Origin: Tuwongella immobilis
GTDB taxonomy: Bacteria > Planctomycetota > Planctomycetia > Gemmatales > Gemmataceae
Assembly (NCBI RefSeq): GCF_901538355.1
Contig: NZ_LR593887.1
Span: 5,556,920-5,620,919 of the forward strand
DNA: 64,000 nucleotides
Direction: 5' to 3'
Shown here: positions 1 to 64,000 of the stretch, piece after piece
Numbering within the stretch: the first letter of the stretch is position 1
Layout: the number at the start of each line of letters is the position of its first letter
Made by a program: the position numbers and the translations under genes
The notes under the pieces: generated by a model
The model's database searches: none
Told to the model about the DNA's origin: nothing
Seen by the model: only the letters and a program-made list of their open reading frames with translations

Positions 1-109
1 CTTTCTGCACGGCAGGCAACAGCAGACCAATCAAAATCGCAATGATCGCAATCACCACCAACAACTCGATCAACGTGAAGCCACGCGACCGATTCCAAGA
101 CCTCTGCAT
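1..109 (-). CDS. DUF1559 pilin-like protein, N-terminal fragment
   Basis: Only the first 36 codons lie in the window; the gene runs off the left edge. The visible N-terminus is short and basic, followed by the prepilin-type motif [17 protein letters not shown] and GLLLPAVQK, which is diagnostic for the planctomycetal DUF1559 family (pseudopilin-like proteins with a type IV prepilin methylation site). The ATG at 109 is preceded by GGAG about nine bases upstream. Family knowledge: these proteins are abundant in Planctomycetes and are presumed to be cell-surface or pseudopilus-like; no precise function is established. It is transcribed divergently from a second DUF1559 gene at 416. Confidence 0.9.
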
Positions 110-415
110 GTATCCATCTCCGAATAATTCGACATATTAAGTAACTATCGATGTGACACCCAGGTCACCCCAGTATCCTTTCGGCAGCCGGAAAGAAATC
201 AAGAGGATCATCACAATTTCCTCACAATCGAGAAGGTTTTTCCGAACAGTGGGGACAATGTGTAGGATACAGATGCCGATTTCTGGGACTTCCCACGTGG
301 TCTCGACCGATTGTCCGCTCGGGTGCGGAAATCCAGATTCCTGGCAGTGGGTTGTGTCGCCCCCGACAATCGGGTAAGACAGATCCTGACGGGTACCAGC
401 TTTCCTAGGAATGCG
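110..415. other. Intergenic region between divergent DUF1559 genes
   Basis: This 306-base stretch separates two head-to-head DUF1559 genes and must hold both promoters. No convincing gene is seen in it. A weak promoter candidate for the rightward gene is listed separately. The leftward ribosome binding site GGAG lies next to 110. Confidence 0.6.
352..380 (+). promoter_or_regulatory. Candidate promoter of the DUF1559 gene at 416
   Basis: TTGTGT and TAAGAC are separated by 17 bases. A short inverted repeat, CCCGA-caa-TCGGG (362-374), fills the spacer and could be an operator. Both hexamers match the sigma-70 consensus poorly, so this is tentative. Confidence 0.25.
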
Positions 416-1318
416 ATGATGTCCCAGCCGATTCGTCCGCACAACCGCCCTGGATTTACGCTCATCGAATTGCTGGTGGTGATCGCCATCATTGCAATTC
501 TGATCGGCTTACTGCTCCCCGCCGTGCAGAAGGTCCGCGAGGCCGCCGCACGAATGTCCTGTCAGAATAATCTCAAGCAATTGGGACTGGCGTGTCATCA
601 ATATCATGACAGCGAAAGCAAGTTTCCCCCCTCGCGACTGGGGTCGGGAGACATTGGCATGCACGGTTACGGGCCATTCTTGCTGCCGTATCTGGAGCAA
701 TCCGCACTGGCGAGTCGCTATCGCTGGGATCTCCCCTGGTACGATCCGATCAATCAAGCGGTAGGCGCAGTGCGGGTGCCGACCTTCATTTGCCCCTCCG
801 CGCCGGGCGGACGGGTACACACCTATTTGGATCAACCGTATGCCGCCTGCGATTATGTGCCCATGAGCGATGTCGATTCGGGACTGGTGGCCACGGGGCT
901 GCTGTCGCCTTGGAATGGGGACGTTCGCGGGGTCATGTTTTCGGATCAGGGTTCGCGCATGACCGACATTTCCGATGGCACCTCAAACACCATGGTGATT
1001 GTCGAAGTGTCCGGACGACCGCAGCATTGGCGCAAGGGGAGAATGCTCACCGATACGACTCGGGAGGCCGGTTGGTCCTGTGCCAACAGCGCGGCGATGC
1101 CCATTAATCTGGACGGGAACACGCCCGATGGCACCGTTCAGTCTGGTCCCTGCGGCATCAATTGCGACAATCTTCATGAGGTGTATAGCTTCCATACCGG
1201 CGGCGCGAATTTTCTCTTTGCCGATGGCCGAGTGTCGTTTGTCCGCGAAAGTATCCCGATTATCACCATGGCCGCGCTAGTCACTCGTGCGGGCGGCGAG
1301 ATTCTCGGCGAGTATTGA
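416..1318 (+). CDS. DUF1559 domain-containing pilin-like protein
   Basis: The 300-residue product starts with a short leader followed by [17 protein letters not shown] (about residues 13-29), the type IV prepilin cleavage/methylation motif and hydrophobic helix. Next comes the family block AAARMSCQNNLKQLGLA. Near the C-terminus lie a histidine and FADGRVSF, matching the H-x9-DG signature of this family. The start at 416 is chosen because AGGA (407-410) precedes it and because translation from upstream would push the prepilin motif too far inside; ATG 419 is an alternative. Family knowledge suggests a pseudopilin-like envelope protein; its exact role is unknown. It is divergent from another family member at the window edge. 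Confidence 0.92.
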   Translation: MMSQPIRPHNRPGFTLIELLVVIAIIAILIGLLLPAVQKVREAAARMSCQNNLKQLGLACHQYHDSESKFPPSRLGSGDIGMHGYGPFLLPYLEQSALASRYRWDLPWYDPINQAVGAVRVPTFICPSAPGGRVHTYLDQPYAACDYVPMSDVDSGLVATGLLSPWNGDVRGVMFSDQGSRMTDISDGTSNTMVIVEVSGRPQHWRKGRMLTDTTREAGWSCANSAAMPINLDGNTPDGTVQSGPCGINCDNLHEVYSFHTGGANFLFADGRVSFVRESIPIITMAALVTRAGGEILGEY

Positions 1319-1352
1319 TGCTCCGGTTCGGTTTCTTTGTCGGAGATTGCTT

Positions 1353-4300
1353 ATGGAGCCGGATGCACTCCGACTCGCCCTGTCCAGCCTGCGCTCGGCT
1401 CGCAACCTATTGGCCCCCCTGGGGGTATCCGATGTCGAGCGCGGCTTTTCCAACCTCAAGACATTGGCGGAATCCATTGGCATTGCCGAACTCGCGGAAC
1501 TACTCGGCCCGCTGGAGCGGCTGCTGCCGCGCATGCCTGCCCCGGATATGGCGCTGAACAATCTGGAACGGCTGCTCACTCAGCCCGCCGCCAAGCCGCA
1601 ACTGCCCGGCCTGCTCGAAACCCGCGCACGCGGATTGGAAACCCTGCTGCAACTGCTCAGCACCAGCCAATTTTTCTCCGATACCCTCGTCACCAACCCC
1701 GATTTTCTCGATGTCATCCGCGTCGATCTGCGACGCAATCCCTCCACCGCCGAGATGGAACAGGCGTTGGAAACCGAAATCAACGAATCATTTGAAGATT
1801 CGGCAACCCTGCGGATTTTCCGCCGATTCCGCCAACGGCAACTGCTCCGCATCGGCGCAAACGACATTATCCGCGATCGACCGCTGGAAGAAATCACCCG
1901 CGATCTATCCCGTGTCGCCGATGTTTCGCTGGAAATTGCCCTGCGCACCGCAATGCGCACCATGACTCAGCGCTTCGGCACCCCCATGACCAGCGACGAT
2001 CACCCCTCCCGCGTGGTGGTGCTTGCCTTCGGCAAACTCGGCGGCGAGGAACTCAACTATTCCAGCGACATCGATTTGATGTTCATTTACGACGATGAGG
2101 GGATGACCAAAGGGCGGCGATCGATCGAAAATAGCGAATTCTACAGCCGCGTGGTCAGCGAAGTGGTTCGGCTGCTCGCCTCGTTCACCGATCGCGGACA
2201 AGCCTACCGCGTCGATTTGCGATTACGGCCCGAAGGCCAACGCGGCGCACTCGCCCGCTCGCTGTCCAGCACACTCGCCTACTACGATCTCTACGGCCGC
2301 ACCTGGGAACGCCAAGCACTCATCAAAATCCGCCCCGTCGCCGGTGATCGCGCGTTGGGGTCTGAATTCCTCAAGGCCATTGAGCCGTTCGTCTACCGCC
2401 GCTATCTCAGCTTCGCGGAAATCAACGAAATCAAGGCCATGAAGCGGCGAATCGAGCAAAAAGCCGTGCAAGCGGGCATCAGCGACACCGATGTCAAGAC
2501 TGGCCGCGGCGGCATTCGCGACATCGAATTCACCATCCAATTTTTGCAATTGCTCAACGGCGGCGACCTGCAAGAAGTCCGGCAACGCTCCACGCTCGCG
2601 GCATTGGAAGCGCTCGAAACCGCCGGCTGCCTCACCGACTTGGAATATCGCAATCTCGAAGATTCCTACCGATTCCTGCGAAAAACCGAGCACCGCCTGC
2701 AACTGCTATTCGACTGGCAAACCCACCAACTCCCCGATTCCACCGAGGAACTCGCCAAACTCGCCCGCCGCATGGGATACGCCCCGCAGCGCAGCCAACG
2801 CCCCGAAGATCGCCCGGAGATTCCGCCCAGCGACATTCCCGACGGCAGCTTTGCCCAAAAGCGCTCCCCGCTCGACGAAACCGTCGAACCGTTGCGGCTG
2901 GATACCCGCGATCTGCTGCACGAACCGCTCGATCAGTTTTTGCACGATTATCACGAAAAAACCCGACTGAATCGCACGATTCTGGACTTTCTCTTGCATT
3001 CCGCATTTCAAGGCGATTCGCAAGCCGAGCCGGAAAGCGACCTGATTCTGTCGCCCGAACCCGATGAATCGACCATTCGCAATGTGTTGGGCCGCTATCC
3101 GTTCCGGGATGTGATGGGGGCGTATCAGAATCTCACGCAGTTGGCCCAAGAATCGGTGCCGTTTTTGTCGACGCGGCGCTGTCGGCACTTCCTGGCGAGC
3201 ATTGCCCCGCCGTTGTTGCGGGCCGTTGCCGAGACTCCCGACCCCGATTTGGCCCTGGTGCATCTGGAAAAAGTGACCGCATCCCTGGGCGCGAAGGCGA
3301 TTCTGTGGGAACTGTTCAGCTTCAATCCGCCCACCTTGAAACTCTATGTCGATTTGTGCGCGGGCAGTCCGTTTCTGTCTGAAATTCTCATCAACAATCC
3401 CGGGATGATTGATGAGGTGCTGGACAGTCTGGTGCTGAATCAACCGCGATCGATCACCGAGCTGAATCAGGAATTAGTCGAGCTATGTCGGGGCGCCGCC
3501 GACTTGGAGCCGATTCTGCACAGCTTTCAAGACAAAGAACTGCTACGCATCGGCGTGCGCGACTTACTCAACAAAGACGACGTTCGGGAAACCACCGGCG
3601 CACTCAGCGATTTGGCCGAAACCATCCTGCAACAAGTCGTCAGCATCCAAGAACCGGCACTGATTCGCAAATTGGGCCAACCGATCCTCACCGATGGCCC
3701 CCGCGCCGGTCAGCCGGCCCGCTACGCCATTATCGGCCTGGGCAAACTCGGTGGCCGCGAAATGAGCTACCATAGCGATCTCGATTTGATCGTGATTTAC
3801 GAGGGCGATGGCCGCACCGAACCGCCCACCGAACTGGGCCGATTCGATCGCTTTGAACCCGTCGACCACTTCCATTTCTTCACGGAATTCATCCAACGCC
3901 TCATTCGCGCCATGGGCAGCCTCGGCCCGCAAGGACGGCTCTACGCCATCGACATGCGCCTTCGCCCCACCGGAAAAGAAGGCTCGCTGGCGATTCCATT
4001 GGAAGAACTGGTCAAGTATTTCCGCTCCGGCGAAGGGCATTTGTGGGAACGCCAAGTGCTGACTCGCGCGCGGCTGATTTGCGGCGACCCGGAATTCGGC
4101 CAAACCGTGCTGCACGCCATCGATCACGCGATTTTGCTGCCCAACTGGAGCAGCCAAACCATCGACGAAATTCGGCAAATGCGCGACCGAATGGAAGCAT
4201 CCACCAGCCCCCGCAGCCTCAAGCGTGCCAAAGGCGGCATCGTCGATATCGAATTCCTCGTGCAAATGCTGCAACTCAAGTACGGCCGCCAATTTCCGGA

Positions 4301-4628
4301 AATTCGCGTCCCGAATATCTGGCATGCGTTGGACACCTTATTGGCACACCGGCTGCTCGACGATGCGGAGCATCGCACCCTGTGGGATGCCTATTCCTTC
4401 CTGCGGAAAGTCGAAAGTCGGCTCCGAATCGTCACCAACCGCGCCCTTAGCGAATATCCCGAATCCGCGGATGACCAGACGAAATTGGCACGCCGGTTAG
4501 GTCACGCCTCCGCCGAAGCGTTCCTGACCGCCATGAAAGAGCACGCGCAGGCAACCCGTGATTGTTTCTTGCGGATTACCGACCGTGAACGCCTGACACC
4601 CGCCCCCAACCGCGAATCGCTCGCCTAA
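1353..4628 (+). CDS. glnE: Bifunctional glutamine synthetase adenylyltransferase / adenylyl-removing enzyme
   Basis: GlnE attaches AMP to, and removes it from, glutamine synthetase in response to nitrogen status signalled by PII. The protein has two nucleotidyltransferase domains: GKLGGEELNYSSDIDL near residues 226-241 (adenylyl-removing half) and GKLGGREMSYHSDLDL near 797-812 (adenylylating half). Each is followed by a helical GlnE/PII-uridylyltransferase-type region with RLRPEGQRG or RLRPTGKEG. The SDIDL and SDLDL aspartates are the metal-binding residues. At 1,091 residues it is longer than the Escherichia coli enzyme (about 946), partly from a charged, proline-rich insert between the halves. 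The start ATG 1353 follows GGAG at 1342 and avoids overlap with the upstream gene. No PII or glnA gene is adjacent. An MFS transporter follows after 14 bases. Confidence 0.95.
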   Translation: MEPDALRLALSSLRSARNLLAPLGVSDVERGFSNLKTLAESIGIAELAELLGPLERLLPRMPAPDMALNNLERLLTQPAAKPQLPGLLETRARGLETLLQLLSTSQFFSDTLVTNPDFLDVIRVDLRRNPSTAEMEQALETEINESFEDSATLRIFRRFRQRQLLRIGANDIIRDRPLEEITRDLSRVADVSLEIALRTAMRTMTQRFGTPMTSDDHPSRVVVLAFGKLGGEELNYSSDIDLMFIYDDEGMTKGRRSIENSEFYSRVVSEVVRLLASFTDRGQAYRVDLRLRPEGQRGALARSLSSTLAYYDLYGRTWERQALIKIRPVAGDRALGSEFLKAIEPFVYRRYLSFAEINEIKAMKRRIEQKAVQAGISDTDVKTGRGGIRDIEFTIQFLQLLNGGDLQEVRQRSTLAALEALETAGCLTDLEYRNLEDSYRFLRKTEHRLQLLFDWQTHQLPDSTEELAKLARRMGYAPQRSQRPEDRPEIPPSDIPDGSFAQKRSPLDETVEPLRLDTRDLLHEPLDQFLHDYHEKTRLNRTILDFLLHSAFQGDSQAEPESDLILSPEPDESTIRNVLGRYPFRDVMGAYQNLTQLAQESVPFLSTRRCRHFLASIAPPLLRAVAETPDPDLALVHLEKVTASLGAKAILWELFSFNPPTLKLYVDLCAGSPFLSEILINNPGMIDEVLDSLVLNQPRSITELNQELVELCRGAADLEPILHSFQDKELLRIGVRDLLNKDDVRETTGALSDLAETILQQVVSIQEPALIRKLGQPILTDGPRAGQPARYAIIGLGKLGGREMSYHSDLDLIVIYEGDGRTEPPTELGRFDRFEPVDHFHFFTEFIQRLIRAMGSLGPQGRLYAIDMRLRPTGKEGSLAIPLEELVKYFRSGEGHLWERQVLTRARLICGDPEFGQTVLHAIDHAILLPNWSSQTIDEIRQMRDRMEASTSPRSLKRAKGGIVDIEFLVQMLQLKYGRQFPEIRVPNIWHALDTLLAHRLLDDAEHRTLWDAYSFLRKVESRLRIVTNRALSEYPESADDQTKLARRLGHASAEAFLTAMKEHAQATRDCFLRITDRERLTPAPNRESLA

Positions 4629-4642
4629 CTGGAGTTCCTGCC

Positions 4643-5941
4643 GTGACTGCCTCTCCCCAATCGCCCGGCACCACCGACACCCCGCCCCCGGCCAGCGGCC
4701 CCATCGCCTTCTCGCCGGCCTGGCGCTGGTCGATTGTCTGGCTGATGTTCTTCGCCACCATGATTAACTACATGGATCGGCAAGCGCTGAATTCCGCCTC
4801 CCCGCACATCAAGCAGGAATTCGGCCTGTCGGAACAAGATTACGGCAACATCGAATTCGCCTTCGGGCTGGCATTCGCCATCTTCCAGATTGTCGCCGGG
4901 TTCCTGGTCGATCGCTTCAGCATTCGCGTGCAATATCTGCTGGCGCTGCTGATTTGGTCCGCCGCGGGGATTGCCACCGGGCTATCCAACACGCTCAACG
5001 CACTGTTGATGTGCCGCGTGATTCTGGGCATCGGCGAAGCCTTCAATTGGCCCTGTGCCGTCGCCACCGTACGGCGGATTGTCCCCCGCGATCAGCGAGC
5101 GCTGGCCAATGGCATCTTCCATTCCGGAGCCACCATCGGGGCCGTGCTCACGCCCCTGCTAGCCGTGCTGCTGATTTCATCCGGAACCGGGGAAGGCTGG
5201 CGAAATCTGTTCTATGTCGTGGGTGCCCTGGGTGGCGTCTGGGCGATCTTCTGGATCATGCTCACCCGTGGCGTGGAAGGCCGGGCCATCGACACCCCCG
5301 CCCCCGCCGAAAGCGAATCCGAATCCGCCAACGAAGCCAACACCCGCATGCGCGATGTCTTTGCCATGCGCCGCTTCTGGATCGCCATCATCGTCGGCTG
5401 CTCGGTCAATTTCTGCTGGCATTTCTACCGCATCTGGTTCGTTCGCTACATGGATTTGGGCCTCGCCATCCAGGGCAACCAGTTGCAATATCTGCTGGCC
5501 GGATTCTACATCTGTGCCGATCTCGGCTCGCTCATCGCCGGATATTTCACCCAGTGGTTCTCTCGCAACGGTTGGACGGTCGAACGATCCCGCAAAATCG
5601 TCATGGTCAGCACGGCCCTGCTCTGCCTGCTCACCACCCCGGCATTGTGGCTCGGCTCCAGCCCGTGGGCGTTTGTGCTGTTCTACCTGGTCGCTGCCGG
5701 CTCCATGGGCGGATTCGCCAACTACTTCGCCCTCTCCCAGGACATCGTCTCGCGGCACACCGGCCAGATTCTCGGCATCATCGGTGCCACCAGTTGGTTC
5801 CTGATCGCACCAGTCCAGCCGCTTGTCGGGGCATACTACGATCAACATCAGACCTTCGTCCCCATCTTCATCGGCATCAGCTTCGTGCCAATTGCCGGTG
5901 CCCTCGTCGGCTGCCTCTGGCCGGAACCGAAACGCTCATGA
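4643..5941 (+). CDS. MFS transporter, anion:cation symporter-like
   Basis: A 432-residue polytopic protein with about 12 predicted hydrophobic segments and a central hydrophilic loop (around residues 214-232, rich in Glu/Ser/Asn). The first transmembrane segment contains the phrase INYMDRQAL, close to the INYLDR motif of the ACS branch of the major facilitator superfamily (hexuronate/galactonate transporters). VDRFSIR fits the cytoplasmic loop 2-3 motif. The start is GTG 4643 with GGAG at 4631, 14 bases after glnE, so the two may be co-transcribed. The substrate is not determinable; an organic anion such as a sugar acid is the family-based guess. Confidence 0.85.
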   Translation: MTASPQSPGTTDTPPPASGPIAFSPAWRWSIVWLMFFATMINYMDRQALNSASPHIKQEFGLSEQDYGNIEFAFGLAFAIFQIVAGFLVDRFSIRVQYLLALLIWSAAGIATGLSNTLNALLMCRVILGIGEAFNWPCAVATVRRIVPRDQRALANGIFHSGATIGAVLTPLLAVLLISSGTGEGWRNLFYVVGALGGVWAIFWIMLTRGVEGRAIDTPAPAESESESANEANTRMRDVFAMRRFWIAIIVGCSVNFCWHFYRIWFVRYMDLGLAIQGNQLQYLLAGFYICADLGSLIAGYFTQWFSRNGWTVERSRKIVMVSTALLCLLTTPALWLGSSPWAFVLFYLVAAGSMGGFANYFALSQDIVSRHTGQILGIIGATSWFLIAPVQPLVGAYYDQHQTFVPIFIGISFVPIAGALVGCLWPEPKRS

Positions 5942-6039
5942 AGATTGGCGATTTTTGACAACCGCCCTCGCATCCGCATCGCCCTTGGCGCATAATCGCC
6001 GAGACTTCCCTTCAACTGGTGGCTGGAAAGGATTCGGCG

Positions 6040-7512
6040 ATGCGGACATTCACCTTCACCGACGCGAAATCGTACAAGTTCTGGAATATCGACCTTTCCG
6101 GAACCTCATTCACCGTCGTCTACGGACGCGTCGGCACCAACGGGCAAACGCAAACCAAGAGTTTTGCCACCCCCGAACAGGCCGAAAAAGAGGCCAACAA
6201 ACTCATCGCCGAAAAGGTGAAAAAAGGCTACACCGAGACAACCTCCGCCACCCCCATCGCAAGCGGCCCCGTCGATGTACCCACGACGTTGCAAAGCCTG
6301 GAAGCCGCCCGAAGCGACAACCCCGATGAATTGGCCGCCGCCCAAGCCTATGCCGATCGACTGATCGAAACCGGCGATCCTCGCGGCGAATTGATCCAAG
6401 TGCAAATCAGCCTCGAGAATCCCGACCTTTCCCCCGCCGAACGCGAACAATTCATCGCCACCGAACAGGCCATCCTCGCCGACTATCAACGCGCATGGCT
6501 GGGCAACGCCGCCGAATATTTCATCGATCAACGCGATGTCCACGAATGGGACATCAACCAAGGCAACCGCAACACCGCAACCTGGCGATTCGGCTGGCTG
6601 GATACCGTCTCGCTGGTCCGCTGCAACCTCCGACTCTCACGGATGTTAGCACGATGCCCGATGGCCAAATTCCTCACCGAACTCAATATCTCCGAGACCG
6701 ATTACGAAGACGGTTACACCAACGAAAACGGCGATTCCCCGATCCCCGGAATCGACGACCTGCCCGAAGAGATCGATGAATACCAAATGGCCTTGCACGG
6801 CCTGTTTTCCGCACCGTTTCTCGGCACGTTGAAGCGCGTCCGCTTCGGGAGCATCGAAGAAGAAAACTACGACGATTACTGCCCGTTCAACTGCCATTTC
6901 GCCGGCGATCAATTGGCCCAACTCATCGAACGCATGCCGCGAATCGAAGAACTCCGACTCTTCGCCCACCGCGTCAACACGCAGAAACTCTTCGGCCTCA
7001 AAAGCCTCACCCATCTGCGAGTGATCCAACTCTATCACAATGATAATTATGATGTGAAGCGGCTCGCCAGCAACGCCGCCTGTGCCAATCTCGAAGCCAT
7101 TCTCTTCCACCCGCACGCGCTCGAAGACGAACCGATGCTCACCGTCGAAGGACTCGAAGCAATCGGTAAATCCAAGCATCTCAGCAAGTTACGGCATCTG
7201 CGCTATCGGCTCAGCGATGCCGGCGACGATGGCTGCCAAGTCATCGTCGATACCAAACTGCTCAAACGGCTCAAGCAACTCGACCTGCGACATGGCCGCA
7301 TCACCGATACCGGCTTAGCGACGCTCATGGCTTCGCCCGATTTCAAGAATCTGGAACTACTCGATATTTCCCGAAACCGAATCACCCCCGATGGCATCGC
7401 CCGACTGCAAGCCAGCGGCGTCCCCTTCCTCGCCTCGCATCAAGCGACCGGCACCTATGAACCGGGCAGTTACGAAGAATCGGAATATCTCTACGCGGGT
7501 GATATTGAATAA
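6040..7512 (+). CDS. WGR + TIGR02996 + leucine-rich-repeat protein
   Basis: A cytoplasmic-looking protein of 490 residues with three parts. Residues 1-70 match a WGR domain (FTFTDAKSYKFWNIDL, then VVYGRVGTNGQTQTKSF and a charged helix). Residues about 90-160 match the TIGR02996 domain of Gemmata-type planctomycetes (ADRLIETGDPRGELIQVQ). The rest contains irregular leucine-rich repeats (LKSLTHLRVIQLYHN, LKRLKQLDLRHGRITDTGLATL). The ATG at 6040 follows AAAGGA (6027-6032). There is no signal peptide. The downstream gene starts 10 bases after the stop and shares the TIGR02996/LRR layout, and an ATP-grasp gene follows, so the three probably work together. The biochemical function is unknown. WGR domains elsewhere bind nucleic acid or occur beside PARP modules; that role is not shown here. 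Confidence 0.85.
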   Translation: MRTFTFTDAKSYKFWNIDLSGTSFTVVYGRVGTNGQTQTKSFATPEQAEKEANKLIAEKVKKGYTETTSATPIASGPVDVPTTLQSLEAARSDNPDELAAAQAYADRLIETGDPRGELIQVQISLENPDLSPAEREQFIATEQAILADYQRAWLGNAAEYFIDQRDVHEWDINQGNRNTATWRFGWLDTVSLVRCNLRLSRMLARCPMAKFLTELNISETDYEDGYTNENGDSPIPGIDDLPEEIDEYQMALHGLFSAPFLGTLKRVRFGSIEEENYDDYCPFNCHFAGDQLAQLIERMPRIEELRLFAHRVNTQKLFGLKSLTHLRVIQLYHNDNYDVKRLASNAACANLEAILFHPHALEDEPMLTVEGLEAIGKSKHLSKLRHLRYRLSDAGDDGCQVIVDTKLLKRLKQLDLRHGRITDTGLATLMASPDFKNLELLDISRNRITPDGIARLQASGVPFLASHQATGTYEPGSYEESEYLYAGDIE

Positions 7513-7522
7513 GGATGATCGC

Positions 7523-8695
7523 ATGGACTCCCCGAATCTGGTCCGCGCGAGTCTGGAAGCGGCCCTCGCCTATGATTTCCACGATCGCGCCACCCATCAT
7601 GCCTACGCGGATTGCCTGATTGAAGCGGGCGATCCGCGCGGGGAGTACATTCGGTTGCTCCTGTTGCTCGAAGATTTGAATCTGCCCTACGCCGAACGCC
7701 AAGCGACCCGCGAACGCTCCTGGGCAATCTTCCGCCAGTTGGAACGCCGGTGGCTTGGCCCCATGGCCCCCTTTCTGCTCGACGATTCCGCCAATCCCAG
7801 CGACCCGATCGACGCCAACACCGAATACCAGGCCGCGTTCTCCTGGATTCGCCAACTTCGCATCATTCGCCTGCGTCCCGGAATGTGCCACGCCCTGGCC
7901 ACCAGCCCCGCCCTGCGACTGATGTTCTCCCTGGAAATCGATCAGTTCGACGACCACCTGAATCAGGAGGAACTCGCCGATTTTGCCGATGGCGATTCGC
8001 TGGCCAATGTGCGCATCTTCCAATTGGGCCAACCATTTACGACGTTTCGCAGCACGGCCACCTCACTCCAACCGCTTCTGCAAGCGATGCCGGAACTCGA
8101 ACAACTCAAACTCGCCAACCGAATCGATCATGCCGCCTCAATCCTGAATCTCCCCTGGTCGCAGCTCAAATCGCTCGAACTCTTCTGCGAACAACCGATT
8201 CCGCTCGCCGCACTCACCCGCCCTACGGCGTTCCCAAAGCTCGAACGACTGTCGATTCACCTCGTTGCACCGTCACCCGAACCCGAAGCGCCAATCGGCG
8301 GCGTCATTCTCCCCGAAATCAATCCATCCATTCCCGCCATGGAATCGATGTTGGAATGGGTCCGTTCGCCGCAGTTTCGACAACTCCGCGGCTTGAGCAT
8401 CGATCAATGGGGACTTGGATCGCAACTCCTGGAAGCAATGGCATTTACACCGCCGTCCCCACTGCTCGAATCACTCGAACTGAGCAATACGGGTGTCACC
8501 GCCGCCGCATTCGAACGCCTCGGCAACTGGGAGGGGTGGGACGCTCTCACACGCATATCTGTCCATGGATCGGATATTTCGCCGCATTCGATCGAACGCC
8601 CGAATGCACCGACGATCTCGGTGGAAAACCACTGGTTGACCGTCGATGCGGATGACTTCCCCATTCTCCTTGATCTTGACGCCGACGACTCATGA
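7523..8695 (+). CDS. TIGR02996 and LRR-like protein
   Basis: A 390-residue protein. The N-terminal 45-60 residues are a TIGR02996 domain (YADCLIEAGDPRGEYIRLLLLLED). The remainder has degenerate leucine-rich repeats (LEQLKLANRI, LKSLELFCEQ, LLESLELSNTGVTAAAFERL). The ATG at 7523 follows AAGGA at 7511-7515, overlapping the end of the previous gene. The stop overlaps the next start in an ATGA (8692-8695), which implies translational coupling to the ATP-grasp gene. In Salmonella the STM4014 ATP-grasp gene is next to STM4015, a repeat protein, so this gene may play the STM4015 part. That analogy is inference. No signal peptide or enzyme motif is visible. Confidence 0.85.
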   Translation: MDSPNLVRASLEAALAYDFHDRATHHAYADCLIEAGDPRGEYIRLLLLLEDLNLPYAERQATRERSWAIFRQLERRWLGPMAPFLLDDSANPSDPIDANTEYQAAFSWIRQLRIIRLRPGMCHALATSPALRLMFSLEIDQFDDHLNQEELADFADGDSLANVRIFQLGQPFTTFRSTATSLQPLLQAMPELEQLKLANRIDHAASILNLPWSQLKSLELFCEQPIPLAALTRPTAFPKLERLSIHLVAPSPEPEAPIGGVILPEINPSIPAMESMLEWVRSPQFRQLRGLSIDQWGLGSQLLEAMAFTPPSPLLESLELSNTGVTAAAFERLGNWEGWDALTRISVHGSDISPHSIERPNAPTISVENHWLTVDADDFPILLDLDADDS

Positions 8696-9897
8696 CGCCC
8701 AATCATCTGATCGTGATTGCCAATCCCAACTCCAAGCGCTGGCAGCACTTCCATCACGATTGGCTGGCCTTTTCGGCGGCGCATCCCGCTCAGCCGCAAC
8801 TGACGTTGATCCCCTGGGCCGATTGGCTCGCAGCGCATGGCGATCTGTCGCCCTGGCTCGCCGATCATCCCCCGGCCTATCTGCGTCTCGAATCGCCCGG
8901 CCGCGATCAAGCCGTCGTCCAGGCATTATGGCAGTTCGCCGCCTCGTCCCCAATCGCCGAACCGCAAGCATCCGAACTGCCCACATTCCACAAAACGGAA
9001 TTCTTTCAGCCGCGGCGCATCCATGCCGGTCTCGAACGATTGCTCACCCACCTCACCGCCCAACTGGAGCGGTTTCCGCAGATTCACCCACTCACTCCGC
9101 CCGATTCAATCCTACAAATGTTCGATAAATCCCGTCATTTGAACGGGTTACGTCAACTCCGCATCCCCGTGCCCGAGATGCTTCCCATCGAGGGACGCAC
9201 CAGCCACAATATTCTCACGATGATTCGTGAGCGGCATTGGGAAACCGCCTACGCCAAATGGAATTTCGGCTCCTCCGGCGTGGGCACGCTGGTGATCTCC
9301 CCTCGATTGTCCGGCCGCATCACCCGCACCACCATCCACCGCGATGCCCAAGGCCGACTCCACAATACCCGGCAATTGGAATGGATCGATGAGACGCAAA
9401 CCCTGGAGCTACTGGAAGTTCTGATTGCGGAAGGGCTGATCGTGACTCGTGGCATCCGCCCGGCACGCATCGACGAAACACCATTCGACGTTCGAGTCAT
9501 TCTCATCGGCGGCCAAGTGACGCATGCCCAATTTCGACTGAGCCACCAGCCGCTGACCAATTTGCATCTCGGTGGGCGGCGCGGCGATCGGGCTCGATGT
9601 GAAGCGGCGATCCCGCGACGGGCATGGCTTGATGGTTTGGCCCAATGTCAGAAGGCGGCCGAATCCCTGGCCGCCCACATCGTCGGAATCGATCTCTTGT
9701 TCGAGCAAACATCGTGGCGACCGATTCTGCTCGAATGCAACGCCTTCGGGGATTGGATTCCGAATCTGCTCGATTCGCAAGGCCGCAGCATTCATCGGGC
9801 CGGGCTCGACTCGCTTCCATTCGCCCGAAACCCCGATGAAAATTCGACTTACGATCCGACGCTGGGCATCTCGCCACGTCGCTCCAACCGCTTGTAA
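8692..9897 (+). CDS. STM4014-like ATP-grasp protein
   Basis: A 401-residue protein with the hallmarks of an STM4014-type ATP-grasp enzyme. It has an N-terminal IANPNSKR, then LRLESPGRDQAV, then MFDKSRHLNGLRQLRIPVPE (lid-domain entry). The nucleotide-binding part includes YAKWNFGSSGVGTLVIS, FDVRVILIGGQVTHAQFR, GIDLLFEQ and ILLECNAFGDW, where Asp and Glu/Asn would bind Mg-ATP. ATP-grasp enzymes ligate a carboxylate to an amine or thiol; the substrate of this branch is unknown. It overlaps the preceding LRR gene by four bases and lacks a clear ribosome binding site, so its translation is probably coupled. Its 3' end overlaps the convergent SdpI-like gene by 49 bases. The usual STM4011-4013 partners (radical SAM and sulfatase-like) are absent here. 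Confidence 0.75.
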   Translation: MTPNHLIVIANPNSKRWQHFHHDWLAFSAAHPAQPQLTLIPWADWLAAHGDLSPWLADHPPAYLRLESPGRDQAVVQALWQFAASSPIAEPQASELPTFHKTEFFQPRRIHAGLERLLTHLTAQLERFPQIHPLTPPDSILQMFDKSRHLNGLRQLRIPVPEMLPIEGRTSHNILTMIRERHWETAYAKWNFGSSGVGTLVISPRLSGRITRTTIHRDAQGRLHNTRQLEWIDETQTLELLEVLIAEGLIVTRGIRPARIDETPFDVRVILIGGQVTHAQFRLSHQPLTNLHLGGRRGDRARCEAAIPRRAWLDGLAQCQKAAESLAAHIVGIDLLFEQTSWRPILLECNAFGDWIPNLLDSQGRSIHRAGLDSLPFARNPDENSTYDPTLGISPRRSNRL

Positions 9898-10529
9898 AGA
9901 ATCAGCGAATAGAGACATACCCCCAGCGAACCCAACAAGGTGATGCCCAGAAACGGCCAGATGCTCCAATTGAACAGACCGGTCAACAATCCGACCAACC
10001 CCATCAGCACAAACAGAAATCCGCCAACGCGGTGCGTGCGATTCCAAACCACCTCGCTGGACAGCGTCCACGGGGTGCGAATCCCCATCCAAAAATTCCG
10101 CCGCACTCGCCCTAAGATGTTACCCAGTAACATGAAACCGACGCCGATGCCGACGAGAATCCCTCGCCCCGCAGGCACATTCGGATCAAAGCTCGACAAC
10201 AAAATCGAGATTTGAAAGAATGCCATCATCACTTGAGTGATCAACATGATCTGATACCACGTATCACTAAATCGCTCGATCCGATATTCCTGTGGCGAGA
10301 TTTTCGGCAACCCCACCGCCGCCACGCTAACCGCCGCAATAATCGCCGGCATGAGCAACCAATGCTGCAACACATATTCCGATGTCGTGAAGCGATCCGC
10401 CTCCCCCGCCGCGTTCCAATGCACGGGGATTTGCTCCGGTAGTCGATCGGCGTAACCCCAATAGGCAGTAAGAGTTACCGCAAGAACGACCGTCAACAAA
10501 CCCCACCCAATCCAGGCATACCGATTCAT
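9849..10529 (-). CDS. SdpI/DUF1648 family membrane protein
   Basis: A 226-residue integral membrane protein with about seven hydrophobic segments. The N-terminal segment carries a DUF1648 block with LPEQIPVHWNAAGEADRF. The C-terminal half holds the SdpI signature (LGNILGRVRRNFWMGIRTPWTLSSE and WNRTHR). In Bacillus subtilis SdpI is an immunity protein against the SdpC toxin and also a signal receptor that sequesters SdpR. Here the gene overlaps the stop of an ArsR-type regulator by four bases, copying the sdpRI arrangement. No SdpC-like toxin gene is seen in the window, so the immunity role is unproven. Its 3' end overlaps the convergent ATP-grasp gene. Confidence 0.88.
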   Translation of the reverse strand: MNRYAWIGWGLLTVVLAVTLTAYWGYADRLPEQIPVHWNAAGEADRFTTSEYVLQHWLLMPAIIAAVSVAAVGLPKISPQEYRIERFSDTWYQIMLITQVMMAFFQISILLSSFDPNVPAGRGILVGIGVGFMLLGNILGRVRRNFWMGIRTPWTLSSEVVWNRTHRVGGFLFVLMGLVGLLTGLFNWSIWPFLGITLLGSLGVCLYSLILYKRLERRGEMPSVGS

Positions 10530-10816
10530 GATTTGGCCTCCGAATCCGGGCGATTCACCCCGAGCAACCGGACCAACAATTCCATGGCGTCCTGCATGAC
10601 CGTCGTATTCAGGGCATAATAAATCTGCTGCCCGGCTCGACGTGTCGATACCAGATTCGCCATCTTCAATACGTTAAAATGATGCGATAGCGTCGATTTC
10701 CCCGTCGGAAAATAGTCTGCCAATTGTCCGGCAGTCAATTCCCCATGCTCCCGCAACAGACGCAGAATCTCCCGTCGAGTCGCATCTGCCATCGCCTTGA
10801 ACACCTCGTTCATCAT
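10526..10816 (-). CDS. ArsR/SdpR-type winged-helix repressor
   Basis: A 96-residue helix-turn-helix protein of the ArsR family. It opens with FKAMADATRREILRLLREHG and contains the recognition region TAGQLADYFPTGKSTLSHHFNVLKMANLV, followed by a wing (RRAGQQIYYALN). The STLSHHFNVL stretch is typical of autorepressors of the SdpR subgroup. There are no cysteine metal-binding sites, so it is probably not a metal sensor. The ATG at 10816 is chosen because GGAG (10825-10828) lies eight bases upstream; a longer TTG-initiated version from 10861 would run through the operator. It is translationally coupled to the SdpI-like gene through ATGA. A perfect palindrome just upstream suggests autorepression. 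Confidence 0.9.
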   Translation of the reverse strand: MMNEVFKAMADATRREILRLLREHGELTAGQLADYFPTGKSTLSHHFNVLKMANLVSTRRAGQQIYYALNTTVMQDAMELLVRLLGVNRPDSEAKS

Positions 10817-10833
10817 GGATTTCGCTCCGCGAA

Positions 10834-10859
10834 GTTCGATATTTCGATATTTATCGAAC
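10834..10859. promoter_or_regulatory. Probable operator of the SdpR/SdpI-like operon
   Basis: GTTCGATA (10834-10841) and TATCGAAC (10852-10859) form a perfect 8-bp inverted repeat separated by 10 bases. A third copy of TTCGATA lies between them (10843-10849). The element ends about 18 bases upstream of the regulator's start codon, where an ArsR-family autorepressor would be expected to bind. The binding itself is inferred. Confidence 0.6.
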
Positions 10860-10985
10860 AAGGTGCCAAAAAAACAAGCCCCGATCTCTCAGAGCCGTCC
10901 CCAACCGCTTTCGCCATCAGGACTTCCAACACGCAACCTCGATTGAATTCTTCGCACACAAATGGCAGGAAGCAGCATCAACGAA

Positions 10986-11022
10986 CAATCGGCCCGATGC
11001 TCCGTGGCGATCAGGCCGATTG
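10986..11022 (-). terminator. Hairpin downstream of ruvB
   Basis: CAATCGGCC (10986-10994) and GGCCGATTG (11014-11022) form a perfect 9-bp stem with a 19-base loop, 34 bases past the ruvB stop. It is followed on the minus strand by TTCGTT rather than a real U-tract. It probably closes the long housekeeping cluster. Confidence 0.45.
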
Positions 11023-11056
11023 ACATCAAACCAAAAATCGTCAGAACCTCATCCGT

Positions 11057-12091
11057 TCAAAACAGCCGCGGCAGGGTTTCGGGGCTGCTCAAATCGCGGG
11101 GGGTATGCCCCATGGCGGTGAAGCCTCGCGGGGTGGCGATTCGGCCACGCGGCGACCGCACAATGAATTGCTCCCGCAGCAGATACGGCTCGATTTCATC
11201 GGAAAGTGTATCGGCTGGCAGATTCATCGTCGCCGCAATCGCTTCCACACCGGCGGGACCACCACCAAACACTCCCAAGAGCGTCTCCAGGTAGCGACGA
11301 TCCTGCTTATCCAACCCATCGCGATCGACTTCGGCCATCTCCAACGCCGCCCGGGCGATCGGCAATGTGATGATCCCATCCGATTCGCTGGCCGCAAAAT
11401 GCCGCACCCAATACAGACGATTGTTGGCAATCCGCGGGGTGCCTCGGCTCCGCTGGGCCAATTCCAAGGCAGCCTCATCCGAAATTTGTGTGCCGAGTTT
11501 TTGAGCGTTCACACGAACAATCGTTGCCAATTCCGGCACCGTATAGAAATCGAGGTGCTCGTGAATCCGGAAGCGATCCCGCATTGGACTGGAAAGCATG
11601 CCGCTGCGCGTGGTGGCTCCAATCAACGTAAACCGTTTGAGATTCATGGAAATCGTGCGGGCATTCATGCCATCACCCAGCACAATATCGATGCGAAAAT
11701 CCTCCATCGCGGGGTAGATAAACTCCTCCACCACCCGCGGCATACGATGAATTTCATCGATAAATAAGATTGAACCCTCTTCTAGATTTGTCAAAAATGG
11801 CAGCAGATCTGCGGGCTTGGAGAGTGCCGGGCCGCTGGTCATTTGAATCGACACACCCAACTCCGTGGGCAACACCGTGGCGAAGGTGGTCTTCCCCAAC
11901 CCCGGCGGGCCATCAAAGAGAATGTGCGCCAGCGGTTCACGGAGTTTTTTCGACGCATTGACGGCGATGGAGAGTCGTTGCACCGCCGCTTGCTGACCGA
12001 TGACTTCGCGCAAGTGCTTGGGACGTAAGGCGGCATCGCGTTTCGGATCTTCGGATGCCGATTCCTGGGTCAGAACGGTCTCGCGTGCCAT
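11057..12091 (-). CDS. ruvB: Holliday junction branch migration ATPase RuvB
   Basis: RuvB is the hexameric AAA+ motor that, with RuvA, drives branch migration of Holliday junctions during recombination and repair. The 344-residue protein has the N-terminal LRPKHLREVIGQ block, Walker A GPPGLGKT (61-68), Walker B LFIDEIHR (109-116), sensor-1 GATTRSG, SPMRDRF just after it, and the C-terminal winged helix with GGGPAGVEAIA and TPRGF. Length and motif order fit the family throughout. The start codon follows ruvA by 15 bases. It is the last gene of the ruvC-ruvA-ruvB run, transcribed on the minus strand. Confidence 0.97.
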   Translation of the reverse strand: MARETVLTQESASEDPKRDAALRPKHLREVIGQQAAVQRLSIAVNASKKLREPLAHILFDGPPGLGKTTFATVLPTELGVSIQMTSGPALSKPADLLPFLTNLEEGSILFIDEIHRMPRVVEEFIYPAMEDFRIDIVLGDGMNARTISMNLKRFTLIGATTRSGMLSSPMRDRFRIHEHLDFYTVPELATIVRVNAQKLGTQISDEAALELAQRSRGTPRIANNRLYWVRHFAASESDGIITLPIARAALEMAEVDRDGLDKQDRRYLETLLGVFGGGPAGVEAIAATMNLPADTLSDEIEPYLLREQFIVRSPRGRIATPRGFTAMGHTPRDLSSPETLPRLF

Positions 12092-12106
12092 GAGTCCCTC
12101 ATCCGC

Positions 12107-12745
12107 TTAGCGGGAAGCCTTGAACACCAGGTTGATCACTTCTTGCACGTTCTCAAATTTCTGCCCGGATGCTAACAGCACGTCCAACCGCGTGCGGGCA
12201 TCCAATGACGACATTCCGAGTGCCATCAATGCCAGATAGGCATCTTCCAAGACCGTCGCTTCGATGGGAGCAGCGGGCGTTGTCGTATTCCCTTCTGCCA
12301 CCGACTTTTCCGGCAGAAGCGAGTAGCGCGTCACTTTATCTTTCAATGTGGCGATAATCTGATCGGCGCTACTTTTGCCAATCCCCGGAAGTGAGGTCAG
12401 CCACTTGGCATCCTGACGAGCAATCGCGTTGGCAATCTCACGAATCGGGCGGGCCATCGCCTTCAACGCTTTTTTCGTGCCAATCTTATCGACCGTACAG
12501 AATAGATCGAAGAAATCCAACTCAGACTCTTGCAAAAATCCAATGATCCGAGGAATCATCTTATTCGAGGCTTGATTCCCTTCGATATATTCCAGGGTAG
12601 AGAACGTAACCGTTTCTCCCGTATGGGTTTGCAACTGCCGGCGGATAAATTCCGGAATCAGCACTTGATACTCAAACGCCCCGACCTGCAGCCGAACTTC
12701 TTCATCGAGGACCCGATTCAGAGTTCCGCTGATCCGTGTGATCAT
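12107..12745 (-). CDS. ruvA: Holliday junction DNA-binding protein RuvA
   Basis: RuvA tetramers bind the four-way junction and load RuvB. The 212-residue product starts MITRISGTL, has an OB-fold N-terminal domain, and contains helix-hairpin-helix motifs (KIGTKKALKAM and LPGIGKSSADQII). A linker and a C-terminal domain III that contacts RuvB follow (ALMALGMSSLDARTRL). The sequence is more divergent than most RuvA proteins in the N-terminal domain, but domain order and genomic context leave little doubt. It begins eight bases after the ruvC stop and precedes ruvB by 15 bases, consistent with one transcript. Confidence 0.95.
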   Translation of the reverse strand: MITRISGTLNRVLDEEVRLQVGAFEYQVLIPEFIRRQLQTHTGETVTFSTLEYIEGNQASNKMIPRIIGFLQESELDFFDLFCTVDKIGTKKALKAMARPIREIANAIARQDAKWLTSLPGIGKSSADQIIATLKDKVTRYSLLPEKSVAEGNTTTPAAPIEATVLEDAYLALMALGMSSLDARTRLDVLLASGQKFENVQEVINLVFKASR

Positions 12746-12753
12746 GGCCGAGC

Positions 12754-13287
12754 TTACCCCACTTCATTCAGATCGATCGTTTGGCCCGCAGTCGATTCCG
12801 TGTAATAGTGGCAGAGCGCCGCCGCCAGGGCATCCGCCACGTCATGCGGTTCGGGCATCGCTTGCAGGCGCAGTTCGCGCATCATCGCGCGCTGCATCTG
12901 CTCTTTGTTTGCGTGACCGGCCCCGGTGATGGATTTTTTGATCTGCGTGGCGTTGTAGCTCACCACCACGACGGAACGCTGAGCCGCAGCCAGCAGAAAC
13001 ACCCCCCGCGCATGCCCCATCAGAATCGCTGTACGAGGATGCTCATAATGGGCATAGAGTTGTTCCACCGAAACGACCGATGGCTTCCATTGATCCATCA
13101 CCTCAACAATCCCATTGTACAGTGTACAAAGGCGATCTGCCATGTCGGTAGCAGCCCGTTTTGGTGTGGAGCGGACCACCCCGGCTTCGAGAATTCGAAC
13201 CGTGCGGTCCACAATTTCGATGACACCATATCCGGTGGTATTCAACCCCGGATCGATGCCCATAATCCGACGCGGCGTCGTGGCCAT
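12754..13287 (-). CDS. ruvC: Crossover junction endodeoxyribonuclease RuvC
   Basis: RuvC resolves Holliday junctions by paired nicks. The 177-residue protein carries the four catalytic acidic residues of the RNase H-like fold: Asp12 in IMGIDPGLNTTG, Glu75 in VSVEQLY, and Asp149 and Asp152 in HDVADALAAALCH. The start at 13287 is supported by GGAAGGA just upstream; upstream in-frame starts have no such site and would add a non-conserved extension. ruvC, ruvA and ruvB run in this order with gaps of 8 and 15 bases, so a complete resolvasome is encoded together. cysS ends 47 bases upstream. Confidence 0.96.
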   Translation of the reverse strand: MATTPRRIMGIDPGLNTTGYGVIEIVDRTVRILEAGVVRSTPKRAATDMADRLCTLYNGIVEVMDQWKPSVVSVEQLYAHYEHPRTAILMGHARGVFLLAAAQRSVVVVSYNATQIKKSITGAGHANKEQMQRAMMRELRLQAMPEPHDVADALAAALCHYYTESTAGQTIDLNEVG

Positions 13288-13334
13288 CCTGTCCTTCCTC
13301 CGCGGATTGCAGTCCGGCCTCATGCCTGACTGGA

Positions 13335-14879
13335 TCAGCCCAAGCGCCAATCGGTTCCACCGGCGCGATCTTCGAGCGTAACCCCAAGCTCCGCAAGACG
13401 TTTGCGAATCAAATCGGTCTGATCGAACAGTGCTTTCTTCAACGGATTGGTCTTATCCGTGATTCCCTTGGCTTCCGCACGCAGATTGTTTCGCAAGTCG
13501 ATCAACAAACTCATCAATCCCGCAACAATCTGATCCCCACCACCGATCGCACGCTCGGGCGGTGCCTGCTCAAACAGCCCCAAGATTTGGCCCATTTCCT
13601 TGAGCAACGTTGCCCCTTCCAGGAACGCATCTCGTTCGGGTGAAATGGCTTGCGTCGATTCGAGCTTCGCTGAATCTGCGAGACGATTCAGCACCGTAAC
13701 CAATTCGTACATCACCCCAACCGCGCCACCTGTATTGAAATCATCGTCCATATACGTCAGGAATCGCCCAAGCAACTCGGCAAACTCCGGCTTCTGGAAT
13801 GCACGACCATCTTGACGTTCGCGGGGGACCGATAATTGGTGATAGGCCGTTCCAGAGATTCGAGCATATCGTTCGGCGAATCGCACGAACGTGTCAAATC
13901 CCTTCTTGGCATTGTCCAACCCAGGCGGAATCACCGGCGCTCCAGGCGAACGTGGATCCCAATCCCCCAAATCAATCGGCGAACGATAGTGCGTCGTGAG
14001 CATGAAGAACCGCAGCGTTTCGCCGGAAACATGCTTCAACGCCTCGACGACATTCAGCACATTCCCGATGGAGCCGGCCATCTTGCCAGCTCCCATCTTG
14101 AGCAGCCCGTTGTGCATCCAATACCGCGCAAATGGTTTTCCAGTAAAGGATTCCGACTGCGCGAGTTCATTTTCGTGGTGCGGGAACTGCAAATCCAAAC
14201 CGCCGCCGTGGATGTCGATCATCTCGCCCAGTAGCTTCCAAGCCATGCACGAGCATTCGATATGCCAGCCCGGCCGCCCCGCTCCCCAGGGTGATTCCCA
14301 AGACGGCTCGCCGGGTTTCGCCGATTTCCACAGGGCGAAATCGCCTGGATTCCGTTTCCGATCCGAAACTTCGATCCGCGAACCCGCTTCGAGTTGTTCC
14401 GGATCGCGGTTGCAGAGCTTGCCGTAATCTTCATCTTTCGAAATATCGAAATACACATCCCCTGAGGATGGATACGCAAGATCTTTCCCAATGAGGGTTT
14501 GCATCATTTCGATCATGCCGCTGATATGATCGGTCGCCCGCGGAAAATGATCAATTCCGGTGACGTTGAGCGATTTCAGGCACTCGAAATAATCATCGGT
14601 CATTCGCTTCGCAAGTTCTGCGACGGTCGTATTTTGCTTCTCGGCAGCGATGATGAGTTTGTCATCGACATCGGTGATATTCGTCACCCAGGTTACCTGA
14701 TAGCCCAAATAGCGCAGATAGCGTTTGACGGTATCAAAGATTACCGGACCGACCATGTGGCCGATATGACTGGGCTTGTAGACGGTCGGCCCACAGACGT
14801 ACATGCTCACCTGCCCCGGGCGAATCGGGGTGAAGACTTCCTTCTTCCGAGTGAGTGTGCTATACACTTGCAAAGCCAT
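13335..14879 (-). CDS. cysS: Cysteinyl-tRNA synthetase with atypical KMSKS loop
   Basis: CysS charges tRNA-Cys with cysteine. The 514-residue protein has the class Ia HIGH motif (HIGH, 38-41) in CGPTVYKPSHIGH. The zinc ligands Cys29, Cys209, His234 and Glu238 lie in CGPTVY, GWHIECSCMAW and HHENE. Family-typical blocks such as TNITDVDDK and IDIHGGGLDLQFPHHENE are present. The KMSKS loop, however, reads GAGKMAGSIGNV (263-274), so the second lysine of the signature is replaced by glycine. All other active-site blocks look intact, so the enzyme is probably functional. The start ATG 14879 follows AGGAC. It sits between ispF (52-base gap) and ruvC in the housekeeping cluster. Confidence 0.95.
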   Translation of the reverse strand: MALQVYSTLTRKKEVFTPIRPGQVSMYVCGPTVYKPSHIGHMVGPVIFDTVKRYLRYLGYQVTWVTNITDVDDKLIIAAEKQNTTVAELAKRMTDDYFECLKSLNVTGIDHFPRATDHISGMIEMMQTLIGKDLAYPSSGDVYFDISKDEDYGKLCNRDPEQLEAGSRIEVSDRKRNPGDFALWKSAKPGEPSWESPWGAGRPGWHIECSCMAWKLLGEMIDIHGGGLDLQFPHHENELAQSESFTGKPFARYWMHNGLLKMGAGKMAGSIGNVLNVVEALKHVSGETLRFFMLTTHYRSPIDLGDWDPRSPGAPVIPPGLDNAKKGFDTFVRFAERYARISGTAYHQLSVPRERQDGRAFQKPEFAELLGRFLTYMDDDFNTGGAVGVMYELVTVLNRLADSAKLESTQAISPERDAFLEGATLLKEMGQILGLFEQAPPERAIGGGDQIVAGLMSLLIDLRNNLRAEAKGITDKTNPLKKALFDQTDLIRKRLAELGVTLEDRAGGTDWRLG

Positions 14880-14931
14880 GTTCGTCCTTTCACAGCCGAA
14901 AATCCGCACTCCACCGACCGAATCCACTCGC

Positions 14932-15420
14932 TCAACTTGTCGGCATCTCTGCTCGCTGAAGGAGCACAGTCGCATGACAACCAATGGCTTCCGCTCGCCC
15001 GATCGCCCCGACTTTCTCGCCAGTCTTCGCTTTCACGCTGACCTGATCCACCGACACGCTTAGAAGTCCCGCAATCGATGCACGAATTTGTTGCTTCAGC
15101 GGTCCGAGTTTGGGTTCCTGGGCGAAGATAGTCACATCCAAGTTGGCGATCGACCAGCCGCGTTGGGTGACATCGCCGAGCGATTCCCGAAGAAAAATCG
15201 TCGAGTCAGCTTGGAAGAACTTCGGGTCGGTGTCCGGGTAGCGATCGCCAATATCACCCAGGGCCAGCGCACCGAGGAGCGCATCGGTAATGGCGTGTAG
15301 CACAACATCCGCGTCTGAATGTCCATACAATCCGCGAGGATGCTCGATTCGCACTCCCCCGAGAATGAGCGGACGCCCTTCCACCAACCGATGGGTGTCA
15401 TGCCCCGAACCGATGCGCAC
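14932..15420 (-). CDS. ispF: 2-C-methyl-D-erythritol 2,4-cyclodiphosphate synthase
   Basis: IspF converts CDP-methylerythritol phosphate to the cyclic diphosphate in the non-mevalonate (MEP) isoprenoid pathway. The 162-residue product shows the zinc-binding residues Asp8 and His10 (GHDTHRL) and His42 (DVVLHAITDALLG), the GDIGDRYPDTD loop, and the C-terminal KAKTGEKVGAIGRAEAI block. Length is normal. Translation starts at GTG 15420 behind GAAGGGGGA. The gene lies 22 bases after dnaB and upstream of cysS, a compact arrangement suggesting co-transcription. Confidence 0.97.
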   Translation of the reverse strand: MRIGSGHDTHRLVEGRPLILGGVRIEHPRGLYGHSDADVVLHAITDALLGALALGDIGDRYPDTDPKFFQADSTIFLRESLGDVTQRGWSIANLDVTIFAQEPKLGPLKQQIRASIAGLLSVSVDQVSVKAKTGEKVGAIGRAEAIGCHATVLLQRAEMPTS

Positions 15421-15442
15421 GCGAGTCCCCCTTCCGCAACCA

Positions 15443-16798
15443 TTACATAATGTCGCCGCCGTCGTAATCTTCGTAGCGCATGTATTGCCGCAGATAGCTC
15501 AACGTCACTTCACCCGTCGGACCATTCCGCTGCTTTGCAATAATGACTTCCAGAATATTATCCTCAACCGCGCCGTCGAATTTCGCCGGTCGGTGCAGCA
15601 TCATACAAGTGTCCGCATCTTGTTCGATGGAACCCGACTCCCGAAGGTCGGCCAATCGCGGTCGGTGATCCTGACGATCTTCCGAAGCTCGGTTCACCTG
15701 AGCCAAAGCAATCACCGGGATTTCCAACTCCCGCGCCAAGAACTTCAGACGCCGCGAAATCTGGGCCACCTGCTCCTGACGCGGTTGGCGTCGGTCTTCC
15801 GGCTCGATGAGCTGCAAGTAGTCGATGACAATTAACTTGATATCGCCACGGTCTTTACGCTTCAACCGCCGCGCACTCGACGCGATTCGCAACATCGTTT
15901 GCGCAGGCGTATCATCAATAAACAATTTGGCCTGGCCAAGAATTTCACCGGCGGCAATCAGCTTCTGCATGTCTTCCGAGTTCAGGTGCCCCTTGCGCAG
16001 TCGGTGGCTGTCGACCCGCGATTGACAGGCCAACAAGCGCTCGGCCAACTCGATTCGGGACTGTTCCAAGCTGACGAACAGAACTCCGGCCTTTTCTTCG
16101 ACAATGATATGGCGAACGAGGTTCAAGGCAAACGCGGTCTTCCCGACCGATGGTCGAGCGGCCAGAATGATGAGTTCGTTCGGTTGGAAGCCAGCCGTGA
16201 GATTATCCAGGTCGCGGAACCCCGTCGAAAGACCGCTAATCGCATCGGAGTCCCGCTTCATTCGGGTATCAATCCGATCGTAGGCATCTTTCAACGCATC
16301 AGCGAGGGTGTATGTTTTGCCAGTCGATCCCTGCTCGGCGATCCGCAGAATTTTGGTTTCCGCTTGCCCAAGAAGTTCATCTGCCGACTGTGCCGAATCA
16401 TACGAATCCCGAAGAATCTCGGTTCCCGCATGAATCAGATTGCGAACGACAAACTTTTCCCGAACAATTCGAGCATAATATTCGGCATTCGAAGCAGTTG
16501 GCGCAGCATCCCAAAGCTCGGCGAGGTAATTGTACCCGCCAATGTCATTGAGCATCTGCTTACCGCGAAGGCGATCCGCGAGCAGAATCATGTCGACCGG
16601 TTGACCGGAATCGACCAACTCAATAATCGTCTGAAAAATCTTTTGATGAGCATCAAACGCGAAACTGTCGGGGCGAATGATTTGCAACACATCATTCAGC
16701 ACACCGTTATCGCGAAGAACGGAGCCAATGACGCAGCGTTCCGCCTCACGATTGTGGGGTGGTTGGCGTTCGGGAACATTCGGCGTGGTGTCGTTCAT
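15443..16798 (-). CDS. dnaB: Replicative DNA helicase DnaB
   Basis: DnaB is the ring-shaped helicase that unwinds DNA ahead of the replisome. The 451-residue product has the N-terminal collar domain (PHNREAERCVIGSVL), then a RecA-type ATPase with Walker A ARPSVGKTA, VSLEQSRIELAERLLA, Walker B KLIVIDYLQLIEP, and the downstream RLKFLARELEIPVIALAQVNR and LADLRESGSIEQDAD blocks. These are all typical. VSLEQ replaces the more frequent SLEMS, a conservative change. No intein is present. It lies between rplI (110-base gap) and ispF. Confidence 0.97.
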   Translation of the reverse strand: MNDTTPNVPERQPPHNREAERCVIGSVLRDNGVLNDVLQIIRPDSFAFDAHQKIFQTIIELVDSGQPVDMILLADRLRGKQMLNDIGGYNYLAELWDAAPTASNAEYYARIVREKFVVRNLIHAGTEILRDSYDSAQSADELLGQAETKILRIAEQGSTGKTYTLADALKDAYDRIDTRMKRDSDAISGLSTGFRDLDNLTAGFQPNELIILAARPSVGKTAFALNLVRHIIVEEKAGVLFVSLEQSRIELAERLLACQSRVDSHRLRKGHLNSEDMQKLIAAGEILGQAKLFIDDTPAQTMLRIASSARRLKRKDRGDIKLIVIDYLQLIEPEDRRQPRQEQVAQISRRLKFLARELEIPVIALAQVNRASEDRQDHRPRLADLRESGSIEQDADTCMMLHRPAKFDGAVEDNILEVIIAKQRNGPTGEVTLSYLRQYMRYEDYDGGDIM

Positions 16799-16908
16799 GC
16801 ACGACCTCCTGTCGGTGCGGTCCCGATCAAACGCAAATCAATCCAGGAGTCGACCAGACACGACTTCCTGCCGTGTTGGCAAACTCCTGGTTCCTGCCAT
16901 TTCGCAGA

Positions 16909-17433
16909 TTACTTGCCGGACACGTCCGGCAGCACCGCGAGTTGGACCTTCGATTCGATCGGCGTCACGCCATCGAGATCGTAGCCCAGAATCAGCGACA
17001 CTTCGTAAATCCCGCATTCCTTGATCGGGTCGGTCAGGCGAACCATTTCGGTTTCGACCAACAGGTTGCGGGCCTTGAGAGCCTTGGCGATGTCCGCGCT
17101 GGTGACCGAGCCATACAGGTGCTCGCCGTCCACGGCCTTTTCGGAAATCGTGATCGAATTCTTCTTGATCTGTTCGGCCAACGCCTTCAGATCGGCGATT
17201 CGAGCTTCGCGATCCTTGCGGATCTTGATCTTGTATTGTTCCAACAGACGAATGTTATGTTCGCTGGGAACCACTGCCAAGCTGTTGGGCAGCAAAAAGT
17301 TGCGACCGTATCCCGGCTTGACTTCGACCAAATCGCCCTGGCGGCCCAGGTGCATGACATCTTCGATCAACACCAGTTGCATGCCACCATGCGTGCCTTT
17401 TCGCACCTGGTTGCGCTTCTTGACCTTCGCCAT
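16909..17433 (-). CDS. rplI: 50S ribosomal protein L9
   Basis: L9 binds 23S rRNA at the base of the L1 stalk. The 174-residue product contains the N-terminal rRNA-binding signature (MQLVLIEDVMHLGRQGDLVEV, then KPGYGRNFLLP), a long connecting helix with charged residues, and a C-terminal domain with GSVTSADIAKAL. It carries about 18 extra basic residues before the usual start (AKVKKRNQVRKGTHGG). The ATG at 17433 is supported by GAGGAC; an internal ATG at MQLVL would give the standard length. rplI normally follows rpsR; here ssb is directly upstream (31-base gap). Confidence 0.95.
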   Translation of the reverse strand: MAKVKKRNQVRKGTHGGMQLVLIEDVMHLGRQGDLVEVKPGYGRNFLLPNSLAVVPSEHNIRLLEQYKIKIRKDREARIADLKALAEQIKKNSITISEKAVDGEHLYGSVTSADIAKALKARNLLVETEMVRLTDPIKECGIYEVSLILGYDLDGVTPIESKVQLAVLPDVSGK

Positions 17434-17464
17434 GGCGTCCTCACCCGTCGTCAAATGCAATCAC

Positions 17465-17998
17465 TTAAAACGGAATATCGTCGTCATTCCCACGATTGGC
17501 ATCATCATCCGCAAAGGTTGGCGTGGGTCGGGAATTGCCCCCCGAGCTACGCGGCCCCGACGAACGACCTCCACCCGATCGAGCGGGAGGTGCTGCGGGC
17601 GCTCCGAATTCGGTATCGCCCCCGGAGGCACCACCCATTCCACCATCCCGGCGAGGCTCCAAGAAAATCACGCTGTCGGCGACAATCTTGTGCTTGCTTC
17701 GCTTCTCGCCGGTATTGCGGTCATCCCACTTGTCCAGGATCAGCTTGCCTTCGAAGCAAACTTGCGACCCTTTGACTAACCGCTCCTCGATCAGGTCCAC
17801 CGTGCGACTTTCACCCCGATTGTACACTTCCACATCGATGTACATCGGATCATCTTCCCACTGTCCGGTCTGATTATTCTTTTTGCGATTTCCGACTGCC
17901 AGGCTCATCTTCGCAACCTTCCCACCATTGTTGAAGGTTTTGATTTCAGGATCGCGGGTGAGCCGGCCAATCAAAATCACTTTATTGAGATCCGCCAT
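17465..17998 (-). CDS. ssb: Single-stranded DNA-binding protein
   Basis: SSB coats single-stranded DNA during replication and repair. The 177-residue protein has an N-terminal OB-fold (MADLNKVILIGRLTRDPEIK, VAKMSLAVGNR, GSQVCFEGKLILDKWDD). A flexible Gly/Ser/Arg/Pro-rich linker follows, ending in the acidic tip DDDIPF that recruits partner proteins. The start MADLNKV at 17998 is the conserved family start; the upstream GAG-rich ribosome binding site is modest. It stands between rpsF and rplI, as in other bacteria, but without rpsR. A 159-base gap with a hairpin separates it from rpsF. Confidence 0.96.
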   Translation of the reverse strand: MADLNKVILIGRLTRDPEIKTFNNGGKVAKMSLAVGNRKKNNQTGQWEDDPMYIDVEVYNRGESRTVDLIEERLVKGSQVCFEGKLILDKWDDRNTGEKRSKHKIVADSVIFLEPRRDGGMGGASGGDTEFGAPAAPPARSGGGRSSGPRSSGGNSRPTPTFADDDANRGNDDDIPF

Positions 17999-18137
17999 CG
18001 CTATTCTCGCTCGGAGAGAGATTCCATTCAACGGTTGGGAATGCATCGACCGAAGAAAACCGGCCCCTGCACTCTTTTTCCCAATCCAGTCTACCCTGAT
18101 CCTCTGTACCGATGCAAGCTTGGTAGCGTGACCACTC

Positions 18138-18158
18138 ATCGCGGGGAAAACCCGCGAT
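18138..18158 (-). terminator. Hairpin directly after rpsF
   Basis: ATCGCGGG (18138-18145) and CCCGCGAT (18151-18158) form a perfect 8-bp stem with a five-base loop. The stem starts at the rpsF stop codon, in the 159-base gap before ssb. It may be a partial terminator or a stabilising 3' stem that sets expression of ssb and downstream genes apart from rpsF. Confidence 0.4.
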
Positions 18159-18613
18159 TACTTGCCTTCGGCGTCGCCAACTGGGCGGCGGCTGCGGCGT
18201 GGCGGGGAGTCCATGCGCATTTCGTCTTCCCCGTCGATCGACTCATCGGTCATGGTTCGCAGCGCGAATTCGCGTTCGTTGCGGGCCACGGCCAGCATCG
18301 CTTCTTCGTGCTTCGGATCGATCTTGACGGTCATAAATCGAATCACGAGTTCCGCGTTCAGCTTCAGATCGCGCTCGAATTCTTTGACCTTGAGCGAATC
18401 CATTCGGAAATCGAGCAGGTAATACAGTGCCTTCTTTTGACCATCGATGGGATACGCCAATCGACGATCGTCCCACACGCGGGAGGCCATCACTTCTGCT
18501 TGTTGCTTTTCGAGTGAACTGTGCAGAAACGTCTTGGCCGCTTCCAATTGTTCCGAACCGGCTGTCTTGTTCGAATCGAGCAAGATCAAGCATTCGTAGA
18601 GATTCACTGGCAT
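18158..18613 (-). CDS. rpsF: 30S ribosomal protein S6
   Basis: S6 binds the central domain of 16S rRNA together with S18. The 151-residue product has the S6 fold pattern: NLYECLILLDSN at the start, then VWDDRRLAYPIDGQKKALYYLLDF and ELVIRFMTVKID. The C-terminal 40 residues are a charged extension (RRSRRPVGDAEGK), longer than in many bacteria. The ATG at 18613 is 26 bases from the pth stop. The natural partner gene rpsR is not adjacent. Confidence 0.95.
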   Translation of the reverse strand: MPVNLYECLILLDSNKTAGSEQLEAAKTFLHSSLEKQQAEVMASRVWDDRRLAYPIDGQKKALYYLLDFRMDSLKVKEFERDLKLNAELVIRFMTVKIDPKHEEAMLAVARNEREFALRTMTDESIDGEDEMRMDSPPRRSRRPVGDAEGK

Positions 18614-18639
18614 GGATTCAAATTCCCTTGAAAAGTCGT

Positions 18640-19314
18640 CTACCCTGGTTTGCTTGCCTCGCCACCCGATGAAGGTTCTGGGTGAGATCCTTCGGTGGGT
18701 TTCGCAGCCGATCGTTTGGGTGCGGAGTCGGATCGCGGCTTTTTCGGCTCACTACTCCCGGCACCATTCACGCGATTCATGCAGGCTTCGATCCCATCAC
18801 GCGCCCAAACCAACACCCCTTGGGCCGCCTGCGCGATCGAATCCTCGATTAATCCCTTTTCAGCGGCACGAAATCGACTCAGCACAAACTCGGCGGCGTC
18901 GATCATTCCGCGATCACCGATTCCAATTCGCAGTCGGGGATATTCGATTGTCCCCAACTGCTCTTGGATATTCCGAAGACCGTTTTGTCCGCCGTGTGTC
19001 CCTTGCGCACGTGCCCGCAGCTTTCCCAGTGGTAGCGACAAATCATCGCATAGCACGAGCAACGATTCCGGCGTTAGTTTATAAAAGTCCAGAATTTGCC
19101 GAACCGCTCGGCCCGACAAATTCATGAACGTCTCGGGCTTCACCAGCAAAAGCGTTTCGCTTCCTTCGATGATTTCCAGCACCTGAGACTGAAACCGCGA
19201 GCGAAACGCCCCGGCACTGGCTTGTGCCAGGTAGTCGATCACATCGAACCCGACATTGTGCCGAGTGCCTGCGTATTTGGCCCCTGGATTTCCGAGACCG
19301 ACCACGACTTTCAT
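18640..19314 (-). CDS. pth: Peptidyl-tRNA hydrolase
   Basis: Pth releases peptides from peptidyl-tRNAs that drop off the ribosome. The 224-residue product has VVVGLGNPGAKYAGTRHNVGF with Asn9 and catalytic His19, the block KPETFMNLSGRAV, and LCDDLSLPLGKLR with the active-site Asp. GTHGGQNGLRNI and YPRLRIGIG complete the signature. The C-terminus carries about 35 extra residues rich in Ser, Pro and Lys, not part of the enzyme core. The start MKVVVGLG (ATG 19314) is the family start and follows a GAGG. rplY lies 92 bases upstream, a common partner in bacteria. Confidence 0.96.
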   Translation of the reverse strand: MKVVVGLGNPGAKYAGTRHNVGFDVIDYLAQASAGAFRSRFQSQVLEIIEGSETLLLVKPETFMNLSGRAVRQILDFYKLTPESLLVLCDDLSLPLGKLRARAQGTHGGQNGLRNIQEQLGTIEYPRLRIGIGDRGMIDAAEFVLSRFRAAEKGLIEDSIAQAAQGVLVWARDGIEACMNRVNGAGSSEPKKPRSDSAPKRSAAKPTEGSHPEPSSGGEASKPG

Positions 19315-19406
19315 TTCGCTCGCACCTCGCTGGCCACCCAACGCGGAGGTTCGGAAATCGCCGATATGGGCGTTCCATCCACGGCCATTGGGTGATCGGG
19401 CGTGGA

Positions 19407-20042
19407 TTATTCGTCGGCGTCAGCCTTCTTCTTTTCCTTGACGATCACTTCGGGTTCCGCCCCGGTGCCGGTCTCGGCAGCGGCGAGTTCATCCTTGGCG
19501 GCAACCACTTGCACCACCACGGCATCGGCGTCTTCCAACACTTTGACGCCAGCGGGGATGGTCAATTCCTTGACGTGGATTGCTTGGCCCAATTGCAACT
19601 TGCTGATATCGACGCGGATCGAATCCGGCACGCTCAGCGCGGGGCATTCCACATGCAATTCGTGCAGGGGTTGATCGAGCACACCCGCGCCGCTGAGGGC
19701 ACCGGGGGCCATCCCCTTGAGTTCGACGACGACTTTGACTTCGATGCGTTCATCGGCCGAGACTCGGTAGAAATCGATGTGCACGATTTCTTTGCCGAGG
19801 TAGTCCCATTGCAATTCGCGGATGAGGACTTTTTCGGTCTTTTCCGGCAGTTGCACGTCCAGAACGCGGGCGTGCTGCTTCATGACGGTTTCGAAATCTT
19901 CGGCGGAGATGACGAGGGATTGGGTCGCTTCCTTATGTCCGTAGAGGACAGCCGGAATCTTGCCCTGCTTCCGCAGATGACGAGAGTTTCGGGTTCCGGA
20001 CCCGCTACGAGGTTCAGCCTTCAGAATCACACTCTCGGCCAT
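19407..20042 (-). CDS. rplY: 50S ribosomal protein L25/general stress protein Ctc
   Basis: L25 binds 5S rRNA. The 211-residue product is the long Ctc type: an N-terminal L25 domain (LRKQGKIPAVLYGHKE) followed by the TL5 C-terminal beta domain (GVLDQPLHELHVECPALSVPDSI) and a charged tail with Glu/Lys runs. The ATG at 20042 follows GGAGCGTGGGATT; longer starts lack a binding site. It is the first gene of the minus-strand housekeeping cluster. A promoter candidate and a hairpin lie in its leader. Confidence 0.95.
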   Translation of the reverse strand: MAESVILKAEPRSGSGTRNSRHLRKQGKIPAVLYGHKEATQSLVISAEDFETVMKQHARVLDVQLPEKTEKVLIRELQWDYLGKEIVHIDFYRVSADERIEVKVVVELKGMAPGALSGAGVLDQPLHELHVECPALSVPDSIRVDISKLQLGQAIHVKELTIPAGVKVLEDADAVVVQVVAAKDELAAAETGTGAEPEVIVKEKKKADADE

Positions 20043-20103
20043 AATCCCACGCTCCGCTTCCGTAGCTATTCTGCCGTTGTGTCGTCCCACAAAATACCAT
20101 CGA

Positions 20104-20123
20104 GCAGCGAACGGATTCGCTGC
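20104..20123 (-). promoter_or_regulatory. Hairpin in the rplY leader
   Basis: GCAGCGAA (20104-20111) and TTCGCTGC (20116-20123) make a perfect 8-bp stem with a four-base loop, about 60 bases before the rplY start and downstream of the promoter candidate. It may be a leader element for regulation of the operon; no known ribosomal leader motif was recognised. Confidence 0.35.
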
Positions 20124-20158
20124 CCATCCTCGGGTTCGACATCTCTGAATAGGGTGTG

Positions 20159-20187
20159 ATTATGGCAGGCGTTCGCACTGGCGACAA
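20159..20187 (-). promoter_or_regulatory. Candidate promoter of the rplY-ruvB cluster
   Basis: On the minus strand TTGTCG (20182-20187) and CATAAT (20159-20164) are separated by 17 bases, a good sigma-70-like spacing with four and five of six consensus matches. The predicted leader to rplY is about 110 bases. Confidence 0.45.
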
Positions 20188-20266
20188 GGGCGCGCCGTCA
20201 ATTCCCGCGAATTTTACTTGCAAGATCCGATTTTTCTTGTTCTCGTGAGCGGCATGCCCTTTCCGG

Positions 20267-20293
20267 TTGGGGCGTTCCTTGGTATGGTAGAAT
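20267..20293 (+). promoter_or_regulatory. Candidate promoter of the small gene at 20332
   Basis: TTGGGG (20267-20272) and an extended -10, TGGTAGAAT (20285-20293), lie about 40 bases upstream of the start codon; the spacer is only 15 bases. The same TGGTAGAAT sequence occurs upstream of the gene at 48344. Confidence 0.3.
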
Positions 20294-20331
20294 TTTCGGG
20301 TTGGACGCACCACTGCGCGGGAGATGGGACG

Positions 20332-20580
20332 ATGGCCGAACGGATTAGTCGGAAGGTTCGCTTCCGGATGAATCGGCACGACATGCGAGTGTCACGAATC
20401 GAAAATGGCAAGCTGAAGCGTAAGGAACGTGCGCGTCGGCATTTGCGACTGAAATCGCTGCTGAGCCAAGGCTCGCTGCCCTACACGCCGACCGTGATGA
20501 GCTGGCTGAGCGCGGAACTCGACAAGCCCAGCACGCAGATCACCGCCGAAGATGTGCAAGCCTTCCTGGCCAAAGCCTAA
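20332..20580 (+). CDS. Small basic hypothetical protein
   Basis: An 82-residue protein, strongly basic in the first half (RISRKVRFRMNRHD, KLKRKERARRHLRLK) and acidic-neutral in the second (AELDKPSTQITAEDVQAFLAKA). No signal peptide, membrane segment or recognised domain. The ATG at 20332 follows GGGAGATGGGACG, a good ribosome binding site, and the gene ends in a shared hairpin with its convergent neighbour. It faces away from rplY across a 289-base promoter region. A nucleic-acid-binding role is suggested only by the charge distribution. Confidence 0.65.
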   Translation: MAERISRKVRFRMNRHDMRVSRIENGKLKRKERARRHLRLKSLLSQGSLPYTPTVMSWLSAELDKPSTQITAEDVQAFLAKA

Positions 20581-20588
20581 GTGGGTTG

Positions 20589-20613
20589 TGGGAGGGGTAA
20601 TTTACCCTTCCCA
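20589..20613. terminator. Bidirectional hairpin between convergent small genes
   Basis: TGGGAGGGGTA (20589-20599) and TACCCTTCCCA (20603-20613) pair over 11 bases with one G-T wobble and a three-base loop. The stem begins eight bases after the plus-strand stop and covers the stop of the minus-strand gene. No U-tract is evident. Confidence 0.45.
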
Positions 20614-20973
20614 ATCCGTTTGGGGGCGATTTCCAGATTTCGGCCGGCAGATTTCGCAGTAGGCGAACGGTCGTGGAAAAATTGGAATCCGTCCCCACAG
20701 CCAATGCCATCCCCAGCGACGAATCACCGCCGGGCGGGTACAAAAACTACATCGAATCACGCGCCCATCCGGGTGGTAGTGAATCGACTCCTCACGATGC
20801 GCGGCATGGGCTTCCATTCGCTTGGTTGAAATGCCTCGACGCTTCAACTCCAATTCCACCATTTCAATTGCTTCGGGAATCATCTCAGATCGATAAACTG
20901 TAATTCGATCGAGCAGATCTTCCGTCTCCGCGTTTCGGATATTGGCTGCCACCCGTTCCGGATCATACTGCAT
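20602..20973 (-). CDS. Small hypothetical protein with a four-cysteine zinc-ribbon-like motif
   Basis: A 123-residue protein. The N-terminal half is helical and acidic (YDPERVAANIRNAETEDLLDRITVYRSEMIPEAIEMVELELKRRG, split by charged residues). The C-terminal half has CSFC about 30 residues before CEIC, a spacing compatible with a zinc ribbon, plus tryptophan- and arginine-rich segments between. No signal peptide. The ATG at 20973 follows GGAG six bases upstream. Function unknown; the helical domain followed by two CxxC pairs suggests a structural zinc site. Confidence 0.75.
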   Translation of the reverse strand: MQYDPERVAANIRNAETEDLLDRITVYRSEMIPEAIEMVELELKRRGISTKRMEAHAAHREESIHYHPDGRVIRCSFCTRPAVIRRWGWHWLWGRIPIFPRPFAYCEICRPKSGNRPQTDWEG

Positions 20974-21297
20974 TCCATTCTCCGATTCGCATCTGACGGT
21001 TGGTCGCGGGTCTGGTGGGATTCTTCGTGATGATTATGCCGAGATTCGTCGAGTTTGGGAACTCCCGAATCGCGGGAAGCGTCCCAAGAGTGTGGAAGCG
21101 AGCAGTCGGGACCGAAACCGGATTTCGGGAACTCCGAATTTGACGCCGCTTCATCCAACGGCGTAAGATGGGATTTATTCTGGATCGCTGACCCATGATG
21201 GAAGTCGTTCCCATTCACCCCACGGGCGACCTTCATCGCGATCGTCCACTACCCACAAGATGCGGGGTCCAATCCAGGCTTGCAGGAGATTCGCACG
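20974..21297. other. Intergenic region with repeats and a promoter
   Basis: A 324-base divergent region. It holds two imperfect direct copies of GGGAACTCCGAAT (near 21059 and 21128) and a promoter candidate for the rightward gene. No coding sequence could be supported. Confidence 0.5.
21140..21169 (+). promoter_or_regulatory. Candidate promoter of the DUF1549/DUF1553 gene
   Basis: TTGACG (21140-21145) and TAAGAT (21164-21169) are separated by 18 bases. The leader to the ATG at 21298 would be about 120 bases. TAAGAT is also the -10 candidate of the gene at 32846. Confidence 0.4.
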
Positions 21298-23199
21298 ATG
21301 GCGCACCGATCGGAAGGAACGCCTCTCCCCACCGGGCGTTGGCGTTGGCTGACCCCGGTATTGGGGCTGGCCGTGATTCTGGGGAGCACTGCGAGCGTCG
21401 CAGCGCAGTCCAAAGTCCCTGTGTCTCCCCAAACACAGAAAATCAACGAACTGCTCAACAAAGGCTGGGAAGATAACGAGTTAAAGCCATCTCGGCGAAC
21501 GACGGATTATGAATTCATCCGCCGCGTCTTTTTGGACCTCCTGGGCCGCATCCCGACTCCGGAAGAAATTCGCGATTTCGTGGACAACGGTGCCGCTGGC
21601 TCGCATGCCAAGCGCATCATGCTGGTGCGTCGCCTGCTGAATGAAACGAAGTACCAGCCGAAAGTGGCCGGCCGCCCCATCAATATTAATGGCAAGAAGG
21701 GGGATGATGCCCGCTTCTTGGAATTCAACTATGTCGCCGAACATGCGGAACATATGGCCGACATTTGGTCGGTCCAGTTGCTGACGCGATCGGCACCGGC
21801 GCAAGCCCGCACCGAACTTCATCGCTGGTTGGTGAAGGAATTCAAGAACAACACGCCGCACGATGAATTTGTCACCAAGTTGATCACGGCGACGGGCAAG
21901 AGCGATCAAAACCCGGCCGTGTTCTTCGTGATTCAACACCTGGGCGACAAAGTCCCCACGGGCATGGAAGAAGAGGAAGGGGTCTATGATGCGGTCCCCA
22001 TTACCTCGCGGACGACTCGTCTGTTCCTGGGTCTGCAAACGCAATGCACGCAATGCCATGACCATCCGTTCAACCCGGATTGGCGGCAAGATAACTTCTG
22101 GGGCGTGAATGCGTTCTATCGCCAAGTGCTGCGTGATCCCCCAGCGATGGGCCAAAACAACGCCAACAATCAAGCGGTGACGGTGATCGAACTGAAAGAC
22201 GATCGCTCGAAGAATCCCACCGCGTCGGTCTTCTTTGAACGCCGCAGCGGTTTGCTGCAACAAGTCAAAGCGACGTTCTTGAAGGACATCAACGCCGAAG
22301 AATCGAAGCTCGATAAGACGGTTCCGCTGGTCGGCAAGAAGACGCGCCGCGAAGTGCTGGCCGACTATGTTGTCAAGCACGACAACTTCTCGCAAGCCTA
22401 CGCCAACCGCGTTTGGGCCATGCTGTTCGGTCGCGGTCTGAACGAGCAATCGGCATTCGACGATTTCGGCGAACACAACAAAGTCGTCCATCCGGAATTG
22501 TTGGCCGAACTCGGTCGCGCCTTCAAGGAATACCGCTTCGACCATCGGCAGTTGCTGGAATGGATCTGCACCAGCGACGCCTACAGCCTCAGCTATGTGG
22601 CGACGAAGAAAGTCAACGACGCTCCGGAAGCCGAACCGTTCTTCTCGCGCATGCCGCTGAAGTCGATGTCGCCGGAGCAACTGTACCGCTCGATCATGAC
22701 GGCCACGCGGATCGATTTTGACCTCAATCAAAACGCCCGCGAAGAAAAGCGCGAAGCCTGGCTGCGAAAGCTGGTGCGAAACTTCGGGGATGATGAAGGC
22801 AACGAAACCAACTTCAACGGCACGGTCATTCAAGCCCTGCTGCTGATGAACGGGCCGGAAATCCAAGAAGAACTCACCCGCCCGGGCAAGAACGCCGTTC
22901 AACAAGCGGTCGATCGCGGTCTGAAGGCTCCGGGTTCCGCCGCGGCCAAGGAACGGGCGATTATGAACGAACTGTTCATGATGGCCCTGTCCCGACCGAT
23001 CAGCGATACCAAGATGAACGTCCAAGTGGGCAAGGTGACGCGATCGTTGAGCGAATACGATCAAGTGTCCGCCGAACTCACCCGGGCGAAACTGGCCGCT
23101 GGAGCCACCGGACTGAATGGCAATACCATGTATTACCACTTCTTCCAGGATTTGCTCTGGGCATTGCTCAACACCAACGAGTTCATTCTAAACCATTGA
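21298..23199 (+). CDS. DUF1549 and DUF1553 domain-containing secreted protein
   Basis: A 633-residue protein typical of Planctomycetes. It starts with a signal peptide (basic start, hydrophobic LTPVLGLAVILGS, cleavage near SVAAQ). Residues about 60-260 are DUF1549 (FIRRVFLDLLGRIPTPEEI) and end in QTQCTQCHDHPFNPDW, a CxxCH-bearing motif that may bind heme or metal. The C-terminal part is DUF1553 (YANRVWAMLFGRGL, EYRFDHRQLLEWICTSDAY, LLMNGPEIQ). The usual PSCyt1 cytochrome domain is missing. The ATG at 21298 follows CAGGAGA. Such proteins often pair with a DUF1501 gene; here that partner is absent, and the DUF1501 gene in this window (53448) is linked to DUF1800 instead. A strong terminator follows. 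Confidence 0.93.
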   Translation: MAHRSEGTPLPTGRWRWLTPVLGLAVILGSTASVAAQSKVPVSPQTQKINELLNKGWEDNELKPSRRTTDYEFIRRVFLDLLGRIPTPEEIRDFVDNGAAGSHAKRIMLVRRLLNETKYQPKVAGRPININGKKGDDARFLEFNYVAEHAEHMADIWSVQLLTRSAPAQARTELHRWLVKEFKNNTPHDEFVTKLITATGKSDQNPAVFFVIQHLGDKVPTGMEEEEGVYDAVPITSRTTRLFLGLQTQCTQCHDHPFNPDWRQDNFWGVNAFYRQVLRDPPAMGQNNANNQAVTVIELKDDRSKNPTASVFFERRSGLLQQVKATFLKDINAEESKLDKTVPLVGKKTRREVLADYVVKHDNFSQAYANRVWAMLFGRGLNEQSAFDDFGEHNKVVHPELLAELGRAFKEYRFDHRQLLEWICTSDAYSLSYVATKKVNDAPEAEPFFSRMPLKSMSPEQLYRSIMTATRIDFDLNQNAREEKREAWLRKLVRNFGDDEGNETNFNGTVIQALLLMNGPEIQEELTRPGKNAVQQAVDRGLKAPGSAAAKERAIMNELFMMALSRPISDTKMNVQVGKVTRSLSEYDQVSAELTRAKLAAGATGLNGNTMYYHFFQDLLWALLNTNEFILNH

Positions 23200-23226
23200 T
23201 CCTGATTGGTTTGTGACTCAACCCGC

Positions 23227-23264
23227 GCCGGGGAGTAGCTCGTCTGCTCCCCGGCTGCGTTTTT
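23227..23264 (+). terminator. Rho-independent terminator after the DUF1549/1553 gene
   Basis: GCCGGGGAG (23227-23235) pairs perfectly with CTCCCCGGC (23247-23255) across an 11-base loop, followed by tgcg and five T residues (23260-23264). It begins 28 bases after the stop codon and is the clearest classical terminator in the window. Confidence 0.85.
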
Positions 23265-23311
23265 AGGTGGCTGATTTTTTCAGCCGGCCGTTGCTTTTCC
23301 CATCCGCAATC

Positions 23312-23325
23312 GGTTATGAATAACC
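23312..23325. promoter_or_regulatory. Short palindrome upstream of the cysteine-rich gene
   Basis: GGTTAT-ga-ATAACC is a perfect inverted repeat about 90 bases upstream of the start at 23414, at a place suited to an operator. It does not match a metal-responsive box that I recognise. Confidence 0.3.
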
Positions 23326-23413
23326 TTGTGTGTCGGTCAGTCTACCACTGGTGCCGATTGTACCGACACAATCGATGGCAACACTTCTTTTCCCTACGCG
23401 GGAGATTGCATTC

Positions 23414-23791
23414 ATGATGAAGCTAATCGGTGGGATCGTCCTGGGCGTCGTGGCGTTGGCGGGCTCGGCGGTTGCGCTGTATCCCGAAGCATTGACCCCG
23501 TTTATCTGCGAAGATTACTCGCAAGCGACCTGCTCCTCGTCGGGCTGCTCGTCGGCAGTGAGCACCTGCTCCTCGGCCTCGTCGCCGTGCATGGCAGGCA
23601 TGAATTTCTCGTGCTGCAGCGAAATGGAATCGGGCTCGGCCAGCAGCAATGACGTGCTGTACTATTGCCCGATGACCAATTCGTACCTGCCGGAATCGTG
23701 CTGCATCGAACTCGATGGCCAAACGATCTGCCTGGCCACCGGCGATGTCGTTCCCAGCGATTGCTGCGTGAAGGTCGAAGCCGCCAAGTAA
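23414..23791 (+). CDS. Small exported cysteine-rich protein
   Basis: A 125-residue protein. Residues 1-20 form a signal peptide (MMKLIGGIVLGVVALAGSAVA). The mature part has 13 cysteines, including three CC pairs (FSCC, ESCC, SDCC) and several Ser-Cys repeats (CSSSGCSSAVSTC), and is otherwise Ser-rich. There is no recognised domain. The ATG at 23414 (or 23417) follows GGGAGA. It is well separated from its neighbours but lies just upstream of a copper amine oxidase on the same strand. Cysteine richness could mean disulfide cross-linking in the envelope or metal binding; neither is shown. Confidence 0.8.
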   Translation: MMKLIGGIVLGVVALAGSAVALYPEALTPFICEDYSQATCSSSGCSSAVSTCSSASSPCMAGMNFSCCSEMESGSASSNDVLYYCPMTNSYLPESCCIELDGQTICLATGDVVPSDCCVKVEAAK

Positions 23792-24127
23792 TCCCGCGCG
23801 TCCCGCCCCCAAATCGGCGGACCGCCCTGGAATTGTCCATCACCGTGAATGGTTGCCCCGTCTCGGCCTCGGCGATTGGATTCGCTCGGGGCCGATGTCG
23901 TTTTCACCTCCTGAACGCACCCGCGCTCGGCTCCCAACTCGATGCTCCACAGGACGAATCACCAAACGGAGAGCCGTCCGGAGTTTCTGCGGTTCTCGTC
24001 GCGTTTCCTGGATGGATGATTGACATTCGCACGGTCGGCGGATACCACCAATGCTACCGAACTTGCTCTCGCCGGATGCCTACTCTCCTGTTCGTCTTGC
24101 CTTCCCTGCTTCGATCGAGGAACCATC
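23792..24127 (+). other. Gap between the cysteine-rich gene and the amine oxidase gene
   Basis: A 336-base stretch without a supported gene. A 6-bp TCGGCC/GGCCGA hairpin followed by a short T-rich patch near 23900 may be a weak terminator. The last bases contain GAGGAA, the ribosome binding site for the amine oxidase. Confidence 0.4.
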
Positions 24128-26086
24128 ATGTCGGCGATCCATCATCCTCTGGAACCGCTCACCGCTGCCGAGGTCCAGCACGCCGTGCAACTGCTGCGGG
24201 AGGCGGGCCATCTGAGCCCCACCACGCGAATCGTCTCCATCAGCTTGCACGAACCGGCCAAATCGCTGGTGCATGGCTTTGACGGTGTCACGTTCCCCGA
24301 CCGAGAAGCGTTCGCCGTTTTATTCGACAATGGAACCAATACGGCCAGCGAAATCCTGCTGTCGCTGAATCGCTCGCAAGTTCGTGAAGCCCGCGCCGTC
24401 CCCGGCGTGCAGCCGACCATGACCATCGATGAGCAGACCGAATGCGAACAGGCGGTGCTCAACAGCGAGGTATTTCGGGCCGCCCTGGAGAAGCACACGG
24501 GCATCCGCGATACCCGCCGCGTGATGGTTGATATTTGGAGCGTCGGCTATTACGGCAACCCCGAAGAAGCCAACCGCCGACTCGCCCGCCCGCTCTGCTT
24601 TCTGCGCGAGGATCCCACCGATAACGGCTACGCCAAGCCGATTGAGGGACTGCGGCCAGTCGTCGATCTGAACACGATGGAAGTGATCCGCGTCGAAGAA
24701 TATGGCCATTGGCCGCTGCCGCCGGAATCGGGGAATTACTTCGCGGATCGGGTACCGAATCAACGCACAGATATCCGCCCGTTGGAAATTACGCAGCCCG
24801 AAGGACCGAGCTTTCAGGTGCAAGGCCATGTTGTCACCTGGCAAAACTGGTCGTTTGTGGTCGGCTTTAGTGCCCGTGAGGGGCTGACGCTGCATCATGT
24901 GCGATATCGGGATCAGGGGCAGGATCGTTCGATTTTGTACCGTGCCTCGCTGACGGAAATGGTGGTGCCGTATGGCGATCCGGGGCCGACGCAGAATCGC
25001 AAGAATGCGTTTGATGTCGGTGAATACGGCATGGGTGCCTGTGCGAATTCGCTCAAACTTGGCTGCGATTGTCTGGGGGCGATTCAATATCTGGACGGGC
25101 ATCTGGTCACCAGTCGCGGCGAACTGCTGACCATTCCCAACGCCATTTGCATGCACGAAGAAGACTTTGGGATTCTCTGGAAGCACACCGACCGCCGCTT
25201 GGCCGACCAGCCGCAAGTCCGCCGCAGTCGTCGCTTTGTCGTGTCGTCTGTATCGACGGTCGAGAATTACGAATATGGCTTCTTCTGGTATTTCTATCAG
25301 GATGGAAATATCCAGTTTGAAATCAAACTAACGGGGATTCTCTCGTTGGGGGCGTTCCATCCCGGGGAAAAGCCGACGTATGGAGCGTTGATTGCGCCGC
25401 AACTCTACGCACCGAATCACCAGCATTTCTTCAACATGCGGTTGGATTTCGACGTGGATGGGGTGAACAATACGGTGCAGCAGGTCGATGTGGTGTGCGA
25501 TGAGCCGGGGCCGCAAAATCCCTTTGGCAATGCGTTCCGTGCCCAGGCGACGCCGTTGACCCACGAAAAACAAGCGCGAGCGCATCTGAATTTGCAGACG
25601 GCCCGCTATTGGAAGATCGTCAATCCGAATGTGAAGAATCGTCTCGGCGAACCGGTGGCCTACAAATTCCTGCCCGGGGATAACTGCATGCCGTTTGCGT
25701 CGCCGGATGCCTGGTGGCGGAAACGGGCCGGGTTCGTGAATTATCACGTCTGGGTGACGCCAAATACGCCCGGCGAAAACTACGGGGCCGGGGATTATCC
25801 CAATCAGAGTCAGGGCGGAGATGGGCTTTCGCGCTGGACGGAACAGGATCGCCCCATCGAGAATACCGATACGGTGTTTTGGTACAGTTTCGGTCACACG
25901 CATTTGCCGCGGCCGGAAGATTATCCGGTCATGCCGACCGCGTACATTGGCTTTCTGCTGAAGCCGCACGGATTCTTTGCCATGAATCCGGCCAATGATG
26001 TGCCCCCCTCGGCCCCGGCCAAGAGTGTCAAACTCGGGCTGAGCATGTCCGGCGGTGGCTCGTGTTGTTCCAAGGAACCGTCGTAA
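24128..26086 (+). CDS. Copper-containing primary amine oxidase
   Basis: Oxidises primary amines to aldehydes, releasing ammonia and H2O2, using copper and a self-made TPQ cofactor. The 652-residue protein has all catalytic residues: TPQ precursor Tyr381 in TVENYEYG, catalytic base Asp296 in AFDVGEYGMG, and copper ligands His431 and His433 (NHQHFFNMRLD) and His592 (GHTHLPRPEDYPVMP). These numbers nearly coincide with those of the Arthrobacter globiformis enzyme (298, 382, 431, 433, 592). The N2/N3 domains precede the catalytic domain. The ATG at 24128 follows GAGGAA; there is no signal peptide, so the enzyme looks cytoplasmic. The C-terminus ends in a short tail with a CC pair (SCCSKEPS). Substrate not known. 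Confidence 0.96.
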   Translation: MSAIHHPLEPLTAAEVQHAVQLLREAGHLSPTTRIVSISLHEPAKSLVHGFDGVTFPDREAFAVLFDNGTNTASEILLSLNRSQVREARAVPGVQPTMTIDEQTECEQAVLNSEVFRAALEKHTGIRDTRRVMVDIWSVGYYGNPEEANRRLARPLCFLREDPTDNGYAKPIEGLRPVVDLNTMEVIRVEEYGHWPLPPESGNYFADRVPNQRTDIRPLEITQPEGPSFQVQGHVVTWQNWSFVVGFSAREGLTLHHVRYRDQGQDRSILYRASLTEMVVPYGDPGPTQNRKNAFDVGEYGMGACANSLKLGCDCLGAIQYLDGHLVTSRGELLTIPNAICMHEEDFGILWKHTDRRLADQPQVRRSRRFVVSSVSTVENYEYGFFWYFYQDGNIQFEIKLTGILSLGAFHPGEKPTYGALIAPQLYAPNHQHFFNMRLDFDVDGVNNTVQQVDVVCDEPGPQNPFGNAFRAQATPLTHEKQARAHLNLQTARYWKIVNPNVKNRLGEPVAYKFLPGDNCMPFASPDAWWRKRAGFVNYHVWVTPNTPGENYGAGDYPNQSQGGDGLSRWTEQDRPIENTDTVFWYSFGHTHLPRPEDYPVMPTAYIGFLLKPHGFFAMNPANDVPPSAPAKSVKLGLSMSGGGSCCSKEPS

Positions 26087-26114
26087 CGTGTGAATTTGTC
26101 AAGGGATGCCGCCA

Positions 26115-26900
26115 ATGAACCCCACGCTGCCATTCCAATCGCCATGGCGATTGCCGCTCCATTTGCTTCGGAGAATCGCGAGCGTCGCCCTGATGATGTT
26201 GGGCTTGGTGGGGATCGTTGCGGCCCCAACGACAGTCTCCGCGATTGATCAAAAAATGATGCGGGAGGCGAAGAATCGCCCGGAATTGGTGCTGATTACC
26301 GCCACCCGCACCCGCCCCGCTCCGCCGCAAACCAAGCTCGCCAGCGGCGTCTTGGTGCATCCGCGCGTCGTGCTGACGGCAGCCCACGTCGTGGATGGCG
26401 CGGATCGCTGGGAGCTTCTGTTCCCGTATGCCACGCCCCAATCACTTACCCGCGAAACAACGCAGGCCGTGCAATATCCGGGGTACGAACGCGGCGATCC
26501 CGATGGCGATCTGGCGGTGCTGATTCTGCCGCAACCAATCGACGTGGGCGGCCAACTCCCCACCTTGCATCGCGGCCCACTGTTGCGATTGGATCAGAAA
26601 ATGATCCTCACCGGGCGAGTCGAGCGCGGAACGCCATCGATGACCAAACTCTTCTCGGCGACCAGCGAAATCATCCCCTTTCCGGGGCGAGCAAATCTGT
26701 ACGGCGGCTTTCCGCGAACGGCGCAGCCCGGCGATTCCGGCGGCCCGGTGACCGATGCGCTCAATCCGCAAACGATTATCGGCGTGATTAGCGGCTATCA
26801 GCCCTGGAATCGCCGCGCGGTGGCCATGGATGCGATCATGCCGTTAGGCAAGAAATCGACCGCGTGGATCGAATCGCAATTCCCCGAATCTCGCAAGTAA
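26115..26900 (+). CDS. Secreted trypsin-like serine protease
   Basis: A 261-residue protein with a long basic N-terminus and a hydrophobic signal segment ending near TVSA (residue 43). The chymotrypsin-type triad is visible: His91 in VVLTAAHVVDG, Asp132 in DPDGDLAVLIL and Ser208 in QPGDSGGPV. No PDZ domain follows, so it is not a DegP-type protease. The start at 26115 is preferred because AAGGG at 26101-26104 lies ten bases upstream; ATG 26106 is too close to it. It follows the amine oxidase by 28 bases and may share its transcript, though a functional link is not evident. Confidence 0.9.
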   Translation: MNPTLPFQSPWRLPLHLLRRIASVALMMLGLVGIVAAPTTVSAIDQKMMREAKNRPELVLITATRTRPAPPQTKLASGVLVHPRVVLTAAHVVDGADRWELLFPYATPQSLTRETTQAVQYPGYERGDPDGDLAVLILPQPIDVGGQLPTLHRGPLLRLDQKMILTGRVERGTPSMTKLFSATSEIIPFPGRANLYGGFPRTAQPGDSGGPVTDALNPQTIIGVISGYQPWNRRAVAMDAIMPLGKKSTAWIESQFPESRK

Positions 26901-26945
26901 CTCCGCGACCGAATCACCGCATGGTTTGCCGCGTCGATCGATCGG

Positions 26946-27590
26946 CTACTCGGTGAAAAATCCGGTCAGTTTCGACAGATGTTGGGTGTGAATCGGCCCG
27001 GCCAGCCAATGCTGTGCGGATTTCTGAATCGGCAGCAGCATCCCGTTGGGCAGATGGACGGCGGCCTTGTGGCGGAGAAATTGCCGCATGCGCTGCGTAG
27101 TTGGCGGCGCGGGGTCGAGAATGGAAAGCAGCACCATTCGGGAGAATTGTTCGTGCGTGAAGACGGCGGTGGTCCCGGTCCAGGATTCCGCGAGCGTGAG
27201 AAAGGCTTGGGCCCGCTGCGCGAAGTGGGCGAACGATTCGCTATCCTCGCCGTGGGAGGCGTGGGGATTGGCGTGCTGCCAATAGGCTTGGACGAGCGGG
27301 TAGCGATCGCGGGGCAGAACGCCGGCAAATTGTTGGCTATTCAACAGAGCGAATTCGTAGACTGCGGCTTCGATCACCGGGACATGCGGAAATTTGGCGA
27401 TCAGCGGGGCGGCGGTTTGGCGGGTGCGGCGATAGGGTGAGATGACGATTCGGTCCGGTGGCTCGTGCCAGTGTGCGGCGATCTGCTCGGCTTGCAGTTG
27501 CCCCGTGGGGGTGAGTTCCACGGTTGCATTCGGGCCGGTGATGAGGCCCGCGTTGGATTGACTTTCGCCGTGACGAATCAGCCAGATCAT
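26946..27590 (-). CDS. Histidine phosphatase family protein
   Basis: A 214-residue phosphoglycerate-mutase-like protein. It begins MIWLIRHGESQSNAG, where His7 is the phospho-acceptor, contains SPYRRTRQTA with the conserved arginine, a Glu in YEFALL, and the second histidine in AVFTHEQFSRM. The family includes phosphatases and mutases of phosphosugars or phosphoproteins; the substrate cannot be inferred. It is convergent with the protease gene (45 bases apart) and has no operon partner. Confidence 0.9.
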   Translation of the reverse strand: MIWLIRHGESQSNAGLITGPNATVELTPTGQLQAEQIAAHWHEPPDRIVISPYRRTRQTAAPLIAKFPHVPVIEAAVYEFALLNSQQFAGVLPRDRYPLVQAYWQHANPHASHGEDSESFAHFAQRAQAFLTLAESWTGTTAVFTHEQFSRMVLLSILDPAPPTTQRMRQFLRHKAAVHLPNGMLLPIQKSAQHWLAGPIHTQHLSKLTGFFTE

Positions 27591-27713
27591 TCGAATTCCT
27601 CAGAGAACAAGCTCGGCAATGGCACGTGTTGGCATCGCCGAACACCAGACCATTCGTTCGTGACCATCGATGATTTCCGATGGAAACCGGCGAACGTGCT
27701 GGAAAATGACAAA

Positions 27714-27753
27714 CTCGCGGGCGTCGATCGATCCCCGATCGGACAACCGCGAG
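27714..27753 (-). terminator. Terminator of the BON-domain gene
   Basis: Outer arms CTCGCGG (27714-27720) and CCGCGAG (27747-27753) enclose an inner CGATCG pair. The structure starts 33 bases past the stop and is followed on the minus strand by the T-rich stretch tttgtcatttt. Confidence 0.55.
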
Positions 27754-27785
27754 CGATCATCAGCAATCCCGTCGTCCCTCAGCAC

Positions 27786-28784
27786 TTACGGAGTCCGCAG
27801 TTGATTCTGGATTCCGCGGATGCCGGGCGTGAGCCGCAACATATTTTCGGCTAACGCGATTTCGTCTTCATCCTTGGCGGTGCCAGTGAGCACCACGACG
27901 CCATCGGGTTGCACGTTGATCTGAATCGCAGCGGGGTTGCTGAGCCGCGTCGAGCGATCGAGCGTCCGCCGCAGATTGTCGGACAACGTCTGCGGTGCGG
28001 TCGGCTTGACCTTGAATTTCAACGTGGTGGAATAGGCCACGCGTGTCGGCGGGGTCAGCGAGGCATTGCCCGCCGCGCCCCCAACTCCGCCCAATCCGCC
28101 AGCGGCACCCGCACGAATGCCCGCAGTTCCACCCGCGCCACCGAATCCGCCGCCGCCACCGAATCCGCCGCCGCCACCGAGTCCACCGCGTGCCGCTCCC
28201 GTGGTGCCGCCGATGAGCGTGCCACCGCCGCCCGCGCCGCCGATGATCCCGGCTCCGCCGCCGCCGCCGGTACGTCCACCGCCCAATCCGCCGGTGCCAC
28301 CAAACCCGCCGGCACCGCCCGCGCCACCACCGAATGCCCCGGCACCGCCCGTGCCACCGCCGCCGCCACCGGCTCCACCCGTGGAATTAAACAGCGGTTG
28401 GCCGAAGCCACCGGGCCGATTGGCCGCCGTGGAAGTGGTAATCGTCGATGCTATCCCCGGACGCCCTTGATACAAGGGGTTGGCGTAGGAATTCCGCAGA
28501 AAGTTGCTTTGATCGATGACCGGGCTGGCTTGGACGTTTGCGGAACTGGTCGCCGACAGGCTGAATTGGCCGCCGGTAGACTGCCCCAGCCCGCCACCGC
28601 CCTGCCCACCGCCGCCACCACCACCGCCACCGAATCCACCGCCCCCACCACCCGCTCCGCCGCCGCCGGTTCCGCCACCACCGCCGATGGTCTGTGCCGT
28701 GGCAGCGCCGGATTGGCAAAGGAACACGGCGAGTGCCCCAAGCAGCATCCACGTTCGGAAACGAGCGATTGAGCGTGCCATCAT
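27786..28784 (-). CDS. Secreted glycine-rich BON domain protein
   Basis: A 332-residue protein. A signal peptide (ARSIARFRTWMLLGALAVFLCQSGAATAQ region) is followed by a long low-complexity region of Gly-Gly-Gly, Gly-Phe-Gly and Ala-Gly-Gly repeats interrupted by a Ser/Asn-rich stretch. The last 80 residues are a BON domain (LRRTLDRSTRLSNPAAIQINVQPDGVVVLTGTAKDEDEI, then LTPGIRGIQNQL). BON domains are membrane- or ligand-binding folds seen in OsmY. The start is set at ATG 28784 or 28781 because it opens the signal peptide; GTG 28820 is an alternative. A minus-strand TACAAT at 28841-28846 is a possible -10. The Gly-rich region may be an extended surface segment. Confidence 0.85.
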   Translation of the reverse strand: MMARSIARFRTWMLLGALAVFLCQSGAATAQTIGGGGGTGGGGAGGGGGGFGGGGGGGGGQGGGGLGQSTGGQFSLSATSSANVQASPVIDQSNFLRNSYANPLYQGRPGIASTITTSTAANRPGGFGQPLFNSTGGAGGGGGGTGGAGAFGGGAGGAGGFGGTGGLGGGRTGGGGGAGIIGGAGGGGTLIGGTTGAARGGLGGGGGFGGGGGFGGAGGTAGIRAGAAGGLGGVGGAAGNASLTPPTRVAYSTTLKFKVKPTAPQTLSDNLRRTLDRSTRLSNPAAIQINVQPDGVVVLTGTAKDEDEIALAENMLRLTPGIRGIQNQLRTP

Positions 28785-28907
28785 CGGATGACCCCGGTTG
28801 GAAAGGCAAAATGGTTTCACACGTTGAGCGTGTTCGTTCTATTGTAACGATTCCATCGGTCATTCTGAGCCACAAATTGACTGAGAAATCCATGAGAGGG
28901 GGCAGAG

Positions 28908-30065
28908 ATGCGAAAAATCGGAACGGCAGTTGTGGGGACTGGATTCATTGGCCCGGTGCATGTGGAGGCACTTCGGCGATTGGGGCAACCGGTGGTTGGC
29001 CTGCTGGGGTCGAGTCGGAGTCGATCGCAAGCGGCTGCGGATGCGCTGGGGATTGCCAAAGCCTACGGAGATTTTGCGGAGTTGTTGGCCGATTCCGATG
29101 TGGGAGCGGTGCATTTGGCGTCGCCGAATCGGCTGCATGCGGAACAAGCGTTGGCGGCAATCGCGGCGGGGAAGCACGTCCTCTGCGAGAAACCGCTGGC
29201 GATGTCCACCGACGAATCCCAACAACTCGTGGAAGCGGCCCAGGACGCGGAATCTCGCGGAATCGTGACCGCCATCAACACCAATATCCGCTACTACCCG
29301 CTGTGCTTGGAATTGCGGCAACGGGTTCGCGCCGGAGAATTCGGCAGCATTACGCAAATCGTGGGATCGTATTTGCAAGATTGGCTGCTGGAAGATACCG
29401 ATTTCAATTGGCGAGTCCTGCAAAGCGAAGGCGGGCCATTGCGAGCAGTCGCCGATATTGGCACCCATTGGATTGACTTGGTCTGCTTTATCACCGACTT
29501 GGAGGTGGAAGAAGTCTGTGCCGATCTCGCAACGGTCTATCCGACCCGATATGCACCACGCGGAAGCGGCTCCGTGGAGACATTTACCGGAGGAACCGTC
29601 GATCGAAACAGTCGAGAGCCGATTTCGGTTGATACCGAAGATTTAGGATCGGTGCTGATCCGCTTTGTGGGTGGCGCACGGGCCTGTTTGAGTGTCTCGC
29701 AGATGATGGCAGGCCGAAAAAACTGCCTTCGCTTCGATTTGGCCGGGACACGAGCATCGGCGGCCTGGAATAGCGAAGAGCCGAATCAACTGCAAATCGG
29801 ATATCGGAATCAAGCGAATGCCCTGCTGTTCCGCGATCCCAGCCTGCTGCATGATTCGGTGCGACCGTTTGCGAATTACCCCGGTGGCCATGCCGAGGGA
29901 TTTCCCGACTCGCACAAGCAGCTATTTCGCGCGTTTTATGAACGAATTGCGACCGGAAAACCGGGAGCGATTCCATTACCCTCGTTTGCGGATGGCCACC
30001 GAGTGATGCGAATTTGTGACGCGATTCTAGCAAGCAGTCGCAACCACGCGTGGGTTCGAGTATAA
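28908..30065 (+). CDS. Gfo/Idh/MocA family oxidoreductase
   Basis: A 385-residue NAD(P)-dependent dehydrogenase. The Rossmann motif GTAVVGTGFIG opens the protein, followed by LASPNRLHAEQALAAIAAGKHVLCEKPLA with the catalytic-lysine EKP motif. In the C-terminal domain HWIDL carries the histidine typical of the family. Such enzymes oxidise sugars or inositols. The next gene, 56 bases on, is a TIM-barrel sugar isomerase/epimerase, a common pair in planctomycetal carbohydrate loci. The ATG is preceded by GAGGGGCAGAG. There is no signal peptide. Confidence 0.93.
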   Translation: MRKIGTAVVGTGFIGPVHVEALRRLGQPVVGLLGSSRSRSQAAADALGIAKAYGDFAELLADSDVGAVHLASPNRLHAEQALAAIAAGKHVLCEKPLAMSTDESQQLVEAAQDAESRGIVTAINTNIRYYPLCLELRQRVRAGEFGSITQIVGSYLQDWLLEDTDFNWRVLQSEGGPLRAVADIGTHWIDLVCFITDLEVEEVCADLATVYPTRYAPRGSGSVETFTGGTVDRNSREPISVDTEDLGSVLIRFVGGARACLSVSQMMAGRKNCLRFDLAGTRASAAWNSEEPNQLQIGYRNQANALLFRDPSLLHDSVRPFANYPGGHAEGFPDSHKQLFRAFYERIATGKPGAIPLPSFADGHRVMRICDAILASSRNHAWVRV

Positions 30066-30121
30066 CGGGCCCATGCGGCACAGGCATCGGCCCATCACCG
30101 CGAATCGCCGAAGGAGCATGC

Positions 30122-31033
30122 ATGCAATTGGGATTTGTTAGCGCCATTTTGGGCGAACTGAGCATCGAGGAAGTCCTCGCCTTTGCAGCGGATGAGGGAT
30201 TCGGCTGTGTCGAAGTGATGTGCTGGCCCCCCGGCCAAGCCGAGCGACGCTACGCGGGTGTCTCGCATATAGATGTCACCACGTGCGATGACGACCAGAT
30301 TCACCACCTGCACAATCTGGTTCGCATCCACAATGTCAGCATCTCGGCGCTGGGCTACTACCCCAACCCGCTCGACCCCGATCCCGAAGTGCGCTCCGTG
30401 GTCGTGGAGCATCTGCGCCAGGTGATTCGCACCGCCCCGAAGCTGGGTGTCTCGGTAGTCAACACCTTCATTGGCCGCGATCCCTACCAAAGCATTGACG
30501 AAAATTGGCCGTTGATGCTGGAAGTCTGGCCGAGCCTGCTCGAAGAAGCCGCGAAAGCCAAGGTGCGCATCGGCATCGAAAACTGCCCCATGCTGTTTAG
30601 TCGGGATGAATGGCCGGGCGGCAAAAACCTGGCCACCACCCCCGCCACCTGGCGACGCCTCTTCGAACAATTTGGCCACGAGCGCATCGGCCTGAATTTC
30701 GATCCCTCGCATCTCATTTGGCAGCACATTGATATTGTCCGATTCATTCGGGAATTCGGATCCAAGTTTGTGCATGTGCATGCCAAGGATACCCGAATCG
30801 ATCACGAGCGATTGTACGAACATGGCTGCATGGGATTGGGGTGGCACACCCCCAAGCTGCCGGGATTGGGCGATATCGATTGGCGGGCGTTCTTCTCGGC
30901 ATTGAGCGATGCCCGATTCAACGGGGCGGTTTGTATCGAAGTTGAGGATCGCGCCTACGAAGGGTCATTGGATGCGCGAAAACGGGCCTTGCGGCAGTCC
31001 AAACGCTATTTGGAGCAATTTATCTCGCCGTGA
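30122..31033 (+). CDS. Sugar phosphate isomerase/epimerase family TIM-barrel protein
   Basis: A 303-residue protein of the xylose isomerase-like/AP-endonuclease-2 superfamily. Metal-binding residues are in GIENCPML (Glu), LNFDPSHLIWQ (Asp, His), VHVHAKD (His) and CIEVEDRAYEG (Glu). It converts a sugar or inositol derivative; the substrate is not evident. The ATG at 30122 follows GAAGGAGC. It follows an oxidoreductase gene closely on the same strand, so the two probably form an operon closed by the hairpin at 31155-31191. Confidence 0.92.
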   Translation: MQLGFVSAILGELSIEEVLAFAADEGFGCVEVMCWPPGQAERRYAGVSHIDVTTCDDDQIHHLHNLVRIHNVSISALGYYPNPLDPDPEVRSVVVEHLRQVIRTAPKLGVSVVNTFIGRDPYQSIDENWPLMLEVWPSLLEEAAKAKVRIGIENCPMLFSRDEWPGGKNLATTPATWRRLFEQFGHERIGLNFDPSHLIWQHIDIVRFIREFGSKFVHVHAKDTRIDHERLYEHGCMGLGWHTPKLPGLGDIDWRAFFSALSDARFNGAVCIEVEDRAYEGSLDARKRALRQSKRYLEQFISP

Positions 31034-31154
31034 TGCTCCGCGCCCGCTGGCCAGGCTGGTGCCTACGAATCGGCTCCGCATGAGGCTTTTTCCCGCATCG
31101 TCGGCGATTGCCTCAACGATCCGCCCGAGCAATCGCTACGATGCGTTGACTTTC

Positions 31155-31191
31155 ACGCCCAGGCCGCGCGATTTTGCCCGTGCCTGGGCGT
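31155..31191 (+). terminator. Hairpin after the oxidoreductase-isomerase operon
   Basis: ACGCCCAGGC (31155-31164) and GCCTGGGCGT (31182-31191) form a 10-bp perfect stem with a 17-base loop, 121 bases past the stop codon, followed by a moderately T-rich stretch (tcgctgtttcttt). It may terminate the upstream operon or lie in the leader of the next gene. Confidence 0.45.
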
Positions 31192-31266
31192 TCGCTGTTT
31201 CTTTCCAGGGGTGCCATGCCAGACAATGAAACAGTCGGCCATTTACCGTCGATTCATGAGGCATGT

Positions 31267-31917
31267 ATGAAACGCCAATGGATACTCACACTGGGTCTTT
31301 GCTGGGGCAGTTTTGCTCCGCTGACTCAGATCACCGCAGCCGAGCCTGCCGAAATGAGAACGTCGCAGCCGCCGGATGCGAAACGCTCTCAGGCGGGTCG
31401 GTTGCAGATTTTGAGCAATCCGCAGTTGTCGGGGATCAACTTCGGCTTGATGATCCGCGGATCAGAAGCCACCCTCTTTGGAACATTCCCCAGTGAGGAT
31501 CTGCATCGGTTGGCGTTGGAGTTGACCGCCCAACTGCCCGGTGTCCGATCGGTGACATCGGATTGTGAAGTGATTCCGCCGCCGCCGGTGGCCATTGAAA
31601 TGGTCCAGCAGATGGTTGCATCGGGGGGTCGCACCAGCAATCCCGCCGCGGCTCGTCCCGCAGCAAGCGCCGCAAGCGTGCCCCAACCCAAGCCCAAGGT
31701 GGTGCATCGCAAACCGACCATGCCCTCGCAGCCAATCGGGATCGCCTATTTACCGCCGATTCCGACGAAGCTCCCGCCGCCGGACCCCAATCTGGTCGTG
31801 CGACCGCGCGATTTAGTGCATTCGTCGGCGTATCGTGGCGGGGTGCAATGGAAGCCGAGTGAGGATTTGCCCCCTGCGGTGGAACTGCTCAAGCCCGAAT
31901 TTCTGCCCGATCGCTAA
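31267..31917 (+). CDS. Secreted protein with BON-like domain and proline-rich tail
   Basis: A 216-residue protein. A signal peptide (MKRQWILTLGLCWGSFAPLTQITAA) is followed by a BON-like unit at about residues 50-105 (GLMIRGSEATLFGTFPSEDLHRLALELTAQLPGVRSVTSDCEV). A Pro/Ala/Lys-rich region then continues to the C-terminus (PQPKPKVVHRKPTMPSQP). The ATG at 31267 follows GAGG. Similarity to the glycine-rich BON protein upstream is structural only. The stop codon lies inside a palindrome shared with the convergent gene. Confidence 0.8.
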   Translation: MKRQWILTLGLCWGSFAPLTQITAAEPAEMRTSQPPDAKRSQAGRLQILSNPQLSGINFGLMIRGSEATLFGTFPSEDLHRLALELTAQLPGVRSVTSDCEVIPPPPVAIEMVQQMVASGGRTSNPAAARPAASAASVPQPKPKVVHRKPTMPSQPIGIAYLPPIPTKLPPPDPNLVVRPRDLVHSSAYRGGVQWKPSEDLPPAVELLKPEFLPDR

Positions 31918-31929
31918 GCCACTTAGCGA
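31911..31929. terminator. Palindrome containing the stop codons of two convergent genes
   Basis: TCGCTAAG (31911-31918) and CTTAGCGA (31922-31929) form an 8-bp stem with a three-base loop. Both TAA stops lie inside it. No U-tract follows on either side. Confidence 0.3.
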
Positions 31930-32846
31930 CGGCCTCCCAAAAAGAGGCTGGAAAATAAAAAGACGACGCTGAATAGACTCAGAAAAAACAGGCACGATGC
32001 CGCCGTCAACATCAGTCCCGAAGCGGGATTTCCCTCCGGCTCGCTCGCATCAAACGCAGTCACCAATGCATGTTCCAACATCTGCCGATCGGATTCGGGG
32101 GTGGTCCCCCAATAAATCGTCAGATTGCGTGCCGTATGGAATGGTTCCACCTGCAATTGGAATGCCGCTGGCGTGGAGGTGAGTGCGGGCAGTTCGGATT
32201 CCGCCACGTGGACCGCATTCGGGCGACTGGGTTGCGTCTCCAGTTCCGCACCGGAGGCCGTGACCGGAACGGCATCGTCCAACGGTTCCTCGCCGATCGG
32301 CAACGCCGCCAACTGCAACGATTCCATCCGCGCTCGGTTCGCCGCAATCCAATACCCATCTGGGCGTGAGATCACCATGCGTCCCAATTGCGCCGCCGCT
32401 CGGTGCAATCCATCGGTCCACTGCATCAAATCGACGTTATAGATGACCGTCACGCGACGGCGATGATAGATCACCCCGCCAATCACTGCCAGGGTTGCCA
32501 CATAGTAGGAACCCCAGAAGGCGGAGATTAACGTGCCTTGTTCCAAGAACCATTGTCGCATGGCGAACATGTCGCCTCGGGTCCATGCGGAGTGCCACAG
32601 GCTATCCATGGCGGCGAGAAGAATCGGGCCGCTGAGGAGCACAAATCCCGAAAGCCCCATCAGCAATCCGGCAAAATCCCAGCTCCCGTGAACCAGCACC
32701 GGAATCCGTCGGCTATTGATGACCGACAAGACGAGAAAGTAGACCGCCAGCGGAAGCAAGCAGACCAACAATCCCAAACAGAGAACGAAGAGTTTGGGGT
32801 CCAATGTGATATAACCCGAAACAAAAGAAAGAAGGCGCCCGACCAA
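31923..32846 (-). CDS. Multi-pass membrane protein of unknown function
   Basis: A 307-residue protein with about five hydrophobic segments: two near the N-terminus (LFVLCLGLLVCLLPLAVYFLVL and LLMGLSGFVLLSGPILLAAM), one around residue 110, and one or two at the C-terminus (LTAASCLFFLSLFSVVFLFSS). Residues 145-260 form a soluble domain between them. No known domain is recognised. The TTG start at 32846 is weakly supported by a GGAA upstream and by a promoter candidate that would give a leader of about 20 bases. It is followed by a convergent gene. Confidence 0.75.
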   Translation of the reverse strand: MVGRLLSFVSGYITLDPKLFVLCLGLLVCLLPLAVYFLVLSVINSRRIPVLVHGSWDFAGLLMGLSGFVLLSGPILLAAMDSLWHSAWTRGDMFAMRQWFLEQGTLISAFWGSYYVATLAVIGGVIYHRRRVTVIYNVDLMQWTDGLHRAAAQLGRMVISRPDGYWIAANRARMESLQLAALPIGEEPLDDAVPVTASGAELETQPSRPNAVHVAESELPALTSTPAAFQLQVEPFHTARNLTIYWGTTPESDRQMLEHALVTAFDASEPEGNPASGLMLTAASCLFFLSLFSVVFLFSSLFLGGRR

Positions 32847-32872
32847 TCCATTCCATGGAAGGCGTTCGTTCT

Positions 32873-32901
32873 ATCTTAGGCGGGTCGATTTCACCAAGCA
32901 A
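32873..32901 (-). promoter_or_regulatory. Candidate promoter of the membrane protein gene at 32846
   Basis: TTGCTT (32896-32901) and TAAGAT (32873-32878) are 17 bases apart on the minus strand. An 11-base sequence overlapping the -10 (GTTCGTTCTAT on the plus strand, 32864-32874) is repeated upstream of the BON gene (28832-28842). Confidence 0.4.
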
Positions 32902-33088
32902 CACCTGGCCGCAGATTCCGCCGAATGGGGACGGATTCTTCTGGAGAATGTGAGGGATCCACAGGAAACCGAGACGATGTGGCGTGGGCCGCACCGCCTC
33001 GGGCTGTTTCGGATTCCGCGTTGGCATGGAAATGGGGTTGGCGACGATGCCTGAGATGCACCGCCGCCTCAATCAAACCATTTCACGA

Positions 33089-36000
33089 TCACCCGGCGTT
33101 GGTACCCGCCGCGGCGAAGTTTTCCGCTTGTCGAGCTACCGCCAGCGGCACAATCTTCTTGAACCAACGCGAACGTCGAACATCCGCCCAGTTCTTGAGA
33201 ATCGCGTCTGCCACCCGACTACCGGTTCGCGTGTGGTAATTGATGATCAACGGATGAATCCATTCGTAATCCACGAAGGAACAATCGATGATCGCCACCG
33301 AGCGCGAGTGCAACTTGGCCGGTGCTTCGTGTTCGGGATCGTACACGAGCAACTCGCCACCGGTCATCCCGGAGCCAATTTCGTTTTCGATCGGCCCGAG
33401 AATCACCGTCCGCCCACGAGTCATGTATTCGCAGGCATACTTCCCGGCGGCTTCGGCCACAATCGTTGCCCCGGAGTTGCGAATCCCCAGGCGGTGTCCA
33501 GCTCGACCACCGATGAAGATGGTCCCGCCGGTCGCCCCGTAGCCGACGTTGTTGCCCGCCACCGACTGAATTTCCCCACCGTAATCGGAGATGGTGTAAT
33601 CCAGCGTGACCACCACCGTGCCGCCGGAAATCCCCTTGGCGACACCGTCTTGGGCGAAACCGCGAAGTTCCAATTCCAAGCTGTTGAGACACCAGGCGCC
33701 GAACGATTGGCCCGCTTCCCCCTCGAACCGCACTTTCACGCGGCGATGGTTGGGCATGCCTTCTCGACCGTACATCCGAGCGATCAACCCCGCGACCGTC
33801 GCCCCGACCGAGCGATCCGAGTTGCGAATGCGGAACATCAGATCCGCGCTTTGCTTCGATTCGATGGCATCGCGAGCCGCTTCGACAATTCGCATATTCA
33901 GCGACTTTTCGGTGGGCGTCTCACAAACCCCAATTGCACCAACCGATTGCGGGAACTTCTCTTCCAGGCGATCCATGGCCATGTCCGGCTGAATGAACCG
34001 CGACACATCGACCAGCGACGGCCGCCCGTTCAGCCCCGGATTCTTAATCAGCAGGTCGCTGCGCCCCGTGATTTCCGTCAGATGCCGGAAGCCCATACTG
34101 CGGAGCAATTGCCGCGTTTCTTCGGCAACCGACAGCAGGTAGGTCTTGGTATGCTGGGGATGTCCGTAGAATTTTTCCGGCGAACCAGTAATCCCAGTCG
34201 GACAGTTCGGAATGTGGCAGCTCTTGCAGACGATGCAGCCCACCGAGACCATCAGCCCTTGGCCGAAGCTGAATTGATCGGCTCCGAACAGAGAATACTT
34301 GATGATGTCGTAGCCCGTCTTGATGCCGCCGCCCACTCGCAGCACCACACTCTTACGCAGGCCGTTGACGACCAGCGCTTGGTGCGCTTCGGCCAACCCC
34401 ATTTCGCTGGGCAGACCGGCGTGTTCCTTCGAGGAGACCATCGCGGCCCCGGTGCCGCCGTCAATCCCGTCGATTTCGATGATGTCGGCCCCGGCCTTCG
34501 CCACACCGACGGCGATCGTGCCGATGTTTTCCACCGCCACGAGCTTCACCGAAACCGGGATGCCCGGCTTGATGGCCTTGAGGTCATAAATCAACTGCGC
34601 CAAATCTTCGATCGAATAAATGTCGTGATGCGGCGGCGGCGAAATCAGGTCATTGCCCGGCTTTCCATAGCGAATCTCGGCAATTTCCTTGGTCACCTTC
34701 TTGCCCATCAACTGGCCGCCTTCACCGGGCTTGGCACCCTGGGCCATCTTGATTTGCAACTCATCGGCGTTGATGAGATATTCCGCATCGACACCGAATC
34801 GACCCGATGCCAATTGACGGATCCGACTGCGGTAACGCGACTTGCGCGGATCGCCGCCGAGGGTCAATTCATCCGGATTGGCCAATCGCTCGGCCAAAGT
34901 TTGTTCCCAGAATGGCCCCCATGGGCGTTCCGGAGCATCGTTGCGGAAGCGAGCCTCGCCCCCTTCCCCGGAGTTGGAATAACCGTCCAGATCATTGAAT
35001 GCCGCCGCCAGCGTTTGGTGCGACAATCCGGTGAGTGCCCCGTGCGACATCGCGGCCCCACGGAAGTGATCGCGGACCATGTCCACTGCCGGTTGAACTT
35101 CGTCCGGCGAAATGGGCACATTCGACCGCTTAATCAGGAACAAGTCGCGCAGCACGGTCGGCACGCGCTCGTTGACCATGTTCGAGAAGGTGATGTATTC
35201 CTTGGTCAGATCGTCGCCAGGAGCGGGCATCCCTTCGGTAACGACCTTTTCTTGGCGATTCGCGTAGGCCTGTTCGCCACCCGCTTCGGCTTCTTCGCTG
35301 TCTTTCGCGCTCAATGCAGTCGCGGCTTTGCGCAACGCCATGCGGATTTGGGCGTTGAATGCCATGTAGTCTTTGTTGCGGCCCAGAACGGCGTTCGACA
35401 TCTTGAGCGCGCGATCCAGCCGCCAGTTGGCGTCATCGACCAACTCGGCCAGATTCAGCCCACCGATCCGCGACGGGAAATCGCCCAGGAATTCCATCAA
35501 CTCATCGCCAAAGCCAACCGCTTCAAACAGTTGCGCCCCGCGATAGCCTTCGATGGTGGTGATCCCCATCTTCGAGATCACCTTCTTGACCGTATCTTCC
35601 AGAGCAGCAAACAGGTTTTCCAAGCATTCATGGCTGGAAAGCGTGTAGTCTTGTTTGGTGTCCGGGTCTTTGAAGGTCAAGCCGTTCTTGATCAAACGCA
35701 GCATCAAATACGGATGCACCGCGTCGGCCCCGAATCCGACCAACACGCAGATGTCGTGCCCTTCTTGGATGTCGCCGGCTTGCACCACGAGGCTGCATCG
35801 TTCGCGCAACCCCTGTTTGCACAAGTACGTATGCACCGCGCCCAATGCGAGTAGCGACGGGATGGGCACCATGCCTTCCACGAACGCTTCTTTGTCGCTG
35901 ATGGCGATGACGTTGTACCCGGCATGAACCGCCTTTTCGGCTTCGCTGCGGAGGCGATGCAGTGCCTCGTTCAGCGCATCGCGTCCCCCGCGTTGCGGGT

Positions 36001-37819
36001 AGACTGCCGACAACGTCGTCAGGCCCAGCAATTCGTTGGCGCGGATTTCTTCCAGGTTCGCGTCCGACAACACCGGCATGGACAATTCCATCTGCCGGAT
36101 CGGCAATTCATCCGATGACTTGTTGCTCAGGCTGGAGCGACCCAAATAGGTGCTCAGCGACATCGCACCACCTTCGCGGTACGGATCGATGGGCGGATTG
36201 GTCACTTCCGCGAATGTCTGTTGCAGATATTTGAACAGCGTGGGGTGATGTGCCGAGAAAATCGTCAGCACCCGGTCGTAGCCCATCGACGACAGCGGCT
36301 CTTTCTTGAGCTTGGCCATGTCTTTGACGAACTGTGCCCGTTCGAAGTCCCAACCGTGAGCTTGCAGCAAATGCTCGATCGACCAACTGCGATCCCGGAG
36401 CATGCTGCCGACTTGATCGTCCATCTGCGACGAGAAATCGAACTTCTCGGGGACGACAATTTGCTGACGATTCAGCCCGTGAATGTCGCCGCCCAGTTCC
36501 GCCTTGGCCTCGGCGGCAATGCGAGCCATAATTTGATAGCTGTCCAACCGTTCGCCAGTGGTGGTATCCAAGGCGATCATCTGGCCGGGCTGCAACTGAC
36601 CGGAGGCGACAATCGTGCTATTGTCGAGACCGAACACGCCGGATTCGGAACCAATGTACAGCCAGCCGCGTTGGTCGCTGCACCAGCGCACCGGTCGCAA
36701 GCCCATGCGGTCGACGACGCCGACCAGGACCGAGCCATCGCTGGCGACCAACCCCGCAGGGCCGTCCCAGGCGCACAGGCTGCCAAAGGTTCGGCGGCAG
36801 TAGGTAAACAAATCCACGGCGTCTTGGCCCCAGACTTCGGCTTCGCTGTCCCAAACGGGAGGCAACGACACGCGCAACGCCCGGAACAGACTCCAGTTGC
36901 GTTCCATGACCAAGTGTTCGACCCATTCATCCAAGCTGGCCGAATCGGACATCTTGGGGGTGAGCAGATCTTGGCCGGGGAGCTGGGGTTCCAATCCGCG
37001 TGCGTATGCCTGAACCGCATTGCGGTTGGTGCGGATGGTGTTGATTTCCCCGTTGTGGCACAGGAATCGGAACGGCTGCGCTAATCGCCAGTTGGGGTAG
37101 GTGTTCGTGCTATACCGACGGTGGAAATAGGCGATGCCGGTTTCGACTGTCGGGTCGTGGAGATCGGAATAGAAATTGATGAACTGCTGGCTGGTGAGCA
37201 GCCCCTTGTAGCTCATCAATCGCGAGGAAAGCGAGCAAGCGTAGACATCCAGCCCAGCTTGGGTGAGCTGCTGACGCAGTTCCAACCGGCGGCGATACAG
37301 CCAAACATCAGCTTGAACGGGGTCGCCATCGACGCGAAACAGCAATTGCTCGATCCGAGCGGGCTGATTTTCGCGGGAGGAAGCGGGGATCGCATCCGGA
37401 TTGGTGGGGACATTCCGCCAGCCAAACAGGTGGATCGGTCCGCCGCTGAGCAGCGATTGAATCAGCGCCTTGGCTTGATCGATTTTGCCGGGGGCCGAAT
37501 CGAAGAAGAAAAAGACACCCAGCCCGATGCGGTCTTCGGGTTTGAGGTATCGCGCTTGATCAAATTTATGACGTTTTGCCTCTTCGCGGAAGAAAGCCTG
37601 AGGAATCTGGAGGGTTAAACCAGCGCCGTCACCGGCTTCACCGCAAACACCGCCACGATGTTCGAGGCTTGCTAAGGCGAGGAGCGATTTCTTGAGGACT
37701 TCCGCAGATGGTTTGCCATCTTTGGCAGCTACCCCACCGATACCGCACGCATCCGAACCGACTTCGTCTTGATAGAGCAGACGCTTCGAACGCACCAATT
37801 CCAGGCCGTAACCCTGCAT
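33089..37819 (-). CDS. gltB: Glutamate synthase large subunit
   Basis: GltB makes glutamate from glutamine and 2-oxoglutarate, the main exit of the GS-GOGAT nitrogen cycle. The 1,576-residue protein starts with a short propeptide and the N-terminal nucleophile Cys25 in SDACGIGGVA. It has the class II amidotransferase domain (ending around residue 430), the central domain, the FMN-binding glutamate synthase domain, the iron-sulfur cluster cysteines in GCIVCKSCHIPNCPTG, and the GXGXG beta-helix domain. The ATG at 37819 follows GGAAGGA. No gltD (small subunit) is adjacent; the electron donor could be ferredoxin or an unlinked GltD. A near-consensus promoter precedes it, about 70 bases upstream. 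Confidence 0.96.
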   Translation of the reverse strand: MQGYGLELVRSKRLLYQDEVGSDACGIGGVAAKDGKPSAEVLKKSLLALASLEHRGGVCGEAGDGAGLTLQIPQAFFREEAKRHKFDQARYLKPEDRIGLGVFFFFDSAPGKIDQAKALIQSLLSGGPIHLFGWRNVPTNPDAIPASSRENQPARIEQLLFRVDGDPVQADVWLYRRRLELRQQLTQAGLDVYACSLSSRLMSYKGLLTSQQFINFYSDLHDPTVETGIAYFHRRYSTNTYPNWRLAQPFRFLCHNGEINTIRTNRNAVQAYARGLEPQLPGQDLLTPKMSDSASLDEWVEHLVMERNWSLFRALRVSLPPVWDSEAEVWGQDAVDLFTYCRRTFGSLCAWDGPAGLVASDGSVLVGVVDRMGLRPVRWCSDQRGWLYIGSESGVFGLDNSTIVASGQLQPGQMIALDTTTGERLDSYQIMARIAAEAKAELGGDIHGLNRQQIVVPEKFDFSSQMDDQVGSMLRDRSWSIEHLLQAHGWDFERAQFVKDMAKLKKEPLSSMGYDRVLTIFSAHHPTLFKYLQQTFAEVTNPPIDPYREGGAMSLSTYLGRSSLSNKSSDELPIRQMELSMPVLSDANLEEIRANELLGLTTLSAVYPQRGGRDALNEALHRLRSEAEKAVHAGYNVIAISDKEAFVEGMVPIPSLLALGAVHTYLCKQGLRERCSLVVQAGDIQEGHDICVLVGFGADAVHPYLMLRLIKNGLTFKDPDTKQDYTLSSHECLENLFAALEDTVKKVISKMGITTIEGYRGAQLFEAVGFGDELMEFLGDFPSRIGGLNLAELVDDANWRLDRALKMSNAVLGRNKDYMAFNAQIRMALRKAATALSAKDSEEAEAGGEQAYANRQEKVVTEGMPAPGDDLTKEYITFSNMVNERVPTVLRDLFLIKRSNVPISPDEVQPAVDMVRDHFRGAAMSHGALTGLSHQTLAAAFNDLDGYSNSGEGGEARFRNDAPERPWGPFWEQTLAERLANPDELTLGGDPRKSRYRSRIRQLASGRFGVDAEYLINADELQIKMAQGAKPGEGGQLMGKKVTKEIAEIRYGKPGNDLISPPPHHDIYSIEDLAQLIYDLKAIKPGIPVSVKLVAVENIGTIAVGVAKAGADIIEIDGIDGGTGAAMVSSKEHAGLPSEMGLAEAHQALVVNGLRKSVVLRVGGGIKTGYDIIKYSLFGADQFSFGQGLMVSVGCIVCKSCHIPNCPTGITGSPEKFYGHPQHTKTYLLSVAEETRQLLRSMGFRHLTEITGRSDLLIKNPGLNGRPSLVDVSRFIQPDMAMDRLEEKFPQSVGAIGVCETPTEKSLNMRIVEAARDAIESKQSADLMFRIRNSDRSVGATVAGLIARMYGREGMPNHRRVKVRFEGEAGQSFGAWCLNSLELELRGFAQDGVAKGISGGTVVVTLDYTISDYGGEIQSVAGNNVGYGATGGTIFIGGRAGHRLGIRNSGATIVAEAAGKYACEYMTRGRTVILGPIENEIGSGMTGGELLVYDPEHEAPAKLHSRSVAIIDCSFVDYEWIHPLIINYHTRTGSRVADAILKNWADVRRSRWFKKIVPLAVARQAENFAAAGTNAG

Positions 37820-37890
37820 GAGGAGGCTATCCTTCCGTCTCAGAGAGGCGATATCAAAGACCAGTGCTGACGCCCACAAACCGGAGGTAA

Positions 37891-37918
37891 ATTGTATCTA
37901 GTCAATCATCATTGTCAA
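37891..37918 (-). promoter_or_regulatory. Near-consensus promoter of gltB
   Basis: On the minus strand a perfect TTGACA (37913-37918) and TACAAT (37891-37896) are separated by 16 bases. Transcription would start around 37884, about 65 bases before the gltB ATG. This is one of the two best sigma-70-type promoters in the window. Confidence 0.75.
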
Positions 37919-38014
37919 TTATTTTCGCCGTTGACTGCCGGTTTGTGGACCACCAATTCCGAATCGGGGCAAACAATCCCCTGGATTTTGAGAGCAATTG
38001 TTGGCCTGTTGAGT

Positions 38015-38044
38015 TCACGACAATTCGGAATTTTTCTGTCGTGA
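38015..38044. repeat. Inverted repeat upstream of gltB
   Basis: TCACGACA (38015-38022) and TGTCGTGA (38037-38044) form a perfect 8-bp stem with a 14-base AT-rich loop. It lies about 100 bases upstream of the gltB promoter and could be an operator or part of a 3' structure. Confidence 0.4.
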
Positions 38045-38087
38045 GACTCGGAACGCTCCGCACATTCCACCTCATGAAATGGAGCGA

Positions 38088-38115
38088 GAATTCCAGAACG
38101 ATGATTCTGGAATTC
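38088..38115. terminator. Perfect 11-bp hairpin downstream of the LRR lipoprotein gene
   Basis: GAATTCCAGAA (38088-38098) and TTCTGGAATTC (38105-38115) pair perfectly with a six-base loop, 116 bases beyond the lipoprotein stop. No U-tract follows on the minus strand. It may be a terminator or a regulatory stem. Confidence 0.45.
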
Positions 38116-38230
38116 CAACCCCGTTGTGAGGAGATGCCATAACCGATCGATTCAATCGTTCGCAACGCTTCGCCGATTCGCCAGTTGGGGCGACTCGGCG
38201 ATGTGCCACTTGGGGCGACTGTTGACGCGA

Positions 38231-39703
38231 TTAGGAGCCAATGTCAATTTTCAAGGTTTGTCGAAGGGAATTCCGGGCCTTCTCCGTGACTTTCGGCCCA
38301 CCGATTTTGAGCTGTTTCAACTGGGTCAGCCGCGATAACGCGGGCTCGGCGGCATCGCTCAAAGCTTTGCCGCGCAGCGTTAATCGGGTCAGCTTCGGTG
38401 CGGATGCCAAGGCCGAAACTCCGTTATCTCCCAAGATCGCGCCAGTAATCGATAATTCTGTGAGATTTGGCAGTTTGGCAAATGTCGCGAGTGAGGCATC
38501 CGTTAATTCACATTCATCAATTTTGCAAACTTCCAGACTGCGGGCATTCGCCAACGCTGCCACTCCGCGATCGCTAACGTTCACGAAGGTTAATGTCAAG
38601 GATTTCAGATTCGGAAATCGCGCGATGATCGGAATCAATTCATCCCCTTGTTCCGTTCCGTTGACACTCAACGTTGTTAATTGTGTTAATCCACTCAATT
38701 CTTGCATGAGTCGCCCGTTGAGTTGAACTCCTAACTTCAAATCGGTCAACTTGGTACACTTTCCAATGGCCTTCATTGCGTTCTCGCCCAGGTTGGTCCC
38801 GGACAAATCCAATTTCGTGAGATTGGAGAGATTTCCGATCGGTGTCAGGTAGGCATCCGTCATCCCCCCCACCTGGCCGACATCCAATTCGGTCAGGTTT
38901 TTGAGTTTGGTCAGGCCCGCGAACCCTTTTCCGGTAATCGCAATCTCTTGGCATTTCAACACTTTCAACGCAGGGAAGGTTCCCAACTTCGCGAGCCCGG
39001 CATCGGAGAGGCGGGTGATCGAAACATCCAACGATTCTAACCGTGGTAATGCCGCTAAGACGGCGATCCCATCGCCCAACGCGTTATCATTTCGATCGAC
39101 CACGGCGACTAACGAAAGATGCGTTAATTGCGTTAACTTTGCGATTTCCGAAAGGCCGGCCTCCGTGATCTTGGTTTCGTTCAGATTCAAATGCGTTAAT
39201 TTGGGGAACGACTTCAAGAACGGCAAATGCTCATCGCCGAAATCGGCTTCGGTGAAATCGAGTTCGGTGAGCTGGTTCCGCAGCAACGGCAAATGCTCCT
39301 GAATTGGCTTCGTCAGCGATTTCAGCCGGATTGACGTAATCGACGGGAATTTTGCAATCATCTGGATCGATTGCAGCGTGAGGGTGCCGCCGAACGCGGT
39401 TGAGACCGCCACAATCGGCTGCCCCGGCTTGGATTCGTCGCGTGTATAGTACAATTGATCCTGATTGAGCTGGGAGAAGAGCGCCTGATCCGCTTCGGTC
39501 ATGGAAATTGGATTCGGGGATGCCCCTGCGGTTCCGGCGGGAGTCGCTCCTCCCGATGCCTTCGGCTGGACTCCAAACAGCCCGCCCAACGATCCGGCTC
39601 CCGCGTCGTTTCCGTTACCGGAGTCCGTCGCTTGCTTGCCGCAGCCGATCAGCCCCATGCCGAACATCGCCACAACGACCCACTTCATCTGCCGCATCAT
39701 CAT
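38231..39703 (-). CDS. Leucine-rich-repeat lipoprotein
   Basis: A 490-residue protein. The signal sequence (MKWVVVAMFGMGLIGCGKQ) ends in a lipobox with Cys21, so it should be a lipid-anchored envelope protein. After a Gly/Ala/Asn linker come about 13 leucine-rich repeats with a consensus like LTHLNLNETKITEAGLSEIAKL, typical of the ribonuclease-inhibitor-like or AMN1-like type in Planctomycetes. No enzymatic motif. The start at 39703 (ATG ATG ATG run; the exact start is uncertain) sits just before the lipoprotein signal; longer starts would hide it. LRR lipoproteins usually bind proteins or glycans; the partner is unknown. Confidence 0.9.
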   Translation of the reverse strand: MMMRQMKWVVVAMFGMGLIGCGKQATDSGNGNDAGAGSLGGLFGVQPKASGGATPAGTAGASPNPISMTEADQALFSQLNQDQLYYTRDESKPGQPIVAVSTAFGGTLTLQSIQMIAKFPSITSIRLKSLTKPIQEHLPLLRNQLTELDFTEADFGDEHLPFLKSFPKLTHLNLNETKITEAGLSEIAKLTQLTHLSLVAVVDRNDNALGDGIAVLAALPRLESLDVSITRLSDAGLAKLGTFPALKVLKCQEIAITGKGFAGLTKLKNLTELDVGQVGGMTDAYLTPIGNLSNLTKLDLSGTNLGENAMKAIGKCTKLTDLKLGVQLNGRLMQELSGLTQLTTLSVNGTEQGDELIPIIARFPNLKSLTLTFVNVSDRGVAALANARSLEVCKIDECELTDASLATFAKLPNLTELSITGAILGDNGVSALASAPKLTRLTLRGKALSDAAEPALSRLTQLKQLKIGGPKVTEKARNSLRQTLKIDIGS

Positions 39704-40012
39704 GTCTCGCTTGGAATAATCAATTCGGCTGACCGCCCAACATTGGCGAGCGAGCAGCCGGTTCCCCAATTTACTGGAAATGCCAAGCGAGCCGAATGAA
39801 GATTCGATGAAAACATTTGCGAACAAACAAACAAAACCGAAATGATTATGACACAAATCGAATCAGGATCATATCGTCAAGTGAATGAATCCAATCACGA
39901 ACCAATTGAGACTCGCTCCGATCCTCCGCCCAGGCTGTGAGCGGAGTGATCGGCGGTTTCAAACGCGCACCATCGGGTCACGGCATCTCTCGCGAGAAGC
40001 TCGGCGGTGCGA
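39704..40012 (-). other. Upstream region of the LRR lipoprotein gene
   Basis: A 309-base non-coding stretch, richer in A and T than its surroundings around 39790-39900. It holds a -10-like CATAAT on the minus strand (39845-39850) but no well-placed -35 box. Nothing else is supported. Confidence 0.4.
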
Positions 40013-40405
40013 TCAAAACAGCAGCACTTTCGCCACATACAGAATGAGCACCACTTGGAAGGCGGTGAGTGCCCAGAAGAGGATTTGGAATTGTCCTTTG
40101 ATGGTCTTGTGGCGGAAATAGCGCATCGCCAGGAACGCCCCGATGCTTCCTCCCACGGCGGTGAGCGTGTGCAGCACGAATTCGGGAATTCGCCGGCCAC
40201 CGATTCGCGCTCGATATTTATCGAAGCCGTAGAAGCCAAAGGTGGTGACATTCACCGCCGCCAGGTAGGACGCCAGCCAGGTAAACACATTCAGCGATCG
40301 AAAGATTCCGTAGGCCAAACTGCCGGTCATCAGCAGTGTGACCACCCCTGCCCCGAGAAGATAGTTGGTAAAGAGTCGATATTTTCGCGGCATCCGCTCG
40401 GTCAT
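40013..40405 (-). CDS. DUF1294 family small membrane protein
   Basis: A 130-residue protein with about four hydrophobic segments and the family core NVTTFGFYGFDKYRARIGGRRIPEFVLHTLTAVGGSIGAFLAMRYFRHKT, in which the DK and the RxPE motif are conserved. The N-terminal start is ATG 40405, behind GAGGGGA. The function of DUF1294 is unknown; in some proteins it is fused to a cold-shock domain, which is lacking here. It diverges from a lipoprotein gene at 40547. Confidence 0.88.
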   Translation of the reverse strand: MTERMPRKYRLFTNYLLGAGVVTLLMTGSLAYGIFRSLNVFTWLASYLAAVNVTTFGFYGFDKYRARIGGRRIPEFVLHTLTAVGGSIGAFLAMRYFRHKTIKGQFQILFWALTAFQVVLILYVAKVLLF

Positions 40406-40546
40406 GATTCCCCTCACGGGCACACGGCCCAGAATCGTCATGGGTTGCGATTGACGAAACGCATTGGCAATGGTATCGGCCCGTTCGATTTGCGGAAGAC
40501 ATGCTTTTTGCGGAATGCGATCCGTCGCAAACGGGGGAGGTCTGCG

Positions 40547-41614
40547 GTGCGTCGAAATCTCGTTCTCGTGGGAATGACACTACTACCGGGAACAATCGGC
40601 TGCGCCCAAACCTGGGACGACCTGACCAGCCGACGATTCCGGGAAGCTCCGTTCAAAACGATGTTCGCCCCGGATGATCCGATCACGGTGCTGCGTAATC
40701 CCACGGAATACGAAGCCGATCAACGACTTCGGGCGATTCAGAAGTTGAAAGAACCGGCCGTTCGCGGCGGTTCGTCGGAAGAACAAGAAGAGGTCATGCG
40801 CTATCTCGCCCAGGCAGCCACGCAGGACAGCTTTGCGCTGATGCGTCTGTCGGCGATTGAAACGCTGTCTCGCTTTGAAGATCCGCGCGTGCCAGGATTG
40901 CTGATTAGCGCGTATCACAATGCTGGCCCATCACCGAAGGGGCAAGCGGCCGAGGCGGGCAATATCCGCATGGCCAGTCTGACGGCGGTGAGCGCGGATG
41001 GAGCGATCCAGACCGGGCCATTCCCGGCAGATGTTTGTGCGACGATTCGGGCCAAATCGCTGGAAGCGCTGGGCGATCGGCAAAGTCCCGAGGGGTTGTC
41101 GCTGCTTCTGGAAGTGGCCATGCAGAAGCATGACCCGAAACCGAAGAACTCGGATGATGCGTCAAATAACTCTGCGCAGTTGACATCGGCGTTGCGTTCC
41201 GCGATGGAAGCGGAAAACAACGAACTCATCGCGGCTCAGATTACCAAGCAACCGCAATTGGACATCCGTCTGGCAGCGGTGCGAGCATTGAGCAAGTATG
41301 AGAATCAGCCGCAAGTGGTGCAGACGCTGACGCAACTGGCGACGCAGGAAAAGGATGTGGCCATGCGCGATCTGGCGTCCTCGGGCGTGAAGACGCTCAC
41401 GGGCACGGAATTGCCGCAGCAGCCCACCGAGACTCCGGGCAGCGCCCCAAATCCGGGAACGGCCCCCGCAGCGGTGCCTGCACCCAATCCGGCGGCCACT
41501 GCCAGTGCCCCGCTGGAAGCGCTCCCGGCCCAATCGCCTGAGATTATTCCCACCGGCGCGACCAAGCCAGGATTGTTCAATCGCATGGGCAAAGTCTTTG
41601 GCGGCGGCGAATAA
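40547..41614 (+). CDS. Lipoprotein with HEAT-like repeats
   Basis: A 355-residue protein beginning at GTG 40547, 6 bases after GGGGGAGG. The signal (RRNLVLVGMTLLPGTIGCAQ) ends in a lipobox with Cys19. The middle part contains alpha-helical HEAT-like units (ALMRLSAIETLSRFEDPRVPGLLISAY; DIRLAAVRALSKYENQPQVVQTLTQLA). The C-terminal 60 residues are Pro/Ala-rich. Related proteins are common in Planctomycetes; the binding partner is unknown. It ends in a strong hairpin shared with a convergent gene. Confidence 0.85.
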   Translation: MRRNLVLVGMTLLPGTIGCAQTWDDLTSRRFREAPFKTMFAPDDPITVLRNPTEYEADQRLRAIQKLKEPAVRGGSSEEQEEVMRYLAQAATQDSFALMRLSAIETLSRFEDPRVPGLLISAYHNAGPSPKGQAAEAGNIRMASLTAVSADGAIQTGPFPADVCATIRAKSLEALGDRQSPEGLSLLLEVAMQKHDPKPKNSDDASNNSAQLTSALRSAMEAENNELIAAQITKQPQLDIRLAAVRALSKYENQPQVVQTLTQLATQEKDVAMRDLASSGVKTLTGTELPQQPTETPGSAPNPGTAPAAVPAPNPAATASAPLEALPAQSPEIIPTGATKPGLFNRMGKVFGGGE

Positions 41615-41623
41615 CACCGATTG

Positions 41624-41654
41624 CACCGACGCGACCGATCCAGTCGCGTCGGTG
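41624..41654. terminator. Bidirectional hairpin between convergent genes
   Basis: CACCGACGCGAC (41624-41635) and GTCGCGTCGGTG (41643-41654) pair perfectly over 12 bases with a seven-base loop, 9 bases after one stop and 18 bases beyond the other. No U-tract on either strand. Confidence 0.6.
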
Positions 41655-41672
41655 ACGGTTTGATCCGAATCG

Positions 41673-42602
41673 TCACTTGCGAGCGGGCAGAATCGTCAGG
41701 CCGGTCACACCTTCCAACTCGATCTTGAACAATCCGCCTTCGCTGCCCCCTTCTTTGCCCAATCCGCCGGTGATGTACAGTGTGTTCATTTTCGGACCAC
41801 CGAATGCAACATTACTGGTGGTCAGATTTCCGCCCGGATAGCGGCGAATGACCGTGCCTTCGGGGTTAATCACCTGCACTTGCTTCATGCCATAATGGGC
41901 CACATACAGATTGCCCGCCGTATCCAGGCACATGCCATCCGGCTGGTTATCCACCTGTTCGCCCTGCTTGGTGGGCAATTCGGTCAGCACGCGCATCGCC
42001 CCGACTTTCCCGGGCGACATCACCGGATATTCCAGCACGCGATTCTTTTGACTTTCCGCGACCAGCAGCCGTTTGCCATCCGGCGTCAGCACAATTCCGT
42101 TGGGGAACGCCAACCCCGAAGCGACCAGATGCGTCTTGCCAGCGGCATCCACATAATGCACGGTGCCAATCGGCTTTTCTTTGGAAGATTCGCCCGGATC
42201 GGTGAAGTAGAAGCCCCCCTGCGGCGTATCCAACGACAGGTCATTCGGCCCCCGCAACGGCTTGCCTTCGCATTCGGACGAGGCTTTGCCGAGAATCTTG
42301 CCCGTCGCATCCAATTTCAGCACGGCATGCTGGCTGGCATCGCAGACCAAGTGCGTTCCATCGGCCAACACTTTATGCCCGTTGGGTGCGCCAGTTTTGG
42401 CCCACACGCTCACAGTCCCATCTTTGGCCACGCGAGTGATGGTGGTATCGTGCGAGACGTAGCCATTGCCATCGTGATCGAAGACAATCCCCTCGCAATA
42501 ACTGGGGACGCGGGCCACTTCGGTGATTTTGACTTGATTTTCGGGCGGCAATTCAGCGGGGCTGAGCAGCAGCACCCCCAGCGAGACAAATCCGGTCAGC
42601 AT
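41673..42602 (-). CDS. SMP-30/gluconolactonase-like beta-propeller protein
   Basis: A 309-residue protein of the SMP-30/gluconolactonase/LRE type. After a hydrophobic N-terminus (LTGFVSLGVLLLS), likely a signal peptide, propeller blades follow with the metal ligands expected: Glu in YCEGIVFD, Asn in RGPNDLSLD and SGLAFPNGIVL, Asp in NQPDGMCLDTAGNLYVA. The family hydrolyses sugar lactones or lactone-like compounds, but several members only bind calcium; the substrate here is unclear. The ATG at 42602 follows AGGAG eight bases upstream. Confidence 0.88.
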   Translation of the reverse strand: MLTGFVSLGVLLLSPAELPPENQVKITEVARVPSYCEGIVFDHDGNGYVSHDTTITRVAKDGTVSVWAKTGAPNGHKVLADGTHLVCDASQHAVLKLDATGKILGKASSECEGKPLRGPNDLSLDTPQGGFYFTDPGESSKEKPIGTVHYVDAAGKTHLVASGLAFPNGIVLTPDGKRLLVAESQKNRVLEYPVMSPGKVGAMRVLTELPTKQGEQVDNQPDGMCLDTAGNLYVAHYGMKQVQVINPEGTVIRRYPGGNLTTSNVAFGGPKMNTLYITGGLGKEGGSEGGLFKIELEGVTGLTILPARK

Positions 42603-42906
42603 GGTTGGCACTCCTAAAAGAGGAGGCTGCAAGATACCCTGCCGCACGATGCGATGCCAGCAGGCAATCGCCAAGAAACTGTCAACAATTCGCACAACTC
42701 TACCGGGCAATCGCTGTCAGCCGACGGGTTCCACGGACCGGCCCGGTCGGCATCCCCCGCAGGATTTCGCGGATCGCACCAACTTGCCGCCCAGACTACT
42801 GCCACGATGCCGCCCCATCTGCGGCTCAGAAATCAGTGGATTCTCGGATGGTTTTGATTACAGTAAGCCAGAGACATCTGTGAAGTCACGGAATAGGAAC
42901 CACCGC
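42603..42906. other. Divergent promoter region
   Basis: A 304-base region between the SMP-30 gene and a rightward gene. I see no gene, no strong promoter and no hairpin; GTGA-ag-TCAC (near 42880) is a very short palindrome. Confidence 0.4.
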
Positions 42907-43710
42907 ATGATGCGCAATCTCTTCGCGTTGCTGGCGTTGTTGACGTTGTCGATGCCCGCTTGGGCCAAACTCGAACTCACCCAGGCGGTTCTCGCCGAGG
43001 GACCAGTCGGGCCAGAACGCAAATCGCAAGAATTCTACCCGCTAGATGAATTGGTCTTCCGCATTGGTCTGCGCGGGGTCAAAGTCAACGATGAAGGCCG
43101 CTGCGATCTGGAACTCAGCTTCCGACTCGTGACACCGGCTGGCCAAACGGTCATCGACCAAAAAGGCCCAGTGCAACGCGCCTTGGTGTTCGGCGGTGGC
43201 GAACTCACGACGGCGGCCATCTTCCTGATCGGCCTGAATGCCCCCGAAGGCGTCTACACGGCCCGCATGACCATCAAAGATAAACTCTCGCAAGAAGAAG
43301 TCAGCCTCGAGAAGAAACTGACCTGCAAAAAGCCTGGCTTCCGCATTCTCACGCCGCGATTCTTCCATGATAATGATGGCAAAATCGCCGCCGCCGCCTC
43401 GGGCACCATCAGCGAGGCCCGCTTTTTCCGGCTGAAAGTCGTCGGCTATTCTCGCGCCAACGATCAGATTCGCGCCACCATGGGCTGGCAGATTCTCGAC
43501 GCCGATGGCTCGATTGTCGATTCTCGCCCGGCGCTCATCAAGGCCGAAATCACCAAGCCTGAGGAAGTTCGTAAGGCCGTGCAACTCAATTTCAACGGCA
43601 TGGTCTACTTCAATCGGCCCGGCAAATTCACCCTGCGGCTGATTGTCAACGATCTGAATGCCCAGCAGGCCACGCAACTGGATATTCCGCTGGAAGTCAC
43701 CAATCCGTAA
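42907..43710 (+). CDS. Secreted hypothetical protein
   Basis: A 267-residue protein with a clear signal peptide (MMRNLFALLALLTLSMPAWA). The mature part is rich in beta strands with two similar halves (ELVFRIGLRGVKVNDEGRC and RFFRLKVVGYSRANDQIR are spaced like immunoglobulin-type repeats). No known domain recognised. The start at 42907 follows AGGA eight bases upstream. It precedes a Tat-exported phosphoesterase by 60 bases on the same strand. Confidence 0.85.
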   Translation: MMRNLFALLALLTLSMPAWAKLELTQAVLAEGPVGPERKSQEFYPLDELVFRIGLRGVKVNDEGRCDLELSFRLVTPAGQTVIDQKGPVQRALVFGGGELTTAAIFLIGLNAPEGVYTARMTIKDKLSQEEVSLEKKLTCKKPGFRILTPRFFHDNDGKIAAAASGTISEARFFRLKVVGYSRANDQIRATMGWQILDADGSIVDSRPALIKAEITKPEEVRKAVQLNFNGMVYFNRPGKFTLRLIVNDLNAQQATQLDIPLEVTNP

Positions 43711-43770
43711 GCGGTTGCGTGAATGCCCCGCCGCCGCATCTTCGCCCGATTTCGCTGCCGAGGAATTGCG

Positions 43771-44790
43771 ATGACTGCTGTTTCCCGACGACACTTCGGG
43801 CGAATGCTCGGCGGTTTGGCCGCCGGGTGGACGCTCACCCGTCCGCTGTGGCCCACCACCTGCGGCCCGCGACTCATCGCGGCTCCCGAATCCCCGCGCC
43901 GGGAGCCGATTTCGCTTGGCTTGATTGCGGATCTCCACCAGGACATCATGCACGATGCCCCCGCGCGGCTGGATGCGTTTCTGTCCGCCATGGCCGATGC
44001 CAAGCCCGATGCGCTGCTGCAACTGGGCGATTTCGCCGTCCCCGCCGCCAAGAATCGCCCGCTGATCCAACGATTCAATCAAGCCCATGCGAATGCTTGG
44101 CATGTAATCGGCAATCACGACACCGATGGCGGGTATCGCATTCCGGAACTGCTGGATGCCTGGCAGATGCCAAAGCGGTTTTATGCCGTCGATCTGAAGG
44201 GGATTCGACTGCTGATTCTGGATGGCAATGATCGCCCGCCCAATCACCGCGCGGGATACCCGGCCCACATCGGCCCCGAACAGCAAGAGTGGCTGCGTGC
44301 CGAACTCCGGAAAGCGACCACACCGATTCTGCTGGTCAGCCACCAACCGCTGGCCGGTCACGCGGCCGTGGACAACGCCGCCGAGATTCGCGCCATTCTG
44401 AAGCCACACGCGGGCAAAATTCTGCTGGCAATCAACGGCCATACCCATTTGGATGCCCTGGTCGAAGTCGATGGCATTCCGTACTGGCATGTCAATTCCG
44501 CGTCGTATTTTTGGGTCGGAAGTCCATATCAACACAATAGTTACGATGCCGCCATTCACAAGCAGCACCGTTGGATTGCCTCGACGTGCCCGTATCGGGA
44601 TGCGCTCTATTCGCGGCTGACGATTGACCTGGATGCGGGGACGCTGACCATTCACGCACGCTCAAGCGAATGGGTGGGCGATTCCCCGGCCAAACTCGGC
44701 GTGCCGAAAGTCGATGGCGGCCGCGAGCGCGAGCCGATCGCCCCGCAGATCCGCGCCCGCAAGTTGCAGACCGCACCCCGATTGCAGTAA
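43771..44790 (+). CDS. Tat-exported metallophosphoesterase
   Basis: A 339-residue calcineurin-like phosphoesterase. The N-terminus has a twin-arginine signal (SRRHFGRMLGGLAAGW). Metal-binding motifs are in order: GLIADLHQD (Asp54, His56), LLQLGDF (Asp), VIGNHDTDG (Asn, His), VSHQPLAGH (His) and INGHTHLDA (His pair). It removes phosphate from a small molecule or lipid outside the cytoplasm; the substrate is unknown. The ATG at 43771 follows AGGA six bases upstream; starts further upstream would obscure the Tat signal. It probably shares a transcript with the gene before it. Confidence 0.92.
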   Translation: MTAVSRRHFGRMLGGLAAGWTLTRPLWPTTCGPRLIAAPESPRREPISLGLIADLHQDIMHDAPARLDAFLSAMADAKPDALLQLGDFAVPAAKNRPLIQRFNQAHANAWHVIGNHDTDGGYRIPELLDAWQMPKRFYAVDLKGIRLLILDGNDRPPNHRAGYPAHIGPEQQEWLRAELRKATTPILLVSHQPLAGHAAVDNAAEIRAILKPHAGKILLAINGHTHLDALVEVDGIPYWHVNSASYFWVGSPYQHNSYDAAIHKQHRWIASTCPYRDALYSRLTIDLDAGTLTIHARSSEWVGDSPAKLGVPKVDGGREREPIAPQIRARKLQTAPRLQ

Positions 44791-44946
44791 GTCGTTGCAT
44801 CATCATCAGAACCGATCGAATCGGCGATCGAATCGTTCGACGCAAACCCGGATTCTGGTGCCACTTCCGGCGGGCAATCGGGCTTGTTTCTGTTGCTGTC
44901 TCGGGCTATTGCTCCTGCGAGGACGACTCGTGGGAGGATTCTCGAC

Positions 44947-45933
44947 GTGGTGACTCGCATGATGCCACCTGTTCTGACGCTGGAATCCGTCAGCATTCGC
45001 TATGGCGATCGCTTGGCGGTCGATGGCTTGTCGCTGGAGTTACCGCGCGGCGAAATGTTCGGCCTGCTCGGTCCGAATGGATCGGGCAAATCATCCACGC
45101 TGGGCGCAATCGCGGGCTGCCGGATTCCATCCAGCGGAACCATCCGACTTGCCGGAATTGCACACTCCGAACAGCCCACCGAATACGCCCGTCAACTCGG
45201 ATTCGTACCCCAAGAATTGGCGATTTACGACGAGTTGACCGTGAAGCAGAATCTTCGCTTCTTCGGCGACTTGTTCGATCTTTCGGGCCTGGAACTCCGC
45301 CAGCGCACCGATCATCTGCTGGATCGGCTTCGATTGCTGGATTGTCTGCATCGTCCGGTTCGGCACCTCTCGGGTGGGATGCAGCGACGGGTGAATTTGG
45401 CGGTGGCACTGCTGCATCAGCCGGCGTTGTTACTGCTGGATGAGCCGACGGTTGCGCTCGATCCGGAGAGCCGCGAATGTCTGTTCGGCATCCTCGCCGA
45501 TCTCCGCAATGAGGGGCAGACCGTCTTATTAACGACCCACCTGCTCGATGAAGCGGAGCGCTGGTGCGATCGCATCGGCATCTTGCAGCAAGGGCGCTTG
45601 GTGGCGGAAGGATCGCCCGCGCAGTTGGCCCAACAAATGCCGGAACGGGTTTTGGTGGCATCACTCCCGGAACGGCCCGCGCCATGGGTCGAAAAGTCGG
45701 TTCGCCATTTGTTGCCGGCGGGGTCGCATCTGGAAATCACCGGCAATCGAGTGCGATTGGTGGCGGAATCGTCCGGCGATTTGGGCCGGGCATTGGCATT
45801 GCTGCTCAAACATGGCTTTGCCTTGGACCGGATTCAATCACCGGGATTATCGTTGGAAGAATGGCCTGCGGTCCGCGAGCGACCGGCGTTGGAATCGGCG
45901 TCGGCCGGGGAGATTGTATGCGACGCGGCGTAA
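44947..45933 (+). CDS. ABC transporter ATP-binding protein
   Basis: A 328-residue ABC ATPase. It has Walker A GPNGSGKSS, the Q-loop region LGFVPQELAIYDELTV, the signature LSGGMQRRV, Walker B LLLLDEPTVALDP, and the H-loop TTHLLDEAERW. A C-terminal domain of about 100 residues follows the nucleotide-binding domain, as in DrrA/CcmA-type exporters. The GTG at 44947 follows GGGAGGA by eight bases; the next ATG is 20 bases downstream of it. The permease gene overlaps the last 17 bases. The pair probably exports a drug, lipid or polysaccharide. Confidence 0.93.
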   Translation: MVTRMMPPVLTLESVSIRYGDRLAVDGLSLELPRGEMFGLLGPNGSGKSSTLGAIAGCRIPSSGTIRLAGIAHSEQPTEYARQLGFVPQELAIYDELTVKQNLRFFGDLFDLSGLELRQRTDHLLDRLRLLDCLHRPVRHLSGGMQRRVNLAVALLHQPALLLLDEPTVALDPESRECLFGILADLRNEGQTVLLTTHLLDEAERWCDRIGILQQGRLVAEGSPAQLAQQMPERVLVASLPERPAPWVEKSVRHLLPAGSHLEITGNRVRLVAESSGDLGRALALLLKHGFALDRIQSPGLSLEEWPAVRERPALESASAGEIVCDAA

Positions 45934-47099
45934 ATCGTTTGGCCAGCTTGGTTTGGAAAGATTGGCTGCTGTTCTTCGCAGATCGGCGGGCAGCGATTTT
46001 ATGCTTTGCGGTGCCCGTGATTTTGGCGTCGGCATTTGGGCTGATTTTCGATCGCTCGGCAGCCCGCTCCGCAGCCACTCGGCTACCTGTGGCGATTGTC
46101 GCCGACGAGCGGCACCCGGCGAATGATGCCATTCTCGCCGCATTGTTGGAATCTCCTCGACTGGACGCTTCCACACAATCGTATGCCGATGCGATGGATG
46201 CGGTCGAACGGCGGCAAGTCAGTGTCGCCATCATTTTGCCGCGTGGAACGGACTCGGTTTCCGATCCCCGCAAACCCGAATTCGAATTAGTCCATCACCC
46301 GCAGGCAGGGTTGGAAAGTCAATGGGCCGAAGGAGTTCTGACGGAAGTGCTGATGCGCCGGGCGGCCAAAGAATGGCTGGGGCCGTTGGCGGGGACGCTC
46401 GATGGCAAGCTCGATCGCGGCATGCCGTTCGCCATCACCCGCCGCACGCCCAAGCCACAGATTGGCCGCGCCTTTGATGCGTATGGTCACAGCTTCGCCG
46501 GAATGACGCTGCAATATCTGCTGTTCTGGGGCATGGAAAGCGGGCTGATGTTTCTGCGCGAGCGGCAAAGCGGCTTGTGGCGACGACTGCGAACCATGCC
46601 GATTTCGCTGGGCATGCTGCTCTTGGGCCGCACCATCGCCACGGCGGGCATCGCGCTTCTGCAAGTGCTGATTACCTTTGCGGTGGGGTGGCTGCTGTTC
46701 GGCGTGCAGGTGACGGGTTCGTGGACGGCGTTTGCTGCACTCGCGCTGTGCATCAGCGTGCTGTCGGCGGCAACGGGACTGCTGGTCGCCTCGCTGGGTG
46801 GCACGGAATCGCGGGCGCGCAGTGTCAGCATTCTGGTAATTCTGAGTGTGTCAATGCTCGGCGGATTGTGGCTGCCGTCATTTTTGCTGCCAGATTGGGT
46901 GCGCCAGTTGGCCTTGAGTTTACCCACGACTTGGGCCATGAACGCATTCGAATTGCTGCTTCGCAATGGTCAAGGTTGGTGGGCCGTGCTTCCGGCCCTG
47001 GGAATGATTCTTGCATTTACGATCGCGTTCGCTGCGGTGGCCGTGGCACGATTCCACCAGATTGAACAGCGTCAACGACGCGGATGGGTACCCGGATGA
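45918..47099 (+). CDS. ABC-2 type transporter permease
   Basis: A 393-residue membrane protein. A single N-terminal membrane segment is followed by a large extracytoplasmic domain (residues 40-190) and five or six C-terminal hydrophobic segments (LGMLLLGRTIATAGIALLQVLITFAVGWLLFG and more). It fits the ABC-2 membrane topology, with GLWRRLRTMPIS before the helices as in the family. The ATG at 45918 follows GGGGAG and overlaps the ATPase gene. The stop overlaps the next gene in an ATGA. Confidence 0.9.
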   Translation: MRRGVNRLASLVWKDWLLFFADRRAAILCFAVPVILASAFGLIFDRSAARSAATRLPVAIVADERHPANDAILAALLESPRLDASTQSYADAMDAVERRQVSVAIILPRGTDSVSDPRKPEFELVHHPQAGLESQWAEGVLTEVLMRRAAKEWLGPLAGTLDGKLDRGMPFAITRRTPKPQIGRAFDAYGHSFAGMTLQYLLFWGMESGLMFLRERQSGLWRRLRTMPISLGMLLLGRTIATAGIALLQVLITFAVGWLLFGVQVTGSWTAFAALALCISVLSAATGLLVASLGGTESRARSVSILVILSVSMLGGLWLPSFLLPDWVRQLALSLPTTWAMNAFELLLRNGQGWWAVLPALGMILAFTIAFAAVAVARFHQIEQRQRRGWVPG

Positions 47100-47743
47100 T
47101 TCGACACATGCAATTGACCATGACCAGCATCGGCTTGGCCGTGCTGCTGTTGCTTGCCCCGCTGACGACCGAGATTCGGGCACAAGCCCCAACTTCGGGA
47201 CAACCCCGTCAGGCCGTCGAAGTTCGCTTCACCATGGGCGACCAATTCGATACGCAACATGACCTGGGGGCATATCGCGGGGATGTGGTGGTGATGATCT
47301 ACGGCGATCGGGCCTCGAGCGACGCGAACAAGACGCTCGGCGAACTGCTGCATGTGCAATTCCACCCGCAAGCCAAGGGATTGCCCCCCGCCCAAGCGCA
47401 GAAAGCGCCCCCGGCCCCGCTGCCCGGCTTGGCCCCCGAACAGCGCTCGCCGAATGTGCATGTGCTGCCCGTGGCGGTCATTGGCAAGGTACCCAATGTG
47501 GTCAAGGGCGTCATTCGCAGCCAGTTCAAGCGCGGCGCGAGCGAAGTCCCGGTTTGGTTGGACTTCGAAGATCGCATGAAAACGACCTTCGGCATGACTT
47601 CCGAAGTGCCCAATGTCGTGATTCTCGATTCGCAAGGTCGGCTACGGTATCGGTTGGCCGGTGAAGTGAATCAGCAACACTATCAACGATTGACACAAGT
47701 GATCGATCAATTGCGGAAGGAAGCCGCAGGCGTCGCCCAATAA
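47096..47743 (+). CDS. Exported thioredoxin-fold-like protein, no CxxC
   Basis: A 215-residue protein with a signal peptide (MTSIGLAVLLLLAPLTTEIRAQ). The mature part resembles the YtfJ/AhpC-TSA thioredoxin-like fold: YRGDVVVMIYGDRASSDANK, LPVAVIGKVPNVVKG, TSEVPNVVILDSQGRLRYRLAGEV. The redox CxxC motif is absent, so it is unlikely to be a disulfide enzyme. A Pro/Ala-rich insertion (QAKGLPPAQAQKAPPAP) is present. The ATG at 47096 overlaps the permease stop; upstream ATG 47084 is an alternative. Co-translation suggests a role with the exporter. Confidence 0.8.
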   Translation: MIRHMQLTMTSIGLAVLLLLAPLTTEIRAQAPTSGQPRQAVEVRFTMGDQFDTQHDLGAYRGDVVVMIYGDRASSDANKTLGELLHVQFHPQAKGLPPAQAQKAPPAPLPGLAPEQRSPNVHVLPVAVIGKVPNVVKGVIRSQFKRGASEVPVWLDFEDRMKTTFGMTSEVPNVVILDSQGRLRYRLAGEVNQQHYQRLTQVIDQLRKEAAGVAQ

Positions 47744-47851
47744 CGCGGGTACGAACGCCATCAGGAAATCGCGTCGCCCCGAGAATGCCACCCATGCTGG
47801 CCCGGGGAGACGGAATCGAACCAATTCGGGAATCGGGTCAGGGGGAAGCAA

Positions 47852-47880
47852 CGAGCCTTCGCGGCAATCGCGGAGGCTCG
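47852..47880. terminator. Bidirectional hairpin between convergent genes
   Basis: CGAGCCTTCGCG (47852-47863) and CGCGGAGGCTCG (47869-47880) pair over 12 bases with one G-T wobble and a five-base loop. It lies between the end of the exporter operon and the SRPBCC gene; no U-tract. Confidence 0.5.
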
Positions 47881-47897
47881 CTTGCGTGATGGCATGG

Positions 47898-48344
47898 TCA
47901 CTGGGCCAATCGGCGTTCCAGATCGTCCCAACTCTGCTCCATCATGGGAGTTGCGTTGCGTTGAATGGCAGATTTGGGCACCATTTTCAGCAAGCCTTCC
48001 AGGGATGTTACCGTCGATTGCCAGCGGATTCGCGTGCCGCCTTCGGGGTGCGCATCCAACTCGATTCGGCTGGCGACGGTGGCCTTGGCCCCCATGCCGG
48101 AGGTGCGCATTTCCGTGCGAATCATTCGACCTTCGCTGCGTTCGACCACTTGCAAGATGGTCTCAAATAATCCCTGCACGAATGAGACGGGGGGCTTGAG
48201 TTTCCAGGTGGCGGACTCGGCGGATGCGCTCAGCGGTTGATCACCGCCTGGGAGTGAGCCAACGACAAACGACGCATCTCCTAATTTGGCATAGACATCC
48301 GCTAGATCGGCCATCACGCGGCGTTCGCCCGAGAATTGTAACAT
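47898..48344 (-). CDS. SRPBCC (CoxG-like) family protein
   Basis: A 148-residue protein of the START/SRPBCC superfamily. It opens MLQFSGERRVMADLADVYAKLGD, then ASFVVGSLPG, and ends in a long C-terminal helix (MMEQSWDDLERRLA). CoxG-type members are hydrophobic-ligand or membrane-associating proteins near carbon monoxide dehydrogenase, but no cox genes are here. The ATG at 48344 follows GGGAGAGA. A minus-strand TGGTAGAAT (48386-48394) is a candidate extended -10. Confidence 0.85.
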   Translation of the reverse strand: MLQFSGERRVMADLADVYAKLGDASFVVGSLPGGDQPLSASAESATWKLKPPVSFVQGLFETILQVVERSEGRMIRTEMRTSGMGAKATVASRIELDAHPEGGTRIRWQSTVTSLEGLLKMVPKSAIQRNATPMMEQSWDDLERRLAQ

Positions 48345-48385
48345 TCGTATCTCTCCCTCGTCCCGATGTCCGATCCACTCGGATT

Positions 48386-48394
48386 ATTCTACCA
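48386..48394 (-). promoter_or_regulatory. Candidate extended -10 of the SRPBCC gene
   Basis: TGGTAGAAT on the minus strand, with a leader of about 35 bases to the ATG. A good -35 box is not evident. The same nine bases occur upstream of the gene at 20332. Confidence 0.3.
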
Positions 48395-48509
48395 TGCAAA
48401 TCGGCGGTAGCGCGAAGCTGGGTTGACGCGCGATTTGAGACTATGGCAAGATCCGTTGCCCCGAGTGGTGACAATTCGGGGAATTGCCGTTGGACAGGAG
48501 GTCCGATTC

Positions 48510-50147
48510 ATGCCCGCCGCTGTACCCGTCTCCGAGATGCCGCAACGATTGTGGGATTGGTGGCCGTTTTTGTGGAACCGGGTGCTCTTCCCCAGTTCCG
48601 CCCCCCGCCCCGACGCGGTCGGCCAGCAGATTCGCCGCTGGTCGCTGCTGGTGCTGCTGATTCTGCCCGCAATCATTCTGTACCCCACCCGATCATACTT
48701 GCTGCTGGAGCCGGACGAAGGCCGCTACGCGCAGATCGGCCGCGAGATGGTCAGCAGTGGCGATTGGGTGGTGCCGACACTTCAGGGGCAGCCATATTTG
48801 GATAAGCCGCCGCTATTTTATTGGGGCGTCAGCTTGGCGTATCGGCTGTTTGGCATTAGCGATGCTTCGGCTCGGCTGGTGCCTGCACTGGCGGTGCATC
48901 TGACGATTCTACTGGTGTACCTGATTGGCCGACGCAGTCTGGGCGAACGCTCCGCATTTTGGGCGGCGCTGCTGCTGACCATCTCGCCGGGATTTATCGT
49001 CATGGGTCGGCTGCTGATTCTGGATGGCCTGCTGACCTGCTGCCTGACGGCGATGCTGTTGTGCATGCTCGAAGCCATTCGCACGCCGATGTTTCGGACA
49101 GGCTGGTGGGTGGCGGCCGCGGTGGCCTGCGGGTTGGGTGTGCTGACCAAAGGCCCCATCGCGCTGATTGTGCTGGTGGTGCCCACGGTGGTGTATCGGT
49201 TTCTGTCGCGGGATGTCGCCCCGGTGCGACGCACCGCCATCGCGGGTTTCCTGGCAATTGTCGCCGCCATCAATCTGCCGTGGTACACCGCCATTGGCCT
49301 GCGCGAGCCGATCTTCCTGAAATACTTCCTGTGGGATCACAACGTCTTACGATTTTTGTCGCCGTTCGATCACCTGCAACCAGTGTGGTACTATCTGCCG
49401 ATTGTGCTGGGCGGATTGATGCCCGCGACGGTGCTGTTGTGGCCGCTGGTGCGATTCCTGGGGAATTCGGCGCCGGATGTGGTGGCCAAACGACTGCCGG
49501 AATTGGGTTTCTTCCTGCTGACGGGGTGCTGGATTGTCTTCTTCTTTTCGTGCTCCGGAAGCAAGTTGCCGACGTATGTGCTGCCGGCCTTCCCGATGCT
49601 GTTTCTGGTGTTGGGGCATCTGATCGCTCAAACGTCGTGGCAAACCGCACGACTGACGCGCTTTGGCGTGGCGGCCTCGACGACGGTGCTGCTGGCGGGT
49701 GTCTATTTCGGGCTGCCGTGGTACGCGCAACAGCGCTCCCCGGTCGGTCGGCCGGAATTGATTCTGCCGTATGTCAACGATCCGCAAAATGCCGTGGTTT
49801 GCTTCCCGCGAAATTGTGATTCGGTGGCGTTCTACACCGGCCGCGACGATCTCAAATCGATTCGCAGCAAATTCACACAAACGCTGGTGGAAGACATGCT
49901 GACTCGGCATCAGACGGTGGTGCTGTTCACGCATCGCCACTCGCTGAATTCTCTGCGAGAGATTCTGCCGCCGATGCTGAAAATCAAGCAGACAATCTCG
50001 CTGGAACATGAGAACCCCAACGCGCTGCAACGCTTGGTGGGCAAGACGCCGTGGGGATTGTGCGATCTGGCGATTGTGGAAAACACCGCCCCGCCGCGCG
50101 AAGCGCAGGCGCAAGCCCCGCGTCCGAAAGATCGCTATTCGGATTGA
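48510..50147 (+). CDS. ArnT/GT39-type membrane glycosyltransferase
   Basis: A 545-residue polytopic protein with about 11 hydrophobic segments. The first extracytoplasmic loop has EPDEGRYAQIGREMV, with the acidic pair conserved in GT39/GT83 lipid-linked sugar transferases. It is followed by GDWVVPTLQGQPYLDKPPLFYW, a close match to the ArnT signature. Such enzymes move a sugar from a polyprenyl phosphate donor onto lipid A, a protein or a polymer; the acceptor is unknown. The ATG at 48510 follows a perfect AGGAGGT (48496-48502), seven bases away. Confidence 0.92.
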   Translation: MPAAVPVSEMPQRLWDWWPFLWNRVLFPSSAPRPDAVGQQIRRWSLLVLLILPAIILYPTRSYLLLEPDEGRYAQIGREMVSSGDWVVPTLQGQPYLDKPPLFYWGVSLAYRLFGISDASARLVPALAVHLTILLVYLIGRRSLGERSAFWAALLLTISPGFIVMGRLLILDGLLTCCLTAMLLCMLEAIRTPMFRTGWWVAAAVACGLGVLTKGPIALIVLVVPTVVYRFLSRDVAPVRRTAIAGFLAIVAAINLPWYTAIGLREPIFLKYFLWDHNVLRFLSPFDHLQPVWYYLPIVLGGLMPATVLLWPLVRFLGNSAPDVVAKRLPELGFFLLTGCWIVFFFSCSGSKLPTYVLPAFPMLFLVLGHLIAQTSWQTARLTRFGVAASTTVLLAGVYFGLPWYAQQRSPVGRPELILPYVNDPQNAVVCFPRNCDSVAFYTGRDDLKSIRSKFTQTLVEDMLTRHQTVVLFTHRHSLNSLREILPPMLKIKQTISLEHENPNALQRLVGKTPWGLCDLAIVENTAPPREAQAQAPRPKDRYSD

Positions 50148-50254
50148 GTGTTCGCTGAAAATGCGAAAAATCTGAAACTTGTCCGCGAAGGAATCGGTAT
50201 CCCCAGCAACGAATCTTGGTGGTTTCACACCCGTTGCCTGGGGAGCTTCACTTC

Positions 50255-52003
50255 ATGCGTCTGCATCGCCTGTTCGGGCAATTCTGCCTGATTGCTTGCG
50301 CCATCTCAAGTCGAGCGGCCATCGCCGCCGAGACACCGCCACCGCTGCAACTGGTCCCCGCCGACGCGGATTTCGTCGTCGAGATTCCCAATCCCCGTCT
50401 GTTGGCCGAAACCCTGCTCAAGCATCCCAACCTGAAGGCTGCACGCGAGTTAGAAGCGGCCAAAGAGTTGCTCGAATCCACGAATCTGACGCGATTCCTC
50501 CAGTTGGTGAGCTACTACGAACGCGATCTGGGCGTGACCTGGCCGCAACTGCTGGACCAACTCGCCGGGCGCGGAATGGTGGTCGCCGGCAAATATGCCA
50601 ACCCCGACAACACCGCCCTGCTCATCGGCGGAACCGACGATGAGCAGATGCAACGCTTCCTGGCCTTGGTCCGCAAGGTGATTGAATCCGAATATTCCCG
50701 CCAGGAAAGCAAGCTGGTGGTGGAAGAATCGACCGGCAACGGGGTCACGATTCTCTCGTTGGGGGGCCAAGCCTCGGTGATTCACTTCGATCGCACCCTC
50801 ATCATCACGGGCAAGCCGGTGAAGTTGGAGGAGGTCGAGAAATTCCGAGCGGCAAGCCTCGCACGCTTAGTCGACAGTAAGAAATTCAAGGTTAGCCGCA
50901 ATCTGAAGCCGAAATCGCCGCTCGCCTGGGCGTGGTTCGACCTGGAAGACACGAAGAAATCGCCCGAAGCCCAAGCCATCTTGGCCACCCCGCGCAATGA
51001 CCCGATCACGACATTTCTGTTCGCGGGGCTATTCGATATCTACCGCCGCTCGCCATCGCTGGTGGTGGGGCTGACCGAACAGAACGCCCAAATCAAGCTG
51101 GGCATCAAACTTCCCGCTGGCCGAGAAGGACTATCGCCGGATACTGTGCTGCATCTGAGCCATGATTCCAAGACAATGAACAGCCAACCGCTGCTGACAC
51201 CGCCGGGCACCGTGTTCAGCCACAGCTTCTATCTGGACTTGGCCGCCTTCTGGAATGACCGCGAAAAGATCTTCGCCGAAGGAATCGCCAAGAGCATCAC
51301 GGAAGCGAACAAGCCGTTCATTCCGGGGCTGAGCAACCTGACGCTGAGCAAGATTCTCACGTCGTTTGGGCCGCATCATCGCATTGTGGTAGCTCAGGTG
51401 CCGCGAAGCACGTATGCCACCGCCAAGCCGAACACGGAACTGCCGGATAGCGCCTTCGTGACGACGATTCCCGAGGCGAGCAATCGGCAAGCGATCAACG
51501 CCGCGCTGCGGGCCGGTGGGCTGGCCCTGAGCACCGTCGTGAAGACGCGATACACGCAAGAGAAAATCGGCGAGGTGACGCTGGTGGGCTACCGCTTCGA
51601 CGAGAAAACCCCGCTGCCCGACGATGAAGAAAATCTGCGATACAACTACAGCCCCTGCTTCGCATTCGTGGGCGATCAGTTGATTGTCGCCAGCTCGCTG
51701 GATCTGGGCCGCGTGCTGATTGCCGACCTGCAAAATCCCAAGGGCAAGCCCTCGCAAAAATCGAACATGCAAATGGGCTTCTATGCCGAAGGAATTGCGA
51801 AACTGGTGACCCGTGCCCCGGAAAGCCTGATTACGCAAGCGATTCTCAGCCGCGCGTTGACCATCGAAGAAGCCAAGAAGGAAGTGGAACAAGGCATCGC
51901 TTGGCTGAATCGATTGGGCAAGATCGGCATCACGACCGAATATCTGCCGAAATCCTTCGAATTATCCTTCACCTGGACCCCGCGAACCACCCCGAGCAAG
52001 TGA
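50255..52003 (+). CDS. Secreted hypothetical protein next to DUF1800
   Basis: A 582-residue protein with a signal peptide (MRLHRLFGQFCLIACAISSRAAIAA). The mature part has no recognised domain; it begins LQLVPADADFVVEIPNPRLLAETLL, followed by KHPNLKAARELEAAKELL, resembling a repeated planctomycetal module of secreted proteins. The ATG at 50255 follows GGGGAG nine bases upstream. Only 14 bases separate the stop from the DUF1800 gene, and the DUF1501 gene comes next, so the three may share a transcript. The function is unknown. Confidence 0.85.
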   Translation: MRLHRLFGQFCLIACAISSRAAIAAETPPPLQLVPADADFVVEIPNPRLLAETLLKHPNLKAARELEAAKELLESTNLTRFLQLVSYYERDLGVTWPQLLDQLAGRGMVVAGKYANPDNTALLIGGTDDEQMQRFLALVRKVIESEYSRQESKLVVEESTGNGVTILSLGGQASVIHFDRTLIITGKPVKLEEVEKFRAASLARLVDSKKFKVSRNLKPKSPLAWAWFDLEDTKKSPEAQAILATPRNDPITTFLFAGLFDIYRRSPSLVVGLTEQNAQIKLGIKLPAGREGLSPDTVLHLSHDSKTMNSQPLLTPPGTVFSHSFYLDLAAFWNDREKIFAEGIAKSITEANKPFIPGLSNLTLSKILTSFGPHHRIVVAQVPRSTYATAKPNTELPDSAFVTTIPEASNRQAINAALRAGGLALSTVVKTRYTQEKIGEVTLVGYRFDEKTPLPDDEENLRYNYSPCFAFVGDQLIVASSLDLGRVLIADLQNPKGKPSQKSNMQMGFYAEGIAKLVTRAPESLITQAILSRALTIEEAKKEVEQGIAWLNRLGKIGITTEYLPKSFELSFTWTPRTTPSK

Positions 52004-52017
52004 ACGGAGCCTTTTCC

Positions 52018-53415
52018 ATGGCGAATCGTCTGGACATCCGCACCGCCTGGGAAGCGTACCGCCCCAGCGCCAGCAACCCCTGGGATCTCCGCAAGGCCGG
52101 GCACCTGTACCGCCGGGCCGCATTCGGGGGCACCTGGAACGAATTGCAATCCGCCCTGAGCGACGGCCCCGAAAAAACCATCGAGAGACTGCTCGATGGT
52201 GGGCCGGATACCGCCAAATTCGAATCGTCGACCTTGGATTTGTCCAAGCCGATTCGCCAAGGGGCCGATCCCCAGTTGGCCGCCGCCTGGTGGCTGTATC
52301 GCATGCTGTATACGCCGCATCCGTTGGCCGAAAAGATGACGCTTTTCTGGCACAACCACTTTGCGACCAGCCAGGCGAAAGTGCAATCGCTGCGGCACAT
52401 GCTCGGCCAATACGATCTGCTCCATCGCCATGCGCTGGGGTCGTTCGGGCCGATGCTGCAAGCGATCTCCAAAGATCCGGCCATGCTCATCTGGTTGGAC
52501 ACGGTCGATTCCAAAGTCGGCAAGCCGAATGAAAATTATGCCCGCGAATTGATGGAATTGTTCAGCCTGGGCATCGGCAACTACACGGAAAAGGACATCC
52601 GCGAGGCCGCCAAGGCGTTCACCGGCTGGGGCGTGGCCAACAATGCCTATGCCTTTGTCGCCGCCGATCACGACAACACCGTCAAGAATGTGCTGGGCAA
52701 ATCGGGCAACTTCAACGGCGAAGACATCGTCGAAATCTGCCTGGATCAGCCGGCGTGCGCTCGATTCCTGGTGACGAAGTTGTATCGATACTTCATCAAC
52801 GAATCGGCACCGATTCCGCCGGGATTGTTGGAGCCGTTGGCCGAGCAATTCCGCCGCAGCAAGTATGACATTCGCCAACTCGTTGGCACGATGTTACGCT
52901 CGAATTGCTTCTTCGCAGCGGAAAATTATCGCGCCCGCATCAAATCGCCGGTCGATTTCGCACTCGGGATTCTTCGCGGACTCGAAGGCCGGGTCGGCAC
53001 CACCGGATTGGCCGATGCCATCGAATCACTCGGCCAAGTGCTATTCCAACCGCCCAGCGTCAAAGGCTGGGACGGCGGCACCACCTGGCTCAACGGCCAA
53101 ACGCTGCTGTTCCGGCAGAATTTGGCGCTGGCCATGACGTCCACCGAAGATACGCGGTTTGGCCGACGCTGCGATCCATCGCAACTCGTCCGCAAACATG
53201 CGAAATCGTCGGATACCGAAATTGTCGATTTCCTGTTGGATCTGTTCCTGCAAGGGGACGTTCCGCCGGAATCGCGGCAACAACTGCTGGGCTACTTGGC
53301 CAACGCCACCAAGCAGAAGCCGCCGGTCTACTGGACCCAAGACGATGTCGCGTCGCATCGCATTCGTGCGGTATGCCACCTGGTGTTGGCATTGCCGGTC
53401 TTCCAACTCGATTGA
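52018..53415 (+). CDS. DUF1800 domain-containing protein
   Basis: A 465-residue protein of the DUF1800 family. It contains LYRRAAFGGTWNEL near the start, AAWWLYRMLYTPHPLAEKMTLFWHNHFATSQAKV, NENYARELMELFSLGIGNYTEKDIREAAKAFTGW and FLVTKLYRYFINE. The HNHF and ARELMELFSLG blocks are family signatures. No signal peptide is visible, which is common for the family. It is nearly always next to a DUF1501 gene, as here (33 bases). The ATG at 52018 follows CGGAGCC. The molecular function is unknown. Confidence 0.94.
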   Translation: MANRLDIRTAWEAYRPSASNPWDLRKAGHLYRRAAFGGTWNELQSALSDGPEKTIERLLDGGPDTAKFESSTLDLSKPIRQGADPQLAAAWWLYRMLYTPHPLAEKMTLFWHNHFATSQAKVQSLRHMLGQYDLLHRHALGSFGPMLQAISKDPAMLIWLDTVDSKVGKPNENYARELMELFSLGIGNYTEKDIREAAKAFTGWGVANNAYAFVAADHDNTVKNVLGKSGNFNGEDIVEICLDQPACARFLVTKLYRYFINESAPIPPGLLEPLAEQFRRSKYDIRQLVGTMLRSNCFFAAENYRARIKSPVDFALGILRGLEGRVGTTGLADAIESLGQVLFQPPSVKGWDGGTTWLNGQTLLFRQNLALAMTSTEDTRFGRRCDPSQLVRKHAKSSDTEIVDFLLDLFLQGDVPPESRQQLLGYLANATKQKPPVYWTQDDVASHRIRAVCHLVLALPVFQLD

Positions 53416-53447
53416 TCACCGTGAGCCTCTGACAAGGAATGCAACCA

Positions 53448-54677
53448 ATGTCCACGAATCGCCGTGACTTTCTGAAGACCGCCAGCCTGCTGGGTTGGGG
53501 TGCCACCGTTCCGACTTTCCTGGGCAAGACCGCTCAGGCCGCGCCGAACGCCGCCAAGCCCGGTGCCAAAGATACCATTCTGGTGGTGGTGCAACTCACC
53601 GGGGGTAATGACGGGTTGAATACGGTCATCCCGTTCACCGACCCCACGTACAAAAAACTGCGTCCCACCCTAGCGATTCCCGCCGATCAGGTGCGCAAAC
53701 TGAATGATAGCATCGGGTTGCATCCGCGAATGAATGGCTTCGCGGATCTGCACGAAGATTCGAAGCTGTGCGTGGTGCAAGGGGTGGGCTATCCCAATCC
53801 CAGTCAATCGCACTTCCGTTCGATGGATATTTGGCACGCCGCCAGCACCGCCGAAACGCTGACGGAAGGCTGGTTGGGCAAGTCGCTCAAGACGCTCAAG
53901 TCGCCGAGTTTCCACTTGGCCGCGGGCAACGAATCGGCCCCGCTCGCGCTCAGCGGAGCGCCCGCACGTGTGCCGTCGATTACCTCGTTGGAAGATTTCC
54001 AACTGAAGACCGGCGGCTCATCGGGTGTCGATGCGCAAGCACAACGCAAGCTGATCGAATCCGCCGCAGCGATGCCGACCGGCCAGGGGAACCTGCTCGA
54101 CTTTGTGCAGCGCACGGCCACCAGCACCTACGACAGCAGCAAGCGCTTGCAGGAAATTGGCAAAAATTATGTGCCGAAGGTCACCTATCCGGGGACGGCC
54201 TTGGCCGCGCGGCTGCGGTTGGCAGCGCAGTTGATTTCGGCGGATGTCGGGGCGCGGATTTTCTACGTCTCCATGGACGGCTTCGACACGCACGCCAGCC
54301 AAGCGGCCTCGCACGGGAATCTGCTCGCCACCTTCAGCGATGCCATCAGCGCGTTCTACCGCGATGTCGCCGCCCATGGCCATGGCGATCGGGTGATGGT
54401 GATGACCTTCTCCGAATTCGGACGCCGAGCGGGGGAAAACGGCAGCGAAGGGACCGATCACGGCTCCGGGGCACCGATGTTCCTGGTCGGCAATCGCGTC
54501 CAAGCGGGTCTGGTCAACGCGCATCCCGACTTGACGAAACTGGACGATGGCAACCTGCGGCATAGCATGGACTTCCGACAGGTGTATGCCAGCGTGTTGG
54601 AGCAATGGCTGGGCGTGCCGAGTGAGCCGATTCTGGGTGGCAAGTTTGCACCCGCTGCCGTGCTGACTCGCAGCTAA
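53448..54677 (+). CDS. DUF1501 domain-containing Tat-exported protein
   Basis: A 409-residue protein of the DUF1501 family, related to alkaline phosphatase/sulfatase folds. A twin-arginine signal opens it (TNRRDFLKTASLLGWGATVP). VVVQLTGGNDGLNTVIPF, VQGVGYPNPSQSHFRSMDIW, ISADVGARIFYVSMDGFDTHASQ and MTFSEFGRRAGENGSEGTDHGSG are the conserved blocks with metal-binding-type Asp, His and Gly. The ATG at 53448 follows AAGGA nine bases upstream. It is paired with DUF1800; the substrate is unknown. Confidence 0.95.
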   Translation: MSTNRRDFLKTASLLGWGATVPTFLGKTAQAAPNAAKPGAKDTILVVVQLTGGNDGLNTVIPFTDPTYKKLRPTLAIPADQVRKLNDSIGLHPRMNGFADLHEDSKLCVVQGVGYPNPSQSHFRSMDIWHAASTAETLTEGWLGKSLKTLKSPSFHLAAGNESAPLALSGAPARVPSITSLEDFQLKTGGSSGVDAQAQRKLIESAAAMPTGQGNLLDFVQRTATSTYDSSKRLQEIGKNYVPKVTYPGTALAARLRLAAQLISADVGARIFYVSMDGFDTHASQAASHGNLLATFSDAISAFYRDVAAHGHGDRVMVMTFSEFGRRAGENGSEGTDHGSGAPMFLVGNRVQAGLVNAHPDLTKLDDGNLRHSMDFRQVYASVLEQWLGVPSEPILGGKFAPAAVLTRS

Positions 54678-54731
54678 GGAAACGCCCGCGGCTCCATCCC
54701 CCGACTGGCAACCTGGGAAGGATCAACTCCC

Positions 54732-55841
54732 ATGCGTGATGCCACTCGGGTGGTGCGAGCCGGAATGCCCCCCGCCGAACAGGGCGAACCGTTTCACCCC
54801 GGCCCGGTCTTCGCTGCCAAGTTTCATCTGGCCGGCGATCCGGGCCAAGTGTCCTATTCGTACGGTCGCATGCACAATCCTACCTGGACGCACTTCGAGG
54901 AAGCACTGGCCGAACTCGAAGGCGGCCCCAGTCGCGTCTTTGCTTCGGGAATGGCCGCCGTCAGCGCGGTGCTTGGCAGCGTTCTGCGCCCCGGCGATGT
55001 GCTGGTGATTCCCGACGATGGCTACTTCACCGCTCGACTGCTCATGGATGGCTATTTCACGGAAATGGGCATTGTCATCCGCCGCGCTCCCACCACCGGA
55101 AATGCCCAGGCAGCACTGCTCGATGGGGCGAAACTGCTCTGGATCGAAACGCCGAGCAATCCCGGCCTAGATGTCTGCGAATTGTCGACACTCATTGCCG
55201 CCGCGCAGGCCAAAGGCGTGCTGACCGCCGTGGACAACACCACCGCCACCGTTTTGGGCCAAAAGCCGCTCCACTTCGGGGCCGATTTTTCGGTTTCTTC
55301 CGACACCAAAGCGCTCACCGGGCATAGCGATCTGGTCATGGGCCATGTCGCGGTGCGCGAAACCCGTTGGCTAAACGCCATCACCCAATGGCGGACGCGC
55401 ATCGGAGCCATCCCCGGCCCGATGGAAGTTTGGCTGGCCCATCGCTCGCTTGCCACCTTGGATGTCCGCATGGAGCGCATCCAGGCGAACGCTTTGGCAA
55501 TCGCTCGGTATCTGAAGACTCGCGACGATGTCACGAATGTGCGCTATCCCGGCTTGCCCGACGATCCGGCATACCCCATCGCCAGCCGACAAATGACGCA
55601 CTTTGGGCCGATCGTCTGCTTCGAGTTGCCGAACAAGAGCACCGCCGAGCGCTTCTTCGCGGCCAGCAAACTCGTGGCCGAGGCGACCAGCTTTGGCGGT
55701 GTCCACACATCCGGCGAGCGACGCGCACGCTGGGGCGGCGATGCGATTTCCGAAGGATATATCCGACTCAGTCTGGGCATCGAACATGCCGACGATTTGA
55801 TTGCCGATTTGGAGCAGGCATTGAACGCCTGCCGTGAATGA
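54732..55841 (+). CDS. Cys/Met metabolism PLP-dependent enzyme
   Basis: A 369-residue enzyme of the cystathionine gamma-lyase/synthase family. The PLP lysine is Lys193 in SVSSDTKALTGHSD. SYSYGRMHNPT carries the phosphate-binding Tyr and Arg, and FASGMAAVSAVL and ETPSNPGLDV complete the cofactor site. It could be cystathionine gamma-synthase, gamma-lyase, methionine gamma-lyase or O-acetylhomoserine sulfhydrylase; the motifs visible do not decide which. The ATG at 54732 follows GGAAGGA about eleven bases upstream. Confidence 0.92.
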   Translation: MRDATRVVRAGMPPAEQGEPFHPGPVFAAKFHLAGDPGQVSYSYGRMHNPTWTHFEEALAELEGGPSRVFASGMAAVSAVLGSVLRPGDVLVIPDDGYFTARLLMDGYFTEMGIVIRRAPTTGNAQAALLDGAKLLWIETPSNPGLDVCELSTLIAAAQAKGVLTAVDNTTATVLGQKPLHFGADFSVSSDTKALTGHSDLVMGHVAVRETRWLNAITQWRTRIGAIPGPMEVWLAHRSLATLDVRMERIQANALAIARYLKTRDDVTNVRYPGLPDDPAYPIASRQMTHFGPIVCFELPNKSTAERFFAASKLVAEATSFGGVHTSGERRARWGGDAISEGYIRLSLGIEHADDLIADLEQALNACRE

Positions 55842-55862
55842 GGCATAAGTCTGTCAACGACA

Positions 55863-55900
55863 CAACCGTCGAGCAGTTCCCAAGAACGACTCGACGGTTG
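55863..55900. terminator. Bidirectional hairpin between convergent genes
   Basis: CAACCGTCGAG (55863-55873) and CTCGACGGTTG (55890-55900) pair perfectly over 11 bases with a 16-base loop. It lies between the PLP enzyme and the Pro-rich membrane protein gene. No U-tract on either strand. Confidence 0.6.
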
Positions 55901-55931
55901 ATGATTCGCATGCCAGCGGAGATTGTCCCAA

Positions 55932-56738
55932 TCACTTGACCGGGGGCAATTCCAACGGCGGCAGTTCCAGATTCAGCGGCGGCAACGGTTCCAGCATTGG
56001 AGCGGGCTTGGCGTCGGGAATCTTGACTTCCGGGGCCGCGGTCGGGGCCGCAGTCGGGGCGACTGGAGCCATCGGAGCCGGAGCGGACTTCGGAGCATCG
56101 AGTTCCGGCAGAATCAACGGCGCATCCAGCGGAGCCGGAGGAGCCGGAGCGTTCTTGACCGGGCTATTCACCGGCGGCAGCGTCAATTCCGGCTGCGGCA
56201 TCGGCGATGGCATCGGCTTGGCATCGGGAATCGGAGCCAACGCAGGAGCCTCGATCGGATCCAGTTTGATCGCAGGCGGGGTCATCGAGATCGGCGGAGC
56301 CACCGGCGCGGGCAATTCCAGATTCACCGGCTGAATTTCCGGCTTGGCTTCCGGCATCGCAACCACGGGCGTGGCATTGGTTTCCGGCTTCTTGCTCATC
56401 GGAGCCGCAGGCATTCCGGGCATCGGCATCGGCATCGGCACGCCACCCGCCCCTGGAGCAGCACCACCAGCGCCAGCTCCCGCAGCACCCGCACCCGGAT
56501 CGCCCGCAGGCGGAGCCACTGGAGCAGGGGCTTGGACCGCAGGCAGCGGTTCCAACTTGCTAAGATCGACCTTCGGCGCGGACGGAGCCCGCATGCTTTC
56601 GTATTCGCTGTAATCGAGATACAGCAGCACCGTGCCGCCGATCATCGCCAACAGCGAGATGGCCAGCAATCCGGTATAAGCGTCGTTTCGTGGTTTGACA
56701 GCCGGTTCGGAGCGGCTGCGAGATCGGGCAATCGCCAT
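55932..56738 (-). CDS. Membrane-anchored proline/alanine-rich protein
   Basis: A 268-residue protein. A short basic cytoplasmic segment (MAIARSRSRSEPAVKPRN) is followed by one membrane helix (GLLAISLLAMIGGTVLLYL). The remaining 220 residues are Pro/Ala-rich (APAPVAPPAG, PMPMPMPGMPAAPM, LPPLNLELPPLELPPVK). The chain is likely extended and reaches away from the membrane. The ATG at 56738 follows GGAAGGA. It is the last of four minus-strand genes for anchored proteins; a hairpin (56811-56838) separates it from the preceding gene. Function unknown. Confidence 0.85.
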   Translation of the reverse strand: MAIARSRSRSEPAVKPRNDAYTGLLAISLLAMIGGTVLLYLDYSEYESMRAPSAPKVDLSKLEPLPAVQAPAPVAPPAGDPGAGAAGAGAGGAAPGAGGVPMPMPMPGMPAAPMSKKPETNATPVVAMPEAKPEIQPVNLELPAPVAPPISMTPPAIKLDPIEAPALAPIPDAKPMPSPMPQPELTLPPVNSPVKNAPAPPAPLDAPLILPELDAPKSAPAPMAPVAPTAAPTAAPEVKIPDAKPAPMLEPLPPLNLELPPLELPPVK

Positions 56739-56810
56739 AGTACGCGTTTCCTTCCGTTTCCGGTCGAGTCCGGGAACATCAGTTCATCGGCAACGGGTTG
56801 AATGGGAGCG

Positions 56811-56838
56811 GTTGTCCGGTTGGCTTCCACCGGACAAC
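56811..56838 (-). terminator. Hairpin between the coiled-coil and Pro-rich genes
   Basis: GTTGTCCGGT (56811-56820) and ACCGGACAAC (56829-56838) pair perfectly over 10 bases with an eight-base loop, 35 bases after the stop of the upstream gene. There is no U-tract. It may reduce or end transcription toward the Pro-rich gene. Confidence 0.45.
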
Positions 56839-56872
56839 GGGATGACAGCATGCGACCTTGTGGGGGTCACAC

Positions 56873-57796
56873 TCAACGCGTTCCCAGCGACAGGGTTCCC
56901 ACGGTATCGCCGGTTTGTGCCTTGTCGCGGGTCGCCGGAATAAACTGGCCAACCGCTTCCTTGGCGCGGGCCTGCCGAATTTGCAATTTGCCCAGGAACT
57001 TCGAGGCATTGGGATTGTCCGGCACCAGGCGATAGACCGCCAGTTCCGCCCCCGGTTGCACGCCCGCATCCGAGCCAACCGAAATCGTGGTCAATCCGTT
57101 GGGCAGAATGTTGGTGATTTGGCCGGTAAGATTCGCCGGGACCGCCGGACCAGTGCTGCTCAGAATCGCAGGGCTGCTGGCGCCGGTGCCACTGCTGGCC
57201 ATGGCGTTGCCGGTGCTGCCACCCACGGAGCGCACTTGCGCTTCCAGGGCACGCACCCGCTGCGACATATCTTCCATGGTTTGCAGCAATCGCTCGTTGC
57301 GATCCTTGGACGACTTGTACGCAATTTCCTTTTCGGTCGCCTTTTGGCGTTCCGTGTTCACCTGAGTTCGCAGGGCGATATTATCCGATTGCAATTGGGC
57401 TTCGATCTTCTTCAGATCGTCGCGTTCTTTACGAATCCGGTCCAATTCCGCCACCGAGGTATTTTGCGTCGTGCCCGAGAGTTCTTTCTCCTGGGTCAAC
57501 GCCACCTTATCTTTTTCGAGCCGGGTGATATCTTCTTTCGACGTATCCAGTTGCGCTCGCAGGTCCGCCACTTGACGGCTCAGTTCCCGAGCGCGGGCTT
57601 GTTCGGTGTCTACGTCCAACTTACGCTGCGTCATTTCGGCTTTGTAGGCGGCTTCCGCAGTCTTGGCGACATCGGCGGCCTTCTGATACTCCACGCGCCA
57701 ATTGGTGCGCGTCACGAATACCACCACGACAAACCCGCTGACCAGCAAGCTGAACAGCAGGTTCAGAAAGACGAGAATTTTCCCCACCGCTGTCAT
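56873..57796 (-). CDS. Membrane-anchored coiled-coil protein
   Basis: A 307-residue protein. Residues 5-27 form a membrane helix (GKILVFLNLLFSLLVSGFVVVVFV). Residues about 35-185 are a long coiled coil rich in Glu, Lys, Gln and Ala (ARARELSRQVADLRAQLDTSKEDITRLEK). A C-terminal domain of about 80 residues follows a Ser/Gly linker (ITNILPNGLTTISVGSDAGVQPGAELAVYR), similar in pattern to an SH3/barrel-like domain. The ATG at 57796 follows GGAGGATC. It has its own strong promoter at 57950-57977, so it need not depend on the upstream pair. The protein probably lies mostly outside the cytoplasm. Function unknown. Confidence 0.85.
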   Translation of the reverse strand: MTAVGKILVFLNLLFSLLVSGFVVVVFVTRTNWRVEYQKAADVAKTAEAAYKAEMTQRKLDVDTEQARARELSRQVADLRAQLDTSKEDITRLEKDKVALTQEKELSGTTQNTSVAELDRIRKERDDLKKIEAQLQSDNIALRTQVNTERQKATEKEIAYKSSKDRNERLLQTMEDMSQRVRALEAQVRSVGGSTGNAMASSGTGASSPAILSSTGPAVPANLTGQITNILPNGLTTISVGSDAGVQPGAELAVYRLVPDNPNASKFLGKLQIRQARAKEAVGQFIPATRDKAQTGDTVGTLSLGTR

Positions 57797-57949
57797 CGCC
57801 GATCCTCCGGAAACGGAACGAAGCCCGTCGAAGCCTGACCGGGCATTCGTCTACCGCTGGAATTGTCATCCCAATCGCCTTCGAGTAAGAGCGTCCTCAC
57901 TCGAACACCTGTCATCCCATCCGTGAGCGCCACGGGCACCATGACCGGG

Positions 57950-57977
57950 CTTATAGCGAGCCGAGCAATCCTGTCAA
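57950..57977 (-). promoter_or_regulatory. Strong promoter upstream of the coiled-coil gene at 57796
   Basis: On the minus strand a perfect TTGACA (57972-57977) and TATAAG (57950-57955) are 16 bases apart. The -35 box overlaps the stop codon of the preceding gene. The leader would be about 145 bases and includes TTCGAGT/ACTCGAA (57880-57905), a 7-bp hairpin. Confidence 0.65.
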
Positions 57978-58759
57978 CGCGGAGTATTCTTGCCGGTGTT
58001 GAGCGACAATTCACCGCGGTACGCCTTCAATTCGTTCAACCGATTCGTGAGCGAATTTTTCCGTTTCAGCAGCAACTGCGTTTCCGCCAATCCATTGGTC
58101 AACGACGGTCGCAGATAATCGATTTCGTCGTTGATCCGCACCAACAGGTCTTGTTGTTCCCGCAGCAGGGTCCGCAGCCCCTTCTTGTCCGCGACATCAA
58201 TCAACTCGTTGGTCAGCATCTGATGCTTTTCGATCAGATCTTTTTCTTTCAATTGCGAGTCTTTGATTTCGCCGGCAATCCGATCCAACTGCGAGCGATA
58301 GGCATCCACCGCCACCAGCGATGCACCCGTGGGGCTTTCCTTAATCGGGGCACGCCCCTCCAGCTTGCTGATGTCCAGATTTCCGCTCGGATCCAGCACC
58401 AGCTCTTGCACCGGCTCCGCAACGGCCTTCTTCTGGCCATTCGCATCGGTGTAGCTGCCCGATTGCACCAGTTCGAGTTGGCTGGCATAGAACGCTTGAC
58501 GGGCAGGACGTTCCTTTTCCAACGCCGTCAATTTGGTGTTCGCAGCCGTCCAGGAATATTTTGCGCGATATCCCGCACGATTGAGCGTTTTGATTTTGTC
58601 TTCCAGCTTCGTCAGCCGGGTATTCTTCCACTCTTCGCCACCCCGAGCGGGGTTCGGCTTCAGCGGAACAAATTGCGTGTAGACCGAGGTGGCCAACGTC
58701 AACGCCATCATACTCGACGCGAAGATCAGGCCAACCAGTAGCTTCCCGAAGAAGGTCAT
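57974..58759 (-). CDS. Membrane-anchored coiled-coil protein
   Basis: A 261-residue protein with an N-terminal membrane helix (FFGKLLVGLIFASSMMALTLATSVY), then two coiled-coil regions (residues about 45-95, and about 150-250 with LDRIAGEIKDSQLKEKDLIEKHQML), separated by a short globular or loop segment. The ATG at 58759 follows AAGGAG. It lies 27 bases after the gene at 58787 and is translated in the same direction, so the two are probably one transcript. No enzymatic motif. Confidence 0.85.
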   Translation of the reverse strand: MTFFGKLLVGLIFASSMMALTLATSVYTQFVPLKPNPARGGEEWKNTRLTKLEDKIKTLNRAGYRAKYSWTAANTKLTALEKERPARQAFYASQLELVQSGSYTDANGQKKAVAEPVQELVLDPSGNLDISKLEGRAPIKESPTGASLVAVDAYRSQLDRIAGEIKDSQLKEKDLIEKHQMLTNELIDVADKKGLRTLLREQQDLLVRINDEIDYLRPSLTNGLAETQLLLKRKNSLTNRLNELKAYRGELSLNTGKNTPR

Positions 58760-58786
58760 GACCGCTCCTTAGTGTGCCCAGATGCT

Positions 58787-59866
58787 TCAGCGTCCGCTAC
58801 CGACTTCGCGTTTGCGAATGTCCGATTCCAGTCCGACGATCGTATCCAATGCCTCCCCAATCTCGCGTTGAATTTGGAAGGCTTGTTGTTCCAAACCGGC
58901 CAATTTCACCAGGCCATCTTTGGTTTCCTGACGGGCTTTGGCCAACTCCATCTTCACGGCGGCGACTTCGGCTTCGCGGGCTTCCACGAGCGTCTGGTGG
59001 TCGGCCGTCAACTGAATCTGCGAGGCCAATTCCACCGACCGTGACCGAACTTCCAACGCGAGAAACAGTGCCTTCTGCACCAATTCCTGATAGCGCGGCT
59101 CAAACAGCGATTGCTCATCGGTCATGATCGTCTGCAAGCGCGTCGCCATGAGTTGCAGGCTGGCCGCCTGATTCGACACCACGCCGACATACGTTTCTTG
59201 CCCCAGCAGGAACAACACACGATCTTGCCAGGCCGGTTCCGGGCTGAGGTGATACAGCAAGTGCCCGATTTCTTCTCGACGCTCGGCAATCGTCCGGTGC
59301 GTCACTTTCCGGCCATCGGCATCCACCGCCGCATCGCGGGCGACCGGGCTGAGGAGCACTTCGAACCGACGCGACAACTCGCCTCGCAGTTGCTCCAACG
59401 CATTGTTGGCGTTGGCCATCGAGCGGATCTTTTCTCGCTCTTCAAAGGTTTTCGGCTGATTGATGAGATAGGCGAACAGCTTGCGAACTTTGGCCGCATC
59501 CCCATCCAACGAATCGAGCACTTCGTTGATCTTCGTTTGGACCCGCTTCACTTCGGCGTTCAGGCTGGTGACTGCCCCGCCGCCCAGTTCATTGCCCCCC
59601 GCAGCCGGGATAAAGAACTGATTGAAGATCGATGTCGGAATTTCAGGCACCGGCTGCCGATCCGGATATTGGAAATCCAGAGCCACAAACCCATCGGAGG
59701 CCGACGTTTTGCTCTCTTCTAATGGTAAGCCAGCAACCGCAATCTCATACTTGAAGATGCCAATGGCCCAGTCGGTGCGGATCTTATAATCCATCATCCC
59801 AACATAGACAAAGCCACCGGCGGCTAACAGGTTGAGCACAATCAACACTCGACCCAGAATGCCCAT
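58787..59866 (-). CDS. Membrane-anchored coiled-coil protein
   Basis: A 359-residue protein with an N-terminal membrane helix (GILGRVLIVLNLLAAGGFVYVGM). A region of unknown fold (residues 30-150) follows, then helical, Gln/Glu/Arg-rich segments with coiled-coil character toward the C-terminus (ARQETKDGLVKLAGLEQQAFQIQREIGEAL). The ATG at 59866 follows CAGGAGT eight bases upstream; longer starts add a non-hydrophobic stretch before the anchor. It is the first of the four minus-strand genes and faces a Ser/Thr kinase across a 425-base region. Confidence 0.85.
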   Translation of the reverse strand: MGILGRVLIVLNLLAAGGFVYVGMMDYKIRTDWAIGIFKYEIAVAGLPLEESKTSASDGFVALDFQYPDRQPVPEIPTSIFNQFFIPAAGGNELGGGAVTSLNAEVKRVQTKINEVLDSLDGDAAKVRKLFAYLINQPKTFEEREKIRSMANANNALEQLRGELSRRFEVLLSPVARDAAVDADGRKVTHRTIAERREEIGHLLYHLSPEPAWQDRVLFLLGQETYVGVVSNQAASLQLMATRLQTIMTDEQSLFEPRYQELVQKALFLALEVRSRSVELASQIQLTADHQTLVEAREAEVAAVKMELAKARQETKDGLVKLAGLEQQAFQIQREIGEALDTIVGLESDIRKREVGSGR

Positions 59867-60025
59867 GGTCGGGACTCCTGCGGACCTGCGACGTTCACCC
59901 CGCCCCGATCGCATTGCCGAACTTCCCTGCAACGCGGACTCGCTATGGTGTGATTCTGACCGACGAGGGGAATCTTGACAAGAAATTCCATCGTGAAAAC
60001 CAGGCAATCTACGCCCAGATCACCT

Positions 60026-60031
60026 ATTATA
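60026..60031 (-). promoter_or_regulatory. Perfect -10 box TATAAT facing the coiled-coil cluster
   Basis: TATAAT is exact on the minus strand, but no good -35 box lies 16-18 bases away. Leader to 59866 would be about 155 bases. Confidence 0.3.
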
Positions 60032-60164
60032 CCGATTACACCGGCATCAGGTGTCCGTTTCCCGTTTTGCACCTCATCGACGAGTCTGGGAGTTTGATTC
60101 GATCCCCGCTTGAGAAAGATTCACATCTCTCCCAAAAAATTTGCGAGATTTATTCATTTTTCAG

Positions 60165-60173
60165 TGCTACAAT
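60165..60173 (+). promoter_or_regulatory. Extended -10 of the kinase gene
   Basis: TGCTACAAT matches an extended -10 (TGnTATAAT-like with one mismatch). It lies in an AT-rich stretch about 120 bases before the kinase start. Confidence 0.35.
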
Positions 60174-60291
60174 CTCCCACATCAGCAGGTCACGCAGCCT
60201 CGACAATCATGCCCATCGATTGTCAGGCGAATATCGTGTTGGATTGTGCCGTTTCGGTTCCGATCGTGCTCGTAGCTTCGGGGGATCTCGG

Positions 60292-61926
60292 TTGGATACT
60301 TCCAAATCCACCCTGCAACAGATCGGTCAATATGACATTCTCCATAAAATCGCCGAGGGCGGTATGGGGACGGTCTATAAGGGCCGCCATCGCCAATCGG
60401 GACTGCTCGTCGCCATCAAAATTATTCCACCCGCCACATCGCGCAACCCCGTGCTGCTGCGCCGGTTCGAGCAAGAATTCCGCGCCGCCAGTATGCTCGA
60501 CCATCCCAACATCGTCAAAGCAATTGAATACAACGGCCTTGGTCAATCGCCATTTCTGGTGATGGAATTCGTCGATGGCGAATCGCTGGGCCAAAAAATC
60601 GAACGCGATGGGCCCATGCCGGAAATGGACGCCATTCGCATCCTCGCCCAAGTCTGCCAAGGGCTGCACCGCGCCCACAAGCAAGGGCTGATCCACCGGG
60701 ACGTCAAACCGGACAATATCTTGGTCACGGCCGATGGCGTCGCCAAACTCACCGACCTGGGCTTGGTGAAAGACGTCGAAGGCGAAATGAACCTCACCCG
60801 CACCGGACGCGGCTTGGGCACCCCCCACTTCATGGCCCCCGAGCAGTTCCGCAACGCCAAAAACGTCGATGTTCGCAGCGATATTTATTCGCTCGGTGCC
60901 ACCCTTTACATGATGGTCACGGGCGAAATTCCGTTTGGCAAATGCGGCCCGCTCGATTGTTGGATGAAAAAAGTCCACAACGATTTCGCGTGGCCCCGAC
61001 AATTGAATCCGCATGTCAGCGAACGCGTCGATTGGGCCATTCGCCGATCCATGAGCGGTGATCCGACCCTGCGCCCCGCCTCCTGCCGCGAGTTCGTCGA
61101 AGATCTGACCGGGCAAACGATTCGACCTCAGAATCATCCGGAACACGCCCAAACGCAAGATTTGTGGTATCTGGTCTATCGCGATGATTTGGGCGAGATG
61201 CACACCGTCAAGGGGAGCACCGACGGCATTCGCCGAGCGCTCAGCGAAGGGCTGCTGGGCGATGCGGAGAACATTCGCGCCTGCCGCACCAAGCAAGGGC
61301 CGTTCCAACCGCTGCGTGGCATTCCGGAATTTCGGGATCTGGTGATTGATCCTTCGGTGGCTCCGCCGCCATCCACGGCCACCAAAGCCGCCACCCCGGC
61401 ATCGGCGATGACCACACCGCCGACCGCCGGAATGCGCACGCCAGCCAGCAACGGCACCCCAAACCAATCCGCACAATGGAATCGCAGCGGCGGCCGTCCC
61501 CCGATTCCACCCACGGGCACCGCACCACCCGCCGATGCCGAATCGGTCAATCTCGATGGTCCGCTCGACCGGTCGCAATCCGCATCCGCATCCGGCGCAC
61601 GATCGTCCGCCTCCGGCCGACTCAGCCCGCCCAGCGGATTAGGTCAACCCACGCCGTCGGGACGCATGCCCGCCCCCGGAACCTCCGGGCGGCTGCCAGT
61701 CTCCAACCCCGCTGCAAACTACCAGCCTACAACGGCTTATGAACCGATGCAGCATGGCCAAATTCCGGGACAAAATCAACCACCCGTCGTCCCATTAGTT
61801 CCGCAAGCGCTCCCGGAAAATCCCGAGGACACTGGCGGCACCGATTGGGTCATGCTTCTGATGGTCATGGTGTTGAGCGCATCCGTCGCCGTCGTCGCCA
61901 TGATGTACATCCAACAAGGTCGCTAA
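60292..61926 (+). CDS. Tail-anchored Ser/Thr protein kinase
   Basis: A 544-residue Hanks-type kinase. The ATP loop is IAEGGMGTVYKG, the catalytic lysine Lys43 (VAIKII), the catalytic loop HRDVKPDN (His135, Asp137), the metal-binding motif DLG instead of DFG, and MAPEQF. The domain ends near residue 280. A second globular region (DLWYLVYRDDLGEMHTVKGSTDGIRRAL) resembles a GYF_2/PilZ-like small domain; that assignment is unsure. Then a long Ser/Pro/Gly-rich linker leads to a C-terminal membrane helix (WVMLLMVMVLSASVAVVAMMY), so the kinase faces the cytoplasm. The TTG start at 60292 follows GGGGGA by six bases; an upstream ORF extension lacks kinase similarity. Likely targets are unknown. Confidence 0.9.
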   Translation: MDTSKSTLQQIGQYDILHKIAEGGMGTVYKGRHRQSGLLVAIKIIPPATSRNPVLLRRFEQEFRAASMLDHPNIVKAIEYNGLGQSPFLVMEFVDGESLGQKIERDGPMPEMDAIRILAQVCQGLHRAHKQGLIHRDVKPDNILVTADGVAKLTDLGLVKDVEGEMNLTRTGRGLGTPHFMAPEQFRNAKNVDVRSDIYSLGATLYMMVTGEIPFGKCGPLDCWMKKVHNDFAWPRQLNPHVSERVDWAIRRSMSGDPTLRPASCREFVEDLTGQTIRPQNHPEHAQTQDLWYLVYRDDLGEMHTVKGSTDGIRRALSEGLLGDAENIRACRTKQGPFQPLRGIPEFRDLVIDPSVAPPPSTATKAATPASAMTTPPTAGMRTPASNGTPNQSAQWNRSGGRPPIPPTGTAPPADAESVNLDGPLDRSQSASASGARSSASGRLSPPSGLGQPTPSGRMPAPGTSGRLPVSNPAANYQPTTAYEPMQHGQIPGQNQPPVVPLVPQALPENPEDTGGTDWVMLLMVMVLSASVAVVAMMYIQQGR

Positions 61927-62087
61927 CCACCCTCACCGCGCTTGCCGACAGCGACCCCGCATGCACGGTCGCGCGGCGATCCGCGCTTCATTCCGCATGG
62001 CGAATCGGCTCGATGTCGTTCAATCGGCAGCGAACCGATTCCGCATGTTCCAGCCAACCATTCGCACGCTTCTCACCATCATCTCGA

Positions 62088-62315
62088 TCAACCATCTATA
62101 TTCGCACGATCCGATGAATTTCCGGAAACAATCGCGCCATCCCGACGGCGATGATTCGCCTCCACGGCATTGCGAATCGACTCGACCAACAGCCCGAGAG
62201 CGATCAACCCAATGCCCAACCAAAGCTCCGGATCTTGATTCTGCCGCAATCCAGTCGCGGTAAACCACCCACCCAGGAGATAGGCAATTCCCGTCAGCAG
62301 TCGAATGATGCGCAT
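62088..62315 (-). CDS. Small two-helix membrane protein
   Basis: A 75-residue protein: MRIIRLLTGIAYLLGGWFTATGL forms one membrane helix, LWLGIGLIALGLLVESI a second, followed by a charged tail. The ATG at 62315 follows GAGGAG nine bases upstream. It lies downstream of a terminator-like hairpin after the accC-linked gene, so it is probably separate from that operon. Function unknown. Confidence 0.7.
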   Translation of the reverse strand: MRIIRLLTGIAYLLGGWFTATGLRQNQDPELWLGIGLIALGLLVESIRNAVEANHRRRDGAIVSGNSSDRANIDG

Positions 62316-62422
62316 TGGTTGCACTCCTCTGGCGATTGATCGCAGGGCACACTGGGAATTCGTTCGCGTGGCTCGCTCCTTGCCTGCCACCAGCGATTTC
62401 CATGAATTGGGCACGGAAACGA

Positions 62423-62465
62423 CGCACGCCGGGAGCGGGGCGATGGCCCACATTCCCGGCGTGCG
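62423..62465 (-). terminator. Hairpin after the accC-linked small gene
   Basis: CGCACGCCGGGA (62423-62434) and TCCCGGCGTGCG (62454-62465) pair perfectly over 12 bases with a 19-base loop, 19 bases after the stop at 62484. The minus strand continues with tcgtttcc, a weak T-run. Confidence 0.6.
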
Positions 62466-62483
62466 ATTCATCATGCATCACGA

Positions 62484-62666
62484 CTATTCGTATTTCTCGA
62501 GATTCTGATACGGGTTATTTCCGCCTTGCGAAATCAACCCATTCAACCACGAGACAAACCACCAGCCAATTCCCAGGCCAATCAGGAGCAATCCGACGTA
62601 CATCATCCGTCGGACAAAGAGTTTACGGTTCTCGATGTCATCGCCCGACGATCGGCTGGGGGACAT
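62484..62666 (-). CDS. Small membrane protein linked to accC
   Basis: A 60-residue protein with a charged N-terminus (MSPSRSSGDDIENRKLFVRR) and one membrane helix (MYVGLLLIGLGIGWWFVSWL). The ATG at 62666 lies three bases after the accC stop and follows GGAGG at ten bases, so translation is likely coupled to accC. The C-terminus (NNPYQNLEKYE) is polar. No homologous family is recognised. Confidence 0.75.
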   Translation of the reverse strand: MSPSRSSGDDIENRKLFVRRMMYVGLLLIGLGIGWWFVSWLNGLISQGGNNPYQNLEKYE

Positions 62667-62669
62667 GGC

Positions 62670-64000
62670 TCAGGTGCCTCCGGGCTTCGATTGCATGAAT
62701 GTCCGTTCGATCAACGTTGTATCGACTTTCCCTTCCACGAACGCCGCCGTGTTGAAAATATCGCGATGCAGCGGAATCGTCGTCTTGATTCCTTCCACCA
62801 CGAATTCGCGCAGGGCACGACGCATGGCGGCCAGCGCTTCGGTTCGCGTCGGTTGATGCACCAGCAGCTTGGCCACTAGCGAATCGTAATTCGGCGGAAC
62901 CTTATAGCCGGTAATGACATGCGAATCGAGCCGCACACCAGGGCCACCGGGCGGTCGCCAAGTGGTGATTTGCCCCGGCGAGGGGCGAAAATCGTTGGCG
63001 GGGTCTTCGGCGTTGATGCGGCATTCGATGGCACAACCGCGATGGACGATGTCCGATTGCGTATAGCCCAGAGCTTCCCCGGCGGCAATGCGGATCTGCT
63101 CGCGGACCAGATCGACCCCCGTCACCAGTTCGGAAACCGGGTGTTCCACCTGAATCCGAGCGTTGACTTCGATGAAGTAGAAGTTGTTCTGCTGGTCGAG
63201 CAAAAACTCGCAAGTGCCTGCGGAGTAATACCCTGCGGTCTTGGCCAATCGCACGGCGGCGGCGCAAATCGCCTCGCGGACTTCCACCGGCAAATTCGGG
63301 GCGGGCGATTCTTCCACCAACTTTTGATGGCGGCGTTGCAGCGAGCAGTCACGCTCGTACAAGTGAACCACGTTCCCGAATCGGTCGCCGAGAATCTGCA
63401 CCTCGATATGCCGCGGGCGATCGAGATACTTTTCGAGATAGACGCTGCCGTCTTTGAAGGCGGCTTCGGCTTCCTGGGCGGCGGCCTGCAAGCCACTGAC
63501 CAGATCGAGTTCGTTGCGAGCCACCCGCATGCCCCGGCCACCACCACCGGCAGCCGCCTTGATGAGCACCGGATAGCCGACCCGATTCGCAAACTCTTTG
63601 GCCTGCTCGGGATCGGTAATCAGGCCATCGCTACCGGGAACGACCGGCACATTGGCTTGGCGGGCGATTTGCTTGGCGGCGTTCTTGTTCCCCAGGCGGC
63701 GCATCGCTTCTTCGGGCGGGCCGATGAATTCGATTTTGCAGCCCCGGCAGACTTCCGCGAAGTGCGCATTTTCCGACAAAAATCCGTAGCCGGGGTGAAT
63801 CGCTTCCACCCCCGCAATTTCGGCTGCCGAAATGATACGCGGAATCTTCAGATACGATTCCGTCGCGGGGCCCGGTCCGATGCAAATCGCCTCATCTGCC
63901 AGTTCCAAATAGGCAGCACCACGATCGGCTTCGGAATAGACCGCGACCACTTCAATGCCAAGATCCCGACAGGCCCGAATGACCCGCAGGGCAATCTCGC
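62670..64000 (-). CDS. accC: Biotin carboxylase, 5'-truncated by the window edge
   Basis: AccC carboxylates biotin on its carrier protein with ATP and bicarbonate, the first step of fatty acid synthesis (acetyl-CoA carboxylase). The visible 443 residues begin at [23 protein letters not shown]; the first ten or so residues lie beyond 64000. ATP-grasp motifs are present: the glycine-rich loop [30 protein letters not shown], the metal-binding [22 protein letters not shown] and [12 protein letters not shown]-like [13 protein letters not shown] small membrane protein gene follows with a 3-base gap. accB may lie just outside the window upstream. Confidence 0.96.

Follow-up and report, generated by a model that had tools for sequence, protein, structure and literature searches.

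The stretch of DNA analysed here (the window, 64,000 nucleotides) belongs to the 6.69 Mb single-contig genome of Tuwongella immobilis, a member of the order Gemmatales. Its minus strand carries four consecutive genes, P1 to P4. P1 (positions 58787 to 59866) codes for a protein of 359 amino acids with an amino-terminal membrane anchor and a helical body of variable length; its ATG start agrees with that of its relatives. P2 (57974 to 58759; 261 amino acids) has an anchor of the P1 type followed by a helix-rich body. P3 (56873 to 57796; 307 amino acids) is composed of an anchor, a helix that extends to residue 190, a linker and a carboxyl-terminal six-stranded barrel. P4 (55932 to 56738; 268 amino acids) is a small membrane protein with a conserved core around one helix that carries, in T. 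immobilis, a long tail rich in proline and alanine. A gene for a serine/threonine kinase lies divergently from P1 on the plus strand (59914 to 61926).

None of the four proteins P1 to P4 matches a Pfam or NCBIfam family over its cutoff. The original prediction of four consecutive minus-strand genes was confirmed at the level of the open reading frames and, because their homologues keep the same order in relatives, they are real genes and not chance reading frames. Each product has a single hydrophobic segment near its amino terminus, in agreement with the one membrane helix that had been assigned to it. Long coiled coils had been proposed for P1, P2 and P3. This holds best for P3, whose AlphaFold model has one helix from residue 3 to 190 at high confidence and whose profile matches solved coiled coils (best E 1.2e-6). 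The case is weaker for P1, and P2 gives no heptad signal above that of shuffled sequences. The description of P4 as an extended Pro/Ala chain suits the T. immobilis protein, whose tail has 28% Pro and 19% Ala, but not the family: the conserved part is limited to ~35 residues around the membrane helix and most relatives are devoid of the long tail. Named matches to the P4 core include Gemmataceae, among them Zavarzinella formosa (L144).

Two putative regulatory elements punctuate the array. The promoter-like site TTGACA-16-TATAAG, read on the minus strand from 57977 to 57950, lies between the pairs P1-P2 and P3-P4, where an internal promoter had been claimed, and matches the consensus at 11 of 12 positions. 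Sites of this grade are rare, with two in the 64 kb window versus none in each of 12 resampled windows; an automated promoter scan that requires T at the last position misses this one. The hairpin between P3 and P4 (56811 to 56838, minus strand) has a perfect 10-bp stem and a loop of 8 nucleotides, but it has no T-run and is thus not a canonical terminator, leaving a role in intrinsic termination unsupported. Hairpin-type matches, some of them overlapping, number six in the window versus zero to four in the resamples.

Profile searches identified P1 in 75 and P3 in 95 of 102 Gemmatales genomes. Gene order was analysed in 41 Gemmatales loci, composed of the window and 40 stretches from 37 genomes, with open reading frames assigned by competing profiles; long contigs and good matches were favoured in their choice, so that they are not a random sample. 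The order 1-2-3-4 on one strand is complete in 28 loci (an additional P3 is present in two of them and an additional P4 in four), while the others have genes 1-2 only (three loci), 3-4 only (seven) or 2-3-4 (three), without scattering of the genes in relatives. Median intergenic gaps are 35 bp between genes 1 and 2, 148 bp between 2 and 3, and 39 bp between 3 and 4, in agreement with the position of the promoter-like site between P2 and P3. The four genes are two tight pairs, P1-P2 and P3-P4, which agrees with the proposal of at least two transcription units. The pairs are separate in two of the 38 genomes (G072 and G032), in one case 1.47 Mb apart on one contig (L063/L064) and in the other on different contigs (L070/L071). 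The kinase gene stays beside P1-P2 in both split genomes and, besides it, no neighbour family recurs in more than 10 of the 41 loci.

Profile comparison with hhalign shows homology among P1, P2 and P3 over their first ~36 residues (P3-P2 96.7%, P3-P1 94.9%, P2-P1 78.7%), from which it follows that the set arose through repeated use of a single anchor. Among the three proteins in Gemmatales, P3 varies least in total length (coefficient of variation 0.037) and P1 most (0.154). Outside this order the P1 profile found two matches in 245 genomes of the phylum, both to the anchor alone; the P1 body is confined to Gemmatales.

The kinase gene is found directly upstream of P1, in divergent orientation, in 25 of 31 P1 loci (one of these, L086, cut by a contig edge), while the other six have no kinase next door. 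Its product has a constant architecture, with a kinase domain (Pkinase, 164 bits), a domain of ~65 residues termed X and a membrane helix at the carboxyl terminus. The listed reading frame starts at 59914, 48 bp from the P1 start, and codes for 670 amino acids versus 411 to 554 in uncut relatives, so the true start is probably located downstream of 59914. Domain X (61156 to 61362, plus strand) has profile matches across Gemmatales, in 93 of 102 genomes and mostly as one copy per genome, and in none of 245 other genomes of the phylum sample. Its model (pLDDT 73.9) displays the order strand-strand-helix-strand-helix. Among the top 15 rows of the VIA comparison, seven are GYF domains (the U5-52kD entry being read as one) at Z 3.5 to 5.1; nine X members gave no GYF match in Pfam at E up to 10, and a PDB sequence search with the domain gave no match. 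With such low Z values and no Pfam match, X can be called GYF-like at most. The SPAK/OSR1 carboxyl-terminal domain was dropped as a candidate fold (E 0.49 or worse, TM-score ~0.3). Binding of the Pro-rich P4 tail by a GYF-like X domain was also rejected as a general mechanism: the charge pattern of P4 puts the tail outside, and the idea is further countered by the rarity of long tails and the missing GYF family match.

In the AlphaFold model of P3 the long helix is followed by a disordered linker and by the six-stranded barrel at residues 224 to 300 (56897 to 57127, minus strand; mean pLDDT 82.1). The best Foldseek match of the barrel is FlgT (E 2.6e-3), and VIA aligns it to the amino-terminal barrels of F1-ATPase (Z ~10, rmsd 1.6 to 3.7 over 65 to 81 residues); MreC is not among the rows shown by either program, which does not argue against a relation. 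At the profile level, the P3 barrel compared with the first barrel of MreC, from an MreC set of the same operons, reaches 65.7% with a score of 33.4. MreD, PBP2 and MreB used as controls remain at 0.0 to 0.6%, and none of 60 column shuffles scores above 13.4.

The spacing between an invariant Lys/Arg of the anchor and an invariant Gly of the barrel has an sd of 4.2 residues over 41 P3 proteins from outside Gemmatales, 16 of which share the value of exactly 220, in spite of an average identity of 14% in the coil of these sequences. The matched length of P3 is 284 (sd 4.0) over 116 genomes. Such a near-constant length of a poorly conserved coil is read here, from sequence comparison, as a probable sign of selection on length, as for a strut or ruler. 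In Gemmatales the spacing is looser than elsewhere, with a median of 222 and sd of 9.1 in 38 sequences. An alpha-helix rises 1.5 Å per residue; the modelled P3 helix would extend ~24 nm beyond the membrane.

The cysteine content in Gemmatales is 0.13% for P1, 0.085% for P2 and 0.075% for P3, versus 1.1% for the remaining genes at these loci. Cysteine is scarce as well (0.35%) in coil-like windows taken from other genes, so the figure for the barrel is the better one: the last 85 residues of P3 have no Cys in 3400 positions of 40 Gemmatales proteins, and nine in 3485 positions of 41 other proteins. In locus L067 the gene immediately after P3 codes for a P3 paralogue in which a coil and a barrel come after an amino terminus that appears signal-peptide-like. 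The charges flanking the membrane helix favour a cytoplasmic amino terminus in the case of P2 and P4 but give no preference for P1 or P3. The P3 barrel may be periplasmic.

The machinery of cell wall elongation is poorly represented in the order. No MreB over the NCBIfam cutoff was found in the 102 Gemmatales genomes versus 220 of the 246 genomes of the phylum sample. MreC (PF04085) has three weak matches and none over the cutoff in the same 102 genomes, and none of them has RodA/FtsW above threshold, for which 10 of 14 control genomes match. Pfam does give MreB matches in all 102 genomes, but they were not accepted as MreB: the best has E 5e-22, none exceeds the equivalog cutoff, and most fall in open frames of ~380 or ~600 amino acids that may be PilM- or DnaK-like. 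The absent matches fit the statement made for T. immobilis in a passage of PMC8567305 that most genes for conventional peptidoglycan were not identified.

P3 itself is widespread. Its profile matches 225 of 246 Planctomycetota genomes at E 1e-5, the weakest of these maybe through the coiled coil only. The positions of P3 and MreB are listed for 146 and 150 genomes, respectively, with an overlap of 94; in 85 of these 94 genomes mreB shares the strand of P3 and lies 142 to 1414 bp downstream of it, and the remaining nine have the two genes on different contigs. The neighbourhood was read in 40 P3 stretches from the 246-genome sample. A small gene for a one-helix, P4-like protein follows P3 in 32 of the 40 (the P4 profile scores low in these stretches, and the call relies on size, position and hydropathy), mreB comes after P3 in 29, and lnt precedes P3 on the same strand in 21. 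One locus reads by Pfam as CN_hydrolase (lnt), P3, P4, MreB (421 bits), two unmatched genes at the places of mreC and mreD, transpeptidase and RodA/FtsW. In another, the gene that occupies the mreC place scores with MreC models, below their equivalog cutoffs. The array type is lnt-P3-P4-mreBCD-PBP2-rodA. In the class to which T. immobilis belongs, mreB is found after P3 in one of nine loci (L104), and a P2-like gene of low score is located upstream of P3 in six of the nine.

The association is not obligatory. P3 is found in 16 of the 20 phylum genomes that have no MreB match; of 20 named genomes in which P3 has no match, 16 carry MreB. Neither protein thus absolutely needs the other, and MreB does not generally depend on P3.

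The conserved order, the two probable transcription units and a P3 strut with a barrel of extracytoplasmic type speak for the envelope-spanning or scaffold complex suggested by the original prediction, whose meaning is altered by the place of P3-P4 in the mre operon, by the restriction of P1 to Gemmatales and by the kinase at the locus. Since the mre operon starts with this pair in other members of the phylum, P3-P4 look like a scaffold that outlived a wall-building machine. The explanation favoured here, with a confidence that stands midway between doubt and assurance, is that P3 is an MreC-like scaffold and that P3-P4, at the head of the mre operon, outlived MreB and RodA/FtsW in Gemmatales, where P1, P2 and the kinase joined them.

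According to this MreC-like scaffold model, P3-P4 would be a conserved pair with which the mre (elongasome) operon begins in much of the phylum. P3 would be held in the inner membrane by its amino-terminal helix and reach through the periplasm on a helix of near-fixed length, its single barrel docking a partner, with P4 as a small membrane partner. Oligomers of P3 might rise from the inner membrane and hold their barrels at a fixed distance from it, with P4 at their foot, forming a physical complex. In relatives that have an elongasome, the pair could organise wall synthesis beside MreC. The ancestors of Gemmatales would have lost MreB and RodA/FtsW and kept P3-P4 as an envelope strut; their lineage would then have added P1 and P2, the same anchor on other helical bodies, as further struts, and a dedicated membrane-tethered Ser/Thr kinase that probably sets the assembly state from the cytoplasmic side. 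The set may hold or space membranes in Gemmatales. Counted against the model are the mreB link found in a single locus of the T. immobilis class, the absence of P3 from the 16 MreB-bearing genomes, the single barrel in place of the two of MreC, the missing Pfam MreC match of P3, the neutral charges of P3 and P1, the Cys-poor coils elsewhere, the looser spacing in Gemmatales and the six kinase-less loci. A more specific version, put forward tentatively, is that P3 and P4 are an undescribed elongasome pair that Gemmatales rebuilt with P1, P2 and the kinase into an envelope system that spaces membranes or aids a division lacking FtsZ and MreB.

Three other explanations were weighed. P3-P4 might act with Lnt in lipoprotein maturation or at the outer membrane, with mreB as a mere operon neighbour, a role that would explain the survival of the pair after loss of MreB and RodA/FtsW. 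The upstream lnt gene agrees with it, including that of L109, which belongs to a genome without an MreB match, but mreB follows P3 more often than lnt precedes it in the same 40 loci, the P3 barrel resembles that of MreC, and no neighbour family but the kinase recurs in more than 10 of the 41 Gemmatales loci; this role is improbable. It is equally doubtful that the locus is a generic kinase-controlled signalling scaffold of Gemmatales in which the anchored proteins are sensors or substrates and the mre link is only history: a kinase with a lineage-specific, mostly single-copy X domain adjoins P1 and remains with P1-P2 in both split genomes, but P3-P4 occur over a phylum where X is not found and the near-constant length of P3 suggests a mechanical role. 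A third possibility, that the locus holds two operons conserved independently of one another and without joint function, is likewise unlikely: although the pairs are apart in two genomes and divided by a promoter-like site, they adjoin in 28 of the 41 loci, which represent a diverse order, and P1, P2 and P3 share one homologous anchor.

The shape of budding planctomycetes and their FtsZ-less division are presented as still open in passages of PMC6952346 and PMC5147048. The question is sharper for Gemmatales, in view of their lack of matches above threshold to MreB and RodA/FtsW. A pair that heads the mre operon elsewhere and persists without the rest, with a kinase attached, offers here a testable entry point. 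For Planctopirus limnophila, a section of PMC10632474 counts 108 essential phylum-specific proteins of unknown function, among which the P3-P4 pair is a candidate.

In the literature searched, no publication was found to describe P3, P4 or the X domain of the kinase, nor the P3 variant, its place at the operon head or its survival without MreB. Several known systems bear likeness to parts of the set. The locus kinase resembles the PASTA kinases PknB/Stk1 in having one membrane helix and in its kinase domain, which scores 262.9 bits against the PknB PASTA model. It differs from them by a score below the 450-bit cutoff, by the lack of detectable PASTA repeats, and by a helix at the very carboxyl terminus with domain X instead. 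RodZ has a cytoplasmic helix-turn-helix domain before its membrane helix. P4 resembles RodZ as a small protein with one helix whose gene adjoins mreB in relatives, but it has only ~20 residues before its helix and no Pfam match. RodZ, the membrane link of MreB, is reported absent from Planctomycetes in a passage of PMC5147048.

The P3 barrel is similar to the FlgT carboxyl-terminal domain (PF16538), to which its best structural match corresponds and to which it has a weak Pfam match (E 0.062). This match of 14.2 bits is under the cutoff of 27, and no flagellar context is found near P3 in the loci read. The closest parallel is MreC, described in a part of PMC8804602 as the periplasmic scaffold of the elongasome. 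P3 was rejected as a member of the MreC family: it has one barrel instead of two, a much longer helix and no match to PF04085, and mreB-bearing relatives code for an MreC in addition, two genes further along. The likeness is kept. P3 shares with MreC the succession of amino-terminal membrane helix, coiled coil and six-stranded barrel, the nearness of its barrel profile to MreC barrel 1 and, in relatives though not in Gemmatales, coding together with mreB. As an MreC-like elongasome scaffold, P3 would belong to a kind already known.

The gene of P4, the small one-helix membrane protein of the cluster, is duplicated in tandem in the loci L074, L083, L093 and L095 of relatives, where the gene order reads 1-2-3-4-4. 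P3 has a 202-aa paralogue in locus L067 (12261-12869, plus strand), placed between P3 and P4, which features a signal-peptide-like amino terminus followed by a coil and the P3 barrel. A tandem pair of P3 genes precedes mreB in L116, a locus from a non-Gemmatales genome, and two adjacent P3 matches are found in genome G166. Several genomes also have further open frames, 400-700 aa long, that contain a P3-like barrel.

On the plus strand of the window, a DUF1501 gene comes after a DUF1800 gene (51901-54677, Pfam assignments) in what looks like an ordinary pair, and a 595-aa open frame (50216-52003) has no Pfam match at E 0.1. A second promoter-like site, TTGACA-16-TACAAT (11 of 12 matches), lies on the minus strand at window 37891-37918.

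The P1-P4 cluster was also found in a MAG that bears the title Candidatus Kuenenia stuttgartiensis, on contig L153. Its occurrence under this title is probably due to contamination or a wrong label; the cluster arrangement is approximately the same as in Planctomycetaceae MAGs.
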